This document shows positions 1-64,000 of a stretch of DNA of 64,000 nucleotides, piece by piece. The notes beneath the pieces are model-generated. The model was not told the DNA's origin. It saw only the letters and a list, made by a program, of their open reading frames with translations, and made no database searches. Source of the DNA: Thermosulfuriphilus ammonigenes (GTDB lineage: Bacteria > Desulfobacterota > Thermodesulfobacteria > Thermodesulfobacteriales > ST65). Location: contig NZ_CP048877.1 in assembly GCF_011207455.1 (NCBI RefSeq), forward strand, positions 2,162,576-2,226,575, read 5' to 3'. A program made the translations under genes and the position numbers. Positions within the stretch are counted from its first letter, which is position 1, and the number at the start of each line of letters is the position of its first letter.

Positions 1-654
1 AGTGGAGAAGTACCGCCTGTAGAAGAGATGATTATCGACACCGGCCTTGGGGATCAAATTCTGGATCTTGTCTCGACAGGAGATCCGGTTACCTTTGCCT
101 CCGGTTTTCGTCTGTCCGGGCCGGCGATTATGGCCCGGGCCCTTGATGATCGTCTTGGTCTCTTTGTAATGGTTGAGGCTCTAAAGAGGGTTCGTCAACC
201 GGCCTATGACCTCTATTTAGTAGCCAGTGTCTCCGAAGAGGTGGGTCTTAAGGGGGCCCAGGTGGTGGGAGAAAGGATCCGTCCTCATCTGGCCATCGCC
301 CTCGAAGGAACAGTGGCCAGCGATCTACCTGGTATTCCTGAGGCCCAGGTCCTGGCCCGCCTGGGAGGGGGGCCAGAGATAAGGCTTTCTGACGCCCGTT
401 TTTTGGCGGATCGTCGCCTCACCAAGGCCCTGGTAGGAGTGGCCCAGGCCGCCGGGTTACCTTATCAGTTGGTGGTTAAAAACAAAGGGGGAACCAATGC
501 CGCTGTCTTTCAGCTTTCAGCCTTGGGAGCTAGAGCCACCGCTATTTCCGTACCAGTACGTTATCTTCATGCCCCTTGGGGTCTGGCCATAAAGAGTGAT
601 ATAGAGGCGGCCGTGGCCCTGGTGGCCAAGATTATCGAAACCCCCGATCTTTAG
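1..654 (+). CDS. M42 family aminopeptidase, C-terminal part
   Basis: The reading frame is open from base 1, so the gene starts outside the window; about 217 C-terminal residues are present. They match the M42 (glutamyl aminopeptidase/endoglucanase-like) metallopeptidase family, which trims peptides in the cytosol as large tetrahedral complexes. Visible landmarks are ALDDRLG (metal-bridging Asp), SVSEEVGLKGA (catalytic and metal-binding Glu pair), ALEGTVASD, and the C-terminal GGTNAAVFQ...VPVRYLHAP with the last metal-binding His. An internal ATG at 28 is not the start because the family fold begins well before it. Substrate cannot be deduced. rph follows after 64 bases. Confidence 0.85.
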   Translation, partial: SGEVPPVEEMIIDTGLGDQILDLVSTGDPVTFASGFRLSGPAIMARALDDRLGLFVMVEALKRVRQPAYDLYLVASVSEEVGLKGAQVVGERIRPHLAIALEGTVASDLPGIPEAQVLARLGGGPEIRLSDARFLADRRLTKALVGVAQAAGLPYQLVVKNKGGTNAAVFQLSALGARATAISVPVRYLHAPWGLAIKSDIEAAVALVAKIIETPDL

Positions 655-718
655 TCCTGGCTTACTTGGGCCGGTTAAATCTTGACAATCTCTTCGCCCT
701 GGGCCAGAGTTACTGCCC

Positions 719-1459
719 ATGAGGCCTGATGGTCGTCGTTCCGATGAGTTAAGGGCGGTTTCCATAAGACGCCGTTTTATCTCTCACGCAGAAGGTTCGG
801 TTCTTATTGAGATGGGAAAAACCAGAGTTATCTGTACGGTCTCGGTGGAGGACCGGGTTCCTCCCTTTTTAAAAGATACCGGTTCGGGGTGGATAACCGC
901 TGAATATGCTATGTTGCCTCGTTCGACCCTTACCCGATCTCAGAGAGAAGTGGGCCGACCCCGGGGAAGAACCTACGAAATCCAGCGCCTTATTGGCCGG
1001 TCGTTGCGGGCGGTGGTGGATCTAGCCAAGTTGGGAGAAAGAACGTTGTGGGTGGACTGTGACGTCATTCAGGCCGATGGCGGTACCAGGACAGCGGCCA
1101 TAACTGGAGCCTATGTGGCCCTCAAAGATGCCGTGGACTTCCTGAGACGCAAAGGTCTTATAGAAGATGATCCCGTTCGAGAGGCCCTGGCGGCGGTAAG
1201 TGTGGGAATCATAGACGGGGAGATCCGGCTTGACCTCTGCTATGAGGAGGATTCCGTGGCCGAGGCCGATGCCAACTTCGTCATGACCGAATCCGGAGGA
1301 ATAGTAGAGATCCAGGTTTCGGCGGAGAAGGAGCCGTTTTCCTGGAAGAGTTTCGAAACTATGAAAGAGCTGGCCTGGAAGGGAATAAAAGAGCTTTTAG
1401 AACATCAGAAAAAGGTCCTCATGGAAAATGGCTCAGGTAATCATTCTTTCAACCCATAA
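719..1459 (+). CDS. rph: Ribonuclease PH
   Basis: A 246-residue phosphorolytic 3'-5' exoribonuclease that trims tRNA 3' ends, close to the usual ~240 residues. Seen: the RPDGR N-terminus, [25 protein letters not shown], the [17 protein letters not shown] block and [18 protein letters not shown], all typical of RNase PH. The C-terminal ~10 residues overlap the next gene, rdgB, by 32 bases in a different frame. The rph-rdgB pairing is common in bacteria. Confidence 0.97.
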
Positions 1460-2036
1460 TCAAGGAAAGGTTCGAGAACTTCGGGCCCTGCTGGAGGGGT
1501 TGCCTGTTGAGGTCTGGGGTCTGGAAGGCTTTGACATCCCTCCGGTGGTCGAAGATGGGGAGACCTTTCTGGAGAACGCCTTAAAGAAGGCCCGGACCGT
1601 GGCCTTGGCCACCGGGTTTACGGCTCTGGCAGATGACTCTGGTCTGGAAGTAGAGGCCCTCTCCTGGGCCCCCGGAGTCTATTCGGCCCGGTACGCAGGC
1701 CCTTCTGCCACTGATGCTGATCGCAATGCCAAGCTCCTTGAGGCCTTAGCCGGGGTGCCCTTTGAGAGACGTCGGGCCCGCTTTCGCTGCGTGGCTGTGG
1801 TCTATCATCCTTCTTTCCGCTGGTTCGCTGTGGAAGGGGTCTGTGAGGGATATATTGCTGAGGCCCCTAAGGGAGAATATGGTTTTGGCTATGATCCTAT
1901 CTTTTACCTTCCAGAATTCGGGAAGACCATGGCCGAGCTTCCCCCAGAGGTAAAAAACAAGATCAGCCATCGGGCTCGGGCCATGGAGAAGGTCCGACAG
2001 ATATTGCCTGGTTTCCTGGGGCTTGGCCAGGGGTAG
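1428..2036 (+). CDS. rdgB: XTP/dITP diphosphatase (RdgB/HAM1 family)
   Basis: A 202-residue house-cleaning nucleotide pyrophosphatase that hydrolyses non-canonical purine triphosphates (dITP, XTP) to monophosphates. The N-terminal [11 protein letters not shown] substrate-binding segment, [24 protein letters not shown] and [10 protein letters not shown] match the family, and the length is normal. The start is the ATG inside rph (32-base overlap), which places the conserved [10 protein letters not shown] strand at the N-terminus as expected. Confidence 0.96.
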
Positions 2037-2045
2037 GAGGGCACC

Positions 2046-2522
2046 GTGTCTTCCAAAAAACCCACCAATTGGGATCTCCTTTTTCAGGAGTACTTTCACA
2101 AGGTCGAAAGGGTTCTTTATATTCTGGTGGCTGTTGGTATTGCCATAGCCACAGCAGAAGTCATCTACGATGGTAGCCGGGCCCTGGGAAGCGCCTTCTA
2201 TCAAGGGGATATCTCCCACGGAATCCTGAAAGTTATGGATCGTTTTCTGCTGGCCTTGATGTTTCTGGAGATTCTCCACACGGTGCAGATTGTCTTCAGT
2301 GAGAGCTATCACTTGGCCTGTGTGGAGCCGTTTTTGATGGTAGCCATTATTGCCTCTATCCGCCGTTTCCTCTTGATCTCCTTTGAAACCTCCCACAGTG
2401 GAACAATTGACCCTGAAAGGTTTCGCTACTTTATGATAGAGATGGTTGTCCTTGGGCTCCTGGTGATCGCCCTGGTGGGGGCTGTCCTCCTTCTGCGCAA
2501 ATCCCGGAAGGCTTCCTCTTAA
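2046..2522 (+). CDS. PsiE-like phosphate-starvation-inducible membrane protein
   Basis: A 158-residue membrane protein with a GTG start nine bases after rdgB. Four hydrophobic segments are visible (about residues 22-42, 62-82, 92-110, 132-152). The middle, LALMFLEILHTVQIVF and ACVEPFLMVAIIASIRR, resembles the PsiE/phosphate-starvation-inducible family, whose biochemical role is unknown. Nothing here shows phosphate control. The last bases overlap the end of nth by 4 bases, tail to tail. Confidence 0.75.
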   Translation: MSSKKPTNWDLLFQEYFHKVERVLYILVAVGIAIATAEVIYDGSRALGSAFYQGDISHGILKVMDRFLLALMFLEILHTVQIVFSESYHLACVEPFLMVAIIASIRRFLLISFETSHSGTIDPERFRYFMIEMVVLGLLVIALVGAVLLLRKSRKASS

Positions 2523-3178
2523 TTTTTCTTAAGAAACTGATCAGCCGCTGGGCATAGCTCTCTTACCGGACATTGCTCACAAAGGGGTTTTCTGGCTCGA
2601 CAGATCTTCCGTCCGTGGTCGATGAAGACATAAGGGATTGTGGCCCAGTCCTTTCGAGGGATGATGGCCATAAGGTCCTGTTCAATCTTGTTGGGATCCT
2701 TTTCCCTGGTGAGTCCCAACCTCTGTGAGATCCGCCGTACGTGGGTGTCAACCGGAATCCCTTCCACCACCCCGTAGGCGTTGGTAAGGACTATATTGGC
2801 CGTCTTTCGGGCTACTCCTGGCAGGCGGAGCAATTCCTTCATAGTCCGGGGAACCTGGCCTCCAAACTCTTCAAGGATGATCCGAGCAGCTTCCTTGATG
2901 TTTTTGGCCTTGTTCCGGTAAAAGCCTGTGGGCCTTATATCTTGTTCCAGCTCTTCAAGTGGGGCCTGGGCATAGGCTTCCACCGTGGGGTACTTTTTAA
3001 AGAGCTTCTTGGTGACCTGATTAACTCGTTCATCGGTGCACTGGGCCGAGAGGACGGTGGCCACCAGTAGCTCGAGAGGATTGGAGAACCTGAGGGCAAT
3101 CCGGGCTTCAGGATATGTTTTTTTAAGGATCTCCAGAATCTTTTCTACCCGTCTTTTTTCTTTCGCATCGAGTTTCAT
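2519..3178 (-). CDS. nth: Endonuclease III
   Basis: A 219-residue base-excision DNA glycosylase/AP lyase for oxidised pyrimidines. It has the helix-hairpin-helix LLRLPGVARKTANIVL with the catalytic Lys, the catalytic Asp in VDTHVRRISQRLGL, and the C-terminal 4Fe-4S loop with spacing C-x6-C-x2-C-x5-C. An upstream ATG at 3232 is possible, but the ATG at 3178 is preceded by AGGAGG at good spacing and gives the normal family length, so it is chosen. Confidence 0.96.
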   Translation of the reverse strand: MKLDAKEKRRVEKILEILKKTYPEARIALRFSNPLELLVATVLSAQCTDERVNQVTKKLFKKYPTVEAYAQAPLEELEQDIRPTGFYRNKAKNIKEAARIILEEFGGQVPRTMKELLRLPGVARKTANIVLTNAYGVVEGIPVDTHVRRISQRLGLTREKDPNKIEQDLMAIIPRKDWATIPYVFIDHGRKICRARKPLCEQCPVRELCPAADQFLKKN

Positions 3179-3292
3179 GTTTACCTCCTGTTTGCCGCAA
3201 GTTTTGCTAAAAATTAAAATATTTCGCAACAAAAGCCGGCAGGCCCCTGTTTCTTGTATCCCAGAATATCATCTCAGAATTATATTTTGGCT

Positions 3293-3721
3293 ATGACCGA
3301 GGTCCATCTTTCTGGAGATCGAACAGTAGGTCGTCTGATCAAGTGGCTTCGAGCCATGGGGCTTGATGTTTCTCTCTCAGAGGCCCCCATCCCCGAAAGG
3401 CTTCATCTGACCAGGAGGAGATCCCTGCTTAAGAAGCCGGGCGTCTTGGTCTTTTGGGCCGACAGGGTTGAGGAACAAATAAAGGAGCTTTTCCGGCAAT
3501 GTCCCCAGCTTAAAGCCCAAATGCGCCCCTTCAGTCGCTGTCTTCGTTGCAACAGCCTTCTTGTTCCCGCTAAAAGAGATGAGGTCTTCGGCCTGGTGCC
3601 GGACTTTATTTATGAGACCCACAGCTCCTTTTTTCGCTGCCCAGATTGTGGCCGTATTTATTGGCCAGGGGGGCACCGGAGGCGTATGGAAAGACGTCTT
3701 AAGGACTATCTCCCTTCCTGA
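3293..3721 (+). CDS. Mut7-C RNase domain protein with zinc ribbon
   Basis: A 142-residue protein. The N-terminal half (DRTVGRLIKWLRAMGLDV) matches the Mut7-C family, a PIN-fold RNase domain related to the C-terminus of C. elegans MUT-7. The C-terminal third has two CxxC pairs (RCLRCNSLL and RCPDCGRIYWPG) forming a zinc ribbon. The start at 3293 is chosen over 3254 because the conserved region begins directly after it. Its end overlaps the end of the kinase on the other strand by 23 bases. The RNA target is unknown. Confidence 0.85.
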   Translation: MTEVHLSGDRTVGRLIKWLRAMGLDVSLSEAPIPERLHLTRRRSLLKKPGVLVFWADRVEEQIKELFRQCPQLKAQMRPFSRCLRCNSLLVPAKRDEVFGLVPDFIYETHSSFFRCPDCGRIYWPGGHRRRMERRLKDYLPS

Positions 3722-4811
3722 GCCCGGAAAGCTCTGTTAGGTGAGTGGGAAAGGCCATGGTGACTTCGGTCCCCTCACCTGGGGCACTGCGGATAGTAAT
3801 TCTTCCGCGGTGTTCTTGGACAATTTGACGAACATAGGGAAGCCCCAGACCTGTACCACGCTCCTTAGTAGAGTAGAAGGGTTCAAAGATGTGGGCCATG
3901 ATTTCTTTAGGGATACCCCGTCCACTGTCTCGGATCCGGACAAAAAGACGGCTGTCTTTGATTCCTGTCTCCACCCAAATTTCCCCCCCACTGGGAGTTG
4001 CTTCAATGGCGTTGCGGATGACATGGACCAGAGCCACTTTTATCAATCGGGCATTTCCTTTAAAGGTTAGTTTTGAGGTTGATAATTTCAGTTGAAGCTG
4101 AATCCCTTTTTCTTCTATTTCTGGCTGAATCATTTCTATGGCCGACTTAACCAGTTCGTTGAGCTCTATGGTGGTGAAGAAATAAGATCTTTTGGCCATA
4201 AGCTGTTCAAATTCCTGGACCAAGGTCTCCAGCTTCTGGACCTGCTCAAAAATTTTTTCCATCCGGTTCCGCAGGGAATCATCGGGGGGCAGATCTTTTA
4301 AAATCCGTCTTACAAGCCCCCCAATGATCATGGCCGGGTTCCTCACCTTGTGGGCGATTTTCAGGGCCAGTTCGGCAGTGGTGCGTTCAAAGACTATGGC
4401 CTCGAGATCTTGGTTGAGCTGGAGCAGGTCGAGACTGATTTTTTCTATCTTTTGGCGGTCTTGAACCATACGGATGAAGATAGTCTGGATGCGATGAAAA
4501 AAGAGGGTCACGGCCCCGATGAGAACAAAGGCTATGCTATTAAAACCTCCTACCACCGGAGATAGCCTGGTCCAGAGATGCTCATGTCCGCTGAAAAGGA
4601 GGGCATATTTAAGGAGATGACCACCGGCCCGCGAGACAGAGAAGGCGAACAGGACCCACGCCACCCAAAGAAGGTAATTGTAGCGAATATTTTCCTTATC
4701 AGAACGGTAAATCTCATAGGCCTTGGCCAGGGCCAAAGTGGCCAGAATCACTACCAGGGCCGAGGTAATGATATCGAAGCTGTGGACAGGAAAAAGGGAA
4801 ATGGTCCTCAA
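3699..4811 (-). CDS. Membrane sensor histidine kinase
   Basis: A 370-residue kinase. Three hydrophobic segments lie in the first ~115 residues, followed by a coiled-coil linker and a dimerisation/H-box ALKIAHKVRNPAMIIGG. The ATPase has its N box (HVIRNAIEATPSGG), DSGRGIP and GTGLGLPYVRQI. No receiver domain or adjacent response regulator is visible, so the partner is elsewhere. Its start overlaps the stop of the upstream membrane protein by 4 bases, suggesting translational coupling and that the two work together. The signal is unknown; the sensor part carries His residues within or near membrane segments. Confidence 0.92.
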   Translation of the reverse strand: MRTISLFPVHSFDIITSALVVILATLALAKAYEIYRSDKENIRYNYLLWVAWVLFAFSVSRAGGHLLKYALLFSGHEHLWTRLSPVVGGFNSIAFVLIGAVTLFFHRIQTIFIRMVQDRQKIEKISLDLLQLNQDLEAIVFERTTAELALKIAHKVRNPAMIIGGLVRRILKDLPPDDSLRNRMEKIFEQVQKLETLVQEFEQLMAKRSYFFTTIELNELVKSAIEMIQPEIEEKGIQLQLKLSTSKLTFKGNARLIKVALVHVIRNAIEATPSGGEIWVETGIKDSRLFVRIRDSGRGIPKEIMAHIFEPFYSTKERGTGLGLPYVRQIVQEHRGRITIRSAPGEGTEVTMAFPTHLTELSGLRKGDSP

Positions 4812-5254
4812 ACCCTTCCCTCACTACGGATCTTCCGGGCCAGGCCGTCAAGACCTCGATAAAAGAGCCAAAATATAATTACCAGAAAGAGATTGTCCCA
4901 CCGGGTGATGTAATAAAGATAGGCCACGGTGTCCTGCAGGATGAGAAGATGATTGGGGTCCGTTATAGGACCGATAAAGTACTCCTCCGGAAGAAGCTCT
5001 TCACAAATGTGTCCACCAAAGGCCCAGAGGTTCCAAAAGACAAATATTAGGGCCATGTAGAAGAGTTTGGCCCAGTGAGGGCGTTGTTTGAGGCTGAAGG
5101 CCTTTATTCGGTAGGCGAAGGCGGCCATAGAGAAGGCCAGAAACAGATGGGCCATCTGGTGGACATAAAGCCCTTCAGGGGCTCTGTGGGTCTGGAGACC
5201 CCAGGCCGGAGAGGCCACTCCGAAAAACAGAAGGGTGGTAATAAGTAGAATCAT
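4808..5254 (-). CDS. Small membrane protein coupled to the sensor kinase
   Basis: A 148-residue protein I cannot assign to a named family. It begins with a signal-peptide-like segment (MILLITTLLFFGVASPAWG), then HQMAHLFLAFSM and three to four further hydrophobic stretches, with His, Trp and Tyr residues at membrane edges (HICEELLPEEYF, LYYITRWDN). The 4-base overlap with the kinase gene suggests it is a sensory or accessory partner. A redox or heme role for the His residues would be speculation. Confidence 0.7.
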   Translation of the reverse strand: MILLITTLLFFGVASPAWGLQTHRAPEGLYVHQMAHLFLAFSMAAFAYRIKAFSLKQRPHWAKLFYMALIFVFWNLWAFGGHICEELLPEEYFIGPITDPNHLLILQDTVAYLYYITRWDNLFLVIIFWLFYRGLDGLARKIRSEGRV

Positions 5255-5351
5255 CTTTAAAACTATAGGTCCAAAACTTTGTCGAAGACAAGCAACTCTT
5301 TCCTCTAGACCTTGACATTAAAGAGCCCCCTAGTTTTTAATCAAAGAGAGA

Positions 5352-5540
5352 CTCCAGGTGCCCTTAAGGGGTTAAACGGGAAGTCCGGTGCAAGTCCGGC
5401 GCTGGCCCGCAACCGTGACCGGGGACGAACGCCGCTAGGCCCGGAGGGGCAAGCCTTCGGGTGACAGGCCACTGGGGCCGGGAGGCCCCGGGAAGGCGCG
5501 GCAAGTAGGTTGATCCGGAAGCCGGGAGACCGGCCTGGAG
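5352..5540 (+). promoter_or_regulatory. Cobalamin riboswitch 1 (upstream of the Ca-loop protein/exbBD/tonB operon)
   Basis: The cobalamin aptamer is recognisable from AAGTCCGGTGCAAGTCCGGC, GCCCGCAACCGTGA, the GGCCACTGG-type core, GGGAAGGCG and the B12 box GAAGCCGGGAGACCGGCC. The closing P1 helix is CTCCAGG (5352-5358) with CCTGGAG (5534-5540). A GC-rich hairpin (about 5548-5556 with 5570-5579) follows as a possible expression platform, but it has no U tract. Start codon control or Rho-linked control of the downstream operon is likely. The core is almost identical to the second copy at 9338-9527. Confidence 0.95.
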
Positions 5541-5685
5541 ACCTTCTGGGGCGGACTTCGGGGCTTCCTGTCCGCACCCTGGAAACCCTCCTTCTCTTTC
5601 AGGAAGGCCCCAGGCGAGCCCCAAAAGATTCTCTGGTGTAATTTTTATAAAATTCGTGTTATCAAAAGAGGCAAGGAGGGCAGGG

Positions 5686-6966
5686 ATGAGGGGCATTCTT
5701 CTTTGGGGGCTGATCCTTTTTTCTCTTTCGATAATTGGGTCTTCGGCCTGGGCGGTTCAGGTCTGCCGGAGCCTGGATGAAGATGGCGATGGTCGTCCGG
5801 ATCGCTGGGAGTATTTCTTCGGAGGGAAGGTGGTGCGCATAGAGAAGGACTCCAGCGGCGATGGCCGGGTTGACCAGGTGGTCCTCTTCAGAGATGGCCG
5901 CCTGGTGAAGAAAAGGCTTGATCCAGATGGAGATGGTTTCTTTGAGGTTGAGGTTTTCTACAGTGCCGAAGGACGCCGTCAAAAGGTAATAAAAGTCTCT
6001 GATGTCCCGCCCAAAAAGGTGATTTTTATTTACGACCGGAGTGAGCAGATCCGCGAGATCAAGAAAGACATGGACGGAGACGGCTCTCCTGAGGAGATAA
6101 GCTTTTACCAGGGGGGACGGCTGCTGAGGACCTTAAAACACAGGGAGCAGGGAATGGAGGAGACTTTCTTTATGGGGGAGGAGACCAAGGTCACCCAGGA
6201 TAAAAACGGGGATGGGCGCCCGGAGGTTGTCGCTTTCTATCGTCGGGGCCAGCTAGTTCGTCTCCTCCAAGACAAAGATAACGATGGATACCTGGAAACC
6301 AAAGTCATCTATCAGGGAGGTGAGGTCAGAGAACTTTGGCGAGATTTAGATAAAGACGGCCGTTTTGAATTTCGTCTCACCTACGGGCGGGGTGAGCCGG
6401 TCAGGGCGGAAATAGACAAGGATGCCGATGGGAGGCCGGACATCAGGGAGATTTATTCCAAAGGTCGTCTTAAAGAACGCCTTCGTTTAGTTAAAGGACG
6501 GATAAAAGTTAGGGAGATATATGACGCTGGCAGACTAAAGCGACTGGAGAGAGATAGGGATGGTAACGGTTCCCCAGATGAGGTGGCCTTCTACCATCAG
6601 GGCCGGATATCTGAATTCCGATATTTTGATTCTTGCGGAGATCTTCGGGAAAGGCGTATCTATGGCCCCGGGGGAGAGGTAGTCAAAATTGAGCAGTGGC
6701 GTAAGGAGGGGCACATTACCTGGCATCTTAAGGCCGGAGAGCTCTTAAGGGCAGAGATAGATCAAGATGGCGACGGCTCTCCGGAGATCTGGTATCGGTA
6801 TCGGGAGGGAGAGCTAGAGAAGGTGGCCCGAGACACCGATGGAGACGGCCGTCCGGATCGCTGGGAGACTTATCAGGGGGGCCAGGTCTGTCGTTTGGAG
6901 CAGGATCTCAACGGCGACGGCCGGATAGATCTTGAAGACCACTTTCTCCCTGGAGGACAAAGATGA
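5686..6966 (+). CDS. Secreted calcium-loop (EF-hand/dockerin-like) repeat protein
   Basis: A 426-residue protein with a signal peptide (MRGILLWGLILFSLSIIGSSAWA) and about a dozen D-x-D-x-D-G-x-x-[DE] loops (DEDGDGRPD, DPDGDGFFE, DMDGDGSPE, DKNGDGRPE, DTDGDGRPD, DLNGDGRID and others). The loops are separated by short beta-type units of the pattern F/Y-x-x-G-x-x-V-R. The loops are expected to bind calcium; the rest resembles tandem beta-hairpin repeats. The start is the ATG at 5686 after AAGGAGG; an upstream in-frame GTG lacks a signal peptide fit. Its stop overlaps the exbB start (ATGA). The location under a cobalamin riboswitch and with exbBD/tonB suggests a periplasmic or surface part of corrinoid uptake. 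That is inference; I know of no such family member with a proven role. Confidence 0.85.
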   Translation: MRGILLWGLILFSLSIIGSSAWAVQVCRSLDEDGDGRPDRWEYFFGGKVVRIEKDSSGDGRVDQVVLFRDGRLVKKRLDPDGDGFFEVEVFYSAEGRRQKVIKVSDVPPKKVIFIYDRSEQIREIKKDMDGDGSPEEISFYQGGRLLRTLKHREQGMEETFFMGEETKVTQDKNGDGRPEVVAFYRRGQLVRLLQDKDNDGYLETKVIYQGGEVRELWRDLDKDGRFEFRLTYGRGEPVRAEIDKDADGRPDIREIYSKGRLKERLRLVKGRIKVREIYDAGRLKRLERDRDGNGSPDEVAFYHQGRISEFRYFDSCGDLRERRIYGPGGEVVKIEQWRKEGHITWHLKAGELLRAEIDQDGDGSPEIWYRYREGELEKVARDTDGDGRPDRWETYQGGQVCRLEQDLNGDGRIDLEDHFLPGGQR

Positions 6967-7577
6967 TCTCCTTTCTGGCCAAAGGAGGGCCACTAATCAT
7001 CCCTATTGTCATCTCTTCCGTCTTGGCCCTAGCCATTTTTCTGGAAAGGCTGGTCCGCCTTCATCAGGCCCGGTGTCGGGATCATGGTCTCATCGAGAGA
7101 GTCTATGCGGCCATCATCCGGGGGCGGATTGATCAGGCCCGTAAGGAGACAGCGGCCGAGCATAGCTCGGTGGCCCGGGTGCTTGATGAAGGACTGTCGG
7201 TGTGCTGTAGAGATAGGCGAACCATGGAAAACGTTTTGGCCCACGCTATTGAGCAGGAGGGCCGTCGTCTGTCTCGGTATCTTGGTACCCTGGCCACCAT
7301 TGCCAACATAACCCCCGTGACGGGACTTTTAGGTACAGTCCTGGGGATGATTAAGGCCTTTATGGCCATCGAACGCCTAGGGGGTAAGGTTGATGCTTCG
7401 GTGCTTGCTGGAGGTATCTGGGAGGCCATGTTGACCACGGCTGTGGGACTTTCTGTGGCCCTGCCGGTAATTGTGGCCTACTCCTATCTCAGTGGTCGGC
7501 TGGCGGCTCTGGAATCAGAGATGGAAGAGGCAGCCATTTGGTTTATCAAGGCCATTGAGGAGCGAGAACATGATTAG
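6963..7577 (+). CDS. exbB: ExbB/TolQ/MotA-family proton channel protein
   Basis: A 204-residue inner-membrane protein that, with ExbD, turns the proton gradient into TonB movement. It has a hydrophobic N-terminal segment (IIPIVISSVLALAIFLERL), then the conserved ExbB core TLATIANITPVTGLLGTVLGMIKAF and GGIWEAMLTTAVGLSVALPVIVAYSYL. The start overlaps the stop of the repeat protein by ATGA, and exbD overlaps its end by 8 bases, so the four genes form one tightly coupled operon behind the cobalamin riboswitch. Confidence 0.95.
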   Translation: MISFLAKGGPLIIPIVISSVLALAIFLERLVRLHQARCRDHGLIERVYAAIIRGRIDQARKETAAEHSSVARVLDEGLSVCCRDRRTMENVLAHAIEQEGRRLSRYLGTLATIANITPVTGLLGTVLGMIKAFMAIERLGGKVDASVLAGGIWEAMLTTAVGLSVALPVIVAYSYLSGRLAALESEMEEAAIWFIKAIEEREHD

Positions 7578-7980
7578 AAGAAGGCCTTCTTACCGCCGTC
7601 TTCCTGAGATCCAGATGCCCCTTACGGCCCTAATAGATATTGTCTTTCTCCTCTTGATCTACTTTCTCCTGACAGCCAATTTTCTCACCCAGGAGGGGAT
7701 AAATATCAAACTCCCTCGGGCTCATTCCTCTTCTCCTCAGCTGGACAGACCAGTGACCATTTTTGTTGATCAAAGCGGAAGGCTATTTTGGAAAAAAGAA
7801 CCGGTAACCGAGGCCGAACTCCTTGAACGCCTCAAGCGGGCCCTCAGCCGGTCTCCTGACAGAGCAGTTATTATCAAGGCCGATCGAGACGTTCTCCTCG
7901 AACGGGCGGTGAAGGCCATGGATCTGGCCCGGGCCGCCGGGGCCAGAAGACTGCTTTTAGCTACGGAAAGGCCGAGATGA
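7570..7980 (+). CDS. exbD: ExbD/TolR-family protein
   Basis: A 136-residue protein with one N-terminal membrane helix (PLTALIDIVFLLLIYFLLTA) containing the conserved proton-relay Asp, and a periplasmic domain ending DLARAAGARRLLLATE, as usual for ExbD. The ATG at 7570 is chosen; it overlaps exbB by 8 bases, and the longer upstream frame is a shadow within exbB. It overlaps tonB by ATGA. Confidence 0.95.
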   Translation: MIRRRPSYRRLPEIQMPLTALIDIVFLLLIYFLLTANFLTQEGINIKLPRAHSSSPQLDRPVTIFVDQSGRLFWKKEPVTEAELLERLKRALSRSPDRAVIIKADRDVLLERAVKAMDLARAAGARRLLLATERPR

Positions 7981-8699
7981 ACACCTTTGATCTCCAAAAC
8001 GAGAGAGATCATCTCATCTGGGTCTTTTTGCTCCTCTCGGCCCTCATCCACACCCTGATTCTTATCTCCGTTCCCCGCCTAAAGAGGGCAGAGGAAGAGA
8101 AATTCTTTGAAGTCAATCTGGCCCCGGTTCTCCCTTCTTATGAGGAGGTTATAGCCCCGCCTGATCTGACTTCGGGCTCCAGGATACCCCTTACGGCTCC
8201 AGTGTCCGAGCCTCTGGCTCGGACCTATGAAGCGATCCCCGAAATTCCCCCCAAACTTCAAACCCCTGAGGAGCCTTCCCCTGACCTTCAAGGCCTTGAC
8301 CTTCGTCCCCTTAAGCCCCTTACCAGGCCGGGTTCGGTAAAGACTTTATCCAGGAAAGAAACCGTCCTGAGAGGTTCTAGATCAGTCCAGACCTCCAGTT
8401 CCCCTTCTTCGCCCCTTAGGAATTACTTGGCCCTTATTCGAGATCGGGTGGAGGCGGCCAAAAGATACCCTTTGGTTGCCCGGATGAGGGGAGAGGAGGG
8501 GAGCGTCAGGGTGGCCTTTTCCATATCTCCCCGCGGAGAGCTTCTTACTCTCGAGCTCCTGAAGAGCTCAGGTCATCGCCTTCTTGATCAGGCGGCCCTC
8601 TCAGCTATCAAAAAAGCCGCCCCCTTTCCCCCTCCGCCTCCGCCGTATGAGCAGAAAGGCCTTAGGCTTTTTCTTAAATTAAATTTTCAGTTGAGATAA
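7977..8699 (+). CDS. tonB: TonB-type energy transducer
   Basis: A 240-residue protein with an N-terminal membrane helix (about residues 13-32), a Pro-rich periplasmic linker (residues ~45-150), and a C-terminal TonB domain: YPLVARMRGEEGSVRVAFSI, SSGHRLLDQAALSAIKKAAPFPPPP, LFLKLNFQL. It transmits force to outer-membrane TonB-dependent receptors. No receptor gene (btuB) is in the window, so it must energise a receptor encoded elsewhere, probably for a corrinoid given the riboswitch. Confidence 0.95.
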   Translation: MNTFDLQNERDHLIWVFLLLSALIHTLILISVPRLKRAEEEKFFEVNLAPVLPSYEEVIAPPDLTSGSRIPLTAPVSEPLARTYEAIPEIPPKLQTPEEPSPDLQGLDLRPLKPLTRPGSVKTLSRKETVLRGSRSVQTSSSPSSPLRNYLALIRDRVEAAKRYPLVARMRGEEGSVRVAFSISPRGELLTLELLKSSGHRLLDQAALSAIKKAAPFPPPPPPYEQKGLRLFLKLNFQLR

Positions 8700-8749
8700 T
8701 TTTCTAGCTAAGATAATCTCAGAGTTTGATTTTTGTCGGGGGTATAAAG

Positions 8750-9277
8750 ATGGCTGAGAGGTTAATTTCAGCGCCGAAGCCGAGGCTTGAGGCCTCAGCC
8801 TGCCATCTTGATCGGCCTTGCTACCGGGTGGTGGCCACTGTTCCAGAGGATATAAGGGAAGTTATGCCCTATGTGAATGCCGTCTCTCAGGTCCTTCTCT
8901 ACGAACCCGATGAGCCGGTGATCATCTTTCGTCTTTTGGGGTATCGGGTGGCTTTAAGGCCCCGGGAGATCACCGTAGGTACGGTGGCTGATTGGGAAGA
9001 GGCCCAGAGGGCCCTTAGTGAGGTGGTGGAATATCTCAACAAGATCTGGGCCGAGCGTCAAAAGATATCTCCTGACACGAGGCCCAAGAGACGGCCGCCG
9101 GCCCTGGAAATCTATAAGCTTCTTCCCCGAACAAATTGCGGCCAATGCGGGGAGGTATCCTGTCTGGCTTTTGCCACCAAACTGGCCCTGGGAAAGCTGG
9201 AACTTGAGGCCTGTGAGCCCCTTAACAAAGATGTCGAGGCCCGAAAGAGGCTTCTTAAGCTTATAGGGGCTGATTAA
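8750..9277 (+). CDS. 4Fe-4S cluster protein of the AcsC/RnfB N-terminal type
   Basis: A 175-residue cytosolic protein. The first ~115 residues have no assigned function. The C-terminal part carries a C-x2-C-x4-C-x16-C motif (TNCGQCGEVSCLAFATKLAL), the 4Fe-4S fold found at the N-terminus of the corrinoid iron-sulfur protein large subunit AcsC and in RnfB. The ATG at 8750 is preferred to an upstream in-frame TTG. It sits between the tonB operon and the second cobalamin riboswitch, just ahead of acsE/acsV. A role in electron transfer to a corrinoid protein fits but is not shown. Confidence 0.75.
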   Translation: MAERLISAPKPRLEASACHLDRPCYRVVATVPEDIREVMPYVNAVSQVLLYEPDEPVIIFRLLGYRVALRPREITVGTVADWEEAQRALSEVVEYLNKIWAERQKISPDTRPKRRPPALEIYKLLPRTNCGQCGEVSCLAFATKLALGKLELEACEPLNKDVEARKRLLKLIGAD

Positions 9278-9337
9278 AGATTCATTTTTCTTGCCTTTGG
9301 CGGTGTTTCATCGTATTTTCCCTGGGAAAAGACTTGG

Positions 9338-9527
9338 CCTTCAGGTGCCCCCTGGGGGAGAATCGGGAAGTCCGGTGCAAGTCCGGCGCTGGCCCGCAAC
9401 CGTGACCGGGGACGAACGCCGCTAGGCCTGGAGGGCAAGCCTCCGGGTGACAGGCCACTGGGGCCGGGAGGCCCCGGGAAGGCGCGGCAAGTAGGTTGAT
9501 CCGGAAGCCGGGAGACCGGCCTGAAGG
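9338..9527 (+). promoter_or_regulatory. Cobalamin riboswitch 2 (upstream of acsE-acsV)
   Basis: The same cobalamin aptamer as at 5352-5540, differing at only three positions over about 160 bases of core (one C/T, one single-base deletion, one T/C), all in one hairpin and all compatible with pairing. The closing P1 helix has a different sequence: CCTTCAGG (9338-9345) pairs with CCTGAAGG (9520-9527). It is followed by a strong hairpin (9539-9548 with 9564-9573) and a smaller one (9576-9581 with 9591-9596) before the acsE ribosome binding site. Confidence 0.95.
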
Positions 9528-9638
9528 TCTGTTTTAGAGGAAGCGGGGCTTCGAGGCTTCTGGCCTCGTTTCCGAGAAGGGTCTTTTATCCCCTTCCGGA
9601 AACCCCCCTTGATCCCAAAAAACCATAAGGAGGGAGTT

Positions 9639-10532
9639 ATGTCTGGCAAGGTAGTGTGTATAGGAGAGAGCATTAACATTATGTCTCGGAGTATAGGTCG
9701 GGCGATGAGGGAGAGGGATCCAGATCCTATTCGTCGTATGGCGCGTGAGGAGGTGGAGTTAGGGGCGGATTATTTAGATTTGAATATAGGTCCGGCGAAG
9801 AAGGATGGTCCGGAGTTAGCGTCGTGGATAGTGGAGGTAGTGGAGGGTGAGGTGGATGTACCGATATCGTTAGACACGACGAATCCTGAGGCGATGGTAG
9901 CAGGGATTAGTGCTTCTCGTCGGAAGCGTATATTGATGAATTCGATATCGGCTCAGCCTGAGCGTATGGAGAGGTTGATACCGGTTGCGGCGGAGAGTGG
10001 TGTGGATGTGGTAGCGCTTTTATGGGGGCCTGAGGGGATGCCTCGTGATGCGAATGAGCGGGCGGCGATGGCGGTGGATTTGATGATGAGGTTGAATGAG
10101 GCTGGTGTACCGAATGAGCGGATATGGTTTGATCCGATAGCGACGCCGATAACGTTGGGAGCGGATCAGTTATCGTATGGTTTTGAGTTTTTATCGATGT
10201 TGCCGGAGATAGCGCCTGGTGCGAAGAGTACGGTGGGTTTATCGAATGTATCGAATGGGGTATCGCGTCATTTACGTCCGTATTTAGATCGTGTTTATTT
10301 GATGATGTTGATGAAGTATGGGATATATTCGGCGATATTGAATGTGTATGACAAGGAGTTAGTGGAGATAGCGAAGGGTGAGCATCCTGATTGGGTGAAG
10401 TTAGTGCATGACATGATGGATGGTGATGAGCCAGATCCTAGTAGTTTGAGTGAGAAGGAGTTAGAGATATACAAGACTGTTCGTGTATTGATGGGTAAGA
10501 CTATTTTTTCTGAATCCTGGTTGGAACTCTAG
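9639..10532 (+). CDS. acsE: Methyltetrahydrofolate:corrinoid/iron-sulfur protein methyltransferase
   Basis: A 297-residue pterin-binding TIM-barrel enzyme of the Wood-Ljungdahl pathway. It moves the methyl group of methyl-tetrahydrofolate to the cobalt of the corrinoid iron-sulfur protein. Seen: IGESIN, LGADYLDLNIGPAKKDG, DVPISLDTTNPEAM, NSISAQPERM, WFDPIATPITLG and STVGLSNVSNGV, all typical. It is slightly longer than the ~262-residue Moorella enzyme. The ATG follows AAGGAGGG; an earlier in-frame ATG at 9609 lacks family similarity. Its codon use is unlike every neighbour: Ala nearly always GCG, Leu TTA/TTG, Ile ATA/ATT, and C only about 13% of bases in sampled stretches against about 40% G. 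The bias stops near base 10510. Confidence 0.93.
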   Translation: MSGKVVCIGESINIMSRSIGRAMRERDPDPIRRMAREEVELGADYLDLNIGPAKKDGPELASWIVEVVEGEVDVPISLDTTNPEAMVAGISASRRKRILMNSISAQPERMERLIPVAAESGVDVVALLWGPEGMPRDANERAAMAVDLMMRLNEAGVPNERIWFDPIATPITLGADQLSYGFEFLSMLPEIAPGAKSTVGLSNVSNGVSRHLRPYLDRVYLMMLMKYGIYSAILNVYDKELVEIAKGEHPDWVKLVHDMMDGDEPDPSSLSEKELEIYKTVRVLMGKTIFSESWLEL

Positions 10533-10549
10533 GCCTGGAAGGAGGGATC

Positions 10550-12442
10550 ATGCCACGGATAATCTTTCTGCCGGCCCAGGTAGAAATAGAGGCCCAGCCT
10601 GAAGAGACCATTATTCGGGCGGCCATGAGGGCCGGAGTCCACATAAACGCCTCCTGCGGGGGGGCAGGAGTATGTGGCAAGTGCCGGGTCTTTGTGGAAT
10701 CCGGTGAGGTGGAGGGAGAGAGCCTTCCTGAAGGGGGTTATAAGGCCTGCGTCACTATACCCCGAACCGACGTTACTGTTCGAGTGCCTGTAGAGAGTCA
10801 GATGGATCGTCGGGCCCTAGAGCGGCCCATGAAAAAGACTGCTGTCTCGTGGATCAAAGAAGGCCAGGCCCTTAAGTGGCAGCTTGATCCGGTAGTCTAT
10901 CAGTATCACCTTGTCCTCCCGGAGCCTACCCTGGCTGACAACGCCAGCGATCTTTCTCGGCTCCTTAGGGAGTTGGTCAAGATAGGCCAAAAAGAGGATA
11001 TAGACGTTGATACCGGGGTTCTCAAAAATCTTCCTTATGCCTTAAGGAAGGAAGGTTTTAAGTGCTCGGTCTCTCTCTTCCAGCCAGATCCTGAAGGGCG
11101 TTCTCTGCTCTTTGGGGTCCAGCCAGGGGCTCCTCCTAAAGAGATCCTTGCGGTGGCCATAGATATAGGGACCACCACGGTCTGTGGCGAGTTGCTGGAT
11201 CTGGCCTCTGGTAAGGTCTTAGCCAGCCTCTCTGACTATAATCCCCAGGTCTCTTATGGTGAGGATATCATCAGCCGAATAGAGTTTGCCCGCCGGGAGG
11301 GGGGGCTGAGGCTTCTGCACCAGCGGATCATCGAATGTATCGCCCGTCTTATCCGAGAGATGACCCAAAAGGTGGGTAAGGATCCCTCGGAGGTGCTCCT
11401 GATCTCTTTGGCCGGCAATACCACCATGAGTCACTTCTTCTTGGAGCTTGAGCCCCGCTGGCTCAGGGAGGCTCCCTATGTGCCGGTGGCTACAATTATT
11501 CCTCCGGTGAGGGCCAGGGAGGTGGATCTTCCCGTGGCTGAGGGGGCTAGAATGATTTTGGCCCCCTCGGTGGCCTCTTATGTCGGAGGGGATATTGTCT
11601 CTGGAGTGGTGGCCAGCGGTATGTATCGTGAGGAGCCCCTGACGCTTTTTATAGATATCGGTACCAACGGGGAGATTGTGGTTGGTAATCGAGACTGGCT
11701 GGCCTGCGCTGCCTGTTCGGCGGGCCCGGCCTTTGAGGGTGGGGGAATAAAACATGGTATGAGGGCCACCACCGGGGCCATTGAGGCTGTCCATATAGAT
11801 CCCGTCTCCCTTGAGCCAATGGTTCTCACTATCGGGGGCCGTCGTCCCAAGGGAATCTGTGGTTCGGGAATTATTGCTCTGCTGGCTAACCTCTTCACCG
11901 AGGGAATTATCGATCGGCAGGGCAAATTCAACCGTGGCCTTAGCCACCCTCGGGTAAGAGAAGGGAGAGATGGCTGGGAATATGTCCTGGTTTGGGCCCA
12001 GGAGTCGGCTACAGGCGAGGACATTGTCTTTACTGAGGCCGATATTGATAATCTCATCCGGGCCAAAGGGGCCATGTATGCCGGTTATCTCACCCTGCTT
12101 GAGTCTGTAGGGCTTTCCATCGAGATGGTCGAAAGGGTGCTTCTGGCCGGAAATTTTGGTAGTTATCTGGATCTCGAGCAGGCTATCACCATAGGCCTCC
12201 TCCCTGATCTTCCCCGAGATCGCTTCTTTTTCATCGGCAACAGCTCTTTGTTAGGAGCCCGTTTTGCCGCCTTTTCCAAGGAGGTGGCCGCTGATATGAA
12301 GCGGGTGGCCCAGATGATGACCAACTTTGAGCTCTCAGAAAATCCCAGCTTTATGGACCACTACGTATCAAGCCTCTTTTTGCCCCACACAGATCTTAAT
12401 CTTTTCCCCTCAGTTAAGGAAAGGCTTGAGGCCGCAGCCTGA
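10550..12442 (+). CDS. acsV: Corrinoid protein reductive activator (RACo, ASKHA ATPase with 2Fe-2S domain)
   Basis: A 630-residue protein. The N-terminal ~90 residues form a plant-type 2Fe-2S ferredoxin domain with Cys36, Cys42, Cys45 and Cys67. The C-terminal ~420 residues are the ASKHA/DUF4445 ATPase (AVAIDIGTTTVCGELLD, SLAGNTTMSHF, LTLFIDIGTNGEIVVG, GICGSGIIALLANL). This is the architecture of RACo, which uses ATP to return inactive Co(II) of the corrinoid iron-sulfur protein to Co(I). It follows acsE by 17 bases behind GGAAGGAGGG, with normal genome codon use, so the odd composition of acsE does not extend here. Confidence 0.93.
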   Translation: MPRIIFLPAQVEIEAQPEETIIRAAMRAGVHINASCGGAGVCGKCRVFVESGEVEGESLPEGGYKACVTIPRTDVTVRVPVESQMDRRALERPMKKTAVSWIKEGQALKWQLDPVVYQYHLVLPEPTLADNASDLSRLLRELVKIGQKEDIDVDTGVLKNLPYALRKEGFKCSVSLFQPDPEGRSLLFGVQPGAPPKEILAVAIDIGTTTVCGELLDLASGKVLASLSDYNPQVSYGEDIISRIEFARREGGLRLLHQRIIECIARLIREMTQKVGKDPSEVLLISLAGNTTMSHFFLELEPRWLREAPYVPVATIIPPVRAREVDLPVAEGARMILAPSVASYVGGDIVSGVVASGMYREEPLTLFIDIGTNGEIVVGNRDWLACAACSAGPAFEGGGIKHGMRATTGAIEAVHIDPVSLEPMVLTIGGRRPKGICGSGIIALLANLFTEGIIDRQGKFNRGLSHPRVREGRDGWEYVLVWAQESATGEDIVFTEADIDNLIRAKGAMYAGYLTLLESVGLSIEMVERVLLAGNFGSYLDLEQAITIGLLPDLPRDRFFFIGNSSLLGARFAAFSKEVAADMKRVAQMMTNFELSENPSFMDHYVSSLFLPHTDLNLFPSVKERLEAAA

Positions 12443-12457
12443 TAATGAGGGGGCCCT

Positions 12458-13201
12458 ATGTTCAGTCTCGTGCTGGAAAAAAGGGGCCCCCTTCTCCTTT
12501 ACCGGACGCATCTGGCGCCGGACCTTGAGATCTTGGTCTCTACCCGATTTGGCGGGGCAAGCAAAGGACCTTATGAAGGCCTTAATCTTAGCTATTCTGT
12601 GGGCGATGATCCCTGCCGGGTAAGGGAAAACTTGTCTCTCCTTAAGGAGGTTGCCGGGGTCTCAGCTATTCAAGGGCTCCGCCAGGTTCATGGCAATCGG
12701 GTGGTCTGCGTGGAGTCTGCGGGCCTTAAGGAACCGGAGGCCGATGGTCTGATCACCACCTCTCCTGGATTGGGCCTTCTTATTCGGCAGGCCGACTGCC
12801 AGGCGGTGGTCCTTTATGATGAGAAGGTTCCGGTTTTGGCCAACCTTCACTGTGGTTGGCGAGGGTTACGGGCCGGCCTTATTGCCCGGACCCTTTCGCT
12901 CATGAAGCGGCGCTTTGGTGCCTGCCCCCGCCGATTATTGGCCTTTATTGCCCCTTCTCTCGGCCCCTGCTGTGGAGAGTTTCGCGAAAGGAAACGGCTG
13001 CCGGAAAGTTTCTGGCGCCACAGCCCAAGGCCCCTCTATGTGGATCTTTGGGCCGTAGCCAGAGAGCAACTCCTCCGTCAGGGCCTTCCCATGGAGAACA
13101 TCTTCGTTTCCGGGCTCTGTACGGTCTGCCATCCGGAGTTCTATTCCTTTCGGCGTCAGGGCCTTACCGGACGCTTTGGAACCTTGGCCTTTATGCGTTG
13201 A
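12458..13201 (+). CDS. pgeF: Peptidoglycan editing factor PgeF (laccase-domain/DUF152 family)
   Basis: A 247-residue protein of the PgeF/YfiH family, a cytosolic enzyme that removes wrongly incorporated residues from peptidoglycan precursors and has been reported to act on purine nucleosides. It has LRQVHGNRVV, the metal-binding ADGLITT...IRQADCQAVVL and NLHCGWRGL segments, APSLGPCCGEF, and the C-terminal GLCTVCHPEFYSFRRQG. It starts 15 bases after acsV. Its end overlaps the multiheme cytochrome gene on the other strand by 46 bases. Confidence 0.93.
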   Translation: MFSLVLEKRGPLLLYRTHLAPDLEILVSTRFGGASKGPYEGLNLSYSVGDDPCRVRENLSLLKEVAGVSAIQGLRQVHGNRVVCVESAGLKEPEADGLITTSPGLGLLIRQADCQAVVLYDEKVPVLANLHCGWRGLRAGLIARTLSLMKRRFGACPRRLLAFIAPSLGPCCGEFRERKRLPESFWRHSPRPLYVDLWAVAREQLLRQGLPMENIFVSGLCTVCHPEFYSFRRQGLTGRFGTLAFMR

Positions 13202-14565
13202 ATGACCTTGAGGCTCCGGAAGGCGTCAGCCTGTCCGATACTGTGAGGGCTATATGGTAGAAGCCCGCCACTTTTGGCGGGAAGATTATCAAAGAGGAGC
13301 TCTTCATCTCGAGTGAGATAGCTAAGATAAATTTTGAGCAGGGGCCGGGCCAGAGAAAGGCGTCCATTTTTGTCTTCTACAATGGCCATCTCTTCCCAGC
13401 GTCGTTTCTTAAAGCCCTTAAGCCATAGGCCTAGATAAAACTTGTGATTAAATTTGTCCTGCATATAAGGAGGCGGAGGCTCCGGAGAGGTCAATCCTTG
13501 GATAATTAGTTCCTCGACCTCACTTGACCCCTGGACGAGAAGTTCACTCCAGTCTTCATAGTCTATGGAGTCCAGACGGACGAGATAGGTCCCTTCATCC
13601 CAGAAGGTAAATCGGGCATGACAGACAGAACAGCGGCTTTGGGATAGAATTTCTTCTCTGTGGGAGGGGCGGGCCTCCATGCGGGGAAGAGAGAGCCTGT
13701 GGCCGGCAGAGGTGACCAGAACCAGACGGCCGCCTTCGACTACTACCCCCGGGGCCTGGGGCCTTTCTCCATGACAATCAAGACAGGAAGGGTCTTGACC
13801 ACGCCCCATTAAGGAGGCCCGGTGGCAATCAATACAGGCCATGCCGGCCTCCTGGTGAACATCGGGGCTTAGCTGAAAATATTCCACCCCATAGGGGCGC
13901 TCAGGGGGAAGGCCTTCCTTAAGTGGAGAGCGAAAAGGAGCAGGGTAATCATGGTCAAAGCGGCCGTAGTAATCCCAGCCCACAAAGTTGCCATAGTGGC
14001 AATGAAGACAGGTCCGATCAGGAATCTGACTGGTAAAGCGGTGGTCAATTAACTTACCATCGCCATAGGTCAGGTGACAGGCGGCACATCCTGTACCATG
14101 GGTGGTCTCAGGATAGGTGTCTCCGGGATCATAGACATGGCAACGGAGACATCGTCGTCGAAGAAGATCATTTACCAGATCCTCAAGGTGCCTGATCTTT
14201 ACTGGCCTGGGGATTTCAAGGGCTGAAGCCAGGGGCGAAAGTCCGAAGGCCTGACGGACCAGATTAACCTCATCGGTGAGGTGGTAGTGTTTGGTAGTGA
14301 TGGCCGAGAGGGAGGCCTCCCTGTGGCAAGAGATACAGACACCGGCTCCTCCATCTTCGTCAAGGGCCGGTTCACTTTTAAGGCCTTGATGGGCCTCTTC
14401 TGCCCCTGAGGCCGGAGAGAGACCTTTATGGCATTTTTGACAGCTGAATTGATGGGCCGGATCAAGGCGATAGGGATGACAATCCTGACAGGTCTTCTGG
14501 GCCAGAGCCTGGTTTAAGGGGGCCAACCAGATGAGGAACCAGAGAAAGAGAAGGCACCGGATCAC
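13156..14565 (-). CDS. Nine-heme periplasmic cytochrome c
   Basis: A 469-residue exported protein (signal peptide MIRCLLFLWFLIWLAPLNQALA) with nine CxxCH motifs: CQDCH, CQKCH, CISCH, CLRCH, CAACH, CLHCH, CIDCH, CLDCH, CSVCH. The motifs are in the first ~320 residues. The last ~150 residues have none and may form a separate domain with aromatic and basic stretches. I do not recognise a named family; it is neither the octaheme HAO type nor NrfA. It is probably an electron carrier or terminal reductase in the periplasm. It is translationally coupled (4-base overlap) to the PrmA-like gene upstream of it. Confidence 0.85.
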   Translation of the reverse strand: MIRCLLFLWFLIWLAPLNQALAQKTCQDCHPYRLDPAHQFSCQKCHKGLSPASGAEEAHQGLKSEPALDEDGGAGVCISCHREASLSAITTKHYHLTDEVNLVRQAFGLSPLASALEIPRPVKIRHLEDLVNDLLRRRCLRCHVYDPGDTYPETTHGTGCAACHLTYGDGKLIDHRFTSQIPDRTCLHCHYGNFVGWDYYGRFDHDYPAPFRSPLKEGLPPERPYGVEYFQLSPDVHQEAGMACIDCHRASLMGRGQDPSCLDCHGERPQAPGVVVEGGRLVLVTSAGHRLSLPRMEARPSHREEILSQSRCSVCHARFTFWDEGTYLVRLDSIDYEDWSELLVQGSSEVEELIIQGLTSPEPPPPYMQDKFNHKFYLGLWLKGFKKRRWEEMAIVEDKNGRLSLARPLLKIYLSYLTRDEELLFDNLPAKSGGLLPYSPHSIGQADAFRSLKVIQRIKAKVPKRPVRP

Positions 14566-15380
14566 TTTTTTTCTCCTACCAGGAGGACCCAGCCCTCTTG
14601 TTGCTCGCGCCAGAGGATCTTGCAGCCGGCCTTCTTCAGACCCTCTTTGATCTCTTCTTCCATGGAGGGGACAAAGCCGGAGAGGATGTAATACCGGCCA
14701 TTCCAGAACCAGGGGCGCCTGAAGAGCTCAAGAAGCAGCCCCCGGTAGAGGTTGGCCACGGTGATGTCCCGCCAGGGTAGTTCTGCCTCCAGAACATCGG
14801 CTAATTTGACCATGATTTGTTTGCCAAGGGCGTTTCTCTCTACGTTAGCCCGACAGACCTCGACACAGAGGGGGTTGCGATCCACAGCCAGGACCTTTTC
14901 GGCCCCCAGGTGACCGGCCAAAAGAGAGATAAGTCCCACTCCGCAACCCAGATCCGCCATAGTGGAGACAGGGGCCATCTCCCAGATCCGGGCCAGGGCC
15001 TCAAGGCACATTCTGGTGGTCGGATGGGCTCCCGAACCAAAAACTACACTGGGATCATAGCGAATCGTCGGCTCCGGTCTGCTCCAGTTTTGCCAACAGG
15101 GAACAAACCATCTACCGCCAACCAGAAAGGGGGCTAGACGTCGTCTTGTCCCCCAATCTTGGTAGTCGCTCTCTCCCGTGACTTCCAGGCTTAACCCCAA
15201 CCTTTTAGAGAGTTCGGTCACCAAATCGTCTTTAGGCTGATGGAAGAAAAGGACAGCCTGGTCTTCCTCCTCCCAACAACCGATGAAGTCCGGATCATCT
15301 ATCTGGTGAAGTTTTGGGTGGAGGCTTCCGAAACCATAGATGTAAAGCTTCCGGTAGCAGGTATGACCTCGCCGAAGCAT
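14562..15380 (-). CDS. prmA: PrmA-like methyltransferase (ribosomal protein L11 type)
   Basis: A 272-residue SAM-dependent methyltransferase. It shows the PrmA family core: VVFGSGAHPTTRMCLEAL, ADLGCGVGLISLLAG (SAM-binding loop), VLAVDRNPLCVEVCRANVE, and VANLYRGLLLEL, where PrmA usually has an NI/NL motif. The first ~95 residues are divergent. An upstream in-frame TTG (15416) is possible; the ATG at 15380 is chosen because the extra residues look unlike the family. PrmA trimethylates ribosomal protein L11. Coupling to a cytochrome gene is unusual, so another protein substrate is possible. Confidence 0.8.
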   Translation of the reverse strand: MLRRGHTCYRKLYIYGFGSLHPKLHQIDDPDFIGCWEEEDQAVLFFHQPKDDLVTELSKRLGLSLEVTGESDYQDWGTRRRLAPFLVGGRWFVPCWQNWSRPEPTIRYDPSVVFGSGAHPTTRMCLEALARIWEMAPVSTMADLGCGVGLISLLAGHLGAEKVLAVDRNPLCVEVCRANVERNALGKQIMVKLADVLEAELPWRDITVANLYRGLLLELFRRPWFWNGRYYILSGFVPSMEEEIKEGLKKAGCKILWREQQEGWVLLVGEKK

Positions 15381-15468
15381 CACCGTATAGATAATGAAAA
15401 AAAGGACCTCCCACAAGAAGAGATGTGTATGGAAGGCCTGAGATTTTTTGGGGCAGCTTTACGTATTT

Positions 15469-15495
15469 GTTACAAATTTAACGGCAAATTTAACC
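15469..15495 (+). promoter_or_regulatory. Tandem direct repeat shared with the hao promoter (candidate operator)
   Basis: CAAATTTAAC occurs twice (15473-15482 and 15485-15494), a 12-base repeat period, preceded by GTTA. The same arrangement, starting GTTACAACTTTAAC, lies on the minus strand upstream of the octaheme/tetraheme operon (26114-26088). About 20 of 27 positions agree. OmpR-family regulators commonly bind tandem direct repeats with a period near 10-12, and one is encoded at 21578-22288. That this is its site is inference. Confidence 0.55.
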
Positions 15496-15598
15496 TCTAT
15501 TAAGTTATTTTCCATTTTTGGAAGCTCCCCCGGTTTTTGGGCGGGGTTTGTCTATTTAGACTGGCCCCGCCTGAAATTTTCTACAAAAGGAGGTCTCC

Positions 15599-17050
15599 AT
15601 GGTTGATTGTTTGTTTTCTTTAAGAATCCGTTTCTTATTGATTATGGTTTTAGCCCTACTTGTCTTTCCTTTCTCCGGGCTATCTATGGCCTTAATCCTC
15701 GATGCCCCCTCCAAGGTGAAGATTGATTTTCGGGAGGAAATTCGCTCCGAGAGCTGGTCCACCTTTGATGATGGCACCGGAGATGATTCCTATACCTTTG
15801 TTTCCAGTAAGATGAGATTGGGTTTCGGGTTTTCCTCCTCCCGAGTTGATGGTTACGCCCAGCTTCACTGGACCCAGTTCTTTGGGTTGCCGGATGACGC
15901 CATGTTTGGCACTGGCCAGCTTTACTTCGGCCAGAACGCCGGAGATTCCCAAGACATTGGCTATGCCGCCCTCTCTCAGGCCTGGTTAAGGGTTAAGTGT
16001 TCTCATGTCAGTGGTCTTAGCCTCCGCCTCGGGCGTTTCCTTTACAGCTCCGGGCTTGAGACTATTCCGCAAAACGCCACTCTTAAGTGGCTGAAGAAGG
16101 TACGGATTTCTCAGCGTCTTATTGGTCCGTTTGACTGGTCGAGGGTAGGCCGGGCCTATGACGGCTTTCAGGTGGTCTATGATCAGCCTCTCTGGAATCT
16201 TACCATAACCGGTGTTCAGCCCACTGCCGGAGGTTTTTACCTCAGGCGGGATGATCCTGAATACAATGGTAAGTCTGTTCATGATGTAGATATTCTGGCT
16301 GTAGCAGCTACCCTTAAAGATACCTATATTCCGGGCCTTGATGCCCAGGTTTTCTATTACTACTACAATGACGACCGGGGGCTTTCTCAAGACCCGGAGA
16401 TCCACTCCTTAGGAGCTCACCTTCTCTATACCCGAGACGTTGGACCGGGGGCGGTGGATCTTCTCTTCTGGGGCGTCTATCAGTGGGGTGTCTATTCTTA
16501 TAACGACCACAATGCCTATGCTCTGGCCCTCGAAGGGGGATATAAGTTCAAAAATCTGCCCTGGCAGCCTTGGTTTAGGCTGGGCTATTTTTACGGCTCC
16601 GGTGACGATGACCCCAACGATAATGATCACGAGACCTTTTTCATGATGATTCCCACCCTGAGAATTTATGCCTTTACCCCCTTCTATAATCTTATGAATA
16701 CCAATTATGTCTTTGGTCAGGTGATTCTTAAGCCTCACCAGAAGGTGGTGGTCCGGAGTGATGTCCACAGGATCTGGCTGACCGAAGATCAGGATTCTTG
16801 GTACATGGGTTCGGGTATCACTCGTCCAGATCTCTTCGGTTATGTCCAGAAGAGCTCTGGGGGAGACGATGACCTGGCCACGATGTGGGATCTTTCCGTG
16901 TTCATCAAGGATCTCTATCATTATGGTCCTCTTTCTGTGGGCTTGAATCTCTACTACGGACATGTCTGGGGTGGTGATGTGGTTGAGAATAACTACCCTC
17001 AGGATGACGATCTGGACTTCTTTTATGCCGAGGTCGTCTTCTCCTTCTAA
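15599..17050 (+). CDS. Outer-membrane beta-barrel porin (alginate-export-like)
   Basis: A 483-residue exported protein with a signal peptide (hydrophobic core about residues 12-31, MVLALLVFPFSGLSMA). It has many alternating amphipathic strands rich in Tyr, Asp and Gly, and a C-terminal Phe (AEVVFSF), as usual for outer-membrane barrels. The general pattern resembles the alginate_exp porin family. AGGAGGT precedes the ATG. It heads the nap genes but is separated from them by a terminator-like hairpin. Movement of nitrate or nitrite across the outer membrane is a reasonable guess from context only. Confidence 0.8.
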   Translation: MVDCLFSLRIRFLLIMVLALLVFPFSGLSMALILDAPSKVKIDFREEIRSESWSTFDDGTGDDSYTFVSSKMRLGFGFSSSRVDGYAQLHWTQFFGLPDDAMFGTGQLYFGQNAGDSQDIGYAALSQAWLRVKCSHVSGLSLRLGRFLYSSGLETIPQNATLKWLKKVRISQRLIGPFDWSRVGRAYDGFQVVYDQPLWNLTITGVQPTAGGFYLRRDDPEYNGKSVHDVDILAVAATLKDTYIPGLDAQVFYYYYNDDRGLSQDPEIHSLGAHLLYTRDVGPGAVDLLFWGVYQWGVYSYNDHNAYALALEGGYKFKNLPWQPWFRLGYFYGSGDDDPNDNDHETFFMMIPTLRIYAFTPFYNLMNTNYVFGQVILKPHQKVVVRSDVHRIWLTEDQDSWYMGSGITRPDLFGYVQKSSGGDDDLATMWDLSVFIKDLYHYGPLSVGLNLYYGHVWGGDVVENNYPQDDDLDFFYAEVVFSF

Positions 17051-17054
17051 GAGG

Positions 17055-17090
17055 TTTAAGGCCCCTTATGGGGCCTTAAAATAATTTTTT
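17055..17090 (+). terminator. Rho-independent terminator between porin and nap genes
   Basis: An 11-base-pair perfect stem TTTAAGGCCCC/GGGGCCTTAAA with a TTAT loop, followed by ATAATTTTTT. It lies just after the porin stop and directly before the napM ribosome binding site, so it may work as a partial terminator setting porin in excess over the nap genes. Confidence 0.85.
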
Positions 17091-17103
17091 AAGGAGGTCC
17101 CCG

Positions 17104-17478
17104 GTGAAGAAGGAGATCTTATTGGCCATGGTCTGTATTTTTTTTCTCCTCTCCTGTGGGGTTAAGAATCAGCCAACGGGAGAGATCTCACCGGCTCCGG
17201 CAAGCCAACATCCGGAGCTCTCAGAGCAGGAGAAGCTTATCGCCTGCTCCAGCTGCCATCAGGAGGTAACTCCAGAGATCTACGAACAGTGGTACAACTC
17301 CGTTCATGGACTGGATAACGTCAAATGTTTCCAGTGTCATGGAACCTATGAAAACTTTTCTGTTGTCCCCAAGATGGACAAGTGTGCCACCTGTCATGTG
17401 GAGCAGCTCCGGAAGATGCCCCCGGGCATGACCTGCTGGCAGTGTCATCCTGCCCATAAGTTTTCTGTCCATAAGTAA
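17104..17478 (+). CDS. napM: Tetraheme cytochrome c lipoprotein, NapM-like
   Basis: A 124-residue lipoprotein (lipobox LLSCG after a hydrophobic leader) with four heme motifs: CSSCH, CFQCH, CATCH, CWQCH. Small multiheme proteins in this position are called NapM in nap clusters of Desulfobacterota and thought to carry electrons to NapA in place of NapB/NapC. The GTG start is preceded by AAGGAGG. The symbol rests on context and heme number. Confidence 0.78.
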   Translation: MKKEILLAMVCIFFLLSCGVKNQPTGEISPAPASQHPELSEQEKLIACSSCHQEVTPEIYEQWYNSVHGLDNVKCFQCHGTYENFSVVPKMDKCATCHVEQLRKMPPGMTCWQCHPAHKFSVHK

Positions 17479-17493
17479 TCAAGGAGGTGTCAT

Positions 17494-19893
17494 ATGGGCC
17501 TTTCAAGGAGAGAATTTCTCAAAAGGACGGCCGCCCTTACGGCCGCTTCTCTGGTAGGAGTCAAATTACCTTTTGAGGTCTCTGAGGCCGAGGCCGCTGA
17601 TGCGGACCGCTGGGTCAGGGGGACCTGCCGTTTCTGTGGCGTCGGATGTCGGGTAGAGCTGGGGCTAAAGGGAGATCGACCGGTGGCCATAAGGGGGGTT
17701 CCTGAGTCAAAGACCAACCTTGGCTATGTCTGTATGAAGGGGATGCTTTTTTACAAACTCATGCTTCACCCCGATCGTCTTAAAAAACCCCTTTACCGGG
17801 CCCGCAAGAGTGAATCTTTTCGGGAGATATCCTGGGAAGAGGCCCTGGATATTGCCGCTAAGAAGTTTGCCCAGGCAGTGAGGGAACATGGACCGAACTC
17901 CGTGGCCTATTATGGTTCTGGTCAGGCCCTGACCGAGGAGACCTATCTTTTCCAGAAAATCTTTCGCGCTGGCTTGCGGACCAACAACGTTGAGGGGAAC
18001 CCTCGGCTCTGTATGGCCAGTGCGGTAGGCGGCTACATTACCTCCTTTGGTGCCGATGAGCCCATTGGCTCTTATGCCGATATCGAGAAGGCCTTCTGCT
18101 TTTTTATCATTGGTAGCAACATGGCTGAGGCCCATCCTGTGCTTTTCCGGCGGATTATGCGTCGCAAGCTGGATCATCCTGAAGATGTCAAGGTTATCAA
18201 CGCTGATCCCAGGATTTCCCCCACCTCTAGAATAGCAGACATCCACCTTCAGTTTCGTCCGGGAACAGATTTAGCTCTTCTTAATGCCATGGCCTATGTG
18301 ATCATCGAGGAAGGTCTCTACGATGAGGATTTCATCCGACAGTATGCCACCTTCCGGGTAGGCAAGAAGAAAAAAGAGGTCGATTTTGATACCTATCGCC
18401 GTTTTCTGGCCGATTACACCCCGGAGAGGGCCTCACAGATATGTGGGGGAAATATCACCCCGGATAAGATTCGCCAGGTAGCCCGATGGTTTGCCACCTC
18501 CCGGGGGACTATGAGCCTGTGGACCATGGGAATTAACCAGCGAATCCGGGGGGTCTGGGCCAACAATCTTATCCATAATCTGCATATCCTCACCGGTCAG
18601 CTCTGCAAGCCAGGGGCGGATAGTTTTTCTCTTACCGGGCAACCCAATGCCTGCGGCGGGGTGCGCGAGGCCGGTGGTCTGTGTCATATCCTCCCGGCCC
18701 ACAGGCCAGTAGTTAAAGACCACCTCCGTCATGAGGTAGAGAGACTCTGGGGAGTTCCTAAAGGACGCATTCCTAAAAAACCCGGTTATCACACTATAGC
18801 TATGTTTACGGCCCTCAATGAGGGTAAAATCAAGGCCATCTGGATCAACTGCACCAGTCCGGCTCAAAGCCTTCCCAATTGTGATAAGTATCGAAAGGGC
18901 CTGGCTCGAGAAGATGTTTTTATTATTGTCTCTGATATCTTTCCGACCAAGACCACCGAATTTGCCAATCTCATCCTGCCTACGGCCTTTCACTTTGAAA
19001 AGACCGGTGTCTTTGGCTGCACTGAGCGACGATCTCAGCTGACAGTCAAGGTCCTTGATCCGCCAGGAGAGGCCAAGCCTGAGGTCTGGATTGCCCGGGA
19101 GTGGGCCCTTAAGTTGGCTCAGGAACTTGGGGATCCGGTAATCAAAAAGTGTGTTGAACCTTTCCTGGGGCTTGATGAAGGTTATGACCTACCCAAGGCC
19201 ATCTGGGATGAGTATACCCAGAAACTTACGGCCGGCAGAGACAATGACCTGCGCGGGGCCACTTATGAGGTCCTGAAGAAGCGTCCTGATGGCGTTCAAT
19301 GGCCAGCCCCTACCGAGGAACTTGCTCTTCGTGGCGGCACCTACAAGAAGTTTGTCCGGGGGATCGATCCGCTGGCTGAAGAACACGCAAAAGATAACAA
19401 ACCCTATCAGTTTTACGGCCCGGCCCATCCTGACCGGAAGCTTTGGATATGGTTGCGGCCTTACAAGGGGGCGGCTGAGGAACCAGATTCTGAATATCCC
19501 TTCTTCCTCTCTACTGGCCGGGTGATTGACCACTGGCATACAGCCAGCATGACCGGCCGAATCATCGAACTCATGCGGGCCAACCCTTATGCCTATGTAG
19601 AGATCAACCCTAAGGATGCCAAACGTCTAGGAATCCGTCCGGGAGACATGGTCTTGGTAGAGAGCCGTAGGGGGCATAATATCCTTCCGGCCAAGATCTA
19701 CGAGGGGCCCATGGAGGGGATGGTCTTTGTATATTGGTACGATCAACACGAGGACCGACTCATCAACAAGGTGACTAAAGACGCCTTTGACCCAGGCTCC
19801 AAGGAGCCTGAATTCAAGATATGCGCCTGTCGAATAAGGCGGGTCTCCGGTCCCAGGCCCCTTAAGCCCTATCTGGCTCAGCTTAAGGTTTAG
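17494..19893 (+). CDS. napA: Periplasmic nitrate reductase catalytic subunit
   Basis: A 799-residue molybdoenzyme that reduces nitrate to nitrite in the periplasm. Seen: a Tat signal (SRREFLKR, residues 4-11), an N-terminal 4Fe-4S site (Cys45, Cys48, Cys52, Cys80), the likely Mo ligand Cys173 in GNPRLCMAS, TGQPNACGGVREAGG, and the C-terminal molybdopterin-binding region ending around VKDAFDPGSKEPEFKICACRI. Length fits the monomeric NapA type. It starts 15 bases after napM with AAGGAGGT. The product nitrite could go to the HAO-type cytochrome encoded at 23997-25367. Confidence 0.93.
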   Translation: MGLSRREFLKRTAALTAASLVGVKLPFEVSEAEAADADRWVRGTCRFCGVGCRVELGLKGDRPVAIRGVPESKTNLGYVCMKGMLFYKLMLHPDRLKKPLYRARKSESFREISWEEALDIAAKKFAQAVREHGPNSVAYYGSGQALTEETYLFQKIFRAGLRTNNVEGNPRLCMASAVGGYITSFGADEPIGSYADIEKAFCFFIIGSNMAEAHPVLFRRIMRRKLDHPEDVKVINADPRISPTSRIADIHLQFRPGTDLALLNAMAYVIIEEGLYDEDFIRQYATFRVGKKKKEVDFDTYRRFLADYTPERASQICGGNITPDKIRQVARWFATSRGTMSLWTMGINQRIRGVWANNLIHNLHILTGQLCKPGADSFSLTGQPNACGGVREAGGLCHILPAHRPVVKDHLRHEVERLWGVPKGRIPKKPGYHTIAMFTALNEGKIKAIWINCTSPAQSLPNCDKYRKGLAREDVFIIVSDIFPTKTTEFANLILPTAFHFEKTGVFGCTERRSQLTVKVLDPPGEAKPEVWIAREWALKLAQELGDPVIKKCVEPFLGLDEGYDLPKAIWDEYTQKLTAGRDNDLRGATYEVLKKRPDGVQWPAPTEELALRGGTYKKFVRGIDPLAEEHAKDNKPYQFYGPAHPDRKLWIWLRPYKGAAEEPDSEYPFFLSTGRVIDHWHTASMTGRIIELMRANPYAYVEINPKDAKRLGIRPGDMVLVESRRGHNILPAKIYEGPMEGMVFVYWYDQHEDRLINKVTKDAFDPGSKEPEFKICACRIRRVSGPRPLKPYLAQLKV

Positions 19894-19941
19894 TCAAGAA
19901 GGGGAGGGCCATTTAGGCCCTTCCCTTTAAAAGGGGGATTT

Positions 19942-20235
19942 ATGCCCATCGGTGGTTTTGTGGTCAACTGTCTTCCCCAAGACAAGGATTCGGTTCTTAA
20001 AAAGCTTTCCTCCGTTCCCGGGGCCAGTGTCTATGGCGAAGATGACCGGGGATACTTGATACTGGTTCTTGAGACCGAGACCTCTGAGGCCATGGAACAA
20101 CTGGTAGATGAGATTGCTGCCTTTGACGAAGTTCTGGCCGTAAACCTGGCCTATCTCCACGGTGAGGATGAAGTTGAACAAATTCTTAAGGGGCGTCTTA
20201 AGCCACCTCTTCCAGGGCCCAAAAGGCGATTTTAA
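19942..20235 (+). CDS. napD: NapD-like chaperone
   Basis: A 97-residue ferredoxin-fold protein: GGFVVNCLPQDKDSVLKKLS at the start and DEVLAVNLAYLHGEDE near the end are typical of NapD. NapD binds the Tat signal of NapA and holds it until the cofactors are inserted. It lies between napA and napG, and its last ~68 bases overlap napG in another frame. Confidence 0.88.
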   Translation: MPIGGFVVNCLPQDKDSVLKKLSSVPGASVYGEDDRGYLILVLETETSEAMEQLVDEIAAFDEVLAVNLAYLHGEDEVEQILKGRLKPPLPGPKRRF

Positions 20236-20803
20236 AAGGCGCCTTTTTCTTAAAGGCCTAGGATTGGCGTTCTTATGGCCCCTTGAGGTTCAGGCTCAAG
20301 GGCCGCTCTCCTCTCCTGTAGGGGTCAATCGACTGCGTCCTCCGGGGGCCATCGCTGAGGAGTATTTTCCCGGCCGCTGTATCCGTTGTGGACGCTGTGC
20401 CGAGATATGTCCCTATCGATCCATAGTGGTTCTTGATATTCATTATGGGGTTCATGCTGGAACCCCCCTCATCTTCGTAGAGAGGGTTCCCTGCTATCTT
20501 TGCATGAAGTGTGTCCAAGTCTGTCCTACGGGGACTTTGCGGCGGATAAGGCAGGAGGAGACACGTATGGGCACGGCGGTTATCAATCGTCGGGCCTGTA
20601 TTACTTGGCAGGGCCAGACTCTATGCCGGACCTGTTACAATGTCTGCCCGTTTAAAGAACGGGCCATCCATCTGGATCAGCTGCGTCCGGTGGTCGATGA
20701 GAGATATTGTACCGGCTGTGGTCTCTGCACCCACGGCTGCCCCTTAACCCCTAAGGCTATCAATATCGAACCAACCTACTCCTATAGGCCGACAAAATGG
20801 TAA
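20168..20803 (+). CDS. napG: NapG-type ferredoxin with Tat signal
   Basis: A 211-residue periplasmic iron-sulfur protein with a Tat motif (KRRLFLKGLG) and four 4Fe-4S binding sets: CIRCGRCAEICP, CYLCMKCVQVCP, CRTCYNVCP, CTGCGLCTHGCP. With NapH it passes electrons from the quinol pool towards NapA. The ATG at 20168 (a GTG at 20162 is also possible) overlaps napD, and the end overlaps napH by 7 bases. Confidence 0.92.
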   Translation: MKLNKFLRGVLSHLFQGPKGDFKRRLFLKGLGLAFLWPLEVQAQGPLSSPVGVNRLRPPGAIAEEYFPGRCIRCGRCAEICPYRSIVVLDIHYGVHAGTPLIFVERVPCYLCMKCVQVCPTGTLRRIRQEETRMGTAVINRRACITWQGQTLCRTCYNVCPFKERAIHLDQLRPVVDERYCTGCGLCTHGCPLTPKAINIEPTYSYRPTKW

Positions 20804-21642
20804 AGAGAGATTTCCCTCTGACACGCTGGCGCTACCTGGTTCTTTTGGGAGCCTTCCTTTTGATAGTAATCAACCCCTTTCTCAACTACTACTGGCACTT
20901 CAATTTTATACAAGGATGGTATCAATCATTAGGAATTGGCAAATTGTGGTTTGTCTCACCCCTTGAAGGCTTGGAGAGCATTTTGGTCTCCAAGACGGTG
21001 TATCTTCCCCTGCTCATTGGCATGCTCATTCCCGTGTTGGTGGCCTTATTTCTGGGGCGGGTGTTTTGCAGCTGGATTTGTCCTATAAGCTTTCTTGCCG
21101 AGACCTTTGAACGCTTAAAAGGACTTTGGGGGCGGTCTAAAGGGCGGGATTATCTCCTTATCTCCCGGAGGGTCTTTTGGTTTTCTCTGATAGTAGAGAT
21201 CCTTTTAGCCATGATTCTTGGTGTCCCTCTTTTTGTGTTTCTTTCTCCTCCAGGGTTGGTGGGGCGCGAGGTCATGAGGGCTGTCTTCTTTCATACCCTG
21301 GGTCTTGAAGGTCTGATTGTGGTCTTGGTTCTTTTAGGAAACCTGATTACCCGCCGTCTTTATTGTCGTTATTTTTGCCCTTTAGGGGCCTTACTGGCCT
21401 TTCTTGGTAGTGGGCGGCGACTGGTTATTATCAGAGATTCTCATACCTGTAAGGAGTGCGGGCTTTGTGATCGGGCCTGCCCCTTAGGGCTTTCTGCAAG
21501 TAAAGACGAGGGTTTGTCTGCCTATTGCTGGAATTGTGGGGAATGTCTTGGGGCTTGTCCTCATCAGAGCCTTTCCTTTAAGTGGCGGGAGATGGCTCCT
21601 CTTCTCCGGGCTCAAAACGATACCCCACCCCAGGGTGAGTAA
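20797..21642 (+). CDS. napH: NapH-type membrane quinol dehydrogenase
   Basis: A 281-residue membrane protein with four main hydrophobic segments (near residues 12-30, 70-95, 127-150, 162-185), two membrane-side Cys motifs (FCSWICPISF and YCRYFCPLGA) and two C-terminal 4Fe-4S sets (CKECGLCDRACP, CWNCGECLGACP). It oxidises menaquinol and delivers electrons through NapG. The final 65 bases overlap the end of the response regulator on the opposite strand. Confidence 0.93.
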   Translation: MVKRDFPLTRWRYLVLLGAFLLIVINPFLNYYWHFNFIQGWYQSLGIGKLWFVSPLEGLESILVSKTVYLPLLIGMLIPVLVALFLGRVFCSWICPISFLAETFERLKGLWGRSKGRDYLLISRRVFWFSLIVEILLAMILGVPLFVFLSPPGLVGREVMRAVFFHTLGLEGLIVVLVLLGNLITRRLYCRYFCPLGALLAFLGSGRRLVIIRDSHTCKECGLCDRACPLGLSASKDEGLSAYCWNCGECLGACPHQSLSFKWREMAPLLRAQNDTPPQGE

Positions 21643-22288
21643 TGATAAAACGAGGATGTTCTGGATCTGGCTCTATCTTCTGGCGGAGGCGCTGAATATG
21701 GACATCTAGGGCCCGGCTCCAAGGATAGATCTCCTTATCCGGCCATAGTTGACTCCGGATAAAATCGCGGCTGAGAACCTCTCCCGGTTGGGAGGCCAGG
21801 ATCTCTAGAAGGTCATACTCCTTTTTGGTCAGTTTGACCGGCCGGCCATTTAGATAAACCTGACGCTTGGAGGGGATGATTTTGAGAGGGCCAAACTGAA
21901 GGCTTTCTTTTCGAGAAATGTCGGCTGTTCTTTTGAGTCTGGCTCGAATACGGACTAAAAGCTCTAAATACTCAAAGGGCTTGGTGAGATAGTCATCGGC
22001 TCCGGCTTCGAATCCTCGGAGCTTGTCGGAAAGGCTGTCTCGGGCCGTGACCATAATAATCGGTACTTGGGTCTTCTCTCGGATTTGTCGGCAGACCTTA
22101 AGACCATCGATATCTGGAAGGTTGAGGTCCAAGATTATGAGATCCGGGTGGTGTTCTTCAAGAAACTCCAAGGCCTCCAGGCCACTGGTGACTCCAAAGA
22201 CCCTGAAGTCATCAAGTTCCAGCTGATCCTTAAGGAGAGAGAGAATGTCTTTTTCGTCCTCAACAATTAAGATCTCCGGCTTACTCAT
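21578..22288 (-). CDS. OmpR-family response regulator
   Basis: A 236-residue regulator. The receiver domain has LIVEDEKDIL, the phospho-acceptor Asp in LIILDLNLPDIDG, VTARDS and the Lys in YLTKPFEY. The winged-helix effector has LTKKEYDLLEILASQPGEVLSR and SRALDVHIQRLRQKI. The ATG at 22288 is preferred because GGAG lies at proper distance; it overlaps the kinase end by 8 bases. Its place between the nap and hao operons suggests it controls one or both; candidate sites are the tandem repeats at 15469-15495 and 26088-26114. Confidence 0.94.
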   Translation of the reverse strand: MSKPEILIVEDEKDILSLLKDQLELDDFRVFGVTSGLEALEFLEEHHPDLIILDLNLPDIDGLKVCRQIREKTQVPIIMVTARDSLSDKLRGFEAGADDYLTKPFEYLELLVRIRARLKRTADISRKESLQFGPLKIIPSKRQVYLNGRPVKLTKKEYDLLEILASQPGEVLSRDFIRSQLWPDKEIYPWSRALDVHIQRLRQKIEPDPEHPRFIITHPGVGYRFEPGEEEPSPAT

Positions 22289-23804
22289 TGTCACTCCTCA
22301 ACGGAAGTCTGACATTGAAAATTATACCCGCATGGTTCGGTTTCGAGATCCAGATTTCACCTCCATGAGCCTGGAGAATGCCTCGGCAGATAGCCAACCC
22401 CAGTCCCATCCCATCTGATTTGGTCTCTGACCCCCGGTAAAACTTTTCAAAGATTCGTGGCCATTCCTCCTCAGGGATTCCCGGACCATAATCCTCTACC
22501 GAAACGACTACTGAATCAGGCCGTTGGTCTACAGAGATGACGACAGAAGCTTCCCGCGGGGAGAACTTAACAGCATTGGCTAACAAATTTAAAAATACTT
22601 GAAACATTCTCTCCTTGTCAAAGGGTACCATTACCGGAGTCTCTGGGGCTTTTAGCTCAAGGCGGACACCTTTGTCTTGGGCTAAAGGTTGAACAGTGAA
22701 AATGACATCATCCAGTAACTCTATTAAATCCTCTCTTTTTATATTAAGTTTTATTCGTCCACTTTCTATCTTGGAGTAATTTAGTAAGTTGTTAATCATA
22801 CTTGTTAGTTTTTCTGCATTTTTTTGGATTATGAAAAGCTGTGGATCATCTCTTTTATCTTTACGCATCAAGATTTCGGTGGCCAGTTTAATAGAAGTTA
22901 GAGGAGTTTTCAAATCATGAGTAATGTTAGAAAAGAATTCGCTTTTGTAGCGTTCTATTCTTTTTAGTTCTTCATAGGCAGACTTTAATTCTTGAGTGGC
23001 CTCTTGAATTTTTATCTCTAACTCTTTTTGATGACTGGCTAATTTTTCTACCATTCTATTAAAGCTTTTAGCTAGTCTCCTCCATTCTTGCCCTCGCTCA
23101 AGGCTGATTTTAGTCTTCAGATCCCCTTCTTCCACTCGCCGGAAGGCATCTATTAAGTCCTCAAGTGGATCCAAAAGAAAGAATCTGATTACGACGATTA
23201 GTCCAGCCAATACGACTACTAGAGTAGATGCAATATAAACACCAAGAAAGAACTTCTTTTTTCTGAATTCCTTAAAGGCGTTAGTGGCCGGAATGCCGAT
23301 ACTGATACATCCCTGGATGTTGTTTTTAAACTCAGAGTGACAGCTGAGACACTCTTGGGAAAACCTTAAAGGGGCAGCGTATCTAAAGATCGGTTCTGGA
23401 GCGTTAATAATCTTCCAGACCTCTTTCTGGCCATTTTGGAGTCTCCTTATGGCCTCTTTTTCAAATTCATCTGGACGGTGATTGGGATTTTGAGCGTTAA
23501 TGACAGCGACCCGAATTTGGTAGGGAATTTTGTGCTGAGCAAAGGTGGCGATTTCCTTTGTGAAATGAGAAGGGGTCAAAAGCAAAAAGTGATTCTCTTT
23601 CTTGACATAAATACCGCCATGGCCGGATATCCACTGTCTAGTCATGTCGATGTAGTAGTAAATGGCCTGGGCCTGATTTTTCATCTCCTGGACCAGAAAT
23701 CTTTCTTCTTCTAGGGCGAACCAGAAAAAAAATAAGGCTCCCAGAAGACCGAGAATGATAATGATAGAAAGGATGATTTTTTTACTTACAGAGAAAAAAG
23801 GCAT
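22281..23804 (-). CDS. Sensor histidine kinase with DUF3365-type periplasmic domain carrying a c-type heme motif
   Basis: A 507-residue kinase. A periplasmic domain lies between two membrane helices (about residues 7-30 and 190-215). It contains one CxxCH (CLSCH, about residues 152-156) in a context typical of the DUF3365/Tll0287-like sensor domain. HAMP (about 215-265), a coiled coil, the H-box NITHDLKTPLTS and an ATPase with NLLANAVKF, DYGPGIP and GMGLGLAI follow. A covalently bound heme would let it sense redox state, NO or another heme ligand. The ATG at 23804 has GGGGTGG ahead; a GTG at 23813 is an alternative. Confidence 0.92.
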   Translation of the reverse strand: MPFFSVSKKIILSIIIILGLLGALFFFWFALEEERFLVQEMKNQAQAIYYYIDMTRQWISGHGGIYVKKENHFLLLTPSHFTKEIATFAQHKIPYQIRVAVINAQNPNHRPDEFEKEAIRRLQNGQKEVWKIINAPEPIFRYAAPLRFSQECLSCHSEFKNNIQGCISIGIPATNAFKEFRKKKFFLGVYIASTLVVVLAGLIVVIRFFLLDPLEDLIDAFRRVEEGDLKTKISLERGQEWRRLAKSFNRMVEKLASHQKELEIKIQEATQELKSAYEELKRIERYKSEFFSNITHDLKTPLTSIKLATEILMRKDKRDDPQLFIIQKNAEKLTSMINNLLNYSKIESGRIKLNIKREDLIELLDDVIFTVQPLAQDKGVRLELKAPETPVMVPFDKERMFQVFLNLLANAVKFSPREASVVISVDQRPDSVVVSVEDYGPGIPEEEWPRIFEKFYRGSETKSDGMGLGLAICRGILQAHGGEIWISKPNHAGIIFNVRLPLRSDNE

Positions 23805-23929
23805 GGATTCCACCCCTTTAGCTTGGGCCTACCGGCGGGTAAGTCTTCTAAACCTCTTCTTTAAAGATGACAATTTTATCTTCTCCTAGAAGATAAATCG
23901 GAAATTTGACCCTCCCAGACCAAAAAATC

Positions 23930-23966
23930 TTCAAAAAAGAAAGAGGGGGCTTTAAGCCCCCTCTCT
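23930..23966 (-). terminator. Rho-independent terminator after the octaheme cytochrome gene
   Basis: On the minus strand a stem AGAGGGGGCTT/AAGCCCCCTCT (23942-23964) is followed by TTCTTTTTTG. It closes the octaheme/tetraheme operon 30 bases past its stop, so the kinase-regulator pair downstream probably has its own promoter or depends on readthrough. A run of seven T on the plus side gives weaker bidirectional potential. Confidence 0.88.
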
Positions 23967-23996
23967 CGCTGTTTTTTTGTCAAATCTTGTGGGATT

Positions 23997-25367
23997 TTAC
24001 ATCGGTCCTGTGTCCATAACCGGACTCAACTCTTCTATCTTATTGTGCTTCATACGCCAGTTGTAGATGTCTTCCATGTCTTTATAAATCTGGAACATCT
24101 GGAAGAAGCCATGCCAATGGGCATAGTCAGGACCGTTCATAGCCGCTCCCTGACGGGCCCGGCGTCCGGCATGGTGCCAGAGATAGTAATTAAGCTCCAA
24201 GATGGGATCCTTCCAGGGATCCTTTTTAAGGAGCCCCTTGGCCTTAAGCTCATTGATCATCTTCTGGGCATTATCATAATAGCGGTTGTAAAGGGCCACA
24301 GCCTTATCCAGGGCGCTGAAGATGTTCTTGGTGTGGGTAGAGCTATGACAATTGATGCAGACCTTTTCCATTAACTTGCGGCCCTTCTCGCCGTCTCCCC
24401 GTTCACCACTTCTTACTACGCTACGAGGATGGACCAGATCCCACTTGAGCCGTTCGTTGACATTATGGGTGGTCTTAAGTTCACCAATTCCGCTCATATG
24501 ACAGGTGGCGCAGGTGGGAGCTGTATAATCACCCGGCTCCCAGGCATCAGGAGCACTATCCCAGCGCCATTTTTCCCCTTCGGTGAGAAAGATTTGTCCA
24601 TGTTTGCTCTCATAGTAGATTTCGATGTTTGGATGGTCCGGTCCTAGGTGACAGGAAGCGCAGGCCTCTGGTTTTCTGGCCTCAGCGATACTGAAACGAT
24701 GTCTGGTGTGACATACGGTGCAGTTACCGATACCACCATCTGGATAGCGCTGGCCAATTCCCCCAGGCCAGGTATTCTTAATGGGTTTTTTGTCCGGCCC
24801 CAGTTCGATCTTAGTCCCGTGACACATCTGACATCCTGTGGCCCGGGAGGCATAAACGATATCCTCATCAGGAGAGACGCCCATAAACTGGCCGCCCTCG
24901 TAGTGATACATAAGCTTCTGAAACTTCTTCTTTTCTACCACCGGGGCACTGGCAAGCTTGGCGTGGCCGCTTTTGCTAAATTGCTCTACCTCTGTGGGAT
25001 GGCAACGCTCACAGGTCTTGGGGGACACCATAGGAGAGGTGTAGATGTTAGTCCCCCGAACCCCTTCACACTGGCTGGCCATGGGAGAGCTCTTGGGAAC
25101 CACATGGCAGTCATAACAGGAGACCCCGGCGTGGGCCATTCTCCCCTGTTTCCAGTCTTCGACAATGCCCGGGGTCTTTTTGGCATGACACTCGATACAT
25201 TTTAAGGCCTCCGGGGAGAAGCCCCTCTTGATAACCAGCTCCTTTGTCTTGGAGAGGTTGGGATAAACTCCCTCCTTACTCCCCTTAGCTGCCCAGGAAG
25301 GACCAGAGAGGCCCAGCAAAATGGCCAGCGAAAGGACTAAAAAGCCTGATCTCTTCAACCAATCCAT
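23997..25367 (-). CDS. haoA: Octaheme cytochrome c of the hydroxylamine oxidoreductase family
   Basis: A 456-residue periplasmic protein with a signal peptide and eight CxxCH motifs (CIECH, CYDCH, CERCH, CQMCH, CTVCH, CASCH, CATCH, CINCH), the number and spread expected for HAO-family octaheme proteins. It ends in a helical C-terminal region ([21 protein letters not shown], then [19 protein letters not shown]). In ammonifiers such proteins, with a NapC-type partner, are thought to run in the reducing direction, nitrite or hydroxylamine to ammonia. Oxidising HAOs need a Tyr that cross-links the catalytic heme; I cannot decide from the sequence alone whether it is present. No nrfA is in the window. 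Confidence 0.9.
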
Positions 25368-25392
25368 AAGAAACCCTCCTTAGCAAGATTTT

Positions 25393-25956
25393 TTACTTAG
25401 ATTTATCTTTGGAAACCCCCTCCCTGAGGGCCAGAAGAAGGTCTCCGTGGCCCACAGTGTGGTGACAATTGATACAGGTCTTATTGGTTTCTCCCAATTC
25501 ATAGGCCCGGTGGGCGGTGAAGGCCTTGAGAGGGATCCCCGGGGCCACCAGCTCTTTGTGACACTTACGGCAGCCGGATTCATAGGCCTCATGGGTGTAT
25601 GGTTTTTTGTGTTCCCAGTGTTTGAGCCAGTGCTCCAGGGTGGCCTTACGACCGGTGACATGGGCTACATAGTCGTTTATGCCAAACTTGGTCTTGGCCA
25701 CCAGGTAGGTAAAAAGGCCGTCGTGGGGGAGGTGGCAGTCTACACACTTGGCCTTTATGACCCCCTTATCATTAGGACCGTGAGCTCCGGCGGCCCAAGT
25801 TTCTTGGAATATCTTCATCTCATGACAGGAAGAGCAAAACTTTACCGTACCGGTGGATTTGACTTGGACAGCAGTAATAAAAGAGAAGACCAGGGCGGCA
25901 ATAAAGCCAATGATCAAACCTTTTACCAAGGTCCCTCTGCTACTATTGTGACCCAT
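25393..25956 (-). CDS. haoC: NapC/NirT/NrfH-family tetraheme quinol dehydrogenase
   Basis: A 187-residue membrane-anchored cytochrome: one N-terminal helix (about residues 11-30) then four CxxCH motifs (CSSCH, CVDCH, CRKCH, CINCH) with the typical CSSCHEMK start. It takes electrons from menaquinol to the octaheme protein encoded 25 bases downstream. Pairing with an HAO-family gene defines the reductive HaoCA arrangement described in Epsilonproteobacteria; the symbol is by that analogy. Confidence 0.9.
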   Translation of the reverse strand: MGHNSSRGTLVKGLIIGFIAALVFSFITAVQVKSTGTVKFCSSCHEMKIFQETWAAGAHGPNDKGVIKAKCVDCHLPHDGLFTYLVAKTKFGINDYVAHVTGRKATLEHWLKHWEHKKPYTHEAYESGCRKCHKELVAPGIPLKAFTAHRAYELGETNKTCINCHHTVGHGDLLLALREGVSKDKSK

Positions 25957-26087
25957 ACAGTCCTCCGCCTAAGAGATTCATTTTTTGAAGAATAGACTCA
26001 AAAGAAAGGTAATTACCCATTTTTGAGATTAAAGTGGTTCAATGCTCTGTTCTTCGACAGAATTCAAAATATTTTTAAACGACATTT

Positions 26088-26114
26088 CAGTAAATGTGGA
26101 GTTAAAGTTGTAAC
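26088..26114 (-). promoter_or_regulatory. Candidate operator of the haoCA operon (shared tandem repeat)
   Basis: The minus strand reads GTTACAACTTTAAC, two bases, then CACATTTACT. It aligns over 27 bases without gaps to the nap-side element at 15469-15495 with about 20 identities, including the 12-base repeat spacing. It is about 130-160 bases upstream of the haoC start. The rest of the 25957-26243 gap shows only AT-rich sequence likely to hold the two divergent promoters. Confidence 0.55.
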
Positions 26115-26243
26115 GTTCCTGTTAATCCTCTTTCTCAGACATCTTTCTCAGACAACCCTTTGCTCCGGGTTGATCCTGGAGGATTATTTCTTTAAGATCT
26201 TCTGAAAATCTGGTCGTCTGCAGATTTAAGCTAGAAGGTAGGG

Positions 26244-28712
26244 GTGGAGAGCCTCGTCAGTCTTTCTTCAAAAGAGGCCCTTTCGGCCTCAAAGGTGGGT
26301 TATAAGGCCGCTCGTTTGGCCAGATTGGCCTGTGAAGGGTTTCCGGTACCGGCGGGCTATGTTCTAACTAGTAGGGCTTTAAGGGAATTTTTTCGTTTTA
26401 ACGGTCTTAATAGTCAAGTCGAAAATCTCAGCCAGTCCATCCTCAAAGGGTGCTTTCCAGAGCATCTGACAAAGAGGCTACAGGAGGCCTTGACCACCCT
26501 CGGGGCCGACGTCTTGGCTATCCGTTCTTCAGCGGTGGCCGAGGACACTCAGCAGGCCTCTATGGCTGGACAGCTAGAGACCTTTCTTCAAATTGCCCCA
26601 GATAAAGCCGCCGAGGCCATTAAGGCCTGCTGGGCCAGCCTTTTTTCCAGAGGGGCCCGGCTGTATCTGGCCCAAAAGGGACTTGAGTCGGCCTCTACTA
26701 TGGGGGTGATTCTCCAGAGACAGGTATTTCCTCTTTATTCTGGGGTCATTTTTTCCCTCCGTCCCGACTCTGGGGTGGCTGACGAACTTGTTTGTGAATG
26801 GGTGTCCGGCTTGGGTGATAGTCTCGTCTCTGGGCGGCGCTCTCCCCAAAGAATTTATCTTCTAAGATCAAATCCTCGGCTTCCTCCAGAACTTCCTTCG
26901 ACTCTGGCCCAAGGTCTAAAACAGCTTATTCCTCTGGTTTTCAAGGCCGAGGAAATCTTTAATGACTTCTTGGACATAGAGTGGTGTCTTGACCAAGAGG
27001 GAATCTTTATCCTTCAAGCCCGGCCGATAACCACCCTTACCCGAAAATATCTCTGGTCAAACGTTAACATCGGCGAGAATTATCCCGGAACTCTTACTCC
27101 CTTTACTTGGTCTATTATTGAACCTTTTCGGTACGGGTACTTCCACGCCCTTTTTAAAGAATTAGGTCTCAGAGACAAAGATCTGGAGCTTCTTAATCCA
27201 GTCATTAAGAATCTTGTTGGTATTCACCAGGGTAAGGTTTACTACAACCTGACCTCCTGGTACCAGATGTTTGGAGCCCTGCCCCTAGGGCAGAATCTAG
27301 CTCATTTTTTTAATCACTACATTGGCCTTCATCTTCCCATCAAGGCAAAAGGCCCTCGGCTTGAAACCCCTGGGTTTAGATTTTGGGGACGACTTCTCTG
27401 TTGTCTTTTTAGCCTGGAGAGGAAGGTAGCTGCCTTTGAGAGAGAGTTTTATCGAATTCATCAGCTCTGTCGTCCCCAGACCATCCAAGGTCTTGATCTT
27501 GAGGGCTTGGAAGATCTTCTCTTTAAACTTCGTCACTTTTTAGAAAAGAGGTGGTCCGGAGCGGCTATGGCCGATGCGGCAGCCATGATCTTCCCAGCTC
27601 TTTTAGGGAAATTTTTAAAAGCACAGATGGGACTTGAGCCGGAAGAAGCCCTTTTACCTCTTCTGCGGGGGCTTGGTCTTAAAAGCGTTCAGGGGCTTAA
27701 GATGATCTACCTTTTGGCCCGAAGGATCGAGGACCACCCTTTAAGGGATCTTCTCCTTAAGGGGCGTTATCAAGAACTTGAGAGAAGTCTTGATTCTGAA
27801 GCAAGGGAGCTTCTTGAGCGATTTATGTTTGAGTTTGGGGGCCGCTGTTATCACGAGTTGATGATTACCGCTCCCACCTTTGAGGAGAGACGGGATCTTT
27901 TTTGGGATTTGGTAAGGGCGGCCCTTTTGAGCTCTTGGGATCCAGAGAAAAGAGAAAGACAGGAGCGAAGACAGCGGCAAGCCTTTACTCAAAAGGTCTT
28001 GAAGGCCCTTCCTTGGCGACACCGGCCTCTTTTTTACTGTCTTTTGACTCTGGCCCAGCAGGGGATATCGTTGAGAGAACGGGCCCGTCTTTGCCAGAGT
28101 CTCATCTACGGCGATATCCGTCAGGTTGTCCTCCGCCTTGGGCAGAAACTAACGGAGCTAGGCTTCCTTGGAGAGCCTGGAGAGATCTTTTTCCTTGAAG
28201 CTACAGAGATCCACCAGCTGATTCGGGGGAAATTTCTCTTCCCAGAGACTCTCAGCCAGTTGGTTCAACTTCGTCAGCAGGCCTTTAAGGCCTCAGAGAG
28301 CCAAAAGCCTCCAAGTACTTTTCTCCTCCCTCTCGCCTCCTTCTGGCAGGCTAGTTCCTCGGAGGTCAGACCTGATGGGGTAGTGCTTGAAGGACTTGGT
28401 GTTTCTCAAGGAAGAGCTCAGGGCCGGGCCAAGGTCATAAGGGATCCGGCCAGGGAGACTCTCTCTCCGGGAGAGATTCTGGTAGCTCCCTCTACTGACC
28501 CAGGTTGGACGTCTCTTTTTCTTATGGCCGGAGCCCTGGTTCTAGAACGAGGGGGGCTCCTTTCCCACGGAGCCATCGTTGCCCGTGAGTTTGGCATTCC
28601 GGCCGTTACCGAGGTCAAGGGAGCCTGCAGCCTCATTCAAAGTGGCCAGACAATTTTAGTGGATGGAGATCAGGGTCGGGTTTTTCTTCTGGACAGAGAC
28701 GAAAATGTTTAA
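26244..28712 (+). CDS. PEP synthase/rifampicin phosphotransferase-like protein
   Basis: An 822-residue protein. The N-terminal ~280 residues are a PEP/pyruvate-binding ATP-grasp domain (RSSAVAEDTQQASMAGQLET; LDIEWCLDQEGIFILQARPI). A divergent middle follows (~290-720). The C-terminal swivelling phosphohistidine domain has GGLLSHGAIVAREFGIPAV. This ATP-domain/middle/His-domain layout is shared by PEP synthase and rifampicin phosphotransferase, but the TIM-barrel active site of true PEP synthase is not evident, so an ATP-driven phosphotransferase with another acceptor is more likely. The GTG start follows AGAAGGTAGGGG. It heads a five-gene overlapping operon of lipid-type enzymes. Confidence 0.8.
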   Translation: MESLVSLSSKEALSASKVGYKAARLARLACEGFPVPAGYVLTSRALREFFRFNGLNSQVENLSQSILKGCFPEHLTKRLQEALTTLGADVLAIRSSAVAEDTQQASMAGQLETFLQIAPDKAAEAIKACWASLFSRGARLYLAQKGLESASTMGVILQRQVFPLYSGVIFSLRPDSGVADELVCEWVSGLGDSLVSGRRSPQRIYLLRSNPRLPPELPSTLAQGLKQLIPLVFKAEEIFNDFLDIEWCLDQEGIFILQARPITTLTRKYLWSNVNIGENYPGTLTPFTWSIIEPFRYGYFHALFKELGLRDKDLELLNPVIKNLVGIHQGKVYYNLTSWYQMFGALPLGQNLAHFFNHYIGLHLPIKAKGPRLETPGFRFWGRLLCCLFSLERKVAAFEREFYRIHQLCRPQTIQGLDLEGLEDLLFKLRHFLEKRWSGAAMADAAAMIFPALLGKFLKAQMGLEPEEALLPLLRGLGLKSVQGLKMIYLLARRIEDHPLRDLLLKGRYQELERSLDSEARELLERFMFEFGGRCYHELMITAPTFEERRDLFWDLVRAALLSSWDPEKRERQERRQRQAFTQKVLKALPWRHRPLFYCLLTLAQQGISLRERARLCQSLIYGDIRQVVLRLGQKLTELGFLGEPGEIFFLEATEIHQLIRGKFLFPETLSQLVQLRQQAFKASESQKPPSTFLLPLASFWQASSSEVRPDGVVLEGLGVSQGRAQGRAKVIRDPARETLSPGEILVAPSTDPGWTSLFLMAGALVLERGGLLSHGAIVAREFGIPAVTEVKGACSLIQSGQTILVDGDQGRVFLLDRDENV

Positions 28713-29526
28713 AGACCTCTGGGCCTTTATTAGAGAAAGATACCCTCTCCAGGTTACCATTCCTTTGGTGGGAGTCATTTCTTTGGCGGCGGTTTATCCA
28801 ACCTTTGGCTCCTGGAAGAGACTCCTCTTGGCTATGGCGACTGTCTTTTTAGGACTTCTAGCCCTGAGGGCAGCTGATGATTTAGTGGATATGGAATCTG
28901 ACCGCCAGCGGTGTCCAGATAGAGGGCTTCCTTCAGGCAGAATCAAAACTGAGGCCATTTCTCGATCTATCTGGTTTCTCTGGGGACTAATACTGTTTTT
29001 AAACTTGGTCTCTCTGAAGACCTTGGCCTTTATTGTGGTTTTAAGTCTTTATTATTTGTTTTACTTCCGAGGTAAAAGTTACCTTCCTCATGATATAAGA
29101 CCTTTTTTCTCCACTCTCATCTGGGGAGTCATTCCCCTTTATGTGGGGCTCAATTTGGAGTCTTTGTCCCTATTTCATTTTTTAATGATGGCCTTTATTT
29201 GGTCAGCCGTCGTGGCCCATGAGATAGCTCACAGCCTCGACAATGTTCATCCAAACCGGTGGCAGGCTTTGGCCTTAAGGGCTTTGTTCCTTTTTATCCT
29301 TTCTGCCTTTTGGGGACTAGCAATTTGGCAGGTAACCGGGAGGCCATTCTTTTTTGGTCTTTTTCTTCTTTTGACCCTGGCAGTGATCCTCAAACTTTCT
29401 CTGGCTTTTTTGAGAGAGCCTGGGCCTAGTCGAGCCAAGGCCTTTTATATCTGGGGATTTATTTTCTTTTTGCTCCCTCTGGCTGGGCTAATAATGGATG
29501 GATTTTTCTGGAATGGCCGTGGTTGA
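28705..29526 (+). CDS. UbiA-family prenyltransferase-like membrane protein
   Basis: A 273-residue integral membrane protein with about eight hydrophobic segments. The first Asp-rich motif is clear (RAADDLVDMESDR, followed by CPDRGLPSGRI); the second is weaker (HEIAHSLDNVHPNR). UbiA proteins transfer a polyprenyl group to an aromatic ring, sugar or glycerol lipid. The acceptor is unknown. The ATG at 28705 overlaps the preceding stop by 8 bases. Neighbouring lipid kinase and cytidylyltransferase genes point to a lipid rather than a quinone product. Confidence 0.8.
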   Translation: MFKDLWAFIRERYPLQVTIPLVGVISLAAVYPTFGSWKRLLLAMATVFLGLLALRAADDLVDMESDRQRCPDRGLPSGRIKTEAISRSIWFLWGLILFLNLVSLKTLAFIVVLSLYYLFYFRGKSYLPHDIRPFFSTLIWGVIPLYVGLNLESLSLFHFLMMAFIWSAVVAHEIAHSLDNVHPNRWQALALRALFLFILSAFWGLAIWQVTGRPFFFGLFLLLTLAVILKLSLAFLREPGPSRAKAFYIWGFIFFLLPLAGLIMDGFFWNGRG

Positions 29527-30343
29527 GGTCATCTTTCTTACAGGAATTCACAAACTTAATAGACTCGGCCGCCTCTCTCTGGAGGCTCCTTTATGGGTGG
29601 CTCAAAGTGCTGATGAACTCACTACCCTGGCCCTTGAGGCGGTGGCTGGGGGAGCCAAACGGCTGGTGGTTTTAGGTGGAGACGGGAGCATTAATCGCAT
29701 CCTTCCGGCCCTGGTTTACCAGGAGACAGCCCTTGGAATTATCCCCTTAGGACGGGCCAATGATCTGGCCTGGAGTTTGGGCCTGCCTCATTGTCTGGAG
29801 GAGGCCATCAAGGTCGCCCTTAAGGGTAAAGTGGTTAGTCGGGGCGTGTTTCGTCTTAATCGACATCATTTCTTTGTCACTGTTGGAGGCCTTGGTTTCC
29901 CGGCCCTGGTGGCCCAATGGGCTCAATATGGCCGCTCTTTATGGTCTTATCCCTTCTGGGCCCTCCGGCTTGTAGGCAGGGCCCGGCCTCTGACCTTTAC
30001 TCTAAATTCTGGTAACACCATCTATGAGGCAAAAACCCTGGCTCTTCTCTTTGGTAGTGTTAACCGATTAGGACACCTCTTTCGCCTGCCAGTTCAAAGA
30101 CCGTTTCCTTTCTGCCTTTGGCTAAAGGATCATTCACCAGGTAAGGCCTTCAAGATCCTCATCCTCTCTTTCCTTGGCCGCCTCAAAGGTCAGGTTTTCT
30201 TCTTGGGATCAGATAGCCGACTCAGAATCAGCCTAGACTCTCCTAGGACTTTCTTTGGGGATGGAGAGATTTTGGCCAGGGGAAGGAATTTTACCGTGGA
30301 GTGGATATCACATGCTCTCAATCTGGTGGTCCCAGCTAACTGA
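29513..30343 (+). CDS. Diacylglycerol kinase-family lipid kinase
   Basis: A 276-residue protein with the DAGK catalytic fold: VVLGGDGSINRILPAL (ATP-binding GGDG) and LGIIPLGRANDLAWSLGLP, followed by a beta-sandwich C-terminal part. It should phosphorylate a lipid alcohol using ATP. The start at 29513 places the first beta strand at the N-terminus; 29498 is an alternative. It overlaps the UbiA-like gene and the following cytidylyltransferase-like gene. Confidence 0.85.
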   Translation: MAVVEVIFLTGIHKLNRLGRLSLEAPLWVAQSADELTTLALEAVAGGAKRLVVLGGDGSINRILPALVYQETALGIIPLGRANDLAWSLGLPHCLEEAIKVALKGKVVSRGVFRLNRHHFFVTVGGLGFPALVAQWAQYGRSLWSYPFWALRLVGRARPLTFTLNSGNTIYEAKTLALLFGSVNRLGHLFRLPVQRPFPFCLWLKDHSPGKAFKILILSFLGRLKGQVFFLGSDSRLRISLDSPRTFFGDGEILARGRNFTVEWISHALNLVVPAN

Positions 30344-31214
30344 ACCCCTCCTCTGGACAGAGAGCCTTTTTGTTCTAGGGGCAATATTGATTGTTCTCTA
30401 CAAACGGCTCAAACGTCCGTCTTCCATGGTTTTAAAGAGACTCTGGCTCAAGTATCTGGTCTATTATGTTTTTGTCCATCTTACTTTGGCCTTTTTAGTA
30501 ATTGGTGGTTTGTGGTTGCAAGTGGCCCTTTTGGTGCTCAGTGGCCTTTTTGTCTGGGAACTCTCTCGGAGTTTTGCTCTTTTATCTCCCGAATATTTGG
30601 TTCCAATCATGCTGGCCTCTTTGGCTCTGACTTTATCTTCTCGGCCTGAGACAGCCCTCATGATTCTGGTTTTTTCTTTGGTGCTCATTTTTTCTCTTCC
30701 TGTAGTTAAGGGAAAACCAGATGCTCATCACCGGCCAGCTAAATCCCTCCTGATCCTCTGTCTCTCTGGCCTTTTTCCTGTCCATCTTCTCTGGATGCGA
30801 GAGGACTTTCTGCTGGCTGCCCCCTTTTTCTTCCTCACTCTAGCCGTGGGCGACGCCTTTGCTGAGCTCTTGGGAAGACTTATGGGAAGACGTTCCCTTT
30901 TGCGGAGCATCAGCCCAGCCAAAACCACCGAAGGCGCCCTAGGCGGTTTGGGGGCTGCTTCTTTAGCCTCTTTAGCCTTCTCCGATCTCTTCCCCTTTGA
31001 GGAGTCCCGGCTCACCTTCATTTTCTTGGGGGTTTTAGTCGGTCTTTTAGGCCAACTCGGGGATTTGGCTTTTTCGGCCCTCAAACGTAGTCAAGAGATA
31101 AAGGATTTTTCTTCCCTTCTCCCAGGTCACGGTGGGCTCCTTGACCGCTTTGACAGTCTTCTTTTGGCTGTTCCTGTTCTTTATTGGTTGCTCCGTTTAT
31201 GGAGGGGGGTATGA
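30312..31214 (+). CDS. CdsA-like phosphatidate cytidylyltransferase
   Basis: A 300-residue membrane protein with seven to eight hydrophobic segments and a C-terminal CdsA signature that fits the consensus closely (SALKRSQEIKDFSSLLPGHG then GLLDRFD). It should activate a phospholipid with CTP. In this operon a substrate made by the preceding lipid kinase is plausible. The start at 30312 overlaps the kinase gene by 32 bases; the longer frame upstream is in the kinase coding region. A separate housekeeping cdsA would be expected elsewhere. Confidence 0.88.
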   Translation: MLSIWWSQLTEPLLWTESLFVLGAILIVLYKRLKRPSSMVLKRLWLKYLVYYVFVHLTLAFLVIGGLWLQVALLVLSGLFVWELSRSFALLSPEYLVPIMLASLALTLSSRPETALMILVFSLVLIFSLPVVKGKPDAHHRPAKSLLILCLSGLFPVHLLWMREDFLLAAPFFFLTLAVGDAFAELLGRLMGRRSLLRSISPAKTTEGALGGLGAASLASLAFSDLFPFEESRLTFIFLGVLVGLLGQLGDLAFSALKRSQEIKDFSSLLPGHGGLLDRFDSLLLAVPVLYWLLRLWRGV

Positions 31215-32272
31215 GGAGCCCTTGTGTTCTGGTCACCGGAGGAACGGGTATCTTGGGGCGCCCTCTCGTTTGGTCTTTGGTGGCTCAGGGTTATCAAGTA
31301 ATGGTCCTTAGTCGTAAAGACGCTTTGGCCTCGGAGTTAGGGCTTCCGGTCGGAGTTGAGATCATTCGGGGTGATCTTACCCAGGATAAATTGGGTCTTT
31401 CCCAATCTAAATTAGAGGCCCTGGCCCGGGAGCTTAAAGTCTGCTGGCATTGTGCTGCCTACGTAGGTTTTGACGCTCGTAAGGCTCACCTGGCTTGGCA
31501 GGTCAATGTTCAAGGAACAAGAAGGATTCTTAAACTTCTGGATATGGCTCCCCAGGCCAGTCTTCATTACGTGAGCACGGCCTATGTGGCTGGAAAGACT
31601 CCAGGGCTTATCTTTGAGGATCCTGTAGCTGAAGTCCCCTTCCGCAATACCTATGAACAAACCAAAAATCTGGCCGAAAGGTTGGTTTTCCATTGGGCTC
31701 GGAGTCGGCATCGCCTGGTTAAAATCTATCGGCCAGGAATCATTATCTGGCCTGGGGCCAGAAGTCAGGGGATAGGGGGGGTGCTGCGCTCCATAGAGCT
31801 GGTGGCCAAGGCCTTTGGGTTGAAGGGAGGCGATATTCTCGGGATTCCGGCCTGCACCATGGCCTACCTTAATATTGTCTCTTTAGATAGCCTTATTGAG
31901 GCCTTGATTATTTTGTCTAAAGATCTTTTCCCTCCAGGGATATATCACCTGACTAATCCCCATCCTATTCGGGTCGTTGAGCTTCTCAGGATAATCGGTG
32001 AGACCGTAGGGGTAAGGGTTGAGGCCATTTGTCCCCAACTTCCGAGGCCTTTAACCCTCGCTGAGAAATTCTGTTGCCGCTTGATAAAGGATCTTCTGCC
32101 TTATGGGCAGGTATGGCAACACTTTGAGAGTTCTCGTACTCGGGCCCTGGTGGGAGACCTTCTTGATCTTTCCCTTGAAAGGCTTAAAGAACTTCTTGAA
32201 CCCCGGCCAAAAGATCAGGGCTGGAGATATTTTTGTTCATTTTTGGGAACCCACCAGCGAATGAAATTGTAA
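31211..32272 (+). CDS. NAD(P)-dependent extended SDR, fatty acyl/thioester reductase-like
   Basis: A 353-residue extended short-chain dehydrogenase: Rossmann motif VTGGTGILGRPLV, the Ser-Tyr-Lys set (HYVSTAYVAG and NTYEQTKNLAE), and a C-terminal substrate region. It resembles NAD_binding_4/male-sterility type acyl reductases and sugar/sterol epimerases; acyl-thioester reduction would suit a lipid operon. The ATG overlaps the previous stop (ATGA) and has GGAGGGGGG ahead. Its end overlaps the peptide-binding protein gene on the other strand by 58 bases. Confidence 0.82.
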   Translation: MRSPCVLVTGGTGILGRPLVWSLVAQGYQVMVLSRKDALASELGLPVGVEIIRGDLTQDKLGLSQSKLEALARELKVCWHCAAYVGFDARKAHLAWQVNVQGTRRILKLLDMAPQASLHYVSTAYVAGKTPGLIFEDPVAEVPFRNTYEQTKNLAERLVFHWARSRHRLVKIYRPGIIIWPGARSQGIGGVLRSIELVAKAFGLKGGDILGIPACTMAYLNIVSLDSLIEALIILSKDLFPPGIYHLTNPHPIRVVELLRIIGETVGVRVEAICPQLPRPLTLAEKFCCRLIKDLLPYGQVWQHFESSRTRALVGDLLDLSLERLKELLEPRPKDQGWRYFCSFLGTHQRMKL

Positions 32273-33810
32273 GATATTCCCGCTGGAGCCGGTTCTATAC
32301 CCCGGAAGCGGCGATGAATTACCGGCAAGGCCATGGGTACGTAGAGAAAGGTATAGGGCTGATCCTCTGCCAGAATTTCCTGGATTCGGGCATAGATCTC
32401 GCGGCGTCTTTTTTTATCAAAGGTGCGCCGTCCGGCAACAAGAAGCTTGTCAACCTCTGGGTTGATATAGCCAATAAAATTGAGCCCTGGCGGCTCCACT
32501 TTACTGGAATGCCAAATGTCATAGATGTCTGGGTCCTGACCTAGAGTCCAGCCAAGAATTACGGCCTCAAAACGGCGCTTGTCTATAAATTCTTTGATAA
32601 AACTAGTCCATTCGATAGTTCGGATATGCATTTTAATCCCGATCTGGGCCAATCGATACTGAATTATCTGGGCCGTTCGGAGCCTTAGGCTGTTTCCTTG
32701 GTTGGTGATTACCGTAAATTCAAAGGGCTGGCCGTCCTTATCCAGGATACCGTCACCATCGGTGTCTCGCCAACCGGCCTGGGCCAGAAGCTCCCTGGCT
32801 CTCTGGGGGTTATAAGGGTAGCGGCGGACATTAGGGTTATAATACCAGGCATCTGGTTTATACGGTCCGGTAGCCACCACTCCTAGGCCCAGGAGGACCC
32901 CCTCGATTATCTCCTGTTTGTTTATGGCGTAGGAGATGGCCTGTCGGATTCGCTTGTCCTTGAAGAAGGGATGGCGAAGATTGTAACCAAGATAGGTATA
33001 GGAGAAGGAAAGGTATTTGTACTTATGAAACTGTCGTTTGAAGGCCGGATCATTGGTCTGACGCTGGTATTGAATGGGAGTAAGGCCCATCCAGTCAAGT
33101 TTGCCGGCCCGGAGTTCAAGAAACATGGTTGCTGGATCAGGGATAACCCGCTGGATGTAATAGTCAAGGCAGGGCCTTCCTTCAAAGTAGTGTGAATTAG
33201 CTTCCAGGACGATCCGTTGCTGGGGTAACCATTCTTTCAGGCGATATGGGCCCAGTCCAACAGGGTGCCGGCCAAAATCGGTCTTGGTAATGTCTTGACC
33301 CTCAAGGATATGTTTGGGCAGGATGACAATGTTTCCCCAGGATGATAGGGCCGGGGCAAACGGTTCCCGATAGTGGACCCGGAAGGTATAGCGATCCACC
33401 GCTTCGGCCTTTTCTACCTCCAGGAAGTCTCCAGCATAGGCGGTAGGGGTGTTCTTGTCGGTTATAAGCCGGAATCCAAAGAGGACATCCTCAGCAGTAA
33501 ACTCGACCCCGTCTTCCCAGAGAACCCCTCGACGGAGATAAAAAGTAATAGTCCGACCACCGTTTTCGACTTTCCAACCCTGGGCCAGATCTCCTACCAG
33601 GTTGAGGTTCCGATCATACTTCACCAGACCATTGAAAATGAGACCGGCGATAGTATGGCTGGTGGCGTCGGTAGCCAGCATGGGGATAAGAATAGAGGCA
33701 TCACCAATGCTACCGACGATAATGGCGTCTCCGGTGGCCGGGCAAGCCTTCTCCCCTTTAGCCGGGACAAAAGAGAAAAGAATAAGTAGGAGTGAGAGCA
33801 GCAGAATCAT
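32215..33810 (-). CDS. Peptide/nickel-type ABC transporter substrate-binding protein
   Basis: A 531-residue exported protein (signal peptide MILLLSLLLILFSFVPAKG) of the SBP_bac_5 family (DppA/OppA type). Seen: GLIFNGLVKYDRNLNLVGDLA, YLRRGVLWEDGVEFTAEDVL, VGLGPYRLKEWLPQQRIVLE, and the internal loop DTDGDGILDKDG. It binds peptides or similar ligands in the periplasm. The ATPases encoded at 35295-37221 are the likely partners; no permease genes lie in between. Confidence 0.9.
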   Translation of the reverse strand: MILLLSLLLILFSFVPAKGEKACPATGDAIIVGSIGDASILIPMLATDATSHTIAGLIFNGLVKYDRNLNLVGDLAQGWKVENGGRTITFYLRRGVLWEDGVEFTAEDVLFGFRLITDKNTPTAYAGDFLEVEKAEAVDRYTFRVHYREPFAPALSSWGNIVILPKHILEGQDITKTDFGRHPVGLGPYRLKEWLPQQRIVLEANSHYFEGRPCLDYYIQRVIPDPATMFLELRAGKLDWMGLTPIQYQRQTNDPAFKRQFHKYKYLSFSYTYLGYNLRHPFFKDKRIRQAISYAINKQEIIEGVLLGLGVVATGPYKPDAWYYNPNVRRYPYNPQRARELLAQAGWRDTDGDGILDKDGQPFEFTVITNQGNSLRLRTAQIIQYRLAQIGIKMHIRTIEWTSFIKEFIDKRRFEAVILGWTLGQDPDIYDIWHSSKVEPPGLNFIGYINPEVDKLLVAGRRTFDKKRRREIYARIQEILAEDQPYTFLYVPMALPVIHRRFRGIEPAPAGISYNFIRWWVPKNEQKYLQP

Positions 33811-33921
33811 AGTTTATCTGGCATAATCTATTGTCTGGCTAGGATCAAGGCCGGAATATCCCTGGCCTTGAGTAAGATTGTGGGATAAATCCTTGGGGAC
33901 AACGATCCTTTAGGAGGGAAC

Positions 33922-35298
33922 ATGAGGTTTTCTTTTGATCCGGAGAGGGTCTTACGGAGCATGAAGGGAATTTTTGCTGAGCTTTACTATGAGGAAACAG
34001 AGACCACCCAGATTACCCTTGAGGATGATCGCATTGAGCGTCTTGTTTCGGGAACGGATAGCGGTCTGGGGTTAAGGCGCATCTATGGCCATTTTCAGAC
34101 GGCTTATGCCTACACCAATGATCTTGCCCCTCAGACAGTTCTGGAATTGGCTCAGGCCCTGACCCGTGTGGATCAAACTGAAGCCACCCCAGTTACTCTG
34201 GCCGGCCCGACCAAGGTCCCTCCAGTGGAGGTAAACCGTCCTCCAATGGCCGCTTCAGTGGCGGCCAAGATTGACCTCCTTCGTCGGGCCAATGCAGTGG
34301 CTCGGGGGCTCTCCCCCAAGGTGCGTCAAGTAAAGGTTATTTATCAGGATAGACACCAACGTCTGGCGATAATCAACTCTGATGGCCAATGGCTTGAGGG
34401 GGAAAGGACCTACGTTGTTCTTGCTGTTCAAGTGGTGGCTGCTGATGGCGAGACTGTTCAAACCGGCTATGAATCCACCGGAGGAACCACCGGCCTTGAG
34501 CTCTTTGAGAGCCATCCCCCGGAGGAGGTGGCTCAGGTGGCCGCCCAGCGAGCCCTGCTGATGCTTTCAGCCCGTCGCGCTCCGGGTGGGGTGATGCCGG
34601 TGGTCCTTTCGGCCCAGGCCGGTGGGACCATGATCCACGAAGCCGTGGGGCATGGCCTGGAGGCTGATCTGGCCGGGGAGGGTTTTTCTGTGTATGCCGG
34701 CAAATTGGGAGAACAGGTGGCCTCTCCCCTGATTACGGTGATCGATGACGCCACCTTGCTTTATCAGCGGGGTTCATATCAATTTGATGACGAGGGGATC
34801 TTCTCTCGCAAAGTGGTCCTGATAGAAAATGGCCTTCTTAAGGACTTCCTCTACGATCGGGTCTCGGCCATGAAAGCTGGTCGGAAATCCAATGGTCATG
34901 GCCGCCGGCAATCATACCGGTTTCGTCCCATTCCCCGCATGGCTAACACCTATATAGCCCCCGGAGAGGAGTCTCCAGAGAGCATAATCCGTGACACCCA
35001 TCGGGGGCTTTTGGTTAAAAAGATGGGCGGTGGACAGGTGGACACCATCAACGGCAACTTCGTCTTCGAGGTGGCTGAGGGTTATCTTATTGAGAATGGT
35101 GTTGTGGGAGAGCCGGTCCGGGGAGCCACTCTCACTGGCAATGGCCCTGAAGTTCTTAAGATAATAGACAAAGTAGGTAACGATCTGGGCTGGGGAATTG
35201 GTACCTGTGGTAAGGACGGACAAGGAGTTCCCGTGGCTGACGCCCAGCCGACCCTTAGGATTCCGGAAATGGTAGTCGGCGGGGCAGTGGAGAGATGA
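33922..35298 (+). CDS. tldD: TldD metalloprotease subunit
   Basis: A 458-residue protein of the TldD/PmbA family with the metal site in GGTMIHEAVGHGLEAD (HExxxH) and a conserved C-terminal TGNGPEVLKIIDKVGNDLG. TldD forms a heterodimer with TldE (PmbA), absent here, and cuts unfolded or small modified peptides. The ATG follows AGGAGGG. The ATGA overlap with dppD links it to peptide uptake. Confidence 0.94.
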   Translation: MRFSFDPERVLRSMKGIFAELYYEETETTQITLEDDRIERLVSGTDSGLGLRRIYGHFQTAYAYTNDLAPQTVLELAQALTRVDQTEATPVTLAGPTKVPPVEVNRPPMAASVAAKIDLLRRANAVARGLSPKVRQVKVIYQDRHQRLAIINSDGQWLEGERTYVVLAVQVVAADGETVQTGYESTGGTTGLELFESHPPEEVAQVAAQRALLMLSARRAPGGVMPVVLSAQAGGTMIHEAVGHGLEADLAGEGFSVYAGKLGEQVASPLITVIDDATLLYQRGSYQFDDEGIFSRKVVLIENGLLKDFLYDRVSAMKAGRKSNGHGRRQSYRFRPIPRMANTYIAPGEESPESIIRDTHRGLLVKKMGGGQVDTINGNFVFEVAEGYLIENGVVGEPVRGATLTGNGPEVLKIIDKVGNDLGWGIGTCGKDGQGVPVADAQPTLRIPEMVVGGAVER

Positions 35299-36272
35299 TT
35301 CTCGAAGTCCGGGCCTTAAAACTTATCCTTGAGCGGAAGGGGAACTCCGTTGTTCTGGTAGATGACCTAAACTTTACCCTTGGTGCCGGAAAGACCCTCT
35401 GCCTGGTGGGGGAGAGCGGTTGTGGCAAGAGCCTCACGGCCCTGGCCATTATGGGACTCCTTCCACCGGGGATAAAGCGTCTCTCTGGGCAGATTATCTT
35501 TGCCGGCCAGGATCTCACCAGTCTTTCTTCTGAGGCCTTAAGGCGGCTTCGGGGGGCCAGGATGGCCATGATCTTTCAGGAGCCGATGACGGCTCTCAAT
35601 CCGGTCTTTACTATTGGCGAGCAGATTGCCGAGGTCATTGAGACCCACGAGGGGCGCCGTCGCTCAGAGGCCCTGGCCCGGGCCCTTGAGCTCCTCAAGG
35701 CTGTAGGTGTTCCTGCCGCTGAGGAGCGTCTTCATGCCTACCCTCACGAACTCTCCGGAGGCCTGCGTCAGCGGGCCATGATCGCCATGGCCTTGGCCTG
35801 CTCTCCTGAGCTTATTATTGCCGATGAGCCCACCACGGCCCTTGATGTTACGGTTCAGGCTCAAATTCTTGATCTTTTGCGTCAATTACGGAAAGAAAAA
35901 GGGCTGTCGCTTCTTCTTATCACTCATAATCTAGGAGTGGTGGCCGAGATGGCCGATGAGGTAGCGGTTATGTATGCCGGTCACCTGGTGGAAGTGGCAA
36001 AAACCAAAGATCTATTTGAGCGTCCTCTTCATCCTTACACCATGGGGCTTATGGCCTCGCTGCCTGGCCCTAAGGAAAGACTCTCGCCTATCGCTGGTCA
36101 AGTTCCTCCCCCGGGAGCCTGGCCGGAAGGTTGCCGCTTCCGAGGCCGCTGCCGCTATGAAGAAGAGCTTTGTCTGGTGCCCCCTGAACTTCGAGAAATT
36201 AGCCCGGGCCACCACAGCCGCTGCCATCTGGCCGGAAGATTCCTTGTCTCAGGGGGAAAGACCAATGCCTGA
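35295..36272 (+). CDS. dppD: Peptide ABC transporter ATP-binding protein DppD
   Basis: A 325-residue ATPase: Walker A GESGCGKS, Q-loop MIFQEPMTALNP, signature HELSGGLRQR, Walker B LIIADEPTTALD, and the C-terminal oligopeptide-transporter extension with Cys residues (CRFRGRCRYEEELC) that in this subfamily may hold an iron-sulfur cluster. It is coupled to tldD and overlaps dppF by 8 bases. Confidence 0.94.
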   Translation: MILEVRALKLILERKGNSVVLVDDLNFTLGAGKTLCLVGESGCGKSLTALAIMGLLPPGIKRLSGQIIFAGQDLTSLSSEALRRLRGARMAMIFQEPMTALNPVFTIGEQIAEVIETHEGRRRSEALARALELLKAVGVPAAEERLHAYPHELSGGLRQRAMIAMALACSPELIIADEPTTALDVTVQAQILDLLRQLRKEKGLSLLLITHNLGVVAEMADEVAVMYAGHLVEVAKTKDLFERPLHPYTMGLMASLPGPKERLSPIAGQVPPPGAWPEGCRFRGRCRYEEELCLVPPELREISPGHHSRCHLAGRFLVSGGKTNA

Positions 36273-37221
36273 GGCCCTGAGGGTTAAGGATCTCTGGAAA
36301 ACCTATTCTGTCAGTCGAGGGCTCTTTGATCGGCGGAGGCGTTCTTTAGTGGCTCTGGCCGGTGTTTCCTTTTCGGTCAAGAGGGGAGAGGTGCTTGGTC
36401 TGGTAGGGGAGAGTGGCTGCGGGAAATCCACCCTGGGCCGAATTATTGTGGCCCTTGAATCACCAGACAGGGGAGAGGTGATCATCGGGGGGCAAAGAAT
36501 CCACCAGGGCCAAGCCCTGCCGGGTCTGAGACGAAAGGTCCAGATAGTTTTTCAAGACCCTTTCTCTTCTCTTAACCCCCGCCAGAAGGTCCGGGATATC
36601 TTGGCCGAACCTTTTGTCGTTCATAAGGTTTTAAAGGGCCGGGCCCTTTCAGAGCGGGTGGCCGATCTTCTCTTAATGGTCGGTCTTCCTCCGGAGGCTG
36701 CCTCCCGATACCCTCATGAATTCTCCGGCGGACAGCGGCAGAGGATCGGTATCGCCCGGGCCTTGGCTCTTTCCCCGGAAGTCATTGTTCTTGATGAACC
36801 TACTAGTGCCCTTGATGTCTCCGTCCAGGCTCAGATTCTAAACCTCTTAAAAGACTTAAAAGAAGAACTTTCTCTGACTTATATTTTTATTTCTCACGAT
36901 CTTCCGGTGGTAGAGTTTATGAGTGACCGGATAGCTGTCATGTATATGGGACATCTGATGGAAATTTTTCCCAAAAATTTCAAGGGCCCTTTGCATCCTT
37001 ATACCGAGACTCTTCTTGCCGCCATCCCGGTTCCACGACCTGGTTACCAAAAAACAAGGCCAGTCTTTGGCGAACCGCCCAGCCCCTTAGAGCTCCCTGC
37101 GGGGTGTCCCTTTGTTAGTCGTTGCCAAGAGAAGGCCTCTGTCTGCCAACGAAAGGCCCCGGTGCTAAAAGAGGTGGGCCCCAACCACTTGGTAGCCTGC
37201 TTTGCCAGGGAGAGGGAATGA
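36265..37221 (+). CDS. dppF: Peptide ABC transporter ATP-binding protein DppF
   Basis: A 318-residue ATPase: Walker A GESGCGKS, VFQDPFSSLNPRQKV, signature HEFSGGQRQRIG, Walker B VIVLDEPTSALD, and a C-terminal Cys-containing tail (CPFVSRCQEKASVC). The start at 36265 is chosen; the open frame further upstream lies inside dppD and does not code. The stop overlaps rtcA by ATGA. Confidence 0.94.
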   Translation: MPEALRVKDLWKTYSVSRGLFDRRRRSLVALAGVSFSVKRGEVLGLVGESGCGKSTLGRIIVALESPDRGEVIIGGQRIHQGQALPGLRRKVQIVFQDPFSSLNPRQKVRDILAEPFVVHKVLKGRALSERVADLLLMVGLPPEAASRYPHEFSGGQRQRIGIARALALSPEVIVLDEPTSALDVSVQAQILNLLKDLKEELSLTYIFISHDLPVVEFMSDRIAVMYMGHLMEIFPKNFKGPLHPYTETLLAAIPVPRPGYQKTRPVFGEPPSPLELPAGCPFVSRCQEKASVCQRKAPVLKEVGPNHLVACFARERE

Positions 37222-38255
37222 TCCACATCGATGGCTCCTATGGCGAGGGTGGAGGCCAGATTTTGCGTTCGGCCCTTGCTCTGTCAATTATTACCGGAAG
37301 ACCATTTGTGATAGACAACATACGGGCGAGTCGCAAAAAACCAGGGCTCCGGCCTCAACATCGGGCCTGTGTTAAGGCGGCGGCTGCCATCTCCGGGGCC
37401 GAAGTAAAAGGGGCGGAGATAGGTTCTCTGAGACTCCAATTCTCTCCAGGGAGTCCAAGATCAGGCACCTTTCGTTTTGAAGTGGGTACCGCAGGGGCCA
37501 CAGGATTGGTCCTCCAGACAGTCTACCTCCCCCTTTCTCTGGCTAGGAATGCCAGTAGGGTAAGGATTACCGGCGGCACCCACGTGCCTATGGCTCCCTG
37601 CTATCATTATTTGTCTTTAGTATTTACCCCCATGATCTCTCTCATGGGCCTTGACCTTAAGGTTAATCTTATTCGCTGGGGATTTTATCCGGTCGGGGGA
37701 GGGGAGATAGAGGCAAAAATCAATCCTGTAAAGGAACTAAGACCCCTCTGGCTTCTTGAAGACTTCCGGCCCTCAAGAATCGAGGCCCTTTCGGTAGTGG
37801 CAGAGAGCCTGCCTAAGCATATCTCCAAACGGCAGGCTTTAAGACTCCAAAGAGGCCTTGAGGCTTTAGGCATTGATCATCAAGTAAGATCTCTTAGGGT
37901 GAAGAGTTCGGGGCCCGGTACGATGGTCTTTGTGCTGGCTGAGTCTGAGAGCTCCCGGGCGGGGTTTACAGCCATCGGCATCAAGGGCAAACCCGCTGAG
38001 GTCGTGGCCGAGGAGGCCCTTGGGGCCCTGACCATCTTTTTGGAAACGGGCGCCCCTGTTGATGAACATCTGGCCGATCAACTTATTCTTCCGGCGGCAC
38101 TTGCCGCCGGTGAGACTCGCTATCGGACCTCACGGATCACTCGCCATCTTTTGACAAATCTTTGGGTGATCCGGCACTTTTTGGAAATAGATTTTGAAAT
38201 CCATGGCCGGGAGGGAACCCCTGGAGAGATAGTGATCCGGGGAGGCCTTACTTGA
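37218..38255 (+). CDS. rtcA: RNA 3'-terminal phosphate cyclase
   Basis: A 345-residue enzyme that makes 2',3'-cyclic phosphate RNA ends with ATP. Conserved parts: IDGSYGEGGGQILRSALALS, RKKPGLRPQHRACVKA, GGTHVPMAPCYHYL, and the region of the adenylated catalytic His, VDEHLADQLILPAALA. It overlaps dppF by 4 bases, so it probably shares the peptide-transport transcript. RtcB is not in the window. Confidence 0.95.
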   Translation: MIHIDGSYGEGGGQILRSALALSIITGRPFVIDNIRASRKKPGLRPQHRACVKAAAAISGAEVKGAEIGSLRLQFSPGSPRSGTFRFEVGTAGATGLVLQTVYLPLSLARNASRVRITGGTHVPMAPCYHYLSLVFTPMISLMGLDLKVNLIRWGFYPVGGGEIEAKINPVKELRPLWLLEDFRPSRIEALSVVAESLPKHISKRQALRLQRGLEALGIDHQVRSLRVKSSGPGTMVFVLAESESSRAGFTAIGIKGKPAEVVAEEALGALTIFLETGAPVDEHLADQLILPAALAAGETRYRTSRITRHLLTNLWVIRHFLEIDFEIHGREGTPGEIVIRGGLT

Positions 38256-38295
38256 CAGGCAAGCTTTGGTCTTATTAATTAGTTTCCTTGCTAGC

Positions 38296-38393
38296 GGAAG
38301 CGCCAGGGGCACTGGTGGCCCCCCCGGACTTCAAATCCGGTGTGCCGTCTGAGAAAGGCGGCAGGTGGGTTCGATTCCCATGCGCTTCCGCCA
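38296..38393 (+). tRNA. selC: tRNA-Sec (anticodon TCA)
   Basis: A 98-base tRNA with an 8-base-pair acceptor stem GGAAGCGC/GCGCTTCC, encoded CCA end (38391-38393), extended D stem GGGGC/GCCCC, anticodon stem CCGGA/TCCGG with loop CTTCAAA (anticodon TCA at 38331-38333, reads UGA), and a long variable arm (TGCCGTCT/AGGCGGCA). The long acceptor stem and variable arm identify selenocysteine tRNA. It shows the organism decodes UGA as Sec, which supports the three in-frame TGA genes at 43.5-45.2 kb. Confidence 0.98.
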
Positions 38394-38484
38394 TTTTTTC
38401 GATAGATTCGCAAGTCACACAACACTAGAATCACCAGGGGACAGTCCAGAGACAAATACCCATCATCCATTGATGCTCCAGGAA

Positions 38485-38515
38485 TGTACAGTTTAGAATT
38501 CCTCTAAACTGTACA
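38485..38515. repeat. 13-bp perfect inverted repeat
   Basis: TGTACAGTTTAGA (38485-38497) and TCTAAACTGTACA (38503-38515) around a 5-base centre, in the non-coding stretch between selC and the restriction-gene remnant. There is no T tract, so it is not a standard terminator. It could be a protein-binding site, a recombination site or a remnant of a mobile element. Confidence 0.7.
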
Positions 38516-38573
38516 GAATTTGAAATTTTTGATCCCGATTACGGGCGATTATTCCTGATTTTTTCGATCGCCT

Positions 38574-38807
38574 CTACCGGCCGGAAGTCGCCGACTTAGG
38601 CGGGTTCATCAAAAAGCTGCTTAAGTTTGTCGGCGGCAAGGTGGACTTAACGGTCTGTGATCCTCGGGTCTGAATGCCCGGCAAACGCCTGGACAAGATA
38701 GATGGTTTTCCCCGGGCCACCGGCGGAACGTATTCCCAGCCGACCTCTCCGGCGTATCTTATGAGAGCGTCCTGGACGGCCATTCTTTCCGAACCGAGAG
38801 CTGCCAT
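38574..38807 (-). pseudogene. Remnant of type I restriction enzyme HsdR, N-terminus
   Basis: The minus strand encodes ERMAVQDALIRYAGEVGWEY, which resembles the start of HsdR subunits (typically a Q-[DN]-x-LIRYA-x-x-x-GW-E-Y pattern). The similarity breaks off after about 30 residues, and the downstream frames are unrelated and interrupted. No motor or nuclease domain remains, so this is a decayed fragment. The matching modification-gene fragment lies at 41238-41408 on the same strand. Confidence 0.6.
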
Positions 38808-38821
38808 CTTTATGGTTTTCT

Positions 38822-39244
38822 CTAATTTTCTCTAGTTTTACTTTTTGGGTCATTTTCCTCAGGAGCAATAAGTTTGAGCTTGGGAAAATAAAAACTATAA
38901 CGTTTGGCATCCCTGGTAAGAAGAACATAGCCACGCACGGCGGCATGGGCACCAATGTAGAAATCTGGAAGTGGAGAGGTTTTCTTGCCTCTTCGCTTTC
39001 TATAAAGGAGAAAACATTTTCCCGCCAAAAAAGCAGCTTCCCAGGGAAGCTCTTCCCTAACGAAAACCTCAGGTGGGAGAGCCTCTTTCTCAAATCTGAT
39101 AGAAATCTCCGCGTAGATTATGGGATTGATTATCAGCGTGTCTTTTTCCGCATATTCAGCCAGCTTCCGTGAAGACCACTCAAACCACTCCGGATCCTCG
39201 GTAAATATGTCCAGGATGACATTTGAGTCCACCAGAACGGGCAT
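38822..39244 (-). CDS. PIN-domain toxin (VapC-like), module 1
   Basis: A 140-residue PIN-domain protein: LVDSNVILDIF with the first acidic residue, NPIIYAEISIRF with the conserved Glu, and PDFYIGAHAAVRGYVLLTRD with the later acids. PIN toxins cleave RNA. The ATG at 39244 shares a base with the antitoxin stop (TGATG), giving antitoxin-toxin coupling. Confidence 0.88.
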   Translation of the reverse strand: MPVLVDSNVILDIFTEDPEWFEWSSRKLAEYAEKDTLIINPIIYAEISIRFEKEALPPEVFVREELPWEAAFLAGKCFLLYRKRRGKKTSPLPDFYIGAHAAVRGYVLLTRDAKRYSFYFPKLKLIAPEENDPKSKTREN

Positions 39245-39471
39245 CAATCCTCTCCACGGGTGAGGGCCATAATCTCATCGGTGGAAAGCTTGACCGCCCC
39301 GCGACCTCTCATGTGCTTTATAAGAAGCTCCCCTTTGCCGGGAAGGCTTTTCTTCACTAACTTGAGCCCCCCCTCTTCCGGAACAAATTCCACCTCCGGC
39401 CCCGGCCACAATCCAAACTTCTCGCGCCACTTTTTGGGAATGGTAACTTGCCCCTTGGCCGTTATTCTCAT
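39244..39471 (-). CDS. AbrB/MazE-type antitoxin, module 1
   Basis: A 75-residue protein with a SpoVT-AbrB swapped-hairpin DNA-binding domain at the N-terminus (MRITAKGQVTIPKKWREKFG) and a charged C-terminal tail that would bind the PIN toxin. It directly precedes its toxin. Such pairs repress their own promoter. Confidence 0.87.
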   Translation of the reverse strand: MRITAKGQVTIPKKWREKFGLWPGPEVEFVPEEGGLKLVKKSLPGKGELLIKHMRGRGAVKLSTDEIMALTRGED

Positions 39472-39504
39472 AATCCCACCTCAAGGTAAGAATTTTTTAC
39501 TCGG

Positions 39505-39900
39505 CTAAGGCCCGCATTTGCGCTGCAATTTTTCGTCAAAGGTTAAAATTTTTCCTTTTTGTTTTTGAGCTTTTACACACAGGAAACAATCAAGCAAGCT
39601 GAGGCCTTTTGATCCCAAAAATAAGTTGAAAGCTTCAAGAAGCAGCTTTTTATCTTTATTAACCACACCTTTATAAAGCAGAAGGTCTTTAAGGGCCTCT
39701 GCGGCTTCTTTTGCAGGAATACTATAGGTTAGGGTGAGCACATAAAAAGTTTCTAGGAAAACTTCCGGCAGGATAACGGCTTTCTCTTGGCCTTGTTTTA
39801 AGGTTTCAAAGAAAGGGCGAATCGCCTGATATTGTTCTTCAACGTCGGCCAGAAGATAACGCAAAAGGACATTGGTATCAGGGAAGGTTACGGTATTCAT
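39505..39900 (-). CDS. PIN-domain toxin (VapC-like), module 2
   Basis: A 131-residue PIN-domain protein: FPDTNVLLRYLLAD, ILPEVFLETFYVL, GLSLLDCFLCVKAQ and ILTFDEKLQRK carry the acidic residues. It overlaps the antitoxin gene by 23 bases in a different frame. It is distinct in sequence from module 1, so the modules are not a recent duplication. Confidence 0.88.
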   Translation of the reverse strand: MNTVTFPDTNVLLRYLLADVEEQYQAIRPFFETLKQGQEKAVILPEVFLETFYVLTLTYSIPAKEAAEALKDLLLYKGVVNKDKKLLLEAFNLFLGSKGLSLLDCFLCVKAQKQKGKILTFDEKLQRKCGP

Positions 39901-40114
39901 CCGCTACTTTTTGCCAGGCGATCTCACGCTCTTTCTCGTGGGAAAGAGGCTTCCTGACATACTTTTTGAATATTCCGCCCACATCTCTAACCGGTTCAAG
40001 GATGATCTTTCCTTCTATTACTCTGAACCGCACCATATTTGTACCGAGAAGCTCCCGTATCTTTTTGGGGATGGTAACCTGCCCTTTTGAAGTAATCTTT
40101 ACCAGCGCTTCCAT
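39878..40114 (-). CDS. AbrB-type antitoxin, module 2
   Basis: A 78-residue protein with an N-terminal SpoVT-AbrB domain (VKITSKGQVTIPKKIRELLG) and an acidic/aromatic C-terminal tail (REIAWQKVADEYRNLP). It is the partner of the PIN toxin it overlaps. Confidence 0.87.
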   Translation of the reverse strand: MEALVKITSKGQVTIPKKIRELLGTNMVRFRVIEGKIILEPVRDVGGIFKKYVRKPLSHEKEREIAWQKVADEYRNLP

Positions 40115-40117
40115 ACC

Positions 40118-40384
40118 TTACTCCAAAGAAAAATTCTTACTTTCAATCTTAACCCTTATCTTCCCGGTCATCAAATGGTGGAACAGGGTCTTGAGTTCTT
40201 TCTTCAGATGGCCGGCAATTCGGCTCACAGCGTCTTTGTTAATCTTGACCTTGAAAAGCCCAGCTGTAATAGTTTTTACCTCCCGTATTGCCCTCTAGAG
40301 ATACTGCTTGTAGCGCTCAAAGACCTCCGTAATGAAAGTTCCTTTTTGGTCCTGAGGGGCCCGGAGTTGTTTGATCTTGCCCAT
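40118..40384 (-). pseudogene. Remnant of an IS256-family (mutator type) transposase
   Basis: The minus-strand frame reads IKQLRAPQDQKGTFITEVFE, a stop codon, then REVKTITAGLFKVKINKDAV and SRIAGHLKKELKTLF. These resemble the region of IS256-type transposases containing the R-K-V-K-x-I-T-E-x-L-x-G motif and the helix-turn-helix after it. Only ~85 codons remain, with an internal stop, so the element is dead. It lies between toxin-antitoxin modules 2 and 3. Confidence 0.6.
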
Positions 40385-40436
40385 CTGAGTAAATTATGAT
40401 GATTAGCCTTACCCAACTATATTTTGTGAGAAAGAT

Positions 40437-40850
40437 TTAAAACACTTCCACACCACAGTTGCGGGCGGCTTTCTGGAGGGCCTGATCCAGGGTGGCCAGG
40501 GGTAGCCCCAAACGCATAGCCAGATTTAGATAGGCCGCGTCGTAAACGCTCAACCCTTCCTCTCGGGCCAGGAGCAAAATTTCACCCCAAACCCTTAAAA
40601 TGGTATCCCCCTCCACCTGAATGGGCAGTTCCTGAAGGAGGGAAAGAAAATTTTCCACCTCCGCCCGGGTGAGTCTCCTGCGGCGTTCGGCCATCAACAG
40701 GGCGTTGGCCACCTCAAGCGGCCAGATGGAAGGCACCCAGGCCCTTCCCTCACCAAGAGCATCCAAGACCTTTTCGGAGTAGAGATCTCCTTCGTCTTCC
40801 AGAGCCCAGGCTACGGTTACAGAGGCATCCAATACAAATTCCTGCTTCAC
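40437..40850 (-). CDS. vapC: PIN-domain toxin (VapC-like), module 3
   Basis: A 137-residue PIN toxin: FVLDASVTVAWALEDEGD, WVPSIWPLEVANALLMAERR, LSVYDAAYLNLAMRLGLPLATLD. This is the common VapC type associated with Phd-like antitoxins. Its start overlaps the antitoxin stop by 4 bases. Confidence 0.92.
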   Translation of the reverse strand: MKQEFVLDASVTVAWALEDEGDLYSEKVLDALGEGRAWVPSIWPLEVANALLMAERRRRLTRAEVENFLSLLQELPIQVEGDTILRVWGEILLLAREEGLSVYDAAYLNLAMRLGLPLATLDQALQKAARNCGVEVF

Positions 40851-41092
40851 ATTCGTCCCTCTTCAATCAGCTCTTTAATATCAAGCCCGTTTAATCTGTG
40901 TCTGTGCTTTTTCCGGAACTTTTTAATCTCCTCTATGACTTCTTCCACTTTTCGTCTTCTTTGAGGAGCTACGGGCTCTATCACCGCCACCGGAACTCCG
41001 CGCCGGGTAATTACAAACCTCTCCCCCCGAGCTACACGATCCAAAAGTTCAGAGAATTTGGTTCTGGCCTCATAAACCCCTATAATGGCCAT
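40847..41092 (-). CDS. Phd/YefM-type antitoxin, module 3
   Basis: An 81-residue protein beginning IGVYEARTKFSELLDRVARGERFVI (in parts), the Phd/YefM pattern, with RRGVPVAVIEP next and a basic/helical tail. It neutralises the coupled PIN toxin and likely represses the pair. Confidence 0.92.
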   Translation of the reverse strand: MAIIGVYEARTKFSELLDRVARGERFVITRRGVPVAVIEPVAPQRRRKVEEVIEEIKKFRKKHRHRLNGLDIKELIEEGRM

Positions 41093-41237
41093 ACCCGCGC
41101 CTCCATTTGACTAGTCTTAGACTAGTTTAAATGGAAGATCCGGTTTGTTCAATACCGCCTAAAGGTCAGGGGCTGCGCGGTTTATCTTCTCCGCCTCCTT
41201 CAACCTCGAAGGAGCTAGCACCTCTTCCTCGCTTTTC

Positions 41238-41408
41238 GGGGCCACCTAGCGCGAAGGGAGAGATTGTAGTCGTTTTGGGTGGCTTCCTCCTTGGTGATGA
41301 CCTTAAGCCCTCTCTTTCCTGCCGGTTTAGATAAACTTCGGCTATTTCAGAGATGGCGCTTCCGGGCAGAAAATTCTTGGGCCGACCTTTTTGTAAAGAT
41401 GGGGGCAT
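41238..41408 (-). pseudogene. Remnant of type I DNA methyltransferase HsdM, C-terminus
   Basis: Minus-strand translation gives LQKGRPKNFLPGSAISEIAE then VYLNRQER. After a frameshift it gives GLKVITKEEATQNDYNLSLR, matching the two last conserved blocks of HsdM (the K-x-R-x-Q-N-x-L region and the N-D-Y-N-L end). Only the final ~55 codons survive, in two frames. No other coding is seen in the 41093-41464 gap. Confidence 0.6.
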
Positions 41409-41464
41409 TTGTGAGAAGGATCTCCCCCGGACGGCGATTCTTTTATTGATGATCTGTGGGATAC

Positions 41465-42079
41465 TTACGGGAAGCGGTTTTCCTTTTTCCGGTGGATTAG
41501 CTGGACTATTGCCTCTGAGTAAAAGCAGAAGATCATTCCCAAAACGCTAGAGAAGGTGGTTACCCAGAAGAGGAGAAGATGGACTTTGGGCCATCGATAG
41601 AAAAAAAGATCGAGGATGAAAAGAATCAGTCCCAAATGGATGAGAGAAGAGCCCAAACGAAGCCAATACCCTCTTTTTTCAAAGTGAAGGCGCTGACTTC
41701 CCAAAAGGGCCAGAATCAAAACCAGAGTCTGAAGGAGAAGGGAGGCCAGAAGAACCACTAAGAGGGCCATCTTGACCCCAAGACTAAGGCTGATCACCAG
41801 GACGCCTATCATTAGGGCTAAAGAGAAGTAGCTGAGCCACTGAAGAGGAAAAAGCCGTTTGGGAATACAGATGCCCAATACAAGAACTAGGGCGATCAGA
41901 AAGGGAGACACTAGGCGATTCATCCTCTCCATGAAGTGTATCTGAACTACAGGAGGGGCCAGGTGTACTTCGGCGTATTTATAGGCGAACATGGCATAGA
42001 TACAGATCAGGGAGATGACAAAAAGAAGCAGGGTAGTGATCAAGATGAGATAAAAGTCGTAGGAAAACTTTGTCTTCAT
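41465..42079 (-). CDS. Six-helix membrane protein next to the CcsA-like gene
   Basis: A 204-residue membrane protein with six clear hydrophobic segments and short loops. No family is recognised. It is 14 bases downstream of the CcsA-like gene and likely co-transcribed, which suggests a partner in heme handling or cytochrome assembly (for example a ResB-like or anchoring role). There are no CxxC or heme motifs. Confidence 0.7.
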   Translation of the reverse strand: MKTKFSYDFYLILITTLLLFVISLICIYAMFAYKYAEVHLAPPVVQIHFMERMNRLVSPFLIALVLVLGICIPKRLFPLQWLSYFSLALMIGVLVISLSLGVKMALLVVLLASLLLQTLVLILALLGSQRLHFEKRGYWLRLGSSLIHLGLILFILDLFFYRWPKVHLLLFWVTTFSSVLGMIFCFYSEAIVQLIHRKKENRFP

Positions 42080-42093
42080 AGGCCTTTATCCAT

Positions 42094-43125
42094 TTATTGC
42101 ATAGTGTGCTGACCGGGAAAGAAGAAAGAGGCCAAGAAGGTGAAGACCATGGCCCCAAAGCAGAGAATTCCCAAAAAGGCTGAGAAATGCCACATCCATC
42201 GTCGGTGGATATACAGCCTTATATGGAGATAAGCGCTGAAAATGACCCACATCATAATGGAGGCGGCGATTTTAGGGTCCCACCACCAGTTTGGCCCCCA
42301 GGCTTTAAGAGCCCAAGGATAACCAAGGAGCATTCCTAAAGTGAGCAGGAAGAAGGCCAGCTTGGCCATAGAGTAGCTCATGGCCTCTATGGCCATCTGT
42401 CGGCGAAAGAGCATGAAAAGGCTACAGATAAAAACCACGCTTATGGCCGCATAAGAAAGAAAAAGGAGTGGGGGGTGAAACCACATGTATTCGGCATTGT
42501 AGTAAAAGACCATTTTGGAATAAAGCCTCATAAAGAGCCCCAGCTGGGCCATAGGAGCCAGATTTTGATTAAACCAGGGAGAAATTTCCTCGAAAAAGCG
42601 AGGCAGAGGCCTGGCGAAGGGATTGGCCCAAATGGCCATGATCCCTATCTGAATGGCCAACCCTAGGAGAAGGGCCCCTCGAAACCGGTGGTCTGAAAGA
42701 CGCCTGTGGGCGTAAAGGGCCATAAAGGCATAACTCATGAACCAAAAATAATATTTTTCGTTTTCAATCCAAAGTGGGAGGATATATCGGGGGGGAGAAG
42801 AGGGGTTGTAAAGGGGGAGACCATAGGGAGATTTCTGATTGAGGTTAGAGAGATAGTGATTTAGCCATTTGGCAACCTCGTCAGGAAGCACAAGAGGAAG
42901 ATGAAGATATATTTGGTAGTGAAGCCAAATGAACCAGAAGAAGCCGAGAAGAAAAACTCCTACCCCGGCTACAAGAATACCCAAGGAGAGTCTTTCGGCT
43001 ACCGGGCGCGGGGAGAGAAGATTTACAGCACCCCAAAGGCCACTAGCACCCCCTACAGCTAAAAGGGCCCCCAACAATAGGCTTCCTACGGTTTTAAAGG
43101 TTTCCATCGGAATAAGGTCTTCCAT
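42094..43125 (-). CDS. CcsA/CcmF-like cytochrome c biogenesis membrane protein
   Basis: A 343-residue membrane protein with about eight hydrophobic segments and the heme-handling Trp-rich motif (WGPNWWWDPKIAASIMMW) plus a conserved His-Pro motif (YMWFHPPLLFLSYAA) ahead of it. These define the CcsA/CcmF/CcmC superfamily, which presents heme for attachment to apocytochromes. The large periplasmic loop (residues ~70-115) resembles a shortened CcmF rather than CcsA. The start could instead be the ATG at 43107. The many multiheme cytochromes here require such a system. Confidence 0.85.
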   Translation of the reverse strand: MEDLIPMETFKTVGSLLLGALLAVGGASGLWGAVNLLSPRPVAERLSLGILVAGVGVFLLGFFWFIWLHYQIYLHLPLVLPDEVAKWLNHYLSNLNQKSPYGLPLYNPSSPPRYILPLWIENEKYYFWFMSYAFMALYAHRRLSDHRFRGALLLGLAIQIGIMAIWANPFARPLPRFFEEISPWFNQNLAPMAQLGLFMRLYSKMVFYYNAEYMWFHPPLLFLSYAAISVVFICSLFMLFRRQMAIEAMSYSMAKLAFFLLTLGMLLGYPWALKAWGPNWWWDPKIAASIMMWVIFSAYLHIRLYIHRRWMWHFSAFLGILCFGAMVFTFLASFFFPGQHTMQ

Positions 43126-43252
43126 AAGAGAGGCATTTTAACAGCCCCTCCGGTTCTTCCAAGAAAAAACAGCCCTGGCTCGAGTCCTTTGCTGGCCAAA
43201 TGGAAGAAGTCATTTTAAGGTATAAGAACCTTTTTTCGCTTCAGAGGCGAAG

Positions 43253-43543
43253 ATGGATCAAGAAACCACGGCCCGCTTCTTTAAAGCCCTGGGAGACATT
43301 AATCGCTTACGAATTGTCTTTTTCCTCCTCCAGGGAGAGCGCTCTGTGGGACGATTAGTTGAAGAACTTGGCCTTTCTCAACCTCTGGTCTCCCACCATC
43401 TCAAGGAGCTCAAAATGGGAGGAGTAGTCAAAACCAGGCGAAAAGGCCCCTTTATTTATTACAGCCTCAAGGATCCCCGGCGAATGTTAGAGATTCTTGA
43501 ACAGGTCAAAAGGATTACCACCGGAGGGAACCATGGCTCTTAA
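43253..43543 (+). CDS. ArsR-family transcriptional regulator
   Basis: A 96-residue winged-helix repressor (FFKALGDINRLRIVFFLLQG, VGRLVEELGLSQPLVSHHLK, KTRRKGPFIYYSLKDP). It has no Cys pair of the ArsR/SmtB metal site, so it may sense something other than thiophilic metals. It overlaps the following Sec-containing gene by 11 bases and probably controls the selenoprotein group downstream. Confidence 0.92.
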   Translation: MDQETTARFFKALGDINRLRIVFFLLQGERSVGRLVEELGLSQPLVSHHLKELKMGGVVKTRRKGPFIYYSLKDPRRMLEILEQVKRITTGGNHGS

Positions 43544-43994
43544 GTACCAAGAATTAATTAAAGACCTAAGTCTAGAGGAAATCAAAGACCTCTTTTTGGC
43601 CCTGGCCTCACAGGTTTTTTCTCTTCTGGATGAGGAGTCTCAAAAGGAGATTGTCCTTCGGATGTTTGGCCATGAGGAGGGACAGATACCCTCGATGGTT
43701 TATTATTGACTGGCTAAGTGTCTTGACGCGGGAGTTGACCCGCGTTCCATGTGTCAGAGGCTGGTATCCACTGTAGATATAAGGAGAAAACTCTCCCAGG
43801 TGGCTCCAGAGGCCATAGTCAGCCTTTTTGAGGATTGGCTTGAAGAGCTAGAAGAGGCCATTTTAAACCATATTAAAGAGTATCCTACTATTTCTGATGA
43901 AGAGCTGGCTGAACAACTGAAGATCTCAAAGGAAGGGGTGACCTTTCTCCTTGACCGGATGGTCAAGGAAGGAAAGATTCGTTCTATTCCCTGA
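43533..43994 (+). CDS. Probable new selenoprotein with U-x3-C motif and winged-helix-like tail
   Basis: Read as Sec, the TGA at 43707-43709 joins two frames into one 153-residue protein: helical N-terminus, SMVYY-Sec59-LAKC63 (a U-x3-C redox-type motif), more helices (RKLSQVAPEAIVSLFEDWLE) and a C-terminal segment PTISDEELAEQLKISKEGVT that looks like a winged helix-turn-helix. Support: the same frame on both sides, no ribosome binding site before the internal ATG at 43749, a perfect SECIS-like hairpin 23 bases after TGA, and selC in the window. The ATG at 43533 follows GGAGGG and overlaps arsR by 11 bases. I do not recognise a family. Alternative: two small genes or a pseudogene. Confidence 0.75.
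43726..43745 (+). other. SECIS-like hairpin 1
   Basis: ACGCGGG (43726-43732) pairs perfectly with CCCGCGT (43739-43745) around the loop AGTTGA. The loop begins 23 bases after the in-frame TGA (43707-43709) and has G at its second position. Bacterial SelB-binding hairpins generally need a short upper stem about 16-37 bases past the UGA with a G in the first two loop positions. Confidence 0.72.
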
Positions 43995-44029
43995 TTTTTG
44001 TCCTTCCCAAAGATGAGCGCCTGAATTTT

Positions 44030-44090
44030 TCTTTTGATTTTTATAAATATATTTTTATATTCTTATATAAATTTCCGAAGGTAGGGAGGT
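44030..44090 (+). promoter_or_regulatory. AT-rich promoter region ahead of the DsrE-like gene
   Basis: The gap 43995-44094 contains a run almost purely of A and T (TATAAATATATTTTTATATT, then TTATATAAATTT) in an otherwise GC-richer window. It holds several possible -10 boxes and an imperfect dyad. It may carry a second promoter for the DsrE-like/DUF5714-like genes and possibly an ArsR-family operator; neither is defined. Confidence 0.4.
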
Positions 44091-44094
44091 AACT

Positions 44095-44415
44095 ATGAGG
44101 TTTTTGATCCTTATTTCCTCGGATAATCCAGAGGTGGTCTGGAATGCCTTCCGAATCTCTAACCTCATTCTGGATCAGGGAGATCAGGCCTCGGTATTTT
44201 TAAATGGTCCTTCGGTGGCCTACCAAAAAATAGATTCTCAAAGGTTTCCTATCAGGAAATTGGCCAGGGATTTAGTCCTCAAAGGTGGTCATCTTTGGGC
44301 TTGAGGTAAGTCTATGGCCATCCACGGGGTGGGTGAGGACGACTGCTTACGGAAGGGGACTCAGAAACTTCTCTACGACCTCTCTAAAGAGGCCGAAAAA
44401 ATAATCTCTTATTAG
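44095..44415 (+). CDS. DsrE-like selenoprotein
   Basis: With TGA 44302-44304 read as Sec70, the frame gives a 106-residue DsrE/DsrF-like protein: MRFLILISSDNPEVVWNAFR, then LKGGHLWA-Sec-GKSMAIHGVG, ending LLYDLSKEAEKIISY before TAG. In this family the equivalent position is a functional Cys (typical A-C-G-x-C). The length and ending after the TGA fit the family, while stopping at the TGA (69 residues) would lose its last third. A DsrE-like selenoprotein family is known from Desulfobacterota symbionts. The ATG follows GGGAGG. Proposed role: sulfur or selenium transfer or redox relay. Confidence 0.85.
44319..44335 (+). other. SECIS-like hairpin 2
   Basis: CATCCAC (44319-44325) pairs with GTGGGTG (44329-44335), one G-T pair, with the loop GGG (or CGGGG if the closing pair opens). 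The loop starts 21 bases after the TGA at 44302-44304 and begins with G. Confidence 0.65.
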
Positions 44416-44424
44416 GAAGGAACA

Positions 44425-45171
44425 CTGGGTAAGCTCTGCTGAAAGTCCAAAGAAAACCTTCCCGGGGTCTTCGGGAAGAAAAGTAATTGTTTTATCTGTG
44501 GGAAGCCTCTGCTTTACCTCAATGAAGGCCGATGGCTTCACTGCACGCTCTGTAACCAGGCGGTATTAGCCCACATCTTTTGCCCGGAAGGCCACTTTGT
44601 CTGCGAAAGCTGCCATAGAGAGCTGGCCGTAAAGGTAGCCCTTAAAATAGCAAAGGCCAATACCAGGCCGGACCCTATAGCGGTTACCACGGAGGTTCTA
44701 AAACGGACCAGTATTCCCATGCTTGGTTGCCACCACGCTTTTATAGCAGCCTTTTCTCTTCTTTCAGCCCTTAAGGCAGCAGGCCTCCCGGTTCCCCATG
44801 ACGCTTTTGAGGAAGTTTCCCAGAGGACAGGGGCCCAAGCCATAAGCGGATACTGTGGTCTTACAGGGATTTGCGGCCTGATACCGTCCCTTGGAGCCTG
44901 CTTGTCCTTTCTCGTTGGGGCTCGTTGCGGGACGAAAAGAGAACAAAAGATGGTAATGGAATTTAATCTTCGCCTCCTTGAAAAGATATATCTCTTGCCT
45001 GCTCCAAGTTGCTGTAAGGCCTATATGTGGGCTGGTCTCGAGGAGGCAGTGTTTTTCTTCTCAAAAAGTTTTTCCCTTAAAGGACTCTTGTTTTCAAAAC
45101 CCCTTTGTGAATTTTACAAAGACCATCCTCACGGATGTCCGGGGAGAAATTGCCCTTATTTTCCGACCTAA
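44425..45171 (+). CDS. DUF5714-like probable selenoprotein, non-ATG start
   Basis: The frame is open from just after the DsrE-like stop codon to 45171 if TGA 44440-44442 is read as Sec. No ATG, GTG or TTG lies between the upstream TAG and the TGA; CTG at 44425 follows AGGAAGG and is the best start, giving GKLC-Sec-KSKEN at the N-terminus. The rest resembles DUF5714: Cys pairs (CFICGK, CTLCNQ, CESCH), LGCHHAFIAAF, GYCGLTGICGLIPS, PAPSCCKAYMWAGLEEAVFF. A SECIS-like hairpin with loop GGGTCTT follows 22 bases after TGA. Without Sec decoding the only start is ATG 44719, which drops the Cys-rich N-terminal domain. Function of the family is unknown. Confidence 0.72.
44458..44478 (+). other. SECIS-like hairpin 3
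   Basis: CTTCCCG (44458-44464) pairs perfectly with CGGGAAG (44472-44478) around the 7-base loop GGGTCTT. The loop starts 22 bases after the TGA at 44440. The loop contains GGTCT, the same loop string found in the E. coli fdhF SECIS that SelB recognises. Confidence 0.78.
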
Positions 45172-45207
45172 CTGGTAAAAAAATCTTATCTTTTTCCGGT
45201 AAAAGCG

Positions 45208-45231
45208 AAAAATCAATCGATTTTTTTCTTT
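45208..45231 (+). terminator. Weak terminator-like hairpin
   Basis: AAAAATC (45208-45214) and GATTTTT (45219-45225) form an AT-rich stem with loop AATC, followed by TTCTTT. It lies 37 bases after the DUF5714-like stop. The stem is weak for a thermophile, so function is doubtful. Confidence 0.3.
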
Positions 45232-45290
45232 AAAGCTGCTTATATTAATTTTATTTTCAGGAATAGATTCCTAAAATGAGGAGAGTAGGG

Positions 45291-46118
45291 ATGAAAAGAT
45301 TTGGCGAAAAGTTTCCTCAGTATGATCCTTTAGAGGTCTATCAGCTTTTTGTTCCCGTTAGAGAGAAGGGGATCTTCGAGCACTATCGCCTGGCCAGGGA
45401 AAGCCTTCAGTACGTGGAGGACAGTCCTTTTGGGGGGCCGGAAGAGGGCCTCATAGCCCTTGAAAAGGAGGAGATTCCCGAAGAGCTCAAGTTATCTGTG
45501 GTGGCTGTGGCCCCCACGGCCACGGTCTATCCCATAACTGGTGATGAGGAGGGGCTTGCCGAAAGCATTAAAAAGACCCTGGCTTATTTCAACTATTATG
45601 TGGTGGAGCTTGGGGTAAATATCCTCACCGGTCAAGAATACTCTATACCCGAGTTCCTTTTAAGTGTGGGCCTTAGAGCTGATTCTCAAGAGTCCACCGC
45701 TGCTGTAGCCCATGATCTTTTTCCAAAGGATATCATTAAAAGGGTAGAGATAGTATCCGGTAAAATATCTCTTAACCTCAGCAAAGCCTTGACTTTTATC
45801 CCCAGTCCTTGGGGGAAAGTGGCCTCCGAGATTGTCTCCGAGATTCTACCTATAGAAATTAATCCCATCGAGTTTAATTGGGGTTATGATAAATACGAAA
45901 TTGACGCCGCCGGCCGAAACAATTATCGAATTTACTGGAAAATCTACAAGACCAAAAATGTTCAAGCTTTTAACCCTCTCCTTACAGTAAGGGCCAAGAA
46001 AACAGCCAAGAGGATATCGGCCAGAGTAACAGCTCGTTATCGGATTAAGAGCGGTTGGTTTAGTAGCCTGGTAAAGGCCACTTTACCCCGGGAAGTTCCC
46101 ATTTGGCCTCCGGTGTGA
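45291..46118 (+). CDS. Unrecognised 275-residue protein downstream of the selenoprotein genes
   Basis: A soluble protein with no signal peptide, membrane segment or Cys pair that I can see. Segments such as FPQYDPLEVYQLFVPVREKG, VAVAPTATVYPITGDEEGLA and SVGLRADSQESTAAVAHDLF suggest a mixed alpha/beta fold; the C-terminal third is beta-rich and basic. The start at 45291 is preferred over 45276 because GAGGAG is then correctly placed. It may be part of the preceding cluster or separate; a weak hairpin lies between. Confidence 0.75.
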   Translation: MKRFGEKFPQYDPLEVYQLFVPVREKGIFEHYRLARESLQYVEDSPFGGPEEGLIALEKEEIPEELKLSVVAVAPTATVYPITGDEEGLAESIKKTLAYFNYYVVELGVNILTGQEYSIPEFLLSVGLRADSQESTAAVAHDLFPKDIIKRVEIVSGKISLNLSKALTFIPSPWGKVASEIVSEILPIEINPIEFNWGYDKYEIDAAGRNNYRIYWKIYKTKNVQAFNPLLTVRAKKTAKRISARVTARYRIKSGWFSSLVKATLPREVPIWPPV

Positions 46119-46254
46119 AGAAAGATCGCCTAAGAGAGGGGCCATGGTCTCTGGTTTCTGAGAACTTCAGATTAAGATTTGATGACAAATATTTTCTGAG
46201 AAACAATTTAACTTTGTTTGAATATCGCCACTCCTTATGCTATTCAATTAAAAT

Positions 46255-46569
46255 ATGGCACTAAGGCGACAGAGTCGAAGAAGATCCCGCCCCAAATCCC
46301 TAAATTGGTTTCTGATCTTGGGTCTTTTGGGAGCTATTTTTCTTATCTGGAACCTCTTTAGTCCTTATGGGCTTCTTCGTTATTATCAGCTTAAGGCCCG
46401 GGTAGCTGAGCTCTCTCAAGAAGTGGCGCTCCTGCGTCAGGATTGCCAGGATCTTAAGCAGCGTATTACTCTCCTTAAGAATGATCGAACCTATATTGAG
46501 AAGGTTGCCCGTCAGCGCTATGGTTTGGTTAAAAACAACGAAATCCTCTATCAGTTTCCCCAAAAATAA
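46255..46569 (+). CDS. ftsB: FtsB/DivIC-like septum formation protein
   Basis: A 104-residue bitopic membrane protein: basic N-terminus, one helix (about residues 17-35), then a coiled coil (KARVAELSQEVALLRQDCQD) and the conserved end ARQRYGLVKNNEILYQFP. FtsB links FtsL and FtsQ in the divisome. Followed by two small genes of unknown role. Confidence 0.88.
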   Translation: MALRRQSRRRSRPKSLNWFLILGLLGAIFLIWNLFSPYGLLRYYQLKARVAELSQEVALLRQDCQDLKQRITLLKNDRTYIEKVARQRYGLVKNNEILYQFPQK

Positions 46570-46587
46570 TCCTCCAGGATCATCCCT

Positions 46588-46827
46588 ATGTTAACGCTTA
46601 AAAAGGTTAGAGAGTTTAAGGAGTATCTGGAAAGCGGCCAATTTATGGAAGACTTTGACTACCGGACTCCTGATGGTCAGGCAGAGATGCTGGATATGAT
46701 CGAGACCCTTTTTGAGATCTGCGAGTTGGCCGATGAGATTCTCACCAAAAGACTCTATCAACAGATGGCCGGTACCGTAGAAAAACCCACAGGGTTTACC
46801 CCTCTTGGAAAAAAAGAAGATGACTAA
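46588..46827 (+). CDS. Small acidic protein, unknown
   Basis: A 79-residue, mostly helical acidic protein (KEYLESGQFMEDFDYRTPDG, DMIETLFEICELADEI). No family is recognised. It lies 18 bases after ftsB and 7 bases before the HEPN-like gene, so it is probably in one operon with both. Confidence 0.65.
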   Translation: MLTLKKVREFKEYLESGQFMEDFDYRTPDGQAEMLDMIETLFEICELADEILTKRLYQQMAGTVEKPTGFTPLGKKEDD

Positions 46828-46834
46828 CTGAGTT

Positions 46835-48720
<1,886 letters not shown>

Positions 48721-49950
48721 TTAGCTTTTAATCTGTGGCGAATGTGCCCCGAGCGATTTTTGGCCTTGGGCCAGAGATAGTAAAATGCCTTCCAGGATAC
48801 CGGCATCACTGATCATCATCTCTCCAAGCCCAAGGTGCTCCAGGATCTTCAAGTAAATAAAGATGCCGGGGAGAATAATATCTTCTCGTCCAGGTTCAAG
48901 TCCTTTTAGGTGACGTCGGTCGGAGAGACTGAGATCCTTGATTCGGGAGAAAAGATTTAAGAGGGCCTCCCGCTTCACCCGGTAGCCCTGAATTCGGTCA
49001 GGATCATAGTGTTCCATCTGAAGCTGAAGGGCAGCGATACAGGTAGCTGTCCCTCCGGTGGCTACCAGGGAGTCTATAGGTAGAAGATCATTCCGGGGAA
49101 GCTCTTGGAGGCGTTCCTCGATAGCTTCTTCCAGAGCCTTTATCTCGGTATCCAGAGGAGGATCCTCATGAAGGAGACGTTCAGTGAGAGTGACCGCCCC
49201 AAGTTCCAGGCTAATGGTCTTGAGGGCCTTTCCAGCCTCAGCCAAAATGAATTCGGTAGAGCCTCCGCCGACATCAACTGTCAGAACCCGGTTCAAGTCT
49301 TTGGGAAGGGCAGCCAGAACCCCCTTTAGGGAGAGTTCGGCCTCTTTCTGGGGGTCAATGATTTGGATCTTTAACCCTAGCAACCTTTCGGCCTGGCGCT
49401 TAAATTCGATGGCGTTTCGAGCCTTGCGAAAGACAGCCGTTCCAGCGGCCAGGTAATCGGTTACCCGATAAAAACTCATGGCCTCTTCAAAGCGTCTTAG
49501 GCTTTCAAGGCCCCGACCGAAGGCCGCTGTTGAGATCTCGCCTGTTTCCGCCAATCCCTCTCCCAAACGGGTATTCTCCCGATCGCGGTAAAGGGTTCGA
49601 ATTTGTCCGTTTATTACTTGGCCGATGAGAAGGCGGAAGGTCTGGGTTCCTAAATCAAGGGCGGCCAGAATAGGATGAGAGAGACGCTCTTTTAGATCTT
49701 TGCCCACCTTGAATATGACCCGGCGGCGCGGTGGAAGATCTTGACGCTTGCCGGTCTTAGGGTTGATAAAGACTCGAGCCTTTTGAGGGCGAACAATAAA
49801 ACGGCCAAACCCTCTTATCTCCACCCGTTCCCCCTGGATCACGGCCTGGGTGAGCCGGGCAAAGATCTGATCAAGTATCTCCTCTAGATCCTTTTTCAGG
49901 TATTCGGGAAACTTCTCCGCTAGTCGATTGACTAAATCCTTCTTGACCAT
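48721..49950 (-). CDS. IHF/HU DNA-binding domain fused to Ppx/GppA phosphatase
   Basis: One uninterrupted 409-residue frame. Residues 1 to ~90 are a complete IHF/HU-type protein (VKKDLVNRLAEKFPEYLKKD, GERVEIRGFGRFIV, INPKTGKRQDLPPRRRVIFK, VGKDLKERL). Residues ~93-400 are a Ppx/GppA exopolyphosphatase/pppGpp phosphatase (ILAALDLGTQTFRLLIG, AAGTAVFRKARNAIEF, TVDVGGGSTEFIL, SLELGAVTLTERLL, ATGGTATCIAAL). The Ppx part begins only two or three residues after the HU part ends. In related genomes an IHF-beta gene commonly follows rpsA-sppA, so the phosphatase appears joined onto it. A DNA-bound polyphosphate or ppGpp phosphatase is inferred. Confidence 0.92.
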   Translation of the reverse strand: MVKKDLVNRLAEKFPEYLKKDLEEILDQIFARLTQAVIQGERVEIRGFGRFIVRPQKARVFINPKTGKRQDLPPRRRVIFKVGKDLKERLSHPILAALDLGTQTFRLLIGQVINGQIRTLYRDRENTRLGEGLAETGEISTAAFGRGLESLRRFEEAMSFYRVTDYLAAGTAVFRKARNAIEFKRQAERLLGLKIQIIDPQKEAELSLKGVLAALPKDLNRVLTVDVGGGSTEFILAEAGKALKTISLELGAVTLTERLLHEDPPLDTEIKALEEAIEERLQELPRNDLLPIDSLVATGGTATCIAALQLQMEHYDPDRIQGYRVKREALLNLFSRIKDLSLSDRRHLKGLEPGREDIILPGIFIYLKILEHLGLGEMMISDAGILEGILLSLAQGQKSLGAHSPQIKS

Positions 49951-50007
49951 GGCTCAGATGATGCCCTTTCTTGAAAGAAGCAGGCCAAATGCCTGGTTGC
50001 GTTGGAT

Positions 50008-50895
50008 TTAGTTAACAAACTGGGGAGCCAAATAACCTATACCAGAAAAGGTTACTGCCTGAGATACAGCCCCGGCTCCCTCACTAAAGAGGCTTTTGAG
50101 CAGAGAAAAGCGTTCCTTGGGAGGATAGACCAGCTCTACGGCACCAGTAATCCCAGCCATCTGAGCAGCAGCCTCCACCGCCGAGTCTAGATTACCAAGT
50201 TCGTCGATCAATCCGCGCTCCTTTGCCTCTCGGCCGGTGAAGATACGTCCGTCAGCCAGCTGGCGAACCTCCTCCAAAGGAAGCTTTCTGGCCTCGGCCA
50301 CAGCAGCCATAAACTGGCGATGAACTTCGGACAGAAGACCCTGGATAAGGGTCTTCTCTTCCGGAGTTAACTCTCTGGTGACTGGGGTGAGGTCTTTGAA
50401 ACGCCCGCTTTTTAAGGTTGTGGCTCCAATGCCAAGTTTTTTCATAAGTCCAGCAAGATTGGGGAGCTTCATAATTACGCCAATGCTTCCGGTGATAGTC
50501 CCCGGATTGGCATAGATCTTTTCTGCTCCCAGGGCAATATAATATCCTCCTGAGGCGGCCACCGAGCCCATGGAGGCCACAGTAGGCTTAATCTCCGAAA
50601 GCTCCCTTAGGGCCTGATAGATCTCCTGAGAGGCTCCCACACTTCCTCCAGGACTCTCGATGCGGACCACCACCGCCTTTATGTCCTCACGGTCCCTGAA
50701 GGCGCGAATATCTTTAAGTATGCGGTCACTGTTGGAAATAAGGCCCTTGATTTCGATTATCCCAACCCGGTCGGCCGTGGGAAGGACTGGGGCCCCTCTT
50801 GAAAAGAGGAACCCCAGAATAAAAATCAGGACAATAAGAAAGAGAAATAGAGCCCCTAAAAAGGCCAGCCCGATGACAATGGGACTGCTTCTCAC
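50008..50895 (-). CDS. sppA: Signal peptide peptidase SppA
   Basis: A 295-residue membrane-anchored serine protease (36K type). It has an N-terminal helix (about residues 6-33), the catalytic Ser in SMGSVAASGGYYIALGAEKI, the Lys in the TTLKSGRFKDLTPVTRELT segment, and DGRIFTGREAKERGLIDELG. It degrades leftover signal peptides. The start is GTG. Standard position after rpsA. Confidence 0.95.
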   Translation of the reverse strand: MRSSPIVIGLAFLGALFLFLIVLIFILGFLFSRGAPVLPTADRVGIIEIKGLISNSDRILKDIRAFRDREDIKAVVVRIESPGGSVGASQEIYQALRELSEIKPTVASMGSVAASGGYYIALGAEKIYANPGTITGSIGVIMKLPNLAGLMKKLGIGATTLKSGRFKDLTPVTRELTPEEKTLIQGLLSEVHRQFMAAVAEARKLPLEEVRQLADGRIFTGREAKERGLIDELGNLDSAVEAAAQMAGITGAVELVYPPKERFSLLKSLFSEGAGAVSQAVTFSGIGYLAPQFVN

Positions 50896-50934
50896 CTCTA
50901 GCTTGCCTTTCCCTTAAACGGGGGCCATGGTCAT

Positions 50935-52665
50935 TTATTTCTTTCCGCTAGTCAGACCTTCTTTTAAAAGGGCCCCCAAGGTCGTTGTGGCCCCGGAACT
51001 CTCTTTAACGTAGTCAAGGTAATAGGATCTCTCCTCATCTTCGGCCATTCGCCGAATAGAAAGACCCATTTTACGTCTTTCCGGATCAAGGTTGATAACC
51101 TTAGCCGTTACCTTGTCTCCAACTTCATAGGTACCCACAGCAGATTTAAGGCGCTTGTCTGAAAGCTCAGAGACATGAATGAGCCCCTCAATACCTTCTT
51201 CAATCTCTACAAAGACACCGAAGTCAGTCACGTTAGTTACCGTACCCGTGACTTTGGTGCCTACAGGATACTTTTCTTCTACAGATTCCCAGGGGTCTGG
51301 GGTGAGCTGTTTTATACCTAAAGAGAACCGCTCCTTTTCTCGATCTATGTTGAGGACTACAGCCTGGATGGTGTCTCCCACCTTGTATTTATCGGCCGGG
51401 TGTCGCAGTCTGCGGCTCCAGGAAATGTCAGAGATATGAATAAATCCGTCTATTCCCTCCATTATGCCTACGAAAAGACCAAAATCGGTGATGTTTTTGA
51501 TGGTGGTCTCAATGGTTGTCCCCGGAGGGAATTTCTCCATAACGATGTCCCAGGGATTGGGTTCTACCTGTTTAAGAGAGAGGGAGATCCTCCGGGCTTC
51601 CGGATCCAGGCCGATGACAGCTACAGTAACCACGTCTCCCACCTGAAGAACATCTTTAGGATGGCGGACCTTTTTGGTCCAGGACATCTCGGAGATATGG
51701 ATCAGGCCTTCGACTCCAGGCTCAAGTTCGACAAAGGCTCCATAGTCTGTAAGGTTGACCACCTTCCCCTGAACCTTGGAACCAAGGGGATACTTTTCTT
51801 CTACAGATTCCCAGGGGTCTGGGGTGAGCTGTTTTATCCCCAGGGAAATCTTCCGTTTTTCTCGATCGAACTTAAGAACCTTAACAGTAATCTTATCCCC
51901 GACCTTAAAGAGATGGCCCGGGTGTTCAACACGCCCCCAAGATATATCAGAGACGTGTAAGAGACCGTCTATCCCGCCAAGATCCACAAAGACACCGTAG
52001 TCAGTAATATTTTTGACCACTCCTTCACGTACCTGTCCCTCTTCCAGGCTGGCCAAAGTCTCTTCCTGCTTTCTCTTCAGCTCCTCTTCTAAGAGTTCTC
52101 TTCGGGAGACAACGACGTTGTCTCTTTTGCGATTGTATTTAAGGACCTTGAAGTTAGTCTCAAGTCCAATAAGAACCTCCGGATCTCTGACGGGGCGTAT
52201 ATCAGCCTGTGAGAAGGGCAAAAAGGCCCTTACTCCACCTAGATCTACAGAGAACCCTCCTTTTATCCTTTCCAGGATGATCCCCTCAATAGGAGTACCC
52301 TCCTTGTGGGCCTCCTGGATCTTTTCCCAAGTTTGGATACGAATGGCCTTGCGGTACGAAAGGCGCATAAGACCATCCTTGCCGCTCAGGCGTTCGATCA
52401 TTACCGGAATCTCGTCGCCCTCCTGGATGGTCAAGGTGCCGTTGGGGGTCTTAAACTCTCGGGCCGGAATCTGCCCTTCACATTTGTAGCCTACATCGAC
52501 CATGACCCATTCTTGGTCGATACGGACAACCTTACCTGGCAGGATCTCCCCGGCATGAAGCTCTGGCAGCCCCTGCTCAAGGAGGGATTCAAAACTCTGG
52601 CTCAGCTCTTCATCCTGCCCAGAAGAGCTGAGGTTTTGGGTTTGATCTACCATTTCCATCAACAT
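50935..52665 (-). CDS. rpsA: 30S ribosomal protein S1
   Basis: A 576-residue protein with six S1 RNA-binding domains; domains 3-6 show the repeated GTKVxGxVxNxTDFGVFVE...GLIHVSEMS pattern. It binds mRNA at the ribosome. The ATG at 52665 has AAGGAGG at good spacing. Order hisC-cmk-rpsA-sppA-IHF is typical in Desulfobacterota. DNA repeats between domains (for example near 51280 and 51820) reflect domain duplication. Confidence 0.97.
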   Translation of the reverse strand: MLMEMVDQTQNLSSSGQDEELSQSFESLLEQGLPELHAGEILPGKVVRIDQEWVMVDVGYKCEGQIPAREFKTPNGTLTIQEGDEIPVMIERLSGKDGLMRLSYRKAIRIQTWEKIQEAHKEGTPIEGIILERIKGGFSVDLGGVRAFLPFSQADIRPVRDPEVLIGLETNFKVLKYNRKRDNVVVSRRELLEEELKRKQEETLASLEEGQVREGVVKNITDYGVFVDLGGIDGLLHVSDISWGRVEHPGHLFKVGDKITVKVLKFDREKRKISLGIKQLTPDPWESVEEKYPLGSKVQGKVVNLTDYGAFVELEPGVEGLIHISEMSWTKKVRHPKDVLQVGDVVTVAVIGLDPEARRISLSLKQVEPNPWDIVMEKFPPGTTIETTIKNITDFGLFVGIMEGIDGFIHISDISWSRRLRHPADKYKVGDTIQAVVLNIDREKERFSLGIKQLTPDPWESVEEKYPVGTKVTGTVTNVTDFGVFVEIEEGIEGLIHVSELSDKRLKSAVGTYEVGDKVTAKVINLDPERRKMGLSIRRMAEDEERSYYLDYVKESSGATTTLGALLKEGLTSGKK

Positions 52666-52725
52666 TGGACCTCCTTAGAATTTAAAAACGTCTCCTTATA
52701 CCAGAGCCCCCCTGATAATTCAACG

Positions 52726-53418
52726 TTAACTGGAGAGCTTGCAGAAGGAAGGGATTTTCTCCTCTATAAGTCTTAATATTTGCTCTAAAACCTCTTCGAT
52801 TTTGAGGCCTGTGGTGTCGATGATCACGGCCTCCGGGGCTGGCTTTAAAGGGGCCAAACGGCGACAGCTATCGTTTTTATCTCGGAGACGCTGCTGCCGG
52901 AGGACTTCTTCATAGGAAATTTCTTCCCCCCGCTGTTTAAGCTCCAGCCAACGTCTTCTGGCCCGCTCTTCATCTGAGGCAGTAATGAAGAATTTGGCTT
53001 CCGCCTCTGGAAAGACCACCGTACCGGTATCGCGTCCCTCGGCTACTATTCCCCCCTTTTGGCCCATCTGACGCTGGAGCTCGGTGAGATAGGCCCTCAC
53101 TTGGGGGTGGGCTGAAACCTTAGAGGCCGCTAGAGACACTTCGGGGGTGCGGATCTGGTTGGTGACATCTTCTCCATTGAGAAAGACCGCTGCTCCCTGT
53201 TGGCCTGGTCTTAGTTCCAGTCGGAGTCCGTCAAGAATAGAAGAGACGGCTTCTTGGCTCCCGGGATCTATCCCCACTCTCAGGGCTGCCAGACCCACGG
53301 CCCGATACATGGCTCCAGTATCCAGATAAGTGTAACCCAGTCTCTGGGCCAGGAGTCTGGCCACCGTGGACTTTCCGGCCCCGCTTGGTCCATCAATGGT
53401 GATGACCAGCCCCTTCAC
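52726..53418 (-). CDS. cmk: Cytidylate kinase
   Basis: A 230-residue nucleoside monophosphate kinase: P-loop IDGPSGAGKSTVARLLA, YLDTGAMYRAVGLAAL, GRDTGTVVFPEAEAKFFITA, and RRLAPLKPAPEAVIIDTTGL. Makes (d)CDP from (d)CMP. It overlaps hisC by 4 bases and precedes rpsA. Confidence 0.97.
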   Translation of the reverse strand: MKGLVITIDGPSGAGKSTVARLLAQRLGYTYLDTGAMYRAVGLAALRVGIDPGSQEAVSSILDGLRLELRPGQQGAAVFLNGEDVTNQIRTPEVSLAASKVSAHPQVRAYLTELQRQMGQKGGIVAEGRDTGTVVFPEAEAKFFITASDEERARRRWLELKQRGEEISYEEVLRQQRLRDKNDSCRRLAPLKPAPEAVIIDTTGLKIEEVLEQILRLIEEKIPSFCKLSS

Positions 53419-54500
53419 TGAAGAATCTCCCTCAGTTCTTTGATCAATCTTTGGTTTTCTTCAGGAAGGCCCACGGTGATCCGGATACAATTTTCAAAAC
53501 CATAAGAATCCATCGGCCTGACAATAACCCCTTGGTGTAGAAGGGCCTCGTACACAGGTCTCGCTGGTCGGCGCAGATCTACCAGAATAAAGTTCGTCTG
53601 GGTTGGGTAGGGGAGGAGCCCCAAGGCAACAAGTTCTCGATTTAAGAAGTCCACTCCCTCCCATATAATTCTTTGAACCCGGCTCAGATAGTTGCGATCC
53701 TTCAGCGTGGCCGTTGCCGCTACCTGAGCCATCAGGTTGGTATTAAAAGGCTGGCGGATTTTTTCCAGAATGGTGGCTATCTTCGGAGCCATTACCCCAT
53801 AGCCAATTCGCAGTCCGGCCAGACCATAGGCCTTGGAGAAGGTCCTTAAAACAATAATTCTTTCGTCATCCCGGAAAAATGACAGCCCAGAGACCACCTC
53901 CTGGTCTCTAACAAACTCAAAGTAGGCTTCATCAAGAACCAGCAGCACATTAAGGGGAAGATCGGCCAAGAAAGACTCCAGCTCGCCGATCTTCAGAGCG
54001 GTCCCGGTAGGATTATTAGGGTTGTCCAGGAAAATTATTTTGGTTTTTGAGGTAACGGCCCGAAGGATCCCCCCCAGATCATGGCGCATTTCCTTAAGGG
54101 GCACGGAGATGGCCTTTCCGCCGGCTATCCGAACGAATCTCTCATACATCAAAAAGGTGGGCCGACTGATAATGATTTCCTCTTCCTCAGAAACAAAGGC
54201 CCGGATCAGAAAATCAATGATCTCGTTTGATCCATTGCCAATGACCACCTCTCGGGGAGAAAGCCCCAGGGTTTCTTTAAGGGCCTCCCGGAGCTCAAAG
54301 GCTGCTCCGTCTGGATAGCGGTTGACTGTGGGGGCTGTTTTGATGATGGCTTCAAGGGCCTGAGGAGAAGGTCCAAGAGGATTTTCATTTGAGGCCAGTT
54401 TGATAATTTCCCCCTTAAGGCCGAGCTCACGCCTTAGTTCTTCGATGGGTTTCCCAGGACGGTAGGCAGGAACCTGTTGAAGGTAGGGTTTGGCTTCCAT
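53415..54500 (-). CDS. hisC: Histidinol-phosphate aminotransferase
   Basis: A 361-residue PLP enzyme of fold type I: LASNENPLGPSPQALEAI, GNGSNEIIDFLIRAFV, FLDNPNNPTGTAL, DEAYFEFV and the PLP-Lys in LRTFSKAYGLAGLRIGYG. It makes histidinol phosphate from imidazole acetol phosphate; some homologues act on aromatic amino acids. Followed by cmk with a 4-base overlap. Confidence 0.95.
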   Translation of the reverse strand: MEAKPYLQQVPAYRPGKPIEELRRELGLKGEIIKLASNENPLGPSPQALEAIIKTAPTVNRYPDGAAFELREALKETLGLSPREVVIGNGSNEIIDFLIRAFVSEEEEIIISRPTFLMYERFVRIAGGKAISVPLKEMRHDLGGILRAVTSKTKIIFLDNPNNPTGTALKIGELESFLADLPLNVLLVLDEAYFEFVRDQEVVSGLSFFRDDERIIVLRTFSKAYGLAGLRIGYGVMAPKIATILEKIRQPFNTNLMAQVAATATLKDRNYLSRVQRIIWEGVDFLNRELVALGLLPYPTQTNFILVDLRRPARPVYEALLHQGVIVRPMDSYGFENCIRITVGLPEENQRLIKELREILQ

Positions 54501-54743
54501 GGCAGGGTAAATAACACCACCTTCTTTCTCCTGGCAAGTCGTCGTTGAAAAATCCAGAACTCCTTTTGGTTTTACGTCTTAAAAAGGGAGGTTGACGGCT
54601 GTTGTTAGCTCACTTGGCCTGAAGAAGACCTTGAAGGGAGTAAAATCTAGGAGGCTAGCGGCTGTCTTTTGAATCTTAATCCGGGCTTGGGTCTTATTAA
54701 GATAAGGCCTCTTATATTCCTTGAAAGTTTAAGGGAAAAAGAA
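54501..54743. other. Gap between hisC and hcp
   Basis: About 240 bases upstream of hisC and beyond the end of hcp. I see no convincing gene. It should contain the hisC-cmk-rpsA promoter on the minus strand; no clear box pair is evident. Confidence 0.5.
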
Positions 54744-54766
54744 AGGGGGAGCGATACGCTCCCCCT
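54744..54766 (-). terminator. Terminator after hcp
   Basis: A 10-base-pair perfect stem AGGGGGAGCG/CGCTCCCCCT with a 3-base loop; on the minus strand it is followed by TTCTTTTTCCC. It lies 11 bases past the hcp stop. Confidence 0.88.
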
Positions 54767-54776
54767 CTTCTTGTCG

Positions 54777-56408
54777 TTAGCCACCGAGGCAGGCCTTGAT
54801 GTCTTCATCAGGGGTGGAGATGGGCTTTATTTGGTAGTTTTCCACCAAGAAGTTAAGGACGTTGGGGGTGATAAAGGCTGGCAGGCTGGGGCCAAGACGG
54901 ATGTTTTTGATCCCCAGATAGAGGAGGGAGAGAAGGATAGCTACAGCCTTTTGCTCATACCAGGAGACAATCAGGGAAAGGGGCAGTTCATTAACGTCCA
55001 CGTTGAAGGCCTTAGCCAGGGCCAAAGCTATCTGGACGGCGGAATAGGCATCGTTACACTGGCCGATGTCAAGGAGCCTGGGGATGCCGCCAATGTCGCC
55101 TAAATCTTTATCAAAGAAGCGGAACTTACCACAGGCTAAGGTAAGAATGATGCAATCCTGGGGCACCTTTTCTACAAACTCGGTGTAATAGTTGCGGACC
55201 GGTTTGGCCCCGTCACAACCGCCCACCAAGAAGAAGTGTTTTACGGCTCCGCCCTTCACAGCCTCGATGACCTTGTCAGCCACCGAGAGGACAGCGTTTC
55301 GAGCAAATCCGGTAAGCACGGTTTTGCCCTCTTTGTCCTCGGTGAAGCCCTCCATGGATTCGGCCATCTGGATGACCGGGGTGAAGTCAAGCTCCTTGAG
55401 GTGCTTGACTCCCGGGAAGCCTACCGGCCCTAGGGTGAAGACCCGGTCCTTGTATGTTTCTTTGGGAGGAACGAGACAATTGGTGGTCATGACAATGGGG
55501 CCCGGGAAATCAGCGAACTCCTTTGTCTGATTCTGCCAGGCCGTTCCATAGTGGCCATAGAGGTGGGGATACTTCTTCTTGAGCCCGGGATAGCCGTGGG
55601 CCGGAAGCATCTCTCCGTGGGTGTAGACATAAATTCCCTTGCCTTCGGTCTGCTTAAGAAGGGCCTCTAAGTCTTTGAGATCGTGGCCGGAGACCAAGAT
55701 GGCCTTCCCCTTCTTGTGTCCTAGGGGCACCGGAGTGGGCTCAGGATGGCCAAAGGTAGAGGTGTGGGCTGCATCCAGAAGCTCCATGGTTCGGAGGTTA
55801 ATCTCTCCTACCTTAAGGGCGATGCCTACCCAGTCGTTAAGAGAGAGGTCATCACGGGTGAGGTTGGCCATGGCCTCGTGCATGAAGGCGTAAACCTTGG
55901 TGTCTTCTTGACCTAGTTCTTGGGCGTGGTAGGCGTAGGCAGCTACCCCTTTTAAACCATAGAGGGTGGTCAGCTTGAGAGAAAAAATGTCTTGATCTTT
56001 GGCCTTCTCCGGTCGAAGCTCTACTTCATCTCCCTGTTTGATAAGTTCTTCCATGCTCTGGGCCGGGACAAAAGCGGCTGGGCCGGAGAAGTCAGTCTTT
56101 CCGCCGGCGGCCTTGACCTTTTCTTTAAGGCGGTCCCGAAGTTCTACGGCCTTAAAAATATAGTCTTTGATGCGCTCAGGGTCGAAATTGACGTTGGTCA
56201 GGGTGGAAAAGAGGGCCTCGCAGGTAAAGACATCCGCCTCTTTGTCTTCCACTCCCACCTTACGGCCCTCATTGGCCACCTCACTTAAGCCCTGAAGGGC
56301 ATAAACCAGTAGATCCTGCAAGAGATCAACCTCTTCCGTCTTGCCGCAGACTCCGATCTTGGTGCAGGCCTGGCCCTTGGCGGTTTGTTCGCACTGATTA
56401 CAGAACAT
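54777..56408 (-). CDS. hcp: Hybrid cluster protein (hydroxylamine reductase)
   Basis: A 543-residue protein with the N-terminal Cys motif C-x2-C-x7-C-x5-C (FCNQCEQTAKGQACTKIGVC), the short anaerobe type, and hybrid-cluster ligands in regions such as GHDLKDLEALL, THGEMLPAHGYP, TTNCLVPP, GGCDGAKPVRNYYTEF and ACGKFRF. Hcp removes nitric oxide and can reduce hydroxylamine. Both are expected by-products of nitrite reduction in this organism. The ATG has AAGGAGG. It is divergent from a Crp/Fnr regulator. Confidence 0.96.
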   Translation of the reverse strand: MFCNQCEQTAKGQACTKIGVCGKTEEVDLLQDLLVYALQGLSEVANEGRKVGVEDKEADVFTCEALFSTLTNVNFDPERIKDYIFKAVELRDRLKEKVKAAGGKTDFSGPAAFVPAQSMEELIKQGDEVELRPEKAKDQDIFSLKLTTLYGLKGVAAYAYHAQELGQEDTKVYAFMHEAMANLTRDDLSLNDWVGIALKVGEINLRTMELLDAAHTSTFGHPEPTPVPLGHKKGKAILVSGHDLKDLEALLKQTEGKGIYVYTHGEMLPAHGYPGLKKKYPHLYGHYGTAWQNQTKEFADFPGPIVMTTNCLVPPKETYKDRVFTLGPVGFPGVKHLKELDFTPVIQMAESMEGFTEDKEGKTVLTGFARNAVLSVADKVIEAVKGGAVKHFFLVGGCDGAKPVRNYYTEFVEKVPQDCIILTLACGKFRFFDKDLGDIGGIPRLLDIGQCNDAYSAVQIALALAKAFNVDVNELPLSLIVSWYEQKAVAILLSLLYLGIKNIRLGPSLPAFITPNVLNFLVENYQIKPISTPDEDIKACLGG

Positions 56409-56467
56409 ACTTACACCTCCTTGTTTTTGATGGTGGATCTAAGGTAGGATATCGGACGACTTATCTC

Positions 56468-56483
56468 TTTGATATAGGTCAAA
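56468..56483. promoter_or_regulatory. Candidate HcpR/FNR-type operator
   Basis: TTTGATATAGGTCAAA, with half-sites TTTGA and TCAAA six bases apart, in the 78-base gap between hcp and the divergent Crp/Fnr gene. It is close to FNR-like TTGAT-N4-ATCAA with one inner mismatch. It lies about 60 bases upstream of the hcp start and right before the regulator start, so it could serve both control of hcp and autoregulation. Confidence 0.5.
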
Positions 56484-56486
56484 ACT

Positions 56487-57167
56487 TTGAAAGGCAAGAA
56501 CTTTTTTCTTCAAATACCTCTTTTTGAAGGTCTTCCGGAAGAAAATTTATCTCTTCTCCGAAAGATAGCTCAAGAGAAGAGATATCCGGCCAAAACGCTT
56601 GTTTTTTCCGAAGGAGACGAGGCTACAGGCTTCTATGTGGTTATTTCGGGACGGGTAAAAATTTTTAAGGTCTCGGCCAGTGGTAAAGAGCAGATTCTGC
56701 ACATATTCGGCCCTGGAGAGCCCTTCGGAGAGGTGGCCGTCTTTGCGGGGATGAATTTTCCTGCCTACGCCCAGACCCTTGAGGAAAGCCACCTGCTTTA
56801 TTTTCCCCGAAAAGATTTTGTCCGCCTCATTGAACAGGAGCCTTCTTTAGCCCTCAACATGCTGGCGGTGCTTTCCCGGCGTCTTCGTCAGTTTGCAGCC
56901 ATGATAGAGGCGCTGGCCTTAAAGGAGGTCTCTGAGAGGTTGGCAGCCTACTTGTTGCTTTTGGCCGAGCGCCAGGGAAGGGAGCTGGTAGAGCTTGAGA
57001 TCAACAAGGGACAGCTGGCTTCTCTCCTGGGTACCACTCCTGAGACCATCTCCCGGGTCTTTACTCGATTGGCCAGAGAGGGCTATGTGGAGATGGAAGG
57101 GCGCCGCATCCACCTTCGGGCCAAAGAGGCCCTTCAGGAGCTGGCGGCCGGGTTAAGGCGCCTTTGA
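56487..57167 (+). CDS. Crp/Fnr-family regulator, HcpR-like
   Basis: A 226-residue regulator: cyclic-nucleotide-binding fold (IPLFEGLPEENLSLL, FSEGDEATGFYVVISGRVKI, FGPGEPFGEVAVF), long dimer helix, and C-terminal winged helix with recognition helix GTTPETISRVFTRLAREG. No N-terminal Cys set, so it is not an iron-sulfur FNR. Divergent position next to hcp matches HcpR, the nitrosative-stress regulator of sulfate reducers, whose sensor domain can bind heme. The start is TTG; no ATG/GTG fits the family N-terminus. Confidence 0.87.
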   Translation: MKGKNFFLQIPLFEGLPEENLSLLRKIAQEKRYPAKTLVFSEGDEATGFYVVISGRVKIFKVSASGKEQILHIFGPGEPFGEVAVFAGMNFPAYAQTLEESHLLYFPRKDFVRLIEQEPSLALNMLAVLSRRLRQFAAMIEALALKEVSERLAAYLLLLAERQGRELVELEINKGQLASLLGTTPETISRVFTRLAREGYVEMEGRRIHLRAKEALQELAAGLRRL

Positions 57168-57320
57168 TTAAGTTTGCCTTCTTCTGCAAATTTTGCATCT
57201 TTCATCAGTAAATCTCCACCTAAGGGGCTCTAGTAGCCACTGTGTGTGGCTGATCTTTAGCCTCTCTTCTTTGGCAAGGTCTTTGCTTTTCCTGGGAGTT
57301 AAAAGCTCAGGAGGTGTCCC

Positions 57321-57752
57321 ATGAGACGAATTCTTTCCCTGGCTCTTGTCCTTGGTCTTTGGATTTCTCTCAGTGCCTGTGTGACTACCCAGCAGAATGC
57401 AGCCACTTACCAAGGAGCTGGTGCCGGAGCGGTCATTGGTGCTGCCGCTGGAGCTCTGCTCGATCATCACAATCCCTGGCGGGGAGCGGTTATCGGAGGT
57501 GCTCTTGGGGCAGCCTTTGGGGGCACCCTGGCTGATATTTCCAGCCAGGCCAGCTATCAGGCGGCTAGAACCAATCAGCAGGTAGTTTATAGGCAGGGGC
57601 CTACAGTGGTTGAAGCCACACCCGTGCCTGCCACCCACAACGCCGAGACTACTTGTCGCAAGGTCCGTAAAAGGATCTGGAGAAATGGGACCCTTATTAC
57701 CGATAGAATAGAAGAGGTCTGTGAGGGCCAGAAGAAGGAATATACCTACTAG
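57321..57752 (+). CDS. Glycine-zipper lipoprotein
   Basis: A 143-residue lipoprotein (leader ending LSAC, cysteine at ~20). Two glycine-zipper segments (GAGAGAVIGAAAGALL and GAVIGGALGAAFGGTLAD) follow, then a C-terminal domain with two Cys (CRKVRKRIWRNGTLITDRIE, VCEG). Similar to the SlyB/OsmB-type glycine-zipper surface-antigen proteins that sit in the outer membrane. AGGAGGT precedes the ATG. Confidence 0.85.
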   Translation: MRRILSLALVLGLWISLSACVTTQQNAATYQGAGAGAVIGAAAGALLDHHNPWRGAVIGGALGAAFGGTLADISSQASYQAARTNQQVVYRQGPTVVEATPVPATHNAETTCRKVRKRIWRNGTLITDRIEEVCEGQKKEYTY

Positions 57753-57792
57753 TTAAGTAATAATCAGCGCCTCTCCCCAAAACCTCCTCCAC

Positions 57793-57823
57793 CCCTCCCC
57801 CGAAAGGGGGAGGGTTTTTTGTT
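57793..57823 (+). terminator. Rho-independent terminator with GAAA tetraloop
   Basis: CCCTCCCCC (57793-57801), loop GAAA, GGGGGAGGG (57806-57814), then TTTTTTG. Follows the lipoprotein gene. Confidence 0.93.
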
Positions 57824-57872
57824 TTAAGTGATATGTTCTAGCCTCTGCCAAGAAGGCAAATGGGGTTTCTCT

Positions 57873-58589
57873 TTAAGGAATCTTTTTCTTCTGCCCGGGC
57901 CAGACAGCATGAAGGGGTATTAAAATATCTCCCATCTCCCGAACCTTCTGGGCACTTTCCCAGGCTAAAATGGCATCAAGGTGGACCCCAGGGGCTACAG
58001 CTGGCCCCACTTGAGGAAAGTTGGCCTCGTTACAGCAGAAGCCAGTAATAACTGCTGTTCCCGAGGAGGTATTTACCAGAACCGTTTGACCACCGGCGGT
58101 GTGTCCCGGAGTAGGAACAACCCTTATTCCGGAGTAGATTTCTTCCTCTCCGTCTATCACCACGACCTCCCTTACTCCCTCCAGGACATCTGGATAATAA
58201 CGGTGGTCGATGGGATGAGGATTCTGCCAGAATTCGTACTCCCTTCTCTGGACATAAACAGTGGCCCGAGGACAGCGGTTGTCATTTTCGCAGTGGTCAT
58301 TGTGAAGGTGGGTGTGAATGATGATGTCTATGTCTTCTGGGCGGAGGCCAACTCGGGCCAGGGCCTGATCAAACTCCAGAATCTCCCATCCATAAGAGGT
58401 AGCTACCTCCTCCGGGACGACGAACTGCTCAAGTCCGGTGTCAATGAGAATGTTCTTGTCTGCTCCTTTGAGAACAAAGACATAGATGGGGATCCAGATA
58501 CGTCTTCCGTAACCTCGTAAGTAAGTCATTATACCCTGATCTGTCTCGTTAGCTCCAACTACCAAGGGATAAATGGTGTATTCCGTCAT
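57873..58589 (-). CDS. MBL-fold hydrolase, N-acyl homoserine lactonase-like
   Basis: A 238-residue metallo-beta-lactamase-fold enzyme with the dinuclear metal motif IIIHTHLHNDHCEN (HxHxDH), further His in VVPTPGHTAGGQTVLV and a late His in LIPLHAVWPG. The layout (about 240 residues, N-terminal beta region) resembles AttM/AiiA-type lactonases, but many such proteins act on other esters or lactones. Stands alone. Confidence 0.85.
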   Translation of the reverse strand: MTEYTIYPLVVGANETDQGIMTYLRGYGRRIWIPIYVFVLKGADKNILIDTGLEQFVVPEEVATSYGWEILEFDQALARVGLRPEDIDIIIHTHLHNDHCENDNRCPRATVYVQRREYEFWQNPHPIDHRYYPDVLEGVREVVVIDGEEEIYSGIRVVPTPGHTAGGQTVLVNTSSGTAVITGFCCNEANFPQVGPAVAPGVHLDAILAWESAQKVREMGDILIPLHAVWPGQKKKIP

Positions 58590-58781
58590 GATCCATCCCT
58601 CCTTTCAGTGGAAAGATAAGTTCAAGTGAAATTTTTTCTAGAGATATTTTTGTAAATGGAGCCTACACTCAAGCCAGCTTTATAAAAATTTTGTAAATAA
58701 AAAGTTCGAGACCCCTTCGGTTTGACAGAGAGGAACAAAAGGCCAATTTTTTTCTCGAAAAAAGAAGAGGGGGGATCGCTT
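58590..58781. other. Intergenic region between divergent MBL hydrolase and sixA genes
   Basis: About 190 bases, AT-rich in the middle (TATTTTTGTAAATG, TATAAAAATTTTGTAAATAAA), probably carrying the two divergent promoters. No gene or clear operator is seen. Confidence 0.45.
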
Positions 58782-59270
58782 ATGGAGCTTTATCTCATGC
58801 AACATGGACGACCTCTCCCTGAGGCCGAAGATCCCGAAAGGAGATTGAGCCCTGACGGCCAGATAGAGGTAAGGACTACAGCTCGAGCCATGAAAAATTT
58901 GGGTATTTTGCCAGATCTCATCCTGGCTAGCCCCAAGGCCCGGGCCAGAGAGACGGCTGAAATTGTGGCTGATACCCTAGGTTATGACCTGAATAAAATT
59001 GCCATTCATCAAGAGTTTAAACCTTTAAGCCCACCTTCAGAGTCGGTGGCTGTGCTCAAAGGATACCGATCTGCCAACCGGATCCTGGTGGTAGGCCACC
59101 TTCCTTCGGTGGCCGAGATAGTTTCCTATCTGGTGGCGGGAGTCCCTGGGCTTAAGATCCACTTCAAGATGGCCGGACTTTGCGCCCTGGCCACCTCTGA
59201 CCTTTCTCCGGGTTCAGCAGAGCTTCTTTGGCACCTGTGGCCGGAGCATCTTCTTCTTATCGCCCGTTAA
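58782..59270 (+). CDS. sixA: SixA-like phosphohistidine phosphatase
   Basis: A 162-residue histidine phosphatase superfamily protein: MELYLMQHGRPLPEAEDPER, LILASPKARARETAEIV, and VVGHLPSVAEI with the second catalytic His. The usual R-H-G motif is Q-H-G here, a variant I believe is common in SixA-type proteins. SixA removes phosphate from His of phosphorelay or PTS proteins. The start at 58782 follows GAGGGGGG; the longer frame upstream is not family-like. Confidence 0.88.
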   Translation: MELYLMQHGRPLPEAEDPERRLSPDGQIEVRTTARAMKNLGILPDLILASPKARARETAEIVADTLGYDLNKIAIHQEFKPLSPPSESVAVLKGYRSANRILVVGHLPSVAEIVSYLVAGVPGLKIHFKMAGLCALATSDLSPGSAELLWHLWPEHLLLIAR

Positions 59271-59272
59271 GG

Positions 59273-62200
59273 TTACCAGGCTAAAGGGGCCTTCCAGCTT
59301 TCTTTAAGGGAGAAGATGTCCTCGCCCAGGAGATCTTCTCCCCGCCAGGTGATTTTAAGGAACGGTTCTTCTATTATCCGTCCAATGCAAGAGACTGTCT
59401 GGCCGGCAAAGAGGGCTTCAAAATCGGCAACTTTGCTCGGGGAAACGGTGACTACTATTCGACTGGCCGACTCGGAAAAGAGCAAGTAGTCGGGGCGCGG
59501 TTTTCCCTCATAAGGGAGGTCGTCCAGAGAGATCTCCATACCCAGCCCTCCAGAGAAGGCACATTCGGCCAAGGCAACCGCCAGACCACCATCTGAGCAG
59601 TCATGGGCCGAGGCCACCAGCTGCTTCCTTATTGCCTCTCCTAGGGCCAAATAGCGTTGGCGGGCCTCTTGGGCCCAAACGTGAGGCACCAGGCCTCCTT
59701 TAAGGCCCAGATGAAGGAAGTACTCCGAGCCCCCAAGTTCCTCCCGGGTGGTTCCCAAGATATAGACCAGATCCCCCGGTCTTTTGGCCTCCATGGTCTG
59801 AGCCTTGCGGATATCAGGCACCCTTGCCACTACCGAGAAGAGCAGGGTGGGGGGGATGGAGATCTTGAGGCTTCCATCGGGCAATACCTGGCCTACCTGA
59901 TAGGGGTTATCTTCGGTTGAAAGCCCCAACCCGGCAGCCAGATAGTCGTTTTTCATGCTGTCTTTTCCAGAGATGCAAGGGACACCGAAGGTGGTTGTCA
60001 GGTCATAGAGGGCCTGGTTGGCCCTGACAAGTTGGGCCAGCTTATGATGTCCATCGGGAGTTTTTTCGCTTTGGATAGGGTCGCACCAGCAGAAGTTGTC
60101 TAAGCCGGCCATGTGTTCCAAATCTCCCCCTACGCAGACAGCATTTCGGATGGCCTCATCGATCGCGTTAGCCGCCATCCAGTAGGTGTCAAAATCAGAG
60201 AACTTGGGACAGATCCCGTGAGCGACAGCCACTCCCTCAAAGGAGTCTAGCTCTGGTCTGAGGACAGCCGCATCGCTTGGTCCGTCGGCGGTGATTCCTA
60301 CCAGGGGCTTAATCACACTGCCTCCCTGGACTTCATGATCGTACTGGCGAACGACGTATTCCTTAGAACAGACGTTAAGTCGTCCGAGAATACAGTGAAG
60401 AAGCTCGGCAAGGGAATTAGGCTCTGGTGGAGAGACATCTTTTGCCGGCGGCGGGTCCCAGACGGCGGTGAGCTCTAGTTTGGGAACACCTTTGTGGAGA
60501 AACTCAAGGTCCAGGAGGGCAACGGTCTGGCCATCATACTTGACGTGGAATCTGCCCGAGTCGGTGAATTGGCCGAGAACAGTAACCTCGACCTGCATCT
60601 TCTCAGCCAATTCAAGAAAACGTTGGATCTTGTCGGGCGGTACGGCCACGGTAATTCGTTCTTGAGCCTCGGAGAGGAGGATTTCCCAGGGCTGAAGGCC
60701 GGCATACTTAAGAGGGGCCCGGGCCAGATCGATCTCAGCTCCACCAGACTCCCGGGCCATCTCTCCCACAGAGGAAGAAAGCCCACCGGCGCCATTGTCC
60801 GTAATAGAGGTGTAGAGGCATTCATCTCTGGCTAACAGAAGAAAATCGGTCATCTTTTTCTGGGTGATGGGATCACCTATTTGGACAGCGGTAGCCGGAC
60901 TGCCTTCGTGCAACTCCTCCGAGGAAAAGGTGGCTCCGTGTATTCCATCCTTGCCGATTCGTCCTCCACACATAACCACCAGATCCCCGGGCCGGGCCCC
61001 TTTGATATGGGAAGGCTCCTCACAGACCTCCGCCGGCATTATCCCTCCGGTACCACAGAAGACCAGGGGTTTGCCGAGATATCGGTCATCGAAGACAATC
61101 GAACCGTTAACGGTGGGAATTCCGCTTTTGTTTCCTCCGTGTTCCACCCCTTCTCTCACCCCTTCAAATATCCGTTTGGGGTGAAGAAGTCTGGGGGGAA
61201 GGGGACGATCCCAGTCAGGAGGGGCGAAGCAGAAAACGTCGGTATTAAATATCAGGCTGGCCCCCTTACCCGTGCAGAAGGGGTCACGGTTTACCCCAAC
61301 AATGCCCGTAAGGGCTCCACCATAGGGGTCAAGGGCTGAAGGGCTGTTATGGGTCTCGACCTTGAAGGCCAGACTCAGGCGGTCATTCAACCTGATAACT
61401 CCGGCGTTATCTACGAAGACGGAGAGACAAAAGTCTTTTTCTCCCTTGGCCTTTCGGATCTCCTCTGTGGCCCGGACAATATAGGTCTTAAAAAGACTAT
61501 CTATGACCGTGGTCTGGCCTGTGGTTTTATCAGTGTAAGTGATTCGGGCATTAAAGATCTTGTGTTTACAGTGTTCGGACCAGGTCTGGGCCAGGGATTC
61601 AAGTTCTACATCAGTGAGACGGTGATCCAAACCATAGCGTTTTCTTTCGGCAACCACTTCCGGTCTCCGGAAGAAGTCTCTTATGGTCTGCATCTCTTGG
61701 AGGTTGAGGGCCAGCAACCTTTCGCGGGAGAGCCTGAGAAGTTCTTCATCACTAAGAAGGTTAAGATCAAAGTATTCTACTTTAATGGTGGTCTCTTCCT
61801 GAACCTTAGGGGGAGGGGTTAAGAGGCCTTTCTGGAAGTCGAACTCTTCTCGGGAGACAATCCACCAACGCTGGATAAGCTCATTGGCCAGGAGTTCACG
61901 GGCGATACGTTGGCAGTCTTCTCGGGAAAGGTCTCCTTTAAGAAGATATTGGGTGGCCGTGTAGATGGTCTCCTGGGGAGCGAGCTCTCGTTTAAGGAGG
62001 ATCTCTAAGGCCTCTCGGGCCACACGCCCTTCGTTGTCGGTTACACCCGGGCGGAAGCCTACCTGAATGAGCCAGTCAAAATCTTTGGCCAGGGGACGAT
62101 CAATGGCCACTGTCTGGGTGACCGGATCGTGCAGGGCCTCTTTGGCCAAGGCCTCGAGGGCCGTTTGGTCAATATCGGCCTCGATCTGATAGATCTTAAT

Positions 62201-62314
62201 GGTCCGACATTCTTGGGCCGGCAAGTAGAGGTCTTCACGGATCCGACGAAGCACCTTCTCCCCAAAGGCATCTCGAAGATGATCCTTAAGGGCCACCTCT
62301 ATGCGAGCAAGCAT
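59273..62314 (-). CDS. purL: Phosphoribosylformylglycinamidine synthase, PurS-PurL fusion
   Basis: A 1013-residue protein. The first ~180 residues contain a PurS-like part (DWLIQVGFRPGVTDNEGRVA). The rest is the PurL synthetase (LAQTWSEHCKHKIFNARITY, KVETHNSPSALDPYGGALTG, ATFSSEELHEGSPATAVQIG, SDNGAGGLSSSVGEMA-type loop read as ITDNGAGGLSS, CVGGDLEHMAGLDNFCW, SAHDCSDGGLAVALAE). No C-terminal glutaminase is present, so PurQ must be separate. The ATG at 62314 follows AGGAGGG; the longer frame to 62362 is rejected. Confidence 0.94.
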   Translation of the reverse strand: MLARIEVALKDHLRDAFGEKVLRRIREDLYLPAQECRTIKIYQIEADIDQTALEALAKEALHDPVTQTVAIDRPLAKDFDWLIQVGFRPGVTDNEGRVAREALEILLKRELAPQETIYTATQYLLKGDLSREDCQRIARELLANELIQRWWIVSREEFDFQKGLLTPPPKVQEETTIKVEYFDLNLLSDEELLRLSRERLLALNLQEMQTIRDFFRRPEVVAERKRYGLDHRLTDVELESLAQTWSEHCKHKIFNARITYTDKTTGQTTVIDSLFKTYIVRATEEIRKAKGEKDFCLSVFVDNAGVIRLNDRLSLAFKVETHNSPSALDPYGGALTGIVGVNRDPFCTGKGASLIFNTDVFCFAPPDWDRPLPPRLLHPKRIFEGVREGVEHGGNKSGIPTVNGSIVFDDRYLGKPLVFCGTGGIMPAEVCEEPSHIKGARPGDLVVMCGGRIGKDGIHGATFSSEELHEGSPATAVQIGDPITQKKMTDFLLLARDECLYTSITDNGAGGLSSSVGEMARESGGAEIDLARAPLKYAGLQPWEILLSEAQERITVAVPPDKIQRFLELAEKMQVEVTVLGQFTDSGRFHVKYDGQTVALLDLEFLHKGVPKLELTAVWDPPPAKDVSPPEPNSLAELLHCILGRLNVCSKEYVVRQYDHEVQGGSVIKPLVGITADGPSDAAVLRPELDSFEGVAVAHGICPKFSDFDTYWMAANAIDEAIRNAVCVGGDLEHMAGLDNFCWCDPIQSEKTPDGHHKLAQLVRANQALYDLTTTFGVPCISGKDSMKNDYLAAGLGLSTEDNPYQVGQVLPDGSLKISIPPTLLFSVVARVPDIRKAQTMEAKRPGDLVYILGTTREELGGSEYFLHLGLKGGLVPHVWAQEARQRYLALGEAIRKQLVASAHDCSDGGLAVALAECAFSGGLGMEISLDDLPYEGKPRPDYLLFSESASRIVVTVSPSKVADFEALFAGQTVSCIGRIIEEPFLKITWRGEDLLGEDIFSLKESWKAPLAW

Positions 62315-62448
62315 TTTATCCCTCCTGTTGATATGGAGATGATCGCCCTCCGAGAGGGCCAATGGTCCAGAGGATAGCCTAAGGCTGGAGTAATTGCTAG
62401 GGGAGCCTCTAAGGGGAGCGGGGCCTTATGGCCCCGCCGTCGTAGTTA

Positions 62449-63474
62449 TCAATAGGCCTCTTCGTAGCTTAAGTCTTCTTCCCGGACTTTTTCCTTAAAA
62501 AGATTATATGTCCAGGCCTGGTAAGCGATGACAATAGGCACAAAGACCAGGGCCACTCCAGTCATGATCTTTAGGGTCAGGGGGCTGGAGGAGGCGTTGT
62601 AAATGGTCAAAGAGGCCTCAGGGGTAAGACTTGAAGGAAGAAGGCGAGGGTAGAGGCCACCTAGACCGAAAAAAGTAGCTGAGACGATAGTCAGGCAGGA
62701 GGCAAACCAGGCCTTCCAGTAGGCCTCTTTGCTCAGAAACACCCGGATAAGGACAAGCCCCACTACGGCCAGGGCAGGAATGACAAAAAGTATGGGATAA
62801 CGAAGATAGTTGTCATAAAGGTCGGTGGCGAACCAGGTGGCCACCAAAAAGACGGCGGCTATTATTAGCTCAAGAGGCCAAAGTCTGGCAGCCAAAGAGG
62901 CCCCGCGCCTGGAGAGCTCTCCGTTGCTCTTTGCAGCCAGCCAGAGACTTCCGTGAACGAGAAAAAGCATCACAAACAGCACTCCTCCCAGCAATCCGTA
63001 GGGGTTAAGGAGGGTTAAGAGTCCGCCATGAAAGATCCCTTCTTTGTCGATGGGCAGGCCTTTGAAGATGTTTGCAAAGGCTACACCTAAAAGGAGGGCC
63101 GGAATAAAACTTCCTATTACTAGACAGAAATCCCAGAGGGAACGCCAGCCAGGGCTATCCACCTTACCCCTGAATTCAAAGGCTACTCCCCGAACAATAA
63201 GGGCAAAGAGCAGGAGGAGAAGGGCGGTATAAAGACCACTGAACATTACGGCGTAGGCCTTGGGGAAGGCGGCGAAGGTGGCTCCACCTGCGGTTATCAG
63301 CCAGACCTCGTTACCATCCCAGAAGGGACCCATGGTGTTATAGACTATCCGGCGTTCGGTATCGTTCTTGGCTACCACGGGCATTAGGCTGCCTAGACCT
63401 AGATCAAAACCGTCAAGCATAAAATAGACGGCCCAAAGCACTCCCCAGAGGATAAACCATATGGTTTCAAACAT
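62449..63474 (-). CDS. cydB: Cytochrome bd oxidase subunit II
   Basis: A 341-residue membrane protein with eight to nine hydrophobic segments: FILWGVLWAVYFMLDGFDLG near the start, NTMGPFWDGNEVWLITAGGA, RGVAFEFRGKVDSP and VIAYQAWTYNLFKEKV at the end, all typical of CydB. With CydA it oxidises quinol with oxygen and is an oxygen-protection system in anaerobes. It follows cydA by 18 bases. Confidence 0.96.
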   Translation of the reverse strand: MFETIWFILWGVLWAVYFMLDGFDLGLGSLMPVVAKNDTERRIVYNTMGPFWDGNEVWLITAGGATFAAFPKAYAVMFSGLYTALLLLLFALIVRGVAFEFRGKVDSPGWRSLWDFCLVIGSFIPALLLGVAFANIFKGLPIDKEGIFHGGLLTLLNPYGLLGGVLFVMLFLVHGSLWLAAKSNGELSRRGASLAARLWPLELIIAAVFLVATWFATDLYDNYLRYPILFVIPALAVVGLVLIRVFLSKEAYWKAWFASCLTIVSATFFGLGGLYPRLLPSSLTPEASLTIYNASSSPLTLKIMTGVALVFVPIVIAYQAWTYNLFKEKVREEDLSYEEAY

Positions 63475-63492
63475 GTCTTTCCCTCCTTTCCT

Positions 63493-64000
63493 TTAGGCGG
63501 TAACCGGAGCTACCTGGCTGGATTCTTCTGGAGACTCTGGTCCCTTCTTGGCAAACTTGGCCAGAAGGTAGAAGTCCACCGCTCCCAAAAAGCCGTAAAG
63601 AAGAATAAAGGCCACCAAGGACGGCCAGACTTGGGAGGCAGTTATCGGACTTACGGCTTCACTGGTCTTCATTAAGCCATAGACTATCCAGGGTTGTCGG
63701 CCGACTTCAGCCACCACCCAACCAGCCTCAAGGGCAATGTATGGTAAAGGTATGGCGTAAAGCATAACCTTGAGGTAGCCCCGGCTCTCAAGGAGCCGAT
63801 TTCTCTTAAACCAGCCTATAATCGTAAGAAGAGCAAAGAGAAAACCTAAACCGACCATGGTTCTAAAGGCCAAAAAAGTCAGGGTGACAGGGGGGCGCTC
63901 TTCGGGAGGAAATTCTTTAAGCCCTTTGACCTCGGCTCCAGGGTCATGATAGGCCAACAGGGACAGAGCTCCTGGGATAGGCAGTAGCTCAAGGGCATTG
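63493..64000 (-). CDS. cydA: Cytochrome bd oxidase subunit I, C-terminal part
   Basis: The gene runs off the window end; about 168 C-terminal residues are visible (NALELLPIPGALSLLAYHDP onward). Typical CydA features: PVTLTFLAFRTMVGLGFLFA (with the conserved TFxxFRxMVGxG), and GWVVAEVGRQPWIVYGLMKT with the conserved E-x-G-R-Q-P-W. The reading frame is open to the edge, so an internal TTG at 63957 is not the start. Confidence 0.95.
   Translation of the reverse strand, partial: NALELLPIPGALSLLAYHDPGAEVKGLKEFPPEERPPVTLTFLAFRTMVGLGFLFALLTIIGWFKRNRLLESRGYLKVMLYAIPLPYIALEAGWVVAEVGRQPWIVYGLMKTSEAVSPITASQVWPSLVAFILLYGFLGAVDFYLLAKFAKKGPESPEESSQVAPVTA

What the first reader, a model, noticed from the sequence alone, without database searches (positions are those of the whole stretch)
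5352..8699. Cobalamin-controlled operon with a secreted calcium-loop repeat protein plus ExbB-ExbD-TonB
A riboswitch precedes four overlapping genes: a signal-peptide protein with about twelve D-x-D-G-D-G-type loops, then a full TonB energising complex, without any TonB-dependent receptor. The repeat protein is the first gene and translationally coupled to exbB, so it is probably a working part. It could be a periplasmic or surface element in corrinoid capture, or a stabiliser of a receptor in hot, calcium-rich vent water. I know of no described role for such a protein in B12 uptake.
Basis: partly seen in the sequence, partly recalled or inferred. Interest (0 to 1): 0.72.

Follow-up and report, generated by a model that had tools for sequence, protein, structure and literature searches.

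The report
TonB motor with calcium-loop beta rod
Many sulfur-metabolising bacteria make their TonB uptake motor together with an undescribed exported protein, predicted to be a long, calcium-braced beta-sheet rod, and in this heat-loving species the whole set is placed under a vitamin B12 switch, so a basic nutrient-import machine seems to have an overlooked fourth part.

Summary
A cobalamin riboswitch (5339-5552) precedes four overlapping genes: a 426-aa Sec-exported repeat protein ("REP") with exactly 12 DxDxDG loops on a 24-residue period, then ExbB, ExbD and TonB. This is the genome's only TonB system. The BtuB-like receptor lies elsewhere, behind its own cobalamin riboswitch. REP-ExbB-ExbD-TonB is not a local oddity. 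Of 99 distinct Desulfobacterota REP loci, 98 contain ExbB, 91 of them directly after REP, and 51 of 75 long loci also hold a TonB-dependent receptor. REP-linked ExbBs form one clade apart from ordinary ExbB and TolQ, although one genus in that clade has lost REP. A cobalamin riboswitch controls REP operons in only about four independent lineages; most others sit with TonB receptors, cobalt/nickel-type, BtuCDF-type or CobN genes. AlphaFold (pLDDT 93) gives one continuous meandering beta-sheet, like OspA's single-layer sheet. So REP is best read as a periplasmic, calcium-stabilised rod that is a standing accessory of a Desulfobacterota TonB motor, not a B12-capture protein or a vent adaptation. 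Its mechanical role is inferred. I found no description of it in the open papers searched or in curated families.

The parts
5339..5552 (+). Cobalamin riboswitch aptamer (RF00174)
   Evidence: cmscan 98.2 bits, cut-off 31.5; one of six in the genome
5586..5680 (+). Possible expression platform: CCCTCCTT (about 5586-5593) complementary to the ribosome-binding site AAGGAGGG (about 5673-5680); suggests translational control
   Evidence: fold and inverted-repeat search; fold z-score not significant, so suggestive only
5686..6966 (+). REP: signal peptide plus 24-residue calcium-loop beta-hairpin repeats (12 DxDxDG loops), 426 aa
   Evidence: AlphaFold model m60d10b42f316 pLDDT 92.6, all beta
6963..7577 (+). 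ExbB of the REP-linked clade
   Evidence: Pfam MotA_ExbB 7.7e-31; tree
7570..7980 (+). ExbD
   Evidence: Pfam ExbD 5.1e-30
7977..8699 (+). TonB, the only strong TonB of the genome
   Evidence: Pfam TonB_C 4.7e-17; genome search
9326..9538 (+). Second cobalamin riboswitch, ahead of corrinoid methyltransferase (AcsE-like) and AcsV-like genes; same regulon, not part of the operon
   Evidence: cmscan 101.7 bits; NCBIfam

Best explanation
The operon encodes a four-part variant of the TonB motor. ExbB, ExbD and TonB are the ordinary energy-transducing complex. REP is exported by Sec into the periplasm and folds into one long, continuous meandering beta-sheet, a rod of 34 strands and roughly 16 nm by my estimate of 0.48 nm per strand, stiffened by about a dozen calcium ions bound in loops along it. 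Most likely it works as a scaffold or strut next to TonB: it keeps the motor in register with outer-membrane receptors, or bridges it to them across the periplasm. In this genome the riboswitch switches the only TonB motor and its rod on when cobalamin is scarce, together with BtuB, BtuFC, CbiK, CbiL, CobN and CbiZ genes. Shown: gene order, conservation, clade specificity, riboswitch, loops. Predicted: fold, periplasmic location, calcium binding. Inferred: the scaffold function.
For: 98 of 99 distinct REP loci contain ExbB; 91 have it within 700 bases directly downstream on the same strand; of 77 loci with 3 kb downstream, 72 have ExbD and 74 TonB. 48 of 49 REP-linked ExbBs form one clade (SH-aLRT 82; 96 for the 44 that include the window), apart from 10 ExbBs of TonB systems without REP and from TolQ-like proteins; 2 label changes against 21.8 for shuffled labels. 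30 of the 33 ExbBs scoring above 250 bits with the REP-clade profile have REP beside them, against only 3 REP-linked ones among the many below. Calcium-loop residues are the most conserved in the family: D359, D363, D383, D387, D391, D407 and D415 are invariant in 45 sequences. AlphaFold pLDDT 92.6, beta only; best structural matches are OspA single-layer sheets, Z about 10. TonB receptors lie in 51 of 75 long REP loci.
Against: Three genomes of one genus have a REP-clade ExbB-ExbD-TonB operon with a receptor and BtuFCD-like genes but no REP, so REP is not indispensable for the motor. Some REP proteins have only 250-300 residues and 4-7 loops, too short to span the periplasm. No contact between REP and TonB, ExbD or a receptor was tested. 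Calcium binding is inferred from motif and fold only. OspA-like matches have high rmsd over the whole length (about 15), so they show the architecture, not a family.
Confidence: 0.55

Rival explanations
1. REP is a periplasmic binding or buffering protein for the transported substrate (corrinoid, nickel, cobalt or haem), handing it from receptor to inner-membrane transporter.
For: Operons often include receptors and metal or corrinoid transporters and chelatases; the loops bind divalent cations by motif.
Against: The loops are classical calcium types; the substrate contexts differ widely (corrinoid, DUF4198/NikL-like, molybdopterin-like) while REP stays with ExbB rather than with one substrate; 21 long loci already hold BtuC/BtuF-like genes.
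Confidence: 0.15
2. REP is a calcium-dependent sensor or latch: calcium loading or tension on the sheet tells ExbBD-TonB when an outer-membrane receptor is engaged.
For: Tight pairing with one ExbB clade and first position in the operon.
Against: No signalling domain; a continuous repeat rod is an unusual sensor; calcium in marine periplasm is probably saturating (general knowledge).
Confidence: 0.12
3. REP is a general envelope or surface protein (adhesin-like, as in the Lsa25.6 family), merely co-transcribed with exbBD-tonB.
For: All 45 members give weak matches to the Lsa25.6 adhesin model; no anchor domain fixes its place.
Against: 51 bits against a cut-off of 150 for the window protein; no secretion gene in the operon; near-exclusive linkage to one ExbB clade across many families.
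Confidence: 0.13

Closest known systems
TonB-ExbB-ExbD energy-transducing system
   Same: All three components present and in the usual order.
   Different: A fourth gene, REP, leads the operon and marks a separate ExbB clade.
Vibrio TonB2 system with TtpB, TtpC and TtpD (PMC6957404)
   Same: A TonB motor that needs extra co-encoded proteins, proposed there to act through protein-protein contacts; TtpB2 and TtpD2 are essential for uptake in V. vulnificus.
   Different: TtpB has a leucine zipper and TtpD TPR motifs (as described in that paper); REP is an all-beta calcium-loop repeat protein.
Borrelia OspA single-layer beta-sheet; Rhs/YD and MORN beta-hairpin repeats
   Same: Long meandering antiparallel sheet built of hairpins.
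   Different: REP adds a DxDxDG loop in most repeats; sequence identity only about 6-16%; no shared function implied.
Lsa25.6 family (Leptospira adhesin, NF050087)
   Same: Similar repeat sequence; weak hit in all 45 REP members.
   Different: Far below the family cut-off (51 against 150 bits); no ExbB link known to me.
Cobalamin-riboswitch regulons of delta-proteobacteria (Rodionov et al. 2004, PMC545781)
   Same: B12 elements ahead of cbiK-cbiL-btuCDF-type operons, as in this genome.
   Different: The cobalamin passages shown to me name biosynthesis, BtuCDF-type transport and nrdDG targets, not exbBD-tonB or a repeat protein; figures and supplements not read.

Membership tests
TonB energy-transducing system | ExbB, ExbD and TonB C-terminal domains over curated cut-offs, co-encoded | tested here: met
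   MotA_ExbB 106.9, ExbD 104.6, TonB_C 62.6 bits, all over cut-off
TonB energy-transducing system | Energises an outer-membrane receptor | not testable with these tools
   Receptors exist in the genome; transport needs experiment
Cobalamin riboswitch RF00174 | Covariance-model score over gathering cut-off | tested here: met
   98.2 against 31.5 bits
Cobalamin riboswitch RF00174 | Response of the downstream genes to cobalamin | not testable with these tools
   Only a possible pairing with the ribosome-binding site was seen
Lsa25.6 adhesin family (NF050087) | Score over curated cut-off of 150 bits | tested here: not met
   51 bits
EF-hand | Pfam EF-hand over cut-off; loop flanked by helices | tested here: not met
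   EF-hand_6 10 bits against 25; model has no helix outside the signal peptide
FG-GAP beta-propeller | Pfam FG-GAP_3 over cut-off | tested here: not met
   25.5 against 26.9 bits for the window protein; 3 of 45 members match at 0.001
MORN_2 repeats (PF07661) | Pfam match over cut-off | tested here: inconclusive
   2 of 45 members match at 0.001, window protein does not; the hairpin architecture is similar
DUF6802 (PF20615) | Pfam match over cut-off | tested here: met
   31 against 27 bits over residues 190-250; 34 of 45 members match; covers only part, function unknown
Vibrio TonB2 accessory proteins TtpB/TtpC/TtpD | Homology to TtpB (leucine zipper), TtpC or TtpD (TPR) | tested here: inconclusive
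   No TPR or ExbB-type match for REP in Pfam; Ttp sequences themselves were not compared

The most novel reading that the evidence does not exclude
REP is a working mechanical subunit of a distinct TonB motor class: a calcium-stiffened, single-layer beta-sheet rod that bridges the inner-membrane ExbBD-TonB motor and the outer membrane. That would be an architecture not described, to my knowledge, for any TonB, Tol or related motor.
Probability: 0.35. Interest if true: 0.78.

Novelty: new variant of a known kind. Interest (0 to 1): 0.6.

Why it matters
How force or energy passes from ExbBD through TonB to the receptor is still debated. A conserved fourth component, predicted to be a long rod, found with one ExbB clade in many families of a phylum and sometimes lost, offers a natural experiment on what TonB needs to cross the periplasm. 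It also assigns a testable role to a protein family that annotation pipelines leave unnamed, and shows a genome whose only TonB motor is placed under cobalamin control.

Tried and rejected
Vent or heat adaptation: rejected, because REP is common in Desulfobacterota that are not vent thermophiles. B12-only function: rejected as a general role; in the loci scanned, a riboswitch lies directly before REP only in the window, L071 and L104 (the last two nearly identical there), and before a receptor-led operon holding REP in L055 and L056; in G345 and G204 a riboswitch lies about 10-12 kb upstream on the same strand among cobalt and chelatase genes. Lanmodulin-like EF-hand protein: only weak hits. 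A first genome-contig scan with the window protein found nothing, and one alignment was too divergent to scan; an alignment of longer relatives worked. Open-access searches for a described protein of this kind found none. A riboswitch alignment with one sequence on the wrong strand was redone. Small DxDGDG proteins without ExbB (such as L057, L058, L060) were judged a different family.

Full report
WHAT IS THERE. The window lies in a single-contig genome of 2,287,345 bases. A cobalamin riboswitch at 5339-5552 (98 bits) is followed by REP (5686-6966), exbB (6963-7577), exbD (7570-7980) and tonB (7977-8699), each overlapping the next by a few bases. Pfam confirms ExbB, ExbD and TonB. REP starts behind a clear ribosome-binding site, has a Sec signal peptide without a lipobox, and carries twelve D-x-D-x-D-G loops on a 24-residue period; shuffled sequence gives 0.03 on average. 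Between aptamer and start codon, CCCTCCTT can pair with the ribosome-binding site AAGGAGGG, which suggests translational control, though the fold as a whole is not unusually stable.

THE REGULON. The genome has six cobalamin riboswitches. They precede this operon; a receptor whose best solved relative is BtuB; CbiK, CbiL, BtuF and BtuC genes; CobN with a radical-SAM protein and CbiZ; an AcsE-like corrinoid methyltransferase with AcsV; and a porin-like barrel. The genome has three ExbB-family proteins: this one, a TolQ beside TolR and TolA, and a MotA. It has one strong TonB. So the riboswitch controls the only TonB motor, which must also serve three receptors that have no cobalamin riboswitch of their own.

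CONSERVATION. REP relatives were found in about 30 of 395 Desulfobacterota genomes, spread over many families, and in 80 named loci of public genomes, mostly titled as Desulfobacterota or Deltaproteobacteria and none from another named phylum below 'Proteobacteria'. The scan patterns came from this phylum, so absence elsewhere is not shown. After removing duplicates there are 103 loci. Of 99 with enough downstream DNA, 98 contain ExbB and 91 have it directly after REP; ExbD and TonB follow in nearly all complete loci; 51 of 75 long loci include a TonB receptor. Neighbours fall into several substrate types: DUF4198/NikL-like genes, BtuC/BtuF-like ABC genes, CobN or CbiK.

A DISTINCT ExbB CLADE. 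48 of 49 REP-linked ExbBs group together, apart from ExbBs of TonB systems without REP, some from the same genomes, and from TolQ (quick tree, SH-aLRT 82 at the base, 96 for the set of 44 with the window). The outlier, L042, has a different gene order. With a profile of this clade, 30 of 33 ExbBs above 250 bits have REP next door; the other three belong to one genus and sit in receptor-BtuFCD-ExbB-ExbD-TonB clusters without REP. REP is thus ancestral to the clade or nearly so, and can be lost.

RIBOSWITCH LINK. A cobalamin riboswitch directly precedes REP in the window, in L071 and in L104, and precedes a receptor-led operon containing REP in L055 and L056. In the last four a hairpin with a T run follows the aptamer, read by eye from the printed sequence, as expected of transcription attenuators. 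Since L071 and L104 are nearly identical there, this makes about four independent lineages. The link to B12 recurs but is a minority.

FOLD. With 45 sequences AlphaFold gives mean pLDDT 92.6 and pTM 0.72, with 34 strands and no helix beyond the signal peptide. Strand pairs alternate with calcium loops. The best structural matches are OspA variants with extended single-layer sheets (Z about 10), then Rhs/YD and MORN-type hairpin repeats. This points to an extended rod; its length, about 16 nm, is my estimate. Loop aspartates are among the invariant residues of the family. No curated family describes it: Lsa25.6 scores far under its cut-off and DUF6802 covers a part.

MECHANISM. The most economical reading is a periplasmic, calcium-braced rod that accompanies TonB. 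Being tied to the motor rather than to a substrate argues against a substrate-binding role. The Vibrio TonB2 system, where TtpB2 and TtpD2 are essential partners (PMC6957404), is a precedent for extra TonB subunits. How REP touches TonB, ExbD or receptors is unknown.

LIMITS. No experiment, no complex model, a quick tree, E-values relative to small searches, and open-access literature only. Neighbour labels rest on single-sequence searches; representatives were checked with Pfam.

Noticed in passing
window 9640-10530: The AcsE-like methyltransferase gene behind the second riboswitch is strikingly C-poor on the coding strand (GC skew 0.34 to 0.50, against about 0.24 or less around it), as if its codon usage differed from its neighbours.
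   Followed up: partly
window 8750-9274: Small Fe-S (PF04060) protein between the tonB operon and the second cobalamin riboswitch, likely corrinoid/Fe-S related.
   Followed up: partly
L061:1181-2794: A porin-like outer-membrane barrel follows a cobalamin riboswitch in the same genome; a porin under B12 control is unusual.
   Followed up: partly
L062:7171-8910: Membrane protein of 580 aa without any Pfam match, in the riboswitch-led CobN - radical SAM - CbiZ operon.
   Followed up: partly
window 38296-38389: Selenocysteine tRNA gene (76 bits), so this genome probably makes selenoproteins.
   Followed up: no
L212, L213, L214: One genus keeps receptor-BtuFCD-ExbB-ExbD-TonB with a REP-clade ExbB but without REP.
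   Followed up: yes

Follow-up and report, generated by a model that had tools for sequence, protein, structure and literature searches.

A divergent Tso-type locus with three predicted selenoprotein genes in Thermosulfuriphilus ammonigenes

The Tso ('three selenoprotein operon') system was named by Haft & Tolstoy (2025) and, to the extent that it is summarized in a 2026 review (PMC13188914), comprises TsoR-TsoA-TsoB-TsoC with TsoX/TsoY. Sec-containing DsrE-like proteins (PF02635) are also known, with UxxC given as the published motif in the same summary (PMC13188914). Among regulators, BigR, SqrR, SoxR and sHdrR are ArsR-type sulfane-sulfur repressors with two sensing cysteines, and regulators of this type control rhodanese and TauE genes (PMC5823870, PMC12423496). 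The NCBIfam family MbdU (NF045648) is a metal-binding double selenoprotein.

Here we describe a locus in which tsoA, a Sec-type dsrE and a member of the MbdU-like family occur together. It lies in a 64,000-nucleotide stretch of the Thermosulfuriphilus ammonigenes genome (the window, to which positions refer), within one contig of 2,287,345 bp. A preliminary description of this region had reported three consecutive plus-strand open reading frames, each with an in-frame TGA (43707, 44302 and 44440), behind an ArsR-family gene. The positions and the frame were confirmed, and the ArsR-family gene encodes a TsoR homologue (NF045707). The DsrE-like product had been assigned to a family with known Sec members, which PF02635 is; the other two had been taken for selenoproteins not known before, and this did not hold, as one is homologous to TsoA (NF045695) and the other to MbdU (NF045648) of NCBIfam. 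At the level of sequence the homology to TsoA, TsoR and MbdU is certain. The curated calls would not fire, the window proteins scoring below the cut-offs for TsoA (170) and MbdU (600) and slightly under that for TsoR (115); the DsrE-like protein scores above the Pfam gathering score of PF02635 (22.7).

The genome carries selA, selB, selC and selD, the full set expected of a bacterium that makes selenoproteins. The presence of selA and selB had been proposed as a check, and both lie with selD on the same contig as the window; selC, described as about 5 kb away, was found 4.9 kb upstream of the locus (Table 1). The selD gene (L010, G000:C1:748881-749804, G000 being this genome) has one in-frame TGA, and selenophosphate synthetase is probably a selenoprotein here too. 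Between selC and the tso locus, three PIN-domain-like/antitoxin-like gene pairs apparently stand in a row on the minus strand (38647-41092, by eye), and two cobalamin riboswitches lie 4 kb apart elsewhere in the window (5339-5552 and 9326-9538).

Table 1 Features of the tso-type locus and selC, with positions in the window.
Feature	Position	Strand	Evidence
selC (selenocysteine tRNA, anticodon tca)	38296..38393	+	ARAGORN; Rfam RF01852, 76.4 bits
tsoR-like, ArsR-family winged-helix regulator, 96 aa, no cysteine	43253..43543	+	NF045707 (TsoR) 102.3 bits, E 1.2e-29
tsoA-like selenoprotein, 153 aa, U59 = TGA 43707-43709, motif YULAKC	43533..43994	+	NF045695 (TsoA) 125 bits, E 2.8e-36
SECIS-like hairpin of tsoA, GACGCGGG-AGTTGA-CCCGCGTT	43725..43746	+	1.3% of shuffles as good
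Predicted TsoR operator, TTATAAAT-ATAT-TTTTATAT	44041..44060	.	14/16 to ATATAAAT-N4-ATTTATAT; 35 bp before dsrE start
dsrE-like selenoprotein, 106 aa, U70 = TGA 44302-44304, motif AUGKSMAIHGV	44095..44415	+	PF02635 24.7 bits
SECIS-like hairpin of dsrE, CATCCAC-GGG-GTGGGTG	44319..44335	+	covariation
Shine-Dalgarno-like AGGAAGGA before CTG start	44414..44421	+	sequence; functional role putative
mbdU-like DUF5714 selenoprotein, 248 aa if CTG start, U6 = TGA 44440-44442	44425..45171	+	PF18978 122.6 bits; NF045648 (MbdU) 247 bits
SECIS-like hairpin of mbdU, CTTCCCGG-GGTCT-TCGGGAAG	44458..44478	+	0/300 shuffles as good

All three TGAs fall in columns where homologues carry Sec or Cys, which is more than chance would give, and the protein-like frame noticed earlier beyond each TGA is borne out by these homologues. 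TsoA matches were present in 45 of 395 sampled genomes of the phylum. The TGA is kept at the U59 column in 40/40 retrieved relatives, with conserved protein beyond it, and in an alignment of 34 TsoA proteins (25-46% identity to the window protein) V56, U59, C63, G67, P70, L87, F99 and W102 are invariant. The window protein has the U-x3-C motif of TsoA (LULAxC-type), with Y rather than L before the U. An earlier suggestion to look for Cys-aligned homologues was borne out for DsrE, whose relatives have Sec or Cys, and not for TsoA: since no full-length form with Cys at the Sec position was found among the retrieved relatives, it is conservation that points to a function of the TsoA Sec residue.

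As had been described, a hairpin follows each TGA and has G among the first two bases of its loop; the loops start about 23, 21 and 23 bases after the TGA (22 for the third in that description). The same strong 8-bp stem of the tsoA hairpin is seen in two close relatives (L105 and L106). In mesophilic relatives the tsoA hairpins are weak by a simple stem score, so the argument for Sec in TsoA comes from the conserved UGA column. Compensatory changes were observed in the hairpins of the other two of the three families. For DsrE, 13 cells changed on both sides of the pair and 98.2% were paired, a percentage biased upwards because each stem was chosen by folding the sequence concerned; changes on both sides weigh more as evidence. 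For the MbdU-like family, compared in nine relatives with the window hairpin (5-base loop) left out, 24 cells changed on both sides and the covariation score was 1.18, against 0.22 in shuffles. The MbdU-like stems differ almost wholly in sequence between genomes and keep their pairing around a GGTC-type loop.

These observations bear on whether the TGAs could be ordinary stops or products of decay, leaving truncated small proteins or pseudogenes. The third reading frame (ORF3, mbdU-like) has no standard start codon, as that explanation would allow, yet the TGA column and the conserved protein after it in every TsoA relative, the Sec or Cys kept by the DsrE and MbdU-like relatives, and the covarying stems of these two families all speak against it, and we consider it highly improbable. 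Comparison with homologues shows instead that the UGAs in the TsoA-like, DsrE-like and MbdU-like (DUF5714) genes encode selenocysteine, as judged from the aligned sequences, and we regard it as virtually certain that all three products are true selenoproteins.

In the alignment of DsrE relatives (A3), every protein has U or Cys at the position of U70; some have TGA at the same column, in the context UGK...HGV or UGVC, and the others have Cys. The genome's own DsrE paralogue (G000:C1:1625972-1626283) is of the Cys form. A fusion of ORF2 with ORF3 was considered and is ruled out by a TAG at 44413. Elsewhere, one locus (L125, genome G134) has the order thioredoxin reductase-like, TsoR-like and Sec-DsrE without a TsoA match, and the neighbourhoods of many further Sec-DsrE genes (L126-L133) contain no Tso genes.

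The match of the MbdU-like protein to NF045648 covers positions 37-266 of the 468 in the model, the first half of MbdU. The N-terminus contains a CU pair (KLCUKSK), followed by a zinc-ribbon-like CFIC...CTLC...CPEGH..C..C and a Cys/His-rich helical DUF5714 domain. The rare CTG start is the weakest point of the ORF3 gene model. No ATG, GTG or TTG stands between the preceding TAG and the ORF3 TGA, and the sole near-cognate start ahead of the TGA is the CTG at 44425, 15 bases before the U codon. A standard start was rejected, as there is none upstream of the TGA and the next in-frame ATG (44719) would cut the DUF5714 domain. The MbdU-like genes of relatives start at a genuine ATG and encode CU at the N-terminus (as in INQSCUAPED, KSGCUGADD and ICULPS), and an independent scan of named genomes found CU in 53 of 80 MbdU-like loci, from Desulfobacterota, Nitrospirota, Desulfosporosinus and others. 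The predicted model (pLDDT 83) comprises a zinc-ribbon-like part, a Cys/His-rich helical part and an N-terminus, modelled with low confidence, that contains the CU pair. Neither a sequence search nor fold searches with the model gave a convincing solved relative, an outcome that points to neither a new nor a known fold.

DUF5714 is also the C-terminal module of radical-SAM/ArsM-like methyltransferase fusions, which have a Cys-rich linker (e.g. CCAC, SCCSC) before DUF5714, where the MbdU-like protein has CU. Such fusions form ORFs of 1020-1130 aa in loci L088-L104; another (radical SAM + ArsM-like + DUF5714; L121:1551-4616, minus strand) is separated by about 355 bp from a Sec gene of the MbdU-like type. 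In two further loci (L107 and L108; genomes G216 and G300), a 296-residue MbdU-like protein has a second in-frame TGA at its very C-terminus (SSUA-stop), possibly a short double selenoprotein adjoining tsoA.

Conserved synteny, another check proposed for this region, was found for the first two genes: tsoR is directly upstream of tsoA in all 38 relatives with enough upstream sequence, and in the window the tsoA start overlaps the tsoR end by 11 nt. On this comparative evidence of gene order, tsoR and tsoA are coupled and inseparable across relatives. Of the relatives that have the set, the closest two (G364 and G289) show the order tsoR-tsoA-mbdU-dsrE(Cys)-dsrE(Sec); others have tsoR-tsoA-dsrE(Sec) or tsoR-tsoA-mbdU. 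G161 and G298 contain canonical clusters in which TsoB (rhodanese/DsbD) and TsoC are present, the former also with TsoX. The search that was positive for TsoC in these two did not find it in the complete genome of T. ammonigenes, which gave only weak fragmentary hits to TsoB. Of the 56 Sec-type MbdU-like genes, 23 have TsoA at a distance of up to about 4 kb, versus 1 of the 24 others (Fisher p = 0.001, with the Sec and non-Sec classes settled by eye).

Cysteine is scarce in TsoR: no conserved Cys pair or metal-binding Cys motif was found in the 39 proteins compared, 33 of which carry at most one Cys and that of the window none. We predict from sequence that TsoR binds the palindrome ATATAAAT-N4-ATTTATAT, and that the site in the window fronts dsrE-mbdU. 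This site, between tsoA and dsrE, is the best operator match in the whole window, and its score is reached by 3 of 2000 dinucleotide shuffles of the tsoA-dsrE gap. Among relatives, 23 of 37 have a site of at least 13/16 (spacer 2-6) no more than 750 bp upstream of tsoA, against a random expectation of 1.8%, an enrichment that is partly circular, the consensus having been read by eye from the same upstream regions (the window was not used). In G364 and G289 a weaker site (13/16) also lies between tsoA and the next gene. Counting against an operator, the site is AT-rich and sits inside an AT-rich gap. Matches with two mismatches or fewer occur at four places genome-wide, with two hits per strand in a backward-read control, and the three other operator-like sites adjoin apparently unrelated genes; rarity alone is modest evidence, and it is position that counts. 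We would give repression through this site even odds. Because the 100-bp gap (72% A+T) with the predicted operator separates tsoA from dsrE, the tsoA, dsrE and mbdU-like genes are probably not on one transcript.

Similar sites were noted elsewhere. Two overlapping 13/16 matches lie just before the start of the Cys-type DsrE paralogue (L137); this gene, whose product has a signal-peptide-like N-terminus and whose neighbour codes for a FeoB-like GTPase, is a possible second target of TsoR. Upstream of ArsR - MbdU-like loci without tsoA in Formimonas and Desulfosporosinus (L222, L223) there are palindromes of the ATATAAAT-N4 type in tandem, which suggests that such operators occur in Firmicutes too.

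The predicted model of TsoA (pLDDT 86, pTM 0.52) has a helical domain with U59 and C63, then a winged helix that matches Lrp/AsnC-type domains such as 4pcq (Z 8.8, rmsd 2.1, 52 aligned). HTH_24 was detected in 12 of 34 TsoA members, and solved relatives found by sequence were mainly winged-helix hits. TsoA might be a Sec-based sensor subunit and transcription co-regulator, its Sec-x3-Cys supplying the chalcogen or metal reactivity that the Cys-poor TsoR lacks, with TsoR and TsoA together controlling DsrE and the MbdU-like protein via the ATATAAAT-N4-ATTTATAT operator. We think this unlikely; if TsoA is a sensor, we know of no other case of Sec use in gene regulation. Alternatively, TsoA could be no sensor but a partner of DsrE and the MbdU-like protein, acting as a Sec enzyme or as a chaperone, and only TsoR would respond to the ligand. 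In TsoA the recognition helix is hydrophobic (GAxFLLxK) and not polar, which is atypical for reading DNA; a winged helix can also mediate contacts between proteins, as in the CSN/proteasome hits of the fold search; and TsoA is found with TsoB, TsoC and TsoX as well, and these look like enzymes. Such a role is less easily squared with the coupling of tsoA to tsoR in every testable locus, where all other partners change, and we place it a little short of even odds.

The reading that we favour, with a probability of about 0.6, is a TsoR-repressed module predicted to bind and relay reactive sulfur or soft metal(loid)s. On this view dsrE-mbdU would stay repressed by TsoR in the absence of a thiophilic species, for which reactive sulfane sulfur (as persulfide or polysulfide) is the likeliest candidate and a soft metal(loid) the alternative. 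Sec-DsrE would carry the species or pass it on, and the MbdU-like protein, with numerous conserved Cys/His ligands and, at its N-terminus, a flexible Cys-Sec pair, would be the sink that binds it. TsoA, with its invariant Sec-x3-Cys and winged helix, would sense the species for the Cys-poor TsoR or deliver it. The preliminary description had proposed a dedicated redox or sulfur/selenium-handling system with one regulator; a dedicated system (redox, sulfur or metal) whose genes would be broken up by ordinary gene calling remains likely.

As to the ligand, the neighbours of Tso loci include TauE/SafE, thioredoxin, thioredoxin reductase and rhodanese/DsbD genes, each in only two or three loci. 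Because these are sulfur/thiol genes, sulfane sulfur is favoured, at slightly better than even chances; a metalloid, favoured because DUF5714-ArsM fusions exist, has a substantially smaller share. The locus could be one of soft metal(loid) defence, in which TsoR would answer As/Sb/Hg-type stress, the zinc-ribbon region and the Cys-Sec pair of the MbdU-like protein would bind the metal(loid), and DsrE and TsoA would take part as redox partners. This would fit the fusions and their Cys-rich linkers, the NCBI names 'metal-binding' for MbdU and 'metalloregulator' for TsoR, and the locus of G148, where a second gene of the ArsR family, with CVC in its sequence, is found 3-4 kb away. Both the missing metal-binding Cys motif of TsoR and the recurring sulfur/thiol neighbours argue against it, and we find it possible but on balance doubtful. 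The favoured module offers several parts that can be tested: the predicted operator, the Cys-poor regulator with a winged-helix selenoprotein, and the Cys-Sec metal- or sulfur-binding protein.

With TsoA, TsoR and the MbdU-like protein all under the curated cut-offs, the Tso kind of locus extends to a Thermodesulfobacteriales-type lineage. As in the described Tso system, tsoR precedes tsoA, the Sec lies in a U-LAxC motif and several selenoprotein genes stand together, but no TsoC was found in this genome, TsoB hits there are only fragmentary, and the locus has as partners a Sec-DsrE and a single-Sec MbdU-like protein; its predicted operator lies between tsoA and dsrE, not before tsoR, and the TsoA and TsoR scores set it apart as well. 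The homology of the window protein to MbdU spans the N-terminal half (247 bits), and both have the CU motif, but the window protein has one Sec in 248 aa instead of two in 468 aa and scores under 600. The DsrE-like protein is of the DsrE family and has Sec where others carry Cys, whereas its motif is UGKS and not UxxC, the second Cys being missing in the window and several near relatives. TsoR resembles the BigR group in being of the ArsR family, with the BigR profile among its best matches (52.5 bits), and relatives of the locus also lie beside rhodanese or TauE genes; unlike BigR and SqrR, it lacks the two conserved sensing cysteines. The family names are already published, and the locus arrangement is a divergent form, very probably a Tso-type variant; new here are the predicted TsoR operator between tsoA and dsrE, a TsoR without conserved Cys, and a TsoA that combines a Sec-x3-Cys helical domain with a winged helix.

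Follow-up and report, generated by a model that had tools for sequence, protein, structure and literature searches.

A predicted divergent TsoA selenoprotein encoded beside a cysteine-free ArsR-type regulator in Thermosulfuriphilus ammonigenes

Redox roles are thought to be typical of most known selenoproteins, one family of which, TsoA, is credited to Haft & Tolstoy 2025 in a passage of a 2026 review (PMC13188914). TsoA corresponds to the NCBIfam model NF045695 ('LULAXC motif selenoprotein TsoA'), is preceded by the ArsR/SmtB-type regulator TsoR (NF045707) and belongs to the Tso operon ('three selenoprotein operon'), which is recognized by TsoB and TsoC; as far as the literature we found shows, the family is known from sequence only. 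We analyzed a window of 64,000 nucleotides (the whole stretch of DNA under study, contig NZ_CP048877.1, positions 2,162,576 to 2,226,575) from Thermosulfuriphilus ammonigenes, the genome of which is a single contig of 2.29 Mb. The window contains a gene interrupted by an in-frame TGA that a preliminary description had put forward as a candidate new selenoprotein family. This novelty could not be upheld, the family being already published: the gene product matches NF045695 (E=2.7e-36, 125 bits, under the curated cut-off of 170) over its full length, with residues 6–146 aligned to positions 2–143 of 144, and all 42 sequences of our alignment A1 match the same model. The window copy shares with the TsoA of this model the Sec-Leu-Ala-x-Cys motif and the upstream TsoR but carries Tyr before Sec (YULAKC, not LULAXC); U-L-A-x-C is retained, U59, A61 and C63 being invariant or nearly so. 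It also differs from the usual TsoA in its surroundings, since TsoB and TsoC were not found in the genome and predicted Sec-containing DsrE and DUF5714 genes stand in their place. By homology and context, the window protein is thus predicted to be a divergent TsoA of the same family, lying outside the NCBI equivalog cut-off, which misses this Thermodesulfobacteria copy.

The tsoA frame (M...YY-TGA-LAKCLDAGVDP...RSIP) extends over 153 codons to position 43991 and ends with a TGA stop (Table 1). As described previously, translation showed that the internal TGA divides it into 58 and 94 codons in the same frame, and the second half is devoid of a ribosome binding site: no Shine-Dalgarno sequence occurs in gacccgcgttcc, the stretch just before the first ATG past the TGA (43749). 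The overlap of 11 bases (43533–43543) with the ArsR gene was likewise found, and translation of the two genes is probably coupled.

Table 1. Features of the tsoR-tsoA locus and of short TsoA relatives (window coordinates unless a locus is named).
Feature	Coordinates	Strand	Basis
Selenocysteine tRNA gene	38296..38389	+	Rfam RF01852, 76.4 bits; ARAGORN anticodon tca
tsoR, cysteine-free winged-helix regulator of the ArsR type	43253..43543	+	NF045707, HTH_metalloreg, Pfam HTH_5
Shine-Dalgarno-like GGAGGG of tsoA	43524..43529	+	Inside tsoR, just 5' of ATG 43533; serves the first half only
tsoA, predicted 153-residue selenoprotein (Sec59, helical N-domain, C-terminal winged helix)	43533..43994	+	NF045695 match; alignment A1 of 42 homologues
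In-frame UGA, predicted Sec59	43707..43709	+	Every homologue examined has TGA at this codon
Candidate bacterial SECIS hairpin	43710..43757	+	MFE -20.4 kcal/mol
Cys63 codon of tsoA	43719-43721	+	Sequence
Apical stem of SECIS candidate, GACGCGGG/CCCGCGTT	43725-43732/43739-43746	+	Loop AGTTGA
C-terminal winged helix of TsoA, residues about 104-153	43842..43991	+	Pfam HTH_24, 34.7 bits, cut-off 21.9
DsrE-family gene, second predicted selenoprotein of the cassette	44095..44415	+	Pfam DsrE, 24.7 bits, cut-off 22.7
DUF5714/MbdU-like gene, probable third selenoprotein	44425..45171	+	DUF5714, 122.6 bits
TGA of short TsoA relatives	L075 3959 of reversed locus; L076 3832; L077 3999	L075 -	MVERUMQMC

Among 395 genomes from the phylum, 45 yielded a match, and TGA occupies the aligned codon in every full-length homologue taken from whole genomes (42/42). 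In a search of 84,980 species genomes, 80 loci from named genomes were recovered, among them 63 new proteins, and TGA again occupied the Sec codon at every locus (80/80). Two search patterns were used for these species genomes, one spanning the Sec site and one not, which left room for Cys forms to be recovered. Pooled, both searches comprise about 105 distinct proteins, all with TGA at the aligned codon and conserved flanks on either side, and none of these is a Cys homologue (C-x3-C) of TsoA proper. The C-x3-C forms that the preliminary description suggested looking for were not recovered within TsoA proper, Cys forms occurring only in a distant, shorter relative. One homologue lacks Cys63 (LAEF) and retains the TGA, which makes the Sec site the more conserved member of the Sec/Cys pair. 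We also examined whether homologues occur solely as two independent proteins; they do not.

The sequence following the UGA can be folded into a candidate SECIS hairpin, with z-scores of about -2.5 against dinucleotide shuffles and -3.2 against synonymous-codon shuffles, although in many single homologues the z-scores are weak (median -0.64). The stem GACGCGGG...CCCGCGTT is conserved in six Thermodesulfobacteria relatives. In 36 other TsoA sequences from Desulfobacterota, codons GAA, GGT and GTC at +7 to +9 are frozen and span the apical loop of a predicted hairpin GG(A/G)CGAAGGTGTCGA(T/C)CC. The frozen Gly codon is GGT in 35 of the 36, compared with 12% expected from the glycine usage of those genes (P about 8e-31, a value that is too small because kin sequences are counted as independent, the strongest signal being nonetheless local to the hairpin). 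The window hairpin and the codon freezing at the apical loop together point to a candidate SECIS element 3' of the UGA. The genome also encodes the Sec machinery: a selenocysteine tRNA gene is located inside the window 5 kb upstream of tsoA, and SelA (633 bits, cut-off 268) and SelB (393 bits, cut-off 242) are found elsewhere. With tRNA-Sec, SelA and SelB all encoded, a hairpin 3' of the UGA and TGA maintained in about 105 homologues, the prediction that UGA-59 is decoded as Sec appears secure on sequence evidence, and the joined protein, with Sec59 and Cys63, is indeed a predicted selenoprotein. Were the TGA instead a genuine stop, or the scar of a pseudogene, the halves would be separate or dead. 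The only point in favor of this is the division of the frame under the standard code; fixation of the TGA with both flanks conserved in the same homologues, the SECIS-like codon freezing and the Sec machinery make this highly improbable, and we reject it on grounds of conservation.

Within a 96-sequence TsoA alignment, V56, U59, G67, P70, F99 and W102 are invariant (U59 also in alignment A1) and A61, C63, V68, D69, M73, C74, L87 and L98 nearly so, C74 being a third conserved Cys beside the Sec-x3-Cys pair. AlphaFold predicts an all-helical N-domain in which Sec59 and Cys63 would share a helix, separated by one turn. This Sec-bearing domain is modeled less surely (pLDDT 61–75 around residues 41–80 of the full model); residues 1–110 modeled alone gave only helices and no strands, with a mean pLDDT of 81 and a pTM of 0.38, and a thioredoxin fold around Sec was not seen in that model. 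Foldseek, queried with the Sec-bearing domain alone, returned only FrmR (E about 7, Z 2.7), an uninformative match; given the low pTM of the query model (0.38), the domain may still adopt a known fold. A PDB sequence match to 7rdr ('circular tendon repeat protein', E=2e-7) was discarded as a helical-repeat artefact, no stretch passing alone. The winged-helix tail was borne out by an above-cut-off HTH_24 match, by mean pLDDT values above 90 for residues 101–150 and by structural matches to Lrp/AsnC-type and other winged-helix chains (Z up to 9.4 over 51–62 residues). TsoA is acidic (window copy net -11 in all; family N-part mean -10), and the net charge of its winged helix is near zero or negative (family mean about -0.6, window -4), opposite to the basic TsoR. 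The recognition helix bears a nearly invariant Phe, F138, at a usual DNA-contact position of MarR-type helices. These opposite charges and F138 favor contact with protein over contact with DNA, and direct DNA binding by TsoA is doubtful on this basis.

In all of the distinct loci that extend 450 bases or more upstream (97/97), TsoR lies directly 5' of TsoA. The median gap is 17 nt; the two genes overlap in the window and in the relatives nearest to it. The window TsoR resembles NF045707 over nearly the whole protein and in its position directly upstream of tsoA, but falls slightly under the cut-off (102 bits against 115); its score with HTH_metalloreg is 86.6 bits (cut-off 55). It contains zero Cys and thus no Cys-based ArsR metal site. 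Among 117 TsoR copies, 56 have no Cys and no Cys is conserved, so that TsoR lacks a metal or persulfide site built on Cys.

Downstream, the locus departs from the usual arrangement, its order being tsoR - tsoA - dsrE(Sec) - DUF5714(Sec). The DsrE-family gene has an in-frame TGA at 44302 (motif AUGKS), aligned with Sec in three relatives and with Cys in a fourth. The DUF5714 gene, open from 44416, has one at 44440 (LCUKS), its CU motif lying 8 codons past the preceding in-frame stop; with no ATG, GTG or TTG start 5' of the TGA, the start of the gene is uncertain, CTG 44425 behind AGGAAGG being the likeliest. Its CU motif, found as CU/UC in relatives at three loci, and a match to model positions 37–266 liken it to MbdU (NF045648, metal-binding double selenoprotein), but it is roughly half as long as the model, has a single Sec and scores 246 bits against a cut-off of 600. 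Profile searches of the T. ammonigenes genome gave no match to TsoC and weak partial matches only to TsoB, whereas both models do match in relatives. Judged by TsoB and TsoC, the locus falls short of the Tso operon; it has three TGA genes, two of which come from other families. In the 88 distinct loci that reach 2.5 kb or more beyond the gene, tsoA is followed by TsoB/TsoC only (53), by DsrE/DUF5714/TsoX only (21), by both (7) or by neither (7), TsoB being present in 51/88. The DsrE + DUF5714 form is common to Thermosulfurimonas and related Thermodesulfobacteria loci, four in number, and the window copy shows that a second, DsrE/DUF5714/TsoX-type form of the Tso operon exists. The downstream gene types point to thiol/sulfur transfer: rhodanese/DsbD for TsoB, glutaredoxin-like for TsoC, and DsrE. 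Elsewhere in the window, Rfam identified two cobalamin riboswitches (5339-5552 and 9326-9538).

The searches also recovered shorter TsoA relatives with a Met-rich N-terminus, an LFEEW motif and a winged helix. Three loci, L075, L076 and L077, which come from a single genus and two of its genomes, have an in-frame TGA within MVERUMQMC and a hairpin behind it; close by are a TsoR-like ArsR gene, a VTT-domain-like membrane protein and a Sec-containing ArsM-like methyltransferase. Relatives from three other genomes have Cys at the aligned site, and ArsR genes adjoin these too. TsoA is the sole NCBIfam selenoprotein model matched (56-64 bits), none of these models being specific to the MVERUMQMC proteins, and the motif does not appear in the selenoprotein table of the review (PMC13188914). 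The short relatives may represent an undescribed Sec/Cys sister family of TsoA. At two further loci, TsoA-like proteins keep the LFEEW and winged-helix parts without the Sec segment.

The explanation that we consider best, to which we give about an even chance, is that tsoA is a Tso-kind selenoprotein gene whose product would sense for TsoR, which in turn would control a redox cassette. Sec59 and Cys63 would either join in a reversible selenenylsulfide or capture a reactive species of sulfur, selenium or a metalloid; TsoA would hand its state to the thiol-poor TsoR in a contact between the two proteins, made by the acidic surface and winged helix of TsoA; and TsoR would then release a small redox cassette from repression, consisting of DsrE-Sec and DUF5714-Sec in the window and of TsoB/TsoC in most relatives. 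We infer a redox/chalcogen-sensing partner of TsoR, as opposed to a thioredoxin-type enzyme, because the pairing with TsoR is invariant, the downstream genes vary and TsoR is without conserved Cys. A sulfur/selenium or metalloid species is the likeliest signal, considering the rhodanese/DsbD, glutaredoxin-like and DsrE neighbors and the ArsM-like methyltransferase near a distant TsoA-like protein. Gene pairing alone is no proof of regulation, and TsoA could be an effector in the same operon.

Such an effector, an operon enzyme or chalcogen carrier serving for example in a persulfide/selenide relay with DsrE, DUF5714 or TsoB/TsoC, would use its winged helix for protein interaction only and leave TsoR to sense otherwise. 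The sulfurtransferase/thioredoxin-type neighbors agree with it, as do the charge of the winged helix and F138, which point to protein contact, and the redox functions presumed for most known selenoproteins (PMC13188914). TsoR, however, is constant before TsoA at every locus tested whereas no single effector is, and the Sec domain is modeled as all-helical with no thioredoxin fold, and we hold a carrier or enzyme to be a credible reading with roughly one chance in three. In a further reading, which follows the preliminary description, TsoA would bind DNA as a transcription factor switched by Sec and work beside TsoR. The HTH_24 match and Lrp/AsnC-like fold speak for this, but the acidity of the protein, a winged helix of about zero or negative charge and the near-invariant Phe in its recognition helix render it unlikely. 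As a hypothesis, a redox switch based on Sec and linked to DNA binding is nonetheless reasonable, and the invariant association with TsoR strengthens it.

We tentatively propose, with somewhat less than even confidence, that TsoR and TsoA constitute a two-protein sensor in which a Cys-free ArsR repressor borrows the Sec-x3-Cys switch of a separate winged-helix selenoprotein. If true, this would be a Sec-based gene-regulatory sensor controlling different selenoprotein cassettes by lineage, and the invariant TsoR pairing across changing cassettes makes Sec in gene regulation a testable claim. BigR/SqrR-type persulfide/redox regulators have in common with TsoR the ArsR fold and links to sulfur-transfer genes. 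These regulators sense through their own Cys residues; TsoR, in contrast, has no such Cys of its own, and the Sec/Cys pair sits instead in the neighboring protein, TsoA.

Follow-up and report, generated by a model that had tools for sequence, protein, structure and literature searches.

A DUF5714 selenoprotein gene with an apparent CTG start in a TsoA/DsrE-like cluster of Thermosulfuriphilus ammonigenes

Described selenoproteins related to the cluster

The selenocysteine (Sec) form of DUF5714 has already been catalogued as MbdU, a metal-binding double selenoprotein with the motif CU (NF045648; Haft and Tolstoy 2025, as cited in PMC13188914), and TsoA and Sec-containing DsrE-like proteins (PF02635, motif UxxC) are also among the entries of that source. 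The Sec form, in which the first-pass annotation of the window (the whole 64-kb stretch of DNA analysed here) had seen a handle on DUF5714, is therefore not the first such handle. The protein encoded at our locus has in common with MbdU the DUF5714 core, the zinc ribbon, the N-terminal CU pair and the SECIS element, and its residues 18–246 match positions 37–266 of the NF045648 profile (E=3.4e-73). However, MbdU consists of 468 residues as compared to 248 here, its DUF2284 half and second Sec are missing from our protein, and our gene has no canonical start codon. The score of 247 bits lies below the curated cut-off of 600 over 468 positions. DUF2284 is present in the full-length relatives and was absent from a profile search of this genome. 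Judged by these matches the protein is a variant of MbdU corresponding to its N-terminal half and not a member, and it would share MbdU's way of working as far as can be read from the sequence.

The cluster resembles the three selenoprotein operon (Tso) in that a TsoR-like ArsR regulator and a TsoA-like Sec protein are encoded directly upstream; both, however, score below their cut-offs (NF045707 and NF045695, respectively), and the remaining two genes here encode a DsrE-like and a DUF5714 selenoprotein. No TsoB above the cut-off of 805 bits could be identified in the genome, where the search gave just fragmentary matches of 27 and 22 bits. The TsoA-like protein carries the motif YULAKC in place of LULAxC, which makes its gene a relative of tsoA. 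Likewise, the DsrE-like protein belongs to the DsrE family and has Sec at the conserved Cys position, but its motif is AUGKS, where Ser replaces the second Cys of UxxC. The DUF5714 core also has a weak likeness to the C_GCAxxG_C_C putative redox proteins (PF09719 / TIGR01909), with weak matches in 11 of 42 DUF5714 members (best E=8.7e-5) and in 3 of 42 in NCBIfam; our protein itself has no match, and the likeness gives no more than a hint that the core may have a redox role. New in this locus are the joint occurrence of these genes in one cluster and the apparent CTG start directly before the Sec codon.

The selenocysteine codon and its hairpin

All features of the cluster lie on the + strand. 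The DUF5714 gene occupies positions 44425–45171, encodes a predicted protein of 248 residues and ends at the TAA stop codon at 45169–45171. A profile search located DUF5714 (PF18978) at residues 75–246 (profile positions 4–173 of 173; E=1.7e-35) with 122.5 bits, above the curated cut-off of 26.2 bits. Ahead of the domain lies a zinc-ribbon-like region, CxxC...CxxC...C...H..C..C (residues 22–64; 44488–44616), which is conserved in the relatives. Nine Cys/His residues are invariant in an alignment of 42 sequences (C22, C25, C40, C43, C53, H57, C60, C63 and H64), and all 24 invariant residues of the alignment are present in this protein. The predicted N-terminus reads LGKLCUK, where the TGC-TGA at 44437–44442 gives Cys 5 and, by the TGA at 44440–44442, Sec 6; the frame remains open for 242 codons after this TGA.

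Contigs and 395 genomes of the phylum were scanned, which yielded about 100 DUF5714 loci showing the pattern of the zinc ribbon. Once duplicates had been taken out, 65 distinct loci, ours among them, share an N-terminal in-frame TGA, located 16–32 codons ahead of the first CxxC. The pair is Cys-Sec in 61 of the 65, Thr-Sec in two, Trp-Sec in one and Sec-Cys in a single locus, that of Thermosulfurimonas dismutans. The homologues thus do not begin at the zinc motif with an unconserved upstream part, and the Cys-Sec pair that the first-pass annotation had placed at residues 5–6 proves to be the common form. N-terminal Sec forms occur in Thermodesulfobacteriota, Desulfosporosinus, Clostridium and others. 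Non-Sec homologues have Cys-Cys (L097), Cys-Arg (L046), Cys-Ser (L090) or Cys-Ile (L094) at this place, or lack the tail; in L046, L090 and L094 the preceding Cys is retained beside the Arg, Ser or Ile at the Sec position. That a few homologues have Arg, Ser, Ile or Cys in place of Sec suggests that it is dispensable in some places.

The TGA is followed by a hairpin at 44458–44478. The first-pass annotation had described it as a 7-bp stem with the loop GGGTCTT; the hairpin itself is present, whereas ViennaRNA adds a G-U pair, giving an 8-bp bacterial SECIS-type stem with the loop GGUCU, 23 nt after the TGA. Since the overall folding energy of the region after the TGA showed no excess over shuffles (ViennaRNA, z -0.92), a position-constrained test and covariation were used. 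Under a rule modelled on bacterial SECIS elements (loop 14–30 nt after the TGA and a G as its first or second base), the hairpin reaches -10.7 kcal/mol, which is matched by ~1% of dinucleotide shuffles (p ~0.01). Hairpins this strong follow 20 of the 2036 TGAs in the window, two of these 20 having a GGUC loop, so that the hairpin by itself is only moderately rare.

When the same rule is applied to the family, 45 of the 65 Sec loci score better than 95% of their dinucleotide shuffles. GGTC is found at offset 18 after the TGA in 29 loci and at offset 21 in another 13, with hardly any occurrences elsewhere. With 47 sequences anchored only by the loop, a set from which this locus was left out owing to its longer stem and its loop at 23 nt, 86% of the cells are paired as compared to 62% in shuffles, double-sided changes number 85 against 24 and are seen at all 7 pairs, and the covariation score is 0.686 against 0.220. 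These shuffles ignore kinship; controls with slid partners, which retain it, gave 24–48% paired cells and a covariation score of at most 0.18. The decisive support for a SECIS element is therefore comparative and comes from the conserved position of the Sec codon and the covarying hairpin in the family.

The genome also encodes the machinery required for decoding. A tRNA-Sec gene is located at 38296–38393 (+), not adjacent to the cluster (ARAGORN; Rfam RF01852, 76 bits), and SelA (E=1e-190) and SelB (E=9e-118) are present. Because the homologues share the N-terminal Sec position and the covarying hairpin, and the genome has tRNA-Sec, SelA and SelB, we read TGA 44440 with high confidence as a Sec codon. 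Translation through this TGA, for which the first-pass annotation had argued from the hairpin, is strongly supported by the same comparison.

The selenoprotein cluster and its distribution

Three genes precede the DUF5714 gene. The first, at 43253–43543, encodes the TsoR-like ArsR/SmtB regulator (NF045707, E=1.2e-29; 102 bits, cut-off 115). The second, at 43533–43994, encodes the TsoA-like selenoprotein with its Sec codon at TGA 43707–43709 (NF045695, E=2.7e-36; 125 bits, cut-off 170); a strong SECIS-like hairpin with the loop AGUUGA accompanies this TGA. The DsrE-like selenoprotein gene at 44095–44415 has its Sec codon at TGA 44302–44304, ends with TAG and matches PF02635 with 24.7 bits (cut-off 22.7). 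In an alignment with paralogues, its Sec falls on the first Cys of their ACGTC motif, and Sec-containing orthologues are found in two further genomes (G029 and G032). On the opposite strand, at 41465–43125, a CcsB/NrfE-like cytochrome c assembly gene and a membrane protein gene are divergent from the cluster, and downstream (45276–46118, +) lies a 280-aa ORF without a match in Pfam and NCBIfam.

Among the 41 genomes of the class, eight carry a TsoA-like gene with TGA, and TsoR and DsrE-like genes adjoin it in all seven relatives examined. The Sec form of DUF5714 occurs in five of the eight TsoA-bearing genomes, one copy being broken, while three have no such gene beside TsoA; the other 33 genomes of the class contain at most a short zinc-ribbon match and no DUF5714-Sec. 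The order in the relatives is TsoA-DUF5714-DsrE as compared to TsoA-DsrE-DUF5714 here. The broken copy lies at the same position of the cluster in a genome of the same order (G016; L182, ~3095–3537), where the zinc ribbon is partly deleted and the domain is split over two frames; the adjoining TsoA-like gene is open. In another family of the phylum, a TsoX-like HSGNPNU motif is encoded next to DUF5714-CU (L124, 1464; L125, 2202), which appears to be a second link of DUF5714-Sec to Tso-type genes.

The start of the gene and the expected product

The frame of the DUF5714 gene is closed upstream by TAG 44413–44415, the stop codon of the DsrE-like gene, which lies in the same frame. From this TAG to the first zinc-ribbon Cys the codons read GAA GGA ACA CTG GGT AAG CTC TGC TGA AAG TCC AAA GAA AAC CTT CCC GGG GTC TTC GGG AAG AAA AGT AAT TGT, and this codon reading contains no ATG, GTG or TTG. 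It agrees with the first-pass annotation, which had found none of the three before TGA 44440 and had pointed to the CTG after AGGAAGG. The Shine-Dalgarno (SD)-like stretch AGGAAGG at 44414–44420 overlaps the DsrE stop, lies 4 nt before CTG 44425–44427 and forms a duplex of -6.4 kcal/mol with the anti-SD; in the three upstream genes of the cluster the SD lies ~5 nt before ATG. The zinc ribbon must be translated and no other plausible start precedes it, and the CTG is therefore a well-supported candidate for the start of the gene. The proposal that this unusual start is probably real thus holds in so far as the CTG is the sole plausible start-like codon between the TAG and the ribbon, although the case for it is made by exclusion and position. 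AAG 44431, whose second base differs from ATG, is far less likely.

The N-termini of the homologues do not share this feature, as all 64 other Sec loci have ATG, GTG or TTG within 20 codons upstream of Sec. One candidate for a homologous start, 'MGKTCI' in L009 and L094 with its ATG aligned with our CTG, was rejected as the frame runs upstream into a thioredoxin-like domain. According to PMC11497404, CUG accounts for 0.024% of bacterial start codons and yields 0.86% of the AUG output in E. coli, and little initiation is to be expected from the CTG. The genome was also searched for a relaxed initiator tRNA, without success; the anticodon stem has the normal three G-C pairs. Since the order in the relatives puts DUF5714 before DsrE, a rearrangement joining DUF5714 to the end of the DsrE-like gene may account for the missing canonical start.

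We favour, with a probability of roughly 0.83, a functional selenoprotein gene which would start at CTG 44425, insert Sec at TGA 44440 via the SECIS element and be read through to TAA 45169. The alternative with the most weight is that the gene, Sec-encoding by ancestry, recently lost its start by rearrangement or point mutation and is now an early pseudogene, poorly translated or not at all. Being the only Sec form of the 65 without a canonical start, the altered gene order, the decayed copy in G016 and the three TsoA-bearing genomes of the class without the gene beside TsoA speak for such a loss, but the 242 open codons, the retention of 24 of 24 invariant residues, the intact SECIS and the SD-like stretch correctly spaced for CTG make it unlikely. 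Somewhat less probable still is an error of sequencing or assembly hiding a true ATG (or GTG or TTG) in an ordinary MbdU relative. A single base change would suffice for a canonical start where the SD predicts one, and CUG starts are very rare; against this, the genome is a single contig with a completeness score of 100%, which says nothing on single bases.

Two further explanations are very improbable. Initiation only at ATG 44719, the first canonical in-frame start after TGA 44440, would turn the TGA into a stop and leave the upstream part untranslated, but it would lose the invariant zinc ribbon with 10 of the 24 invariant residues, lacks an SD (-3.2 kcal/mol) and leaves the conserved Cys-Sec pair and the SECIS unexplained. 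Read-through of the DsrE TAG into a DsrE-DUF5714 fusion would make a separate start needless, and the two genes do lie in the same frame, 9 nt apart. However, the DsrE-like protein ends where its free-standing orthologues end, no fused homologue was seen, and the SD-like stretch overlaps the DsrE stop.

Taking the CTG start with Sec decoding as the working model, initiation with fMet at CTG 44425 would be carried out either by ribosomes that have just terminated at TAG 44413 of the DsrE-like selenoprotein gene or by fresh 30S subunits recruited to AGGAAGG. After Gly-Lys-Leu-Cys, SelB on the hairpin at 44458–44478 would direct Sec to TGA 44440, and translation would then proceed across the zinc ribbon and the DUF5714 domain as far as TAA 45169. 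Of this reading, the Sec codon, the SECIS, the zinc ribbon and the cluster are the parts that the comparison with the family shows.

The predicted model of the protein has an overall pLDDT of 88.8, with values <50 for residues 1–16, the Cys-Sec tail, which suggests a disordered tail preceding a folded core rich in Cys. When the model was compared to the PDB, Foldseek found nothing at E<=0.001. The top row from VIA-align, the [4Fe-4S] cysteine desulfidase CyuA (Z 5.9, rmsd 4.9, 150 aligned), was not retained as it falls within the range of common arrangements. A Pfam scan of the C-terminal halves of fused relatives identified the partner either as DUF2284, which is predicted to bind metal and contains a second Sec, or as an AhpD-like domain, likewise with an additional Sec. 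The AhpD-like (CMD) fusions to DUF5714-CU (L053, L093, L102 and L107) carry an in-frame TGA in GC.PUT.YC; three of them (L093, L102 and L107) have CKT-TGA near the C-terminus, either a third Sec or a plain stop. DUF5714 fusions of ~1000 residues are also found among the relatives. Because these partners (DUF2284, AhpD-like) and the neighbours (ArsR-type regulator, DsrE-like) point the same way, a thiol/selenol or metal(loid) role can be weakly inferred as the biochemical function of DUF5714-Sec. The tail would most likely act as a mobile thiol/selenol arm exchanging electrons or bound metal(loid)/sulfur species with the core, and we give even odds to this general class of role, in which a Cys-Sec arm hands electrons, soft metal(loid)s or sulfur species on to the core.

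A doubtful extension is that CUG is too weak alone and DUF5714-Sec is made solely by ribosomes just off the DsrE-like selenoprotein. If so, Sec decoding at TGA 44302 would gate the next selenoprotein, giving a selenium-dependent translational relay in one operon. An annotation allowing only ATG, GTG or TTG and stopping at TGA would miss the first 98 residues or the whole gene. If the CTG start is real, it would be a rare native CUG start that can be tested, and the recoding signal shortly after it lends it credibility. The placement of a DUF5714 selenoprotein in a TsoA/DsrE cluster links recently described selenoprotein groups with each other in thermophilic Thermodesulfobacteriota.
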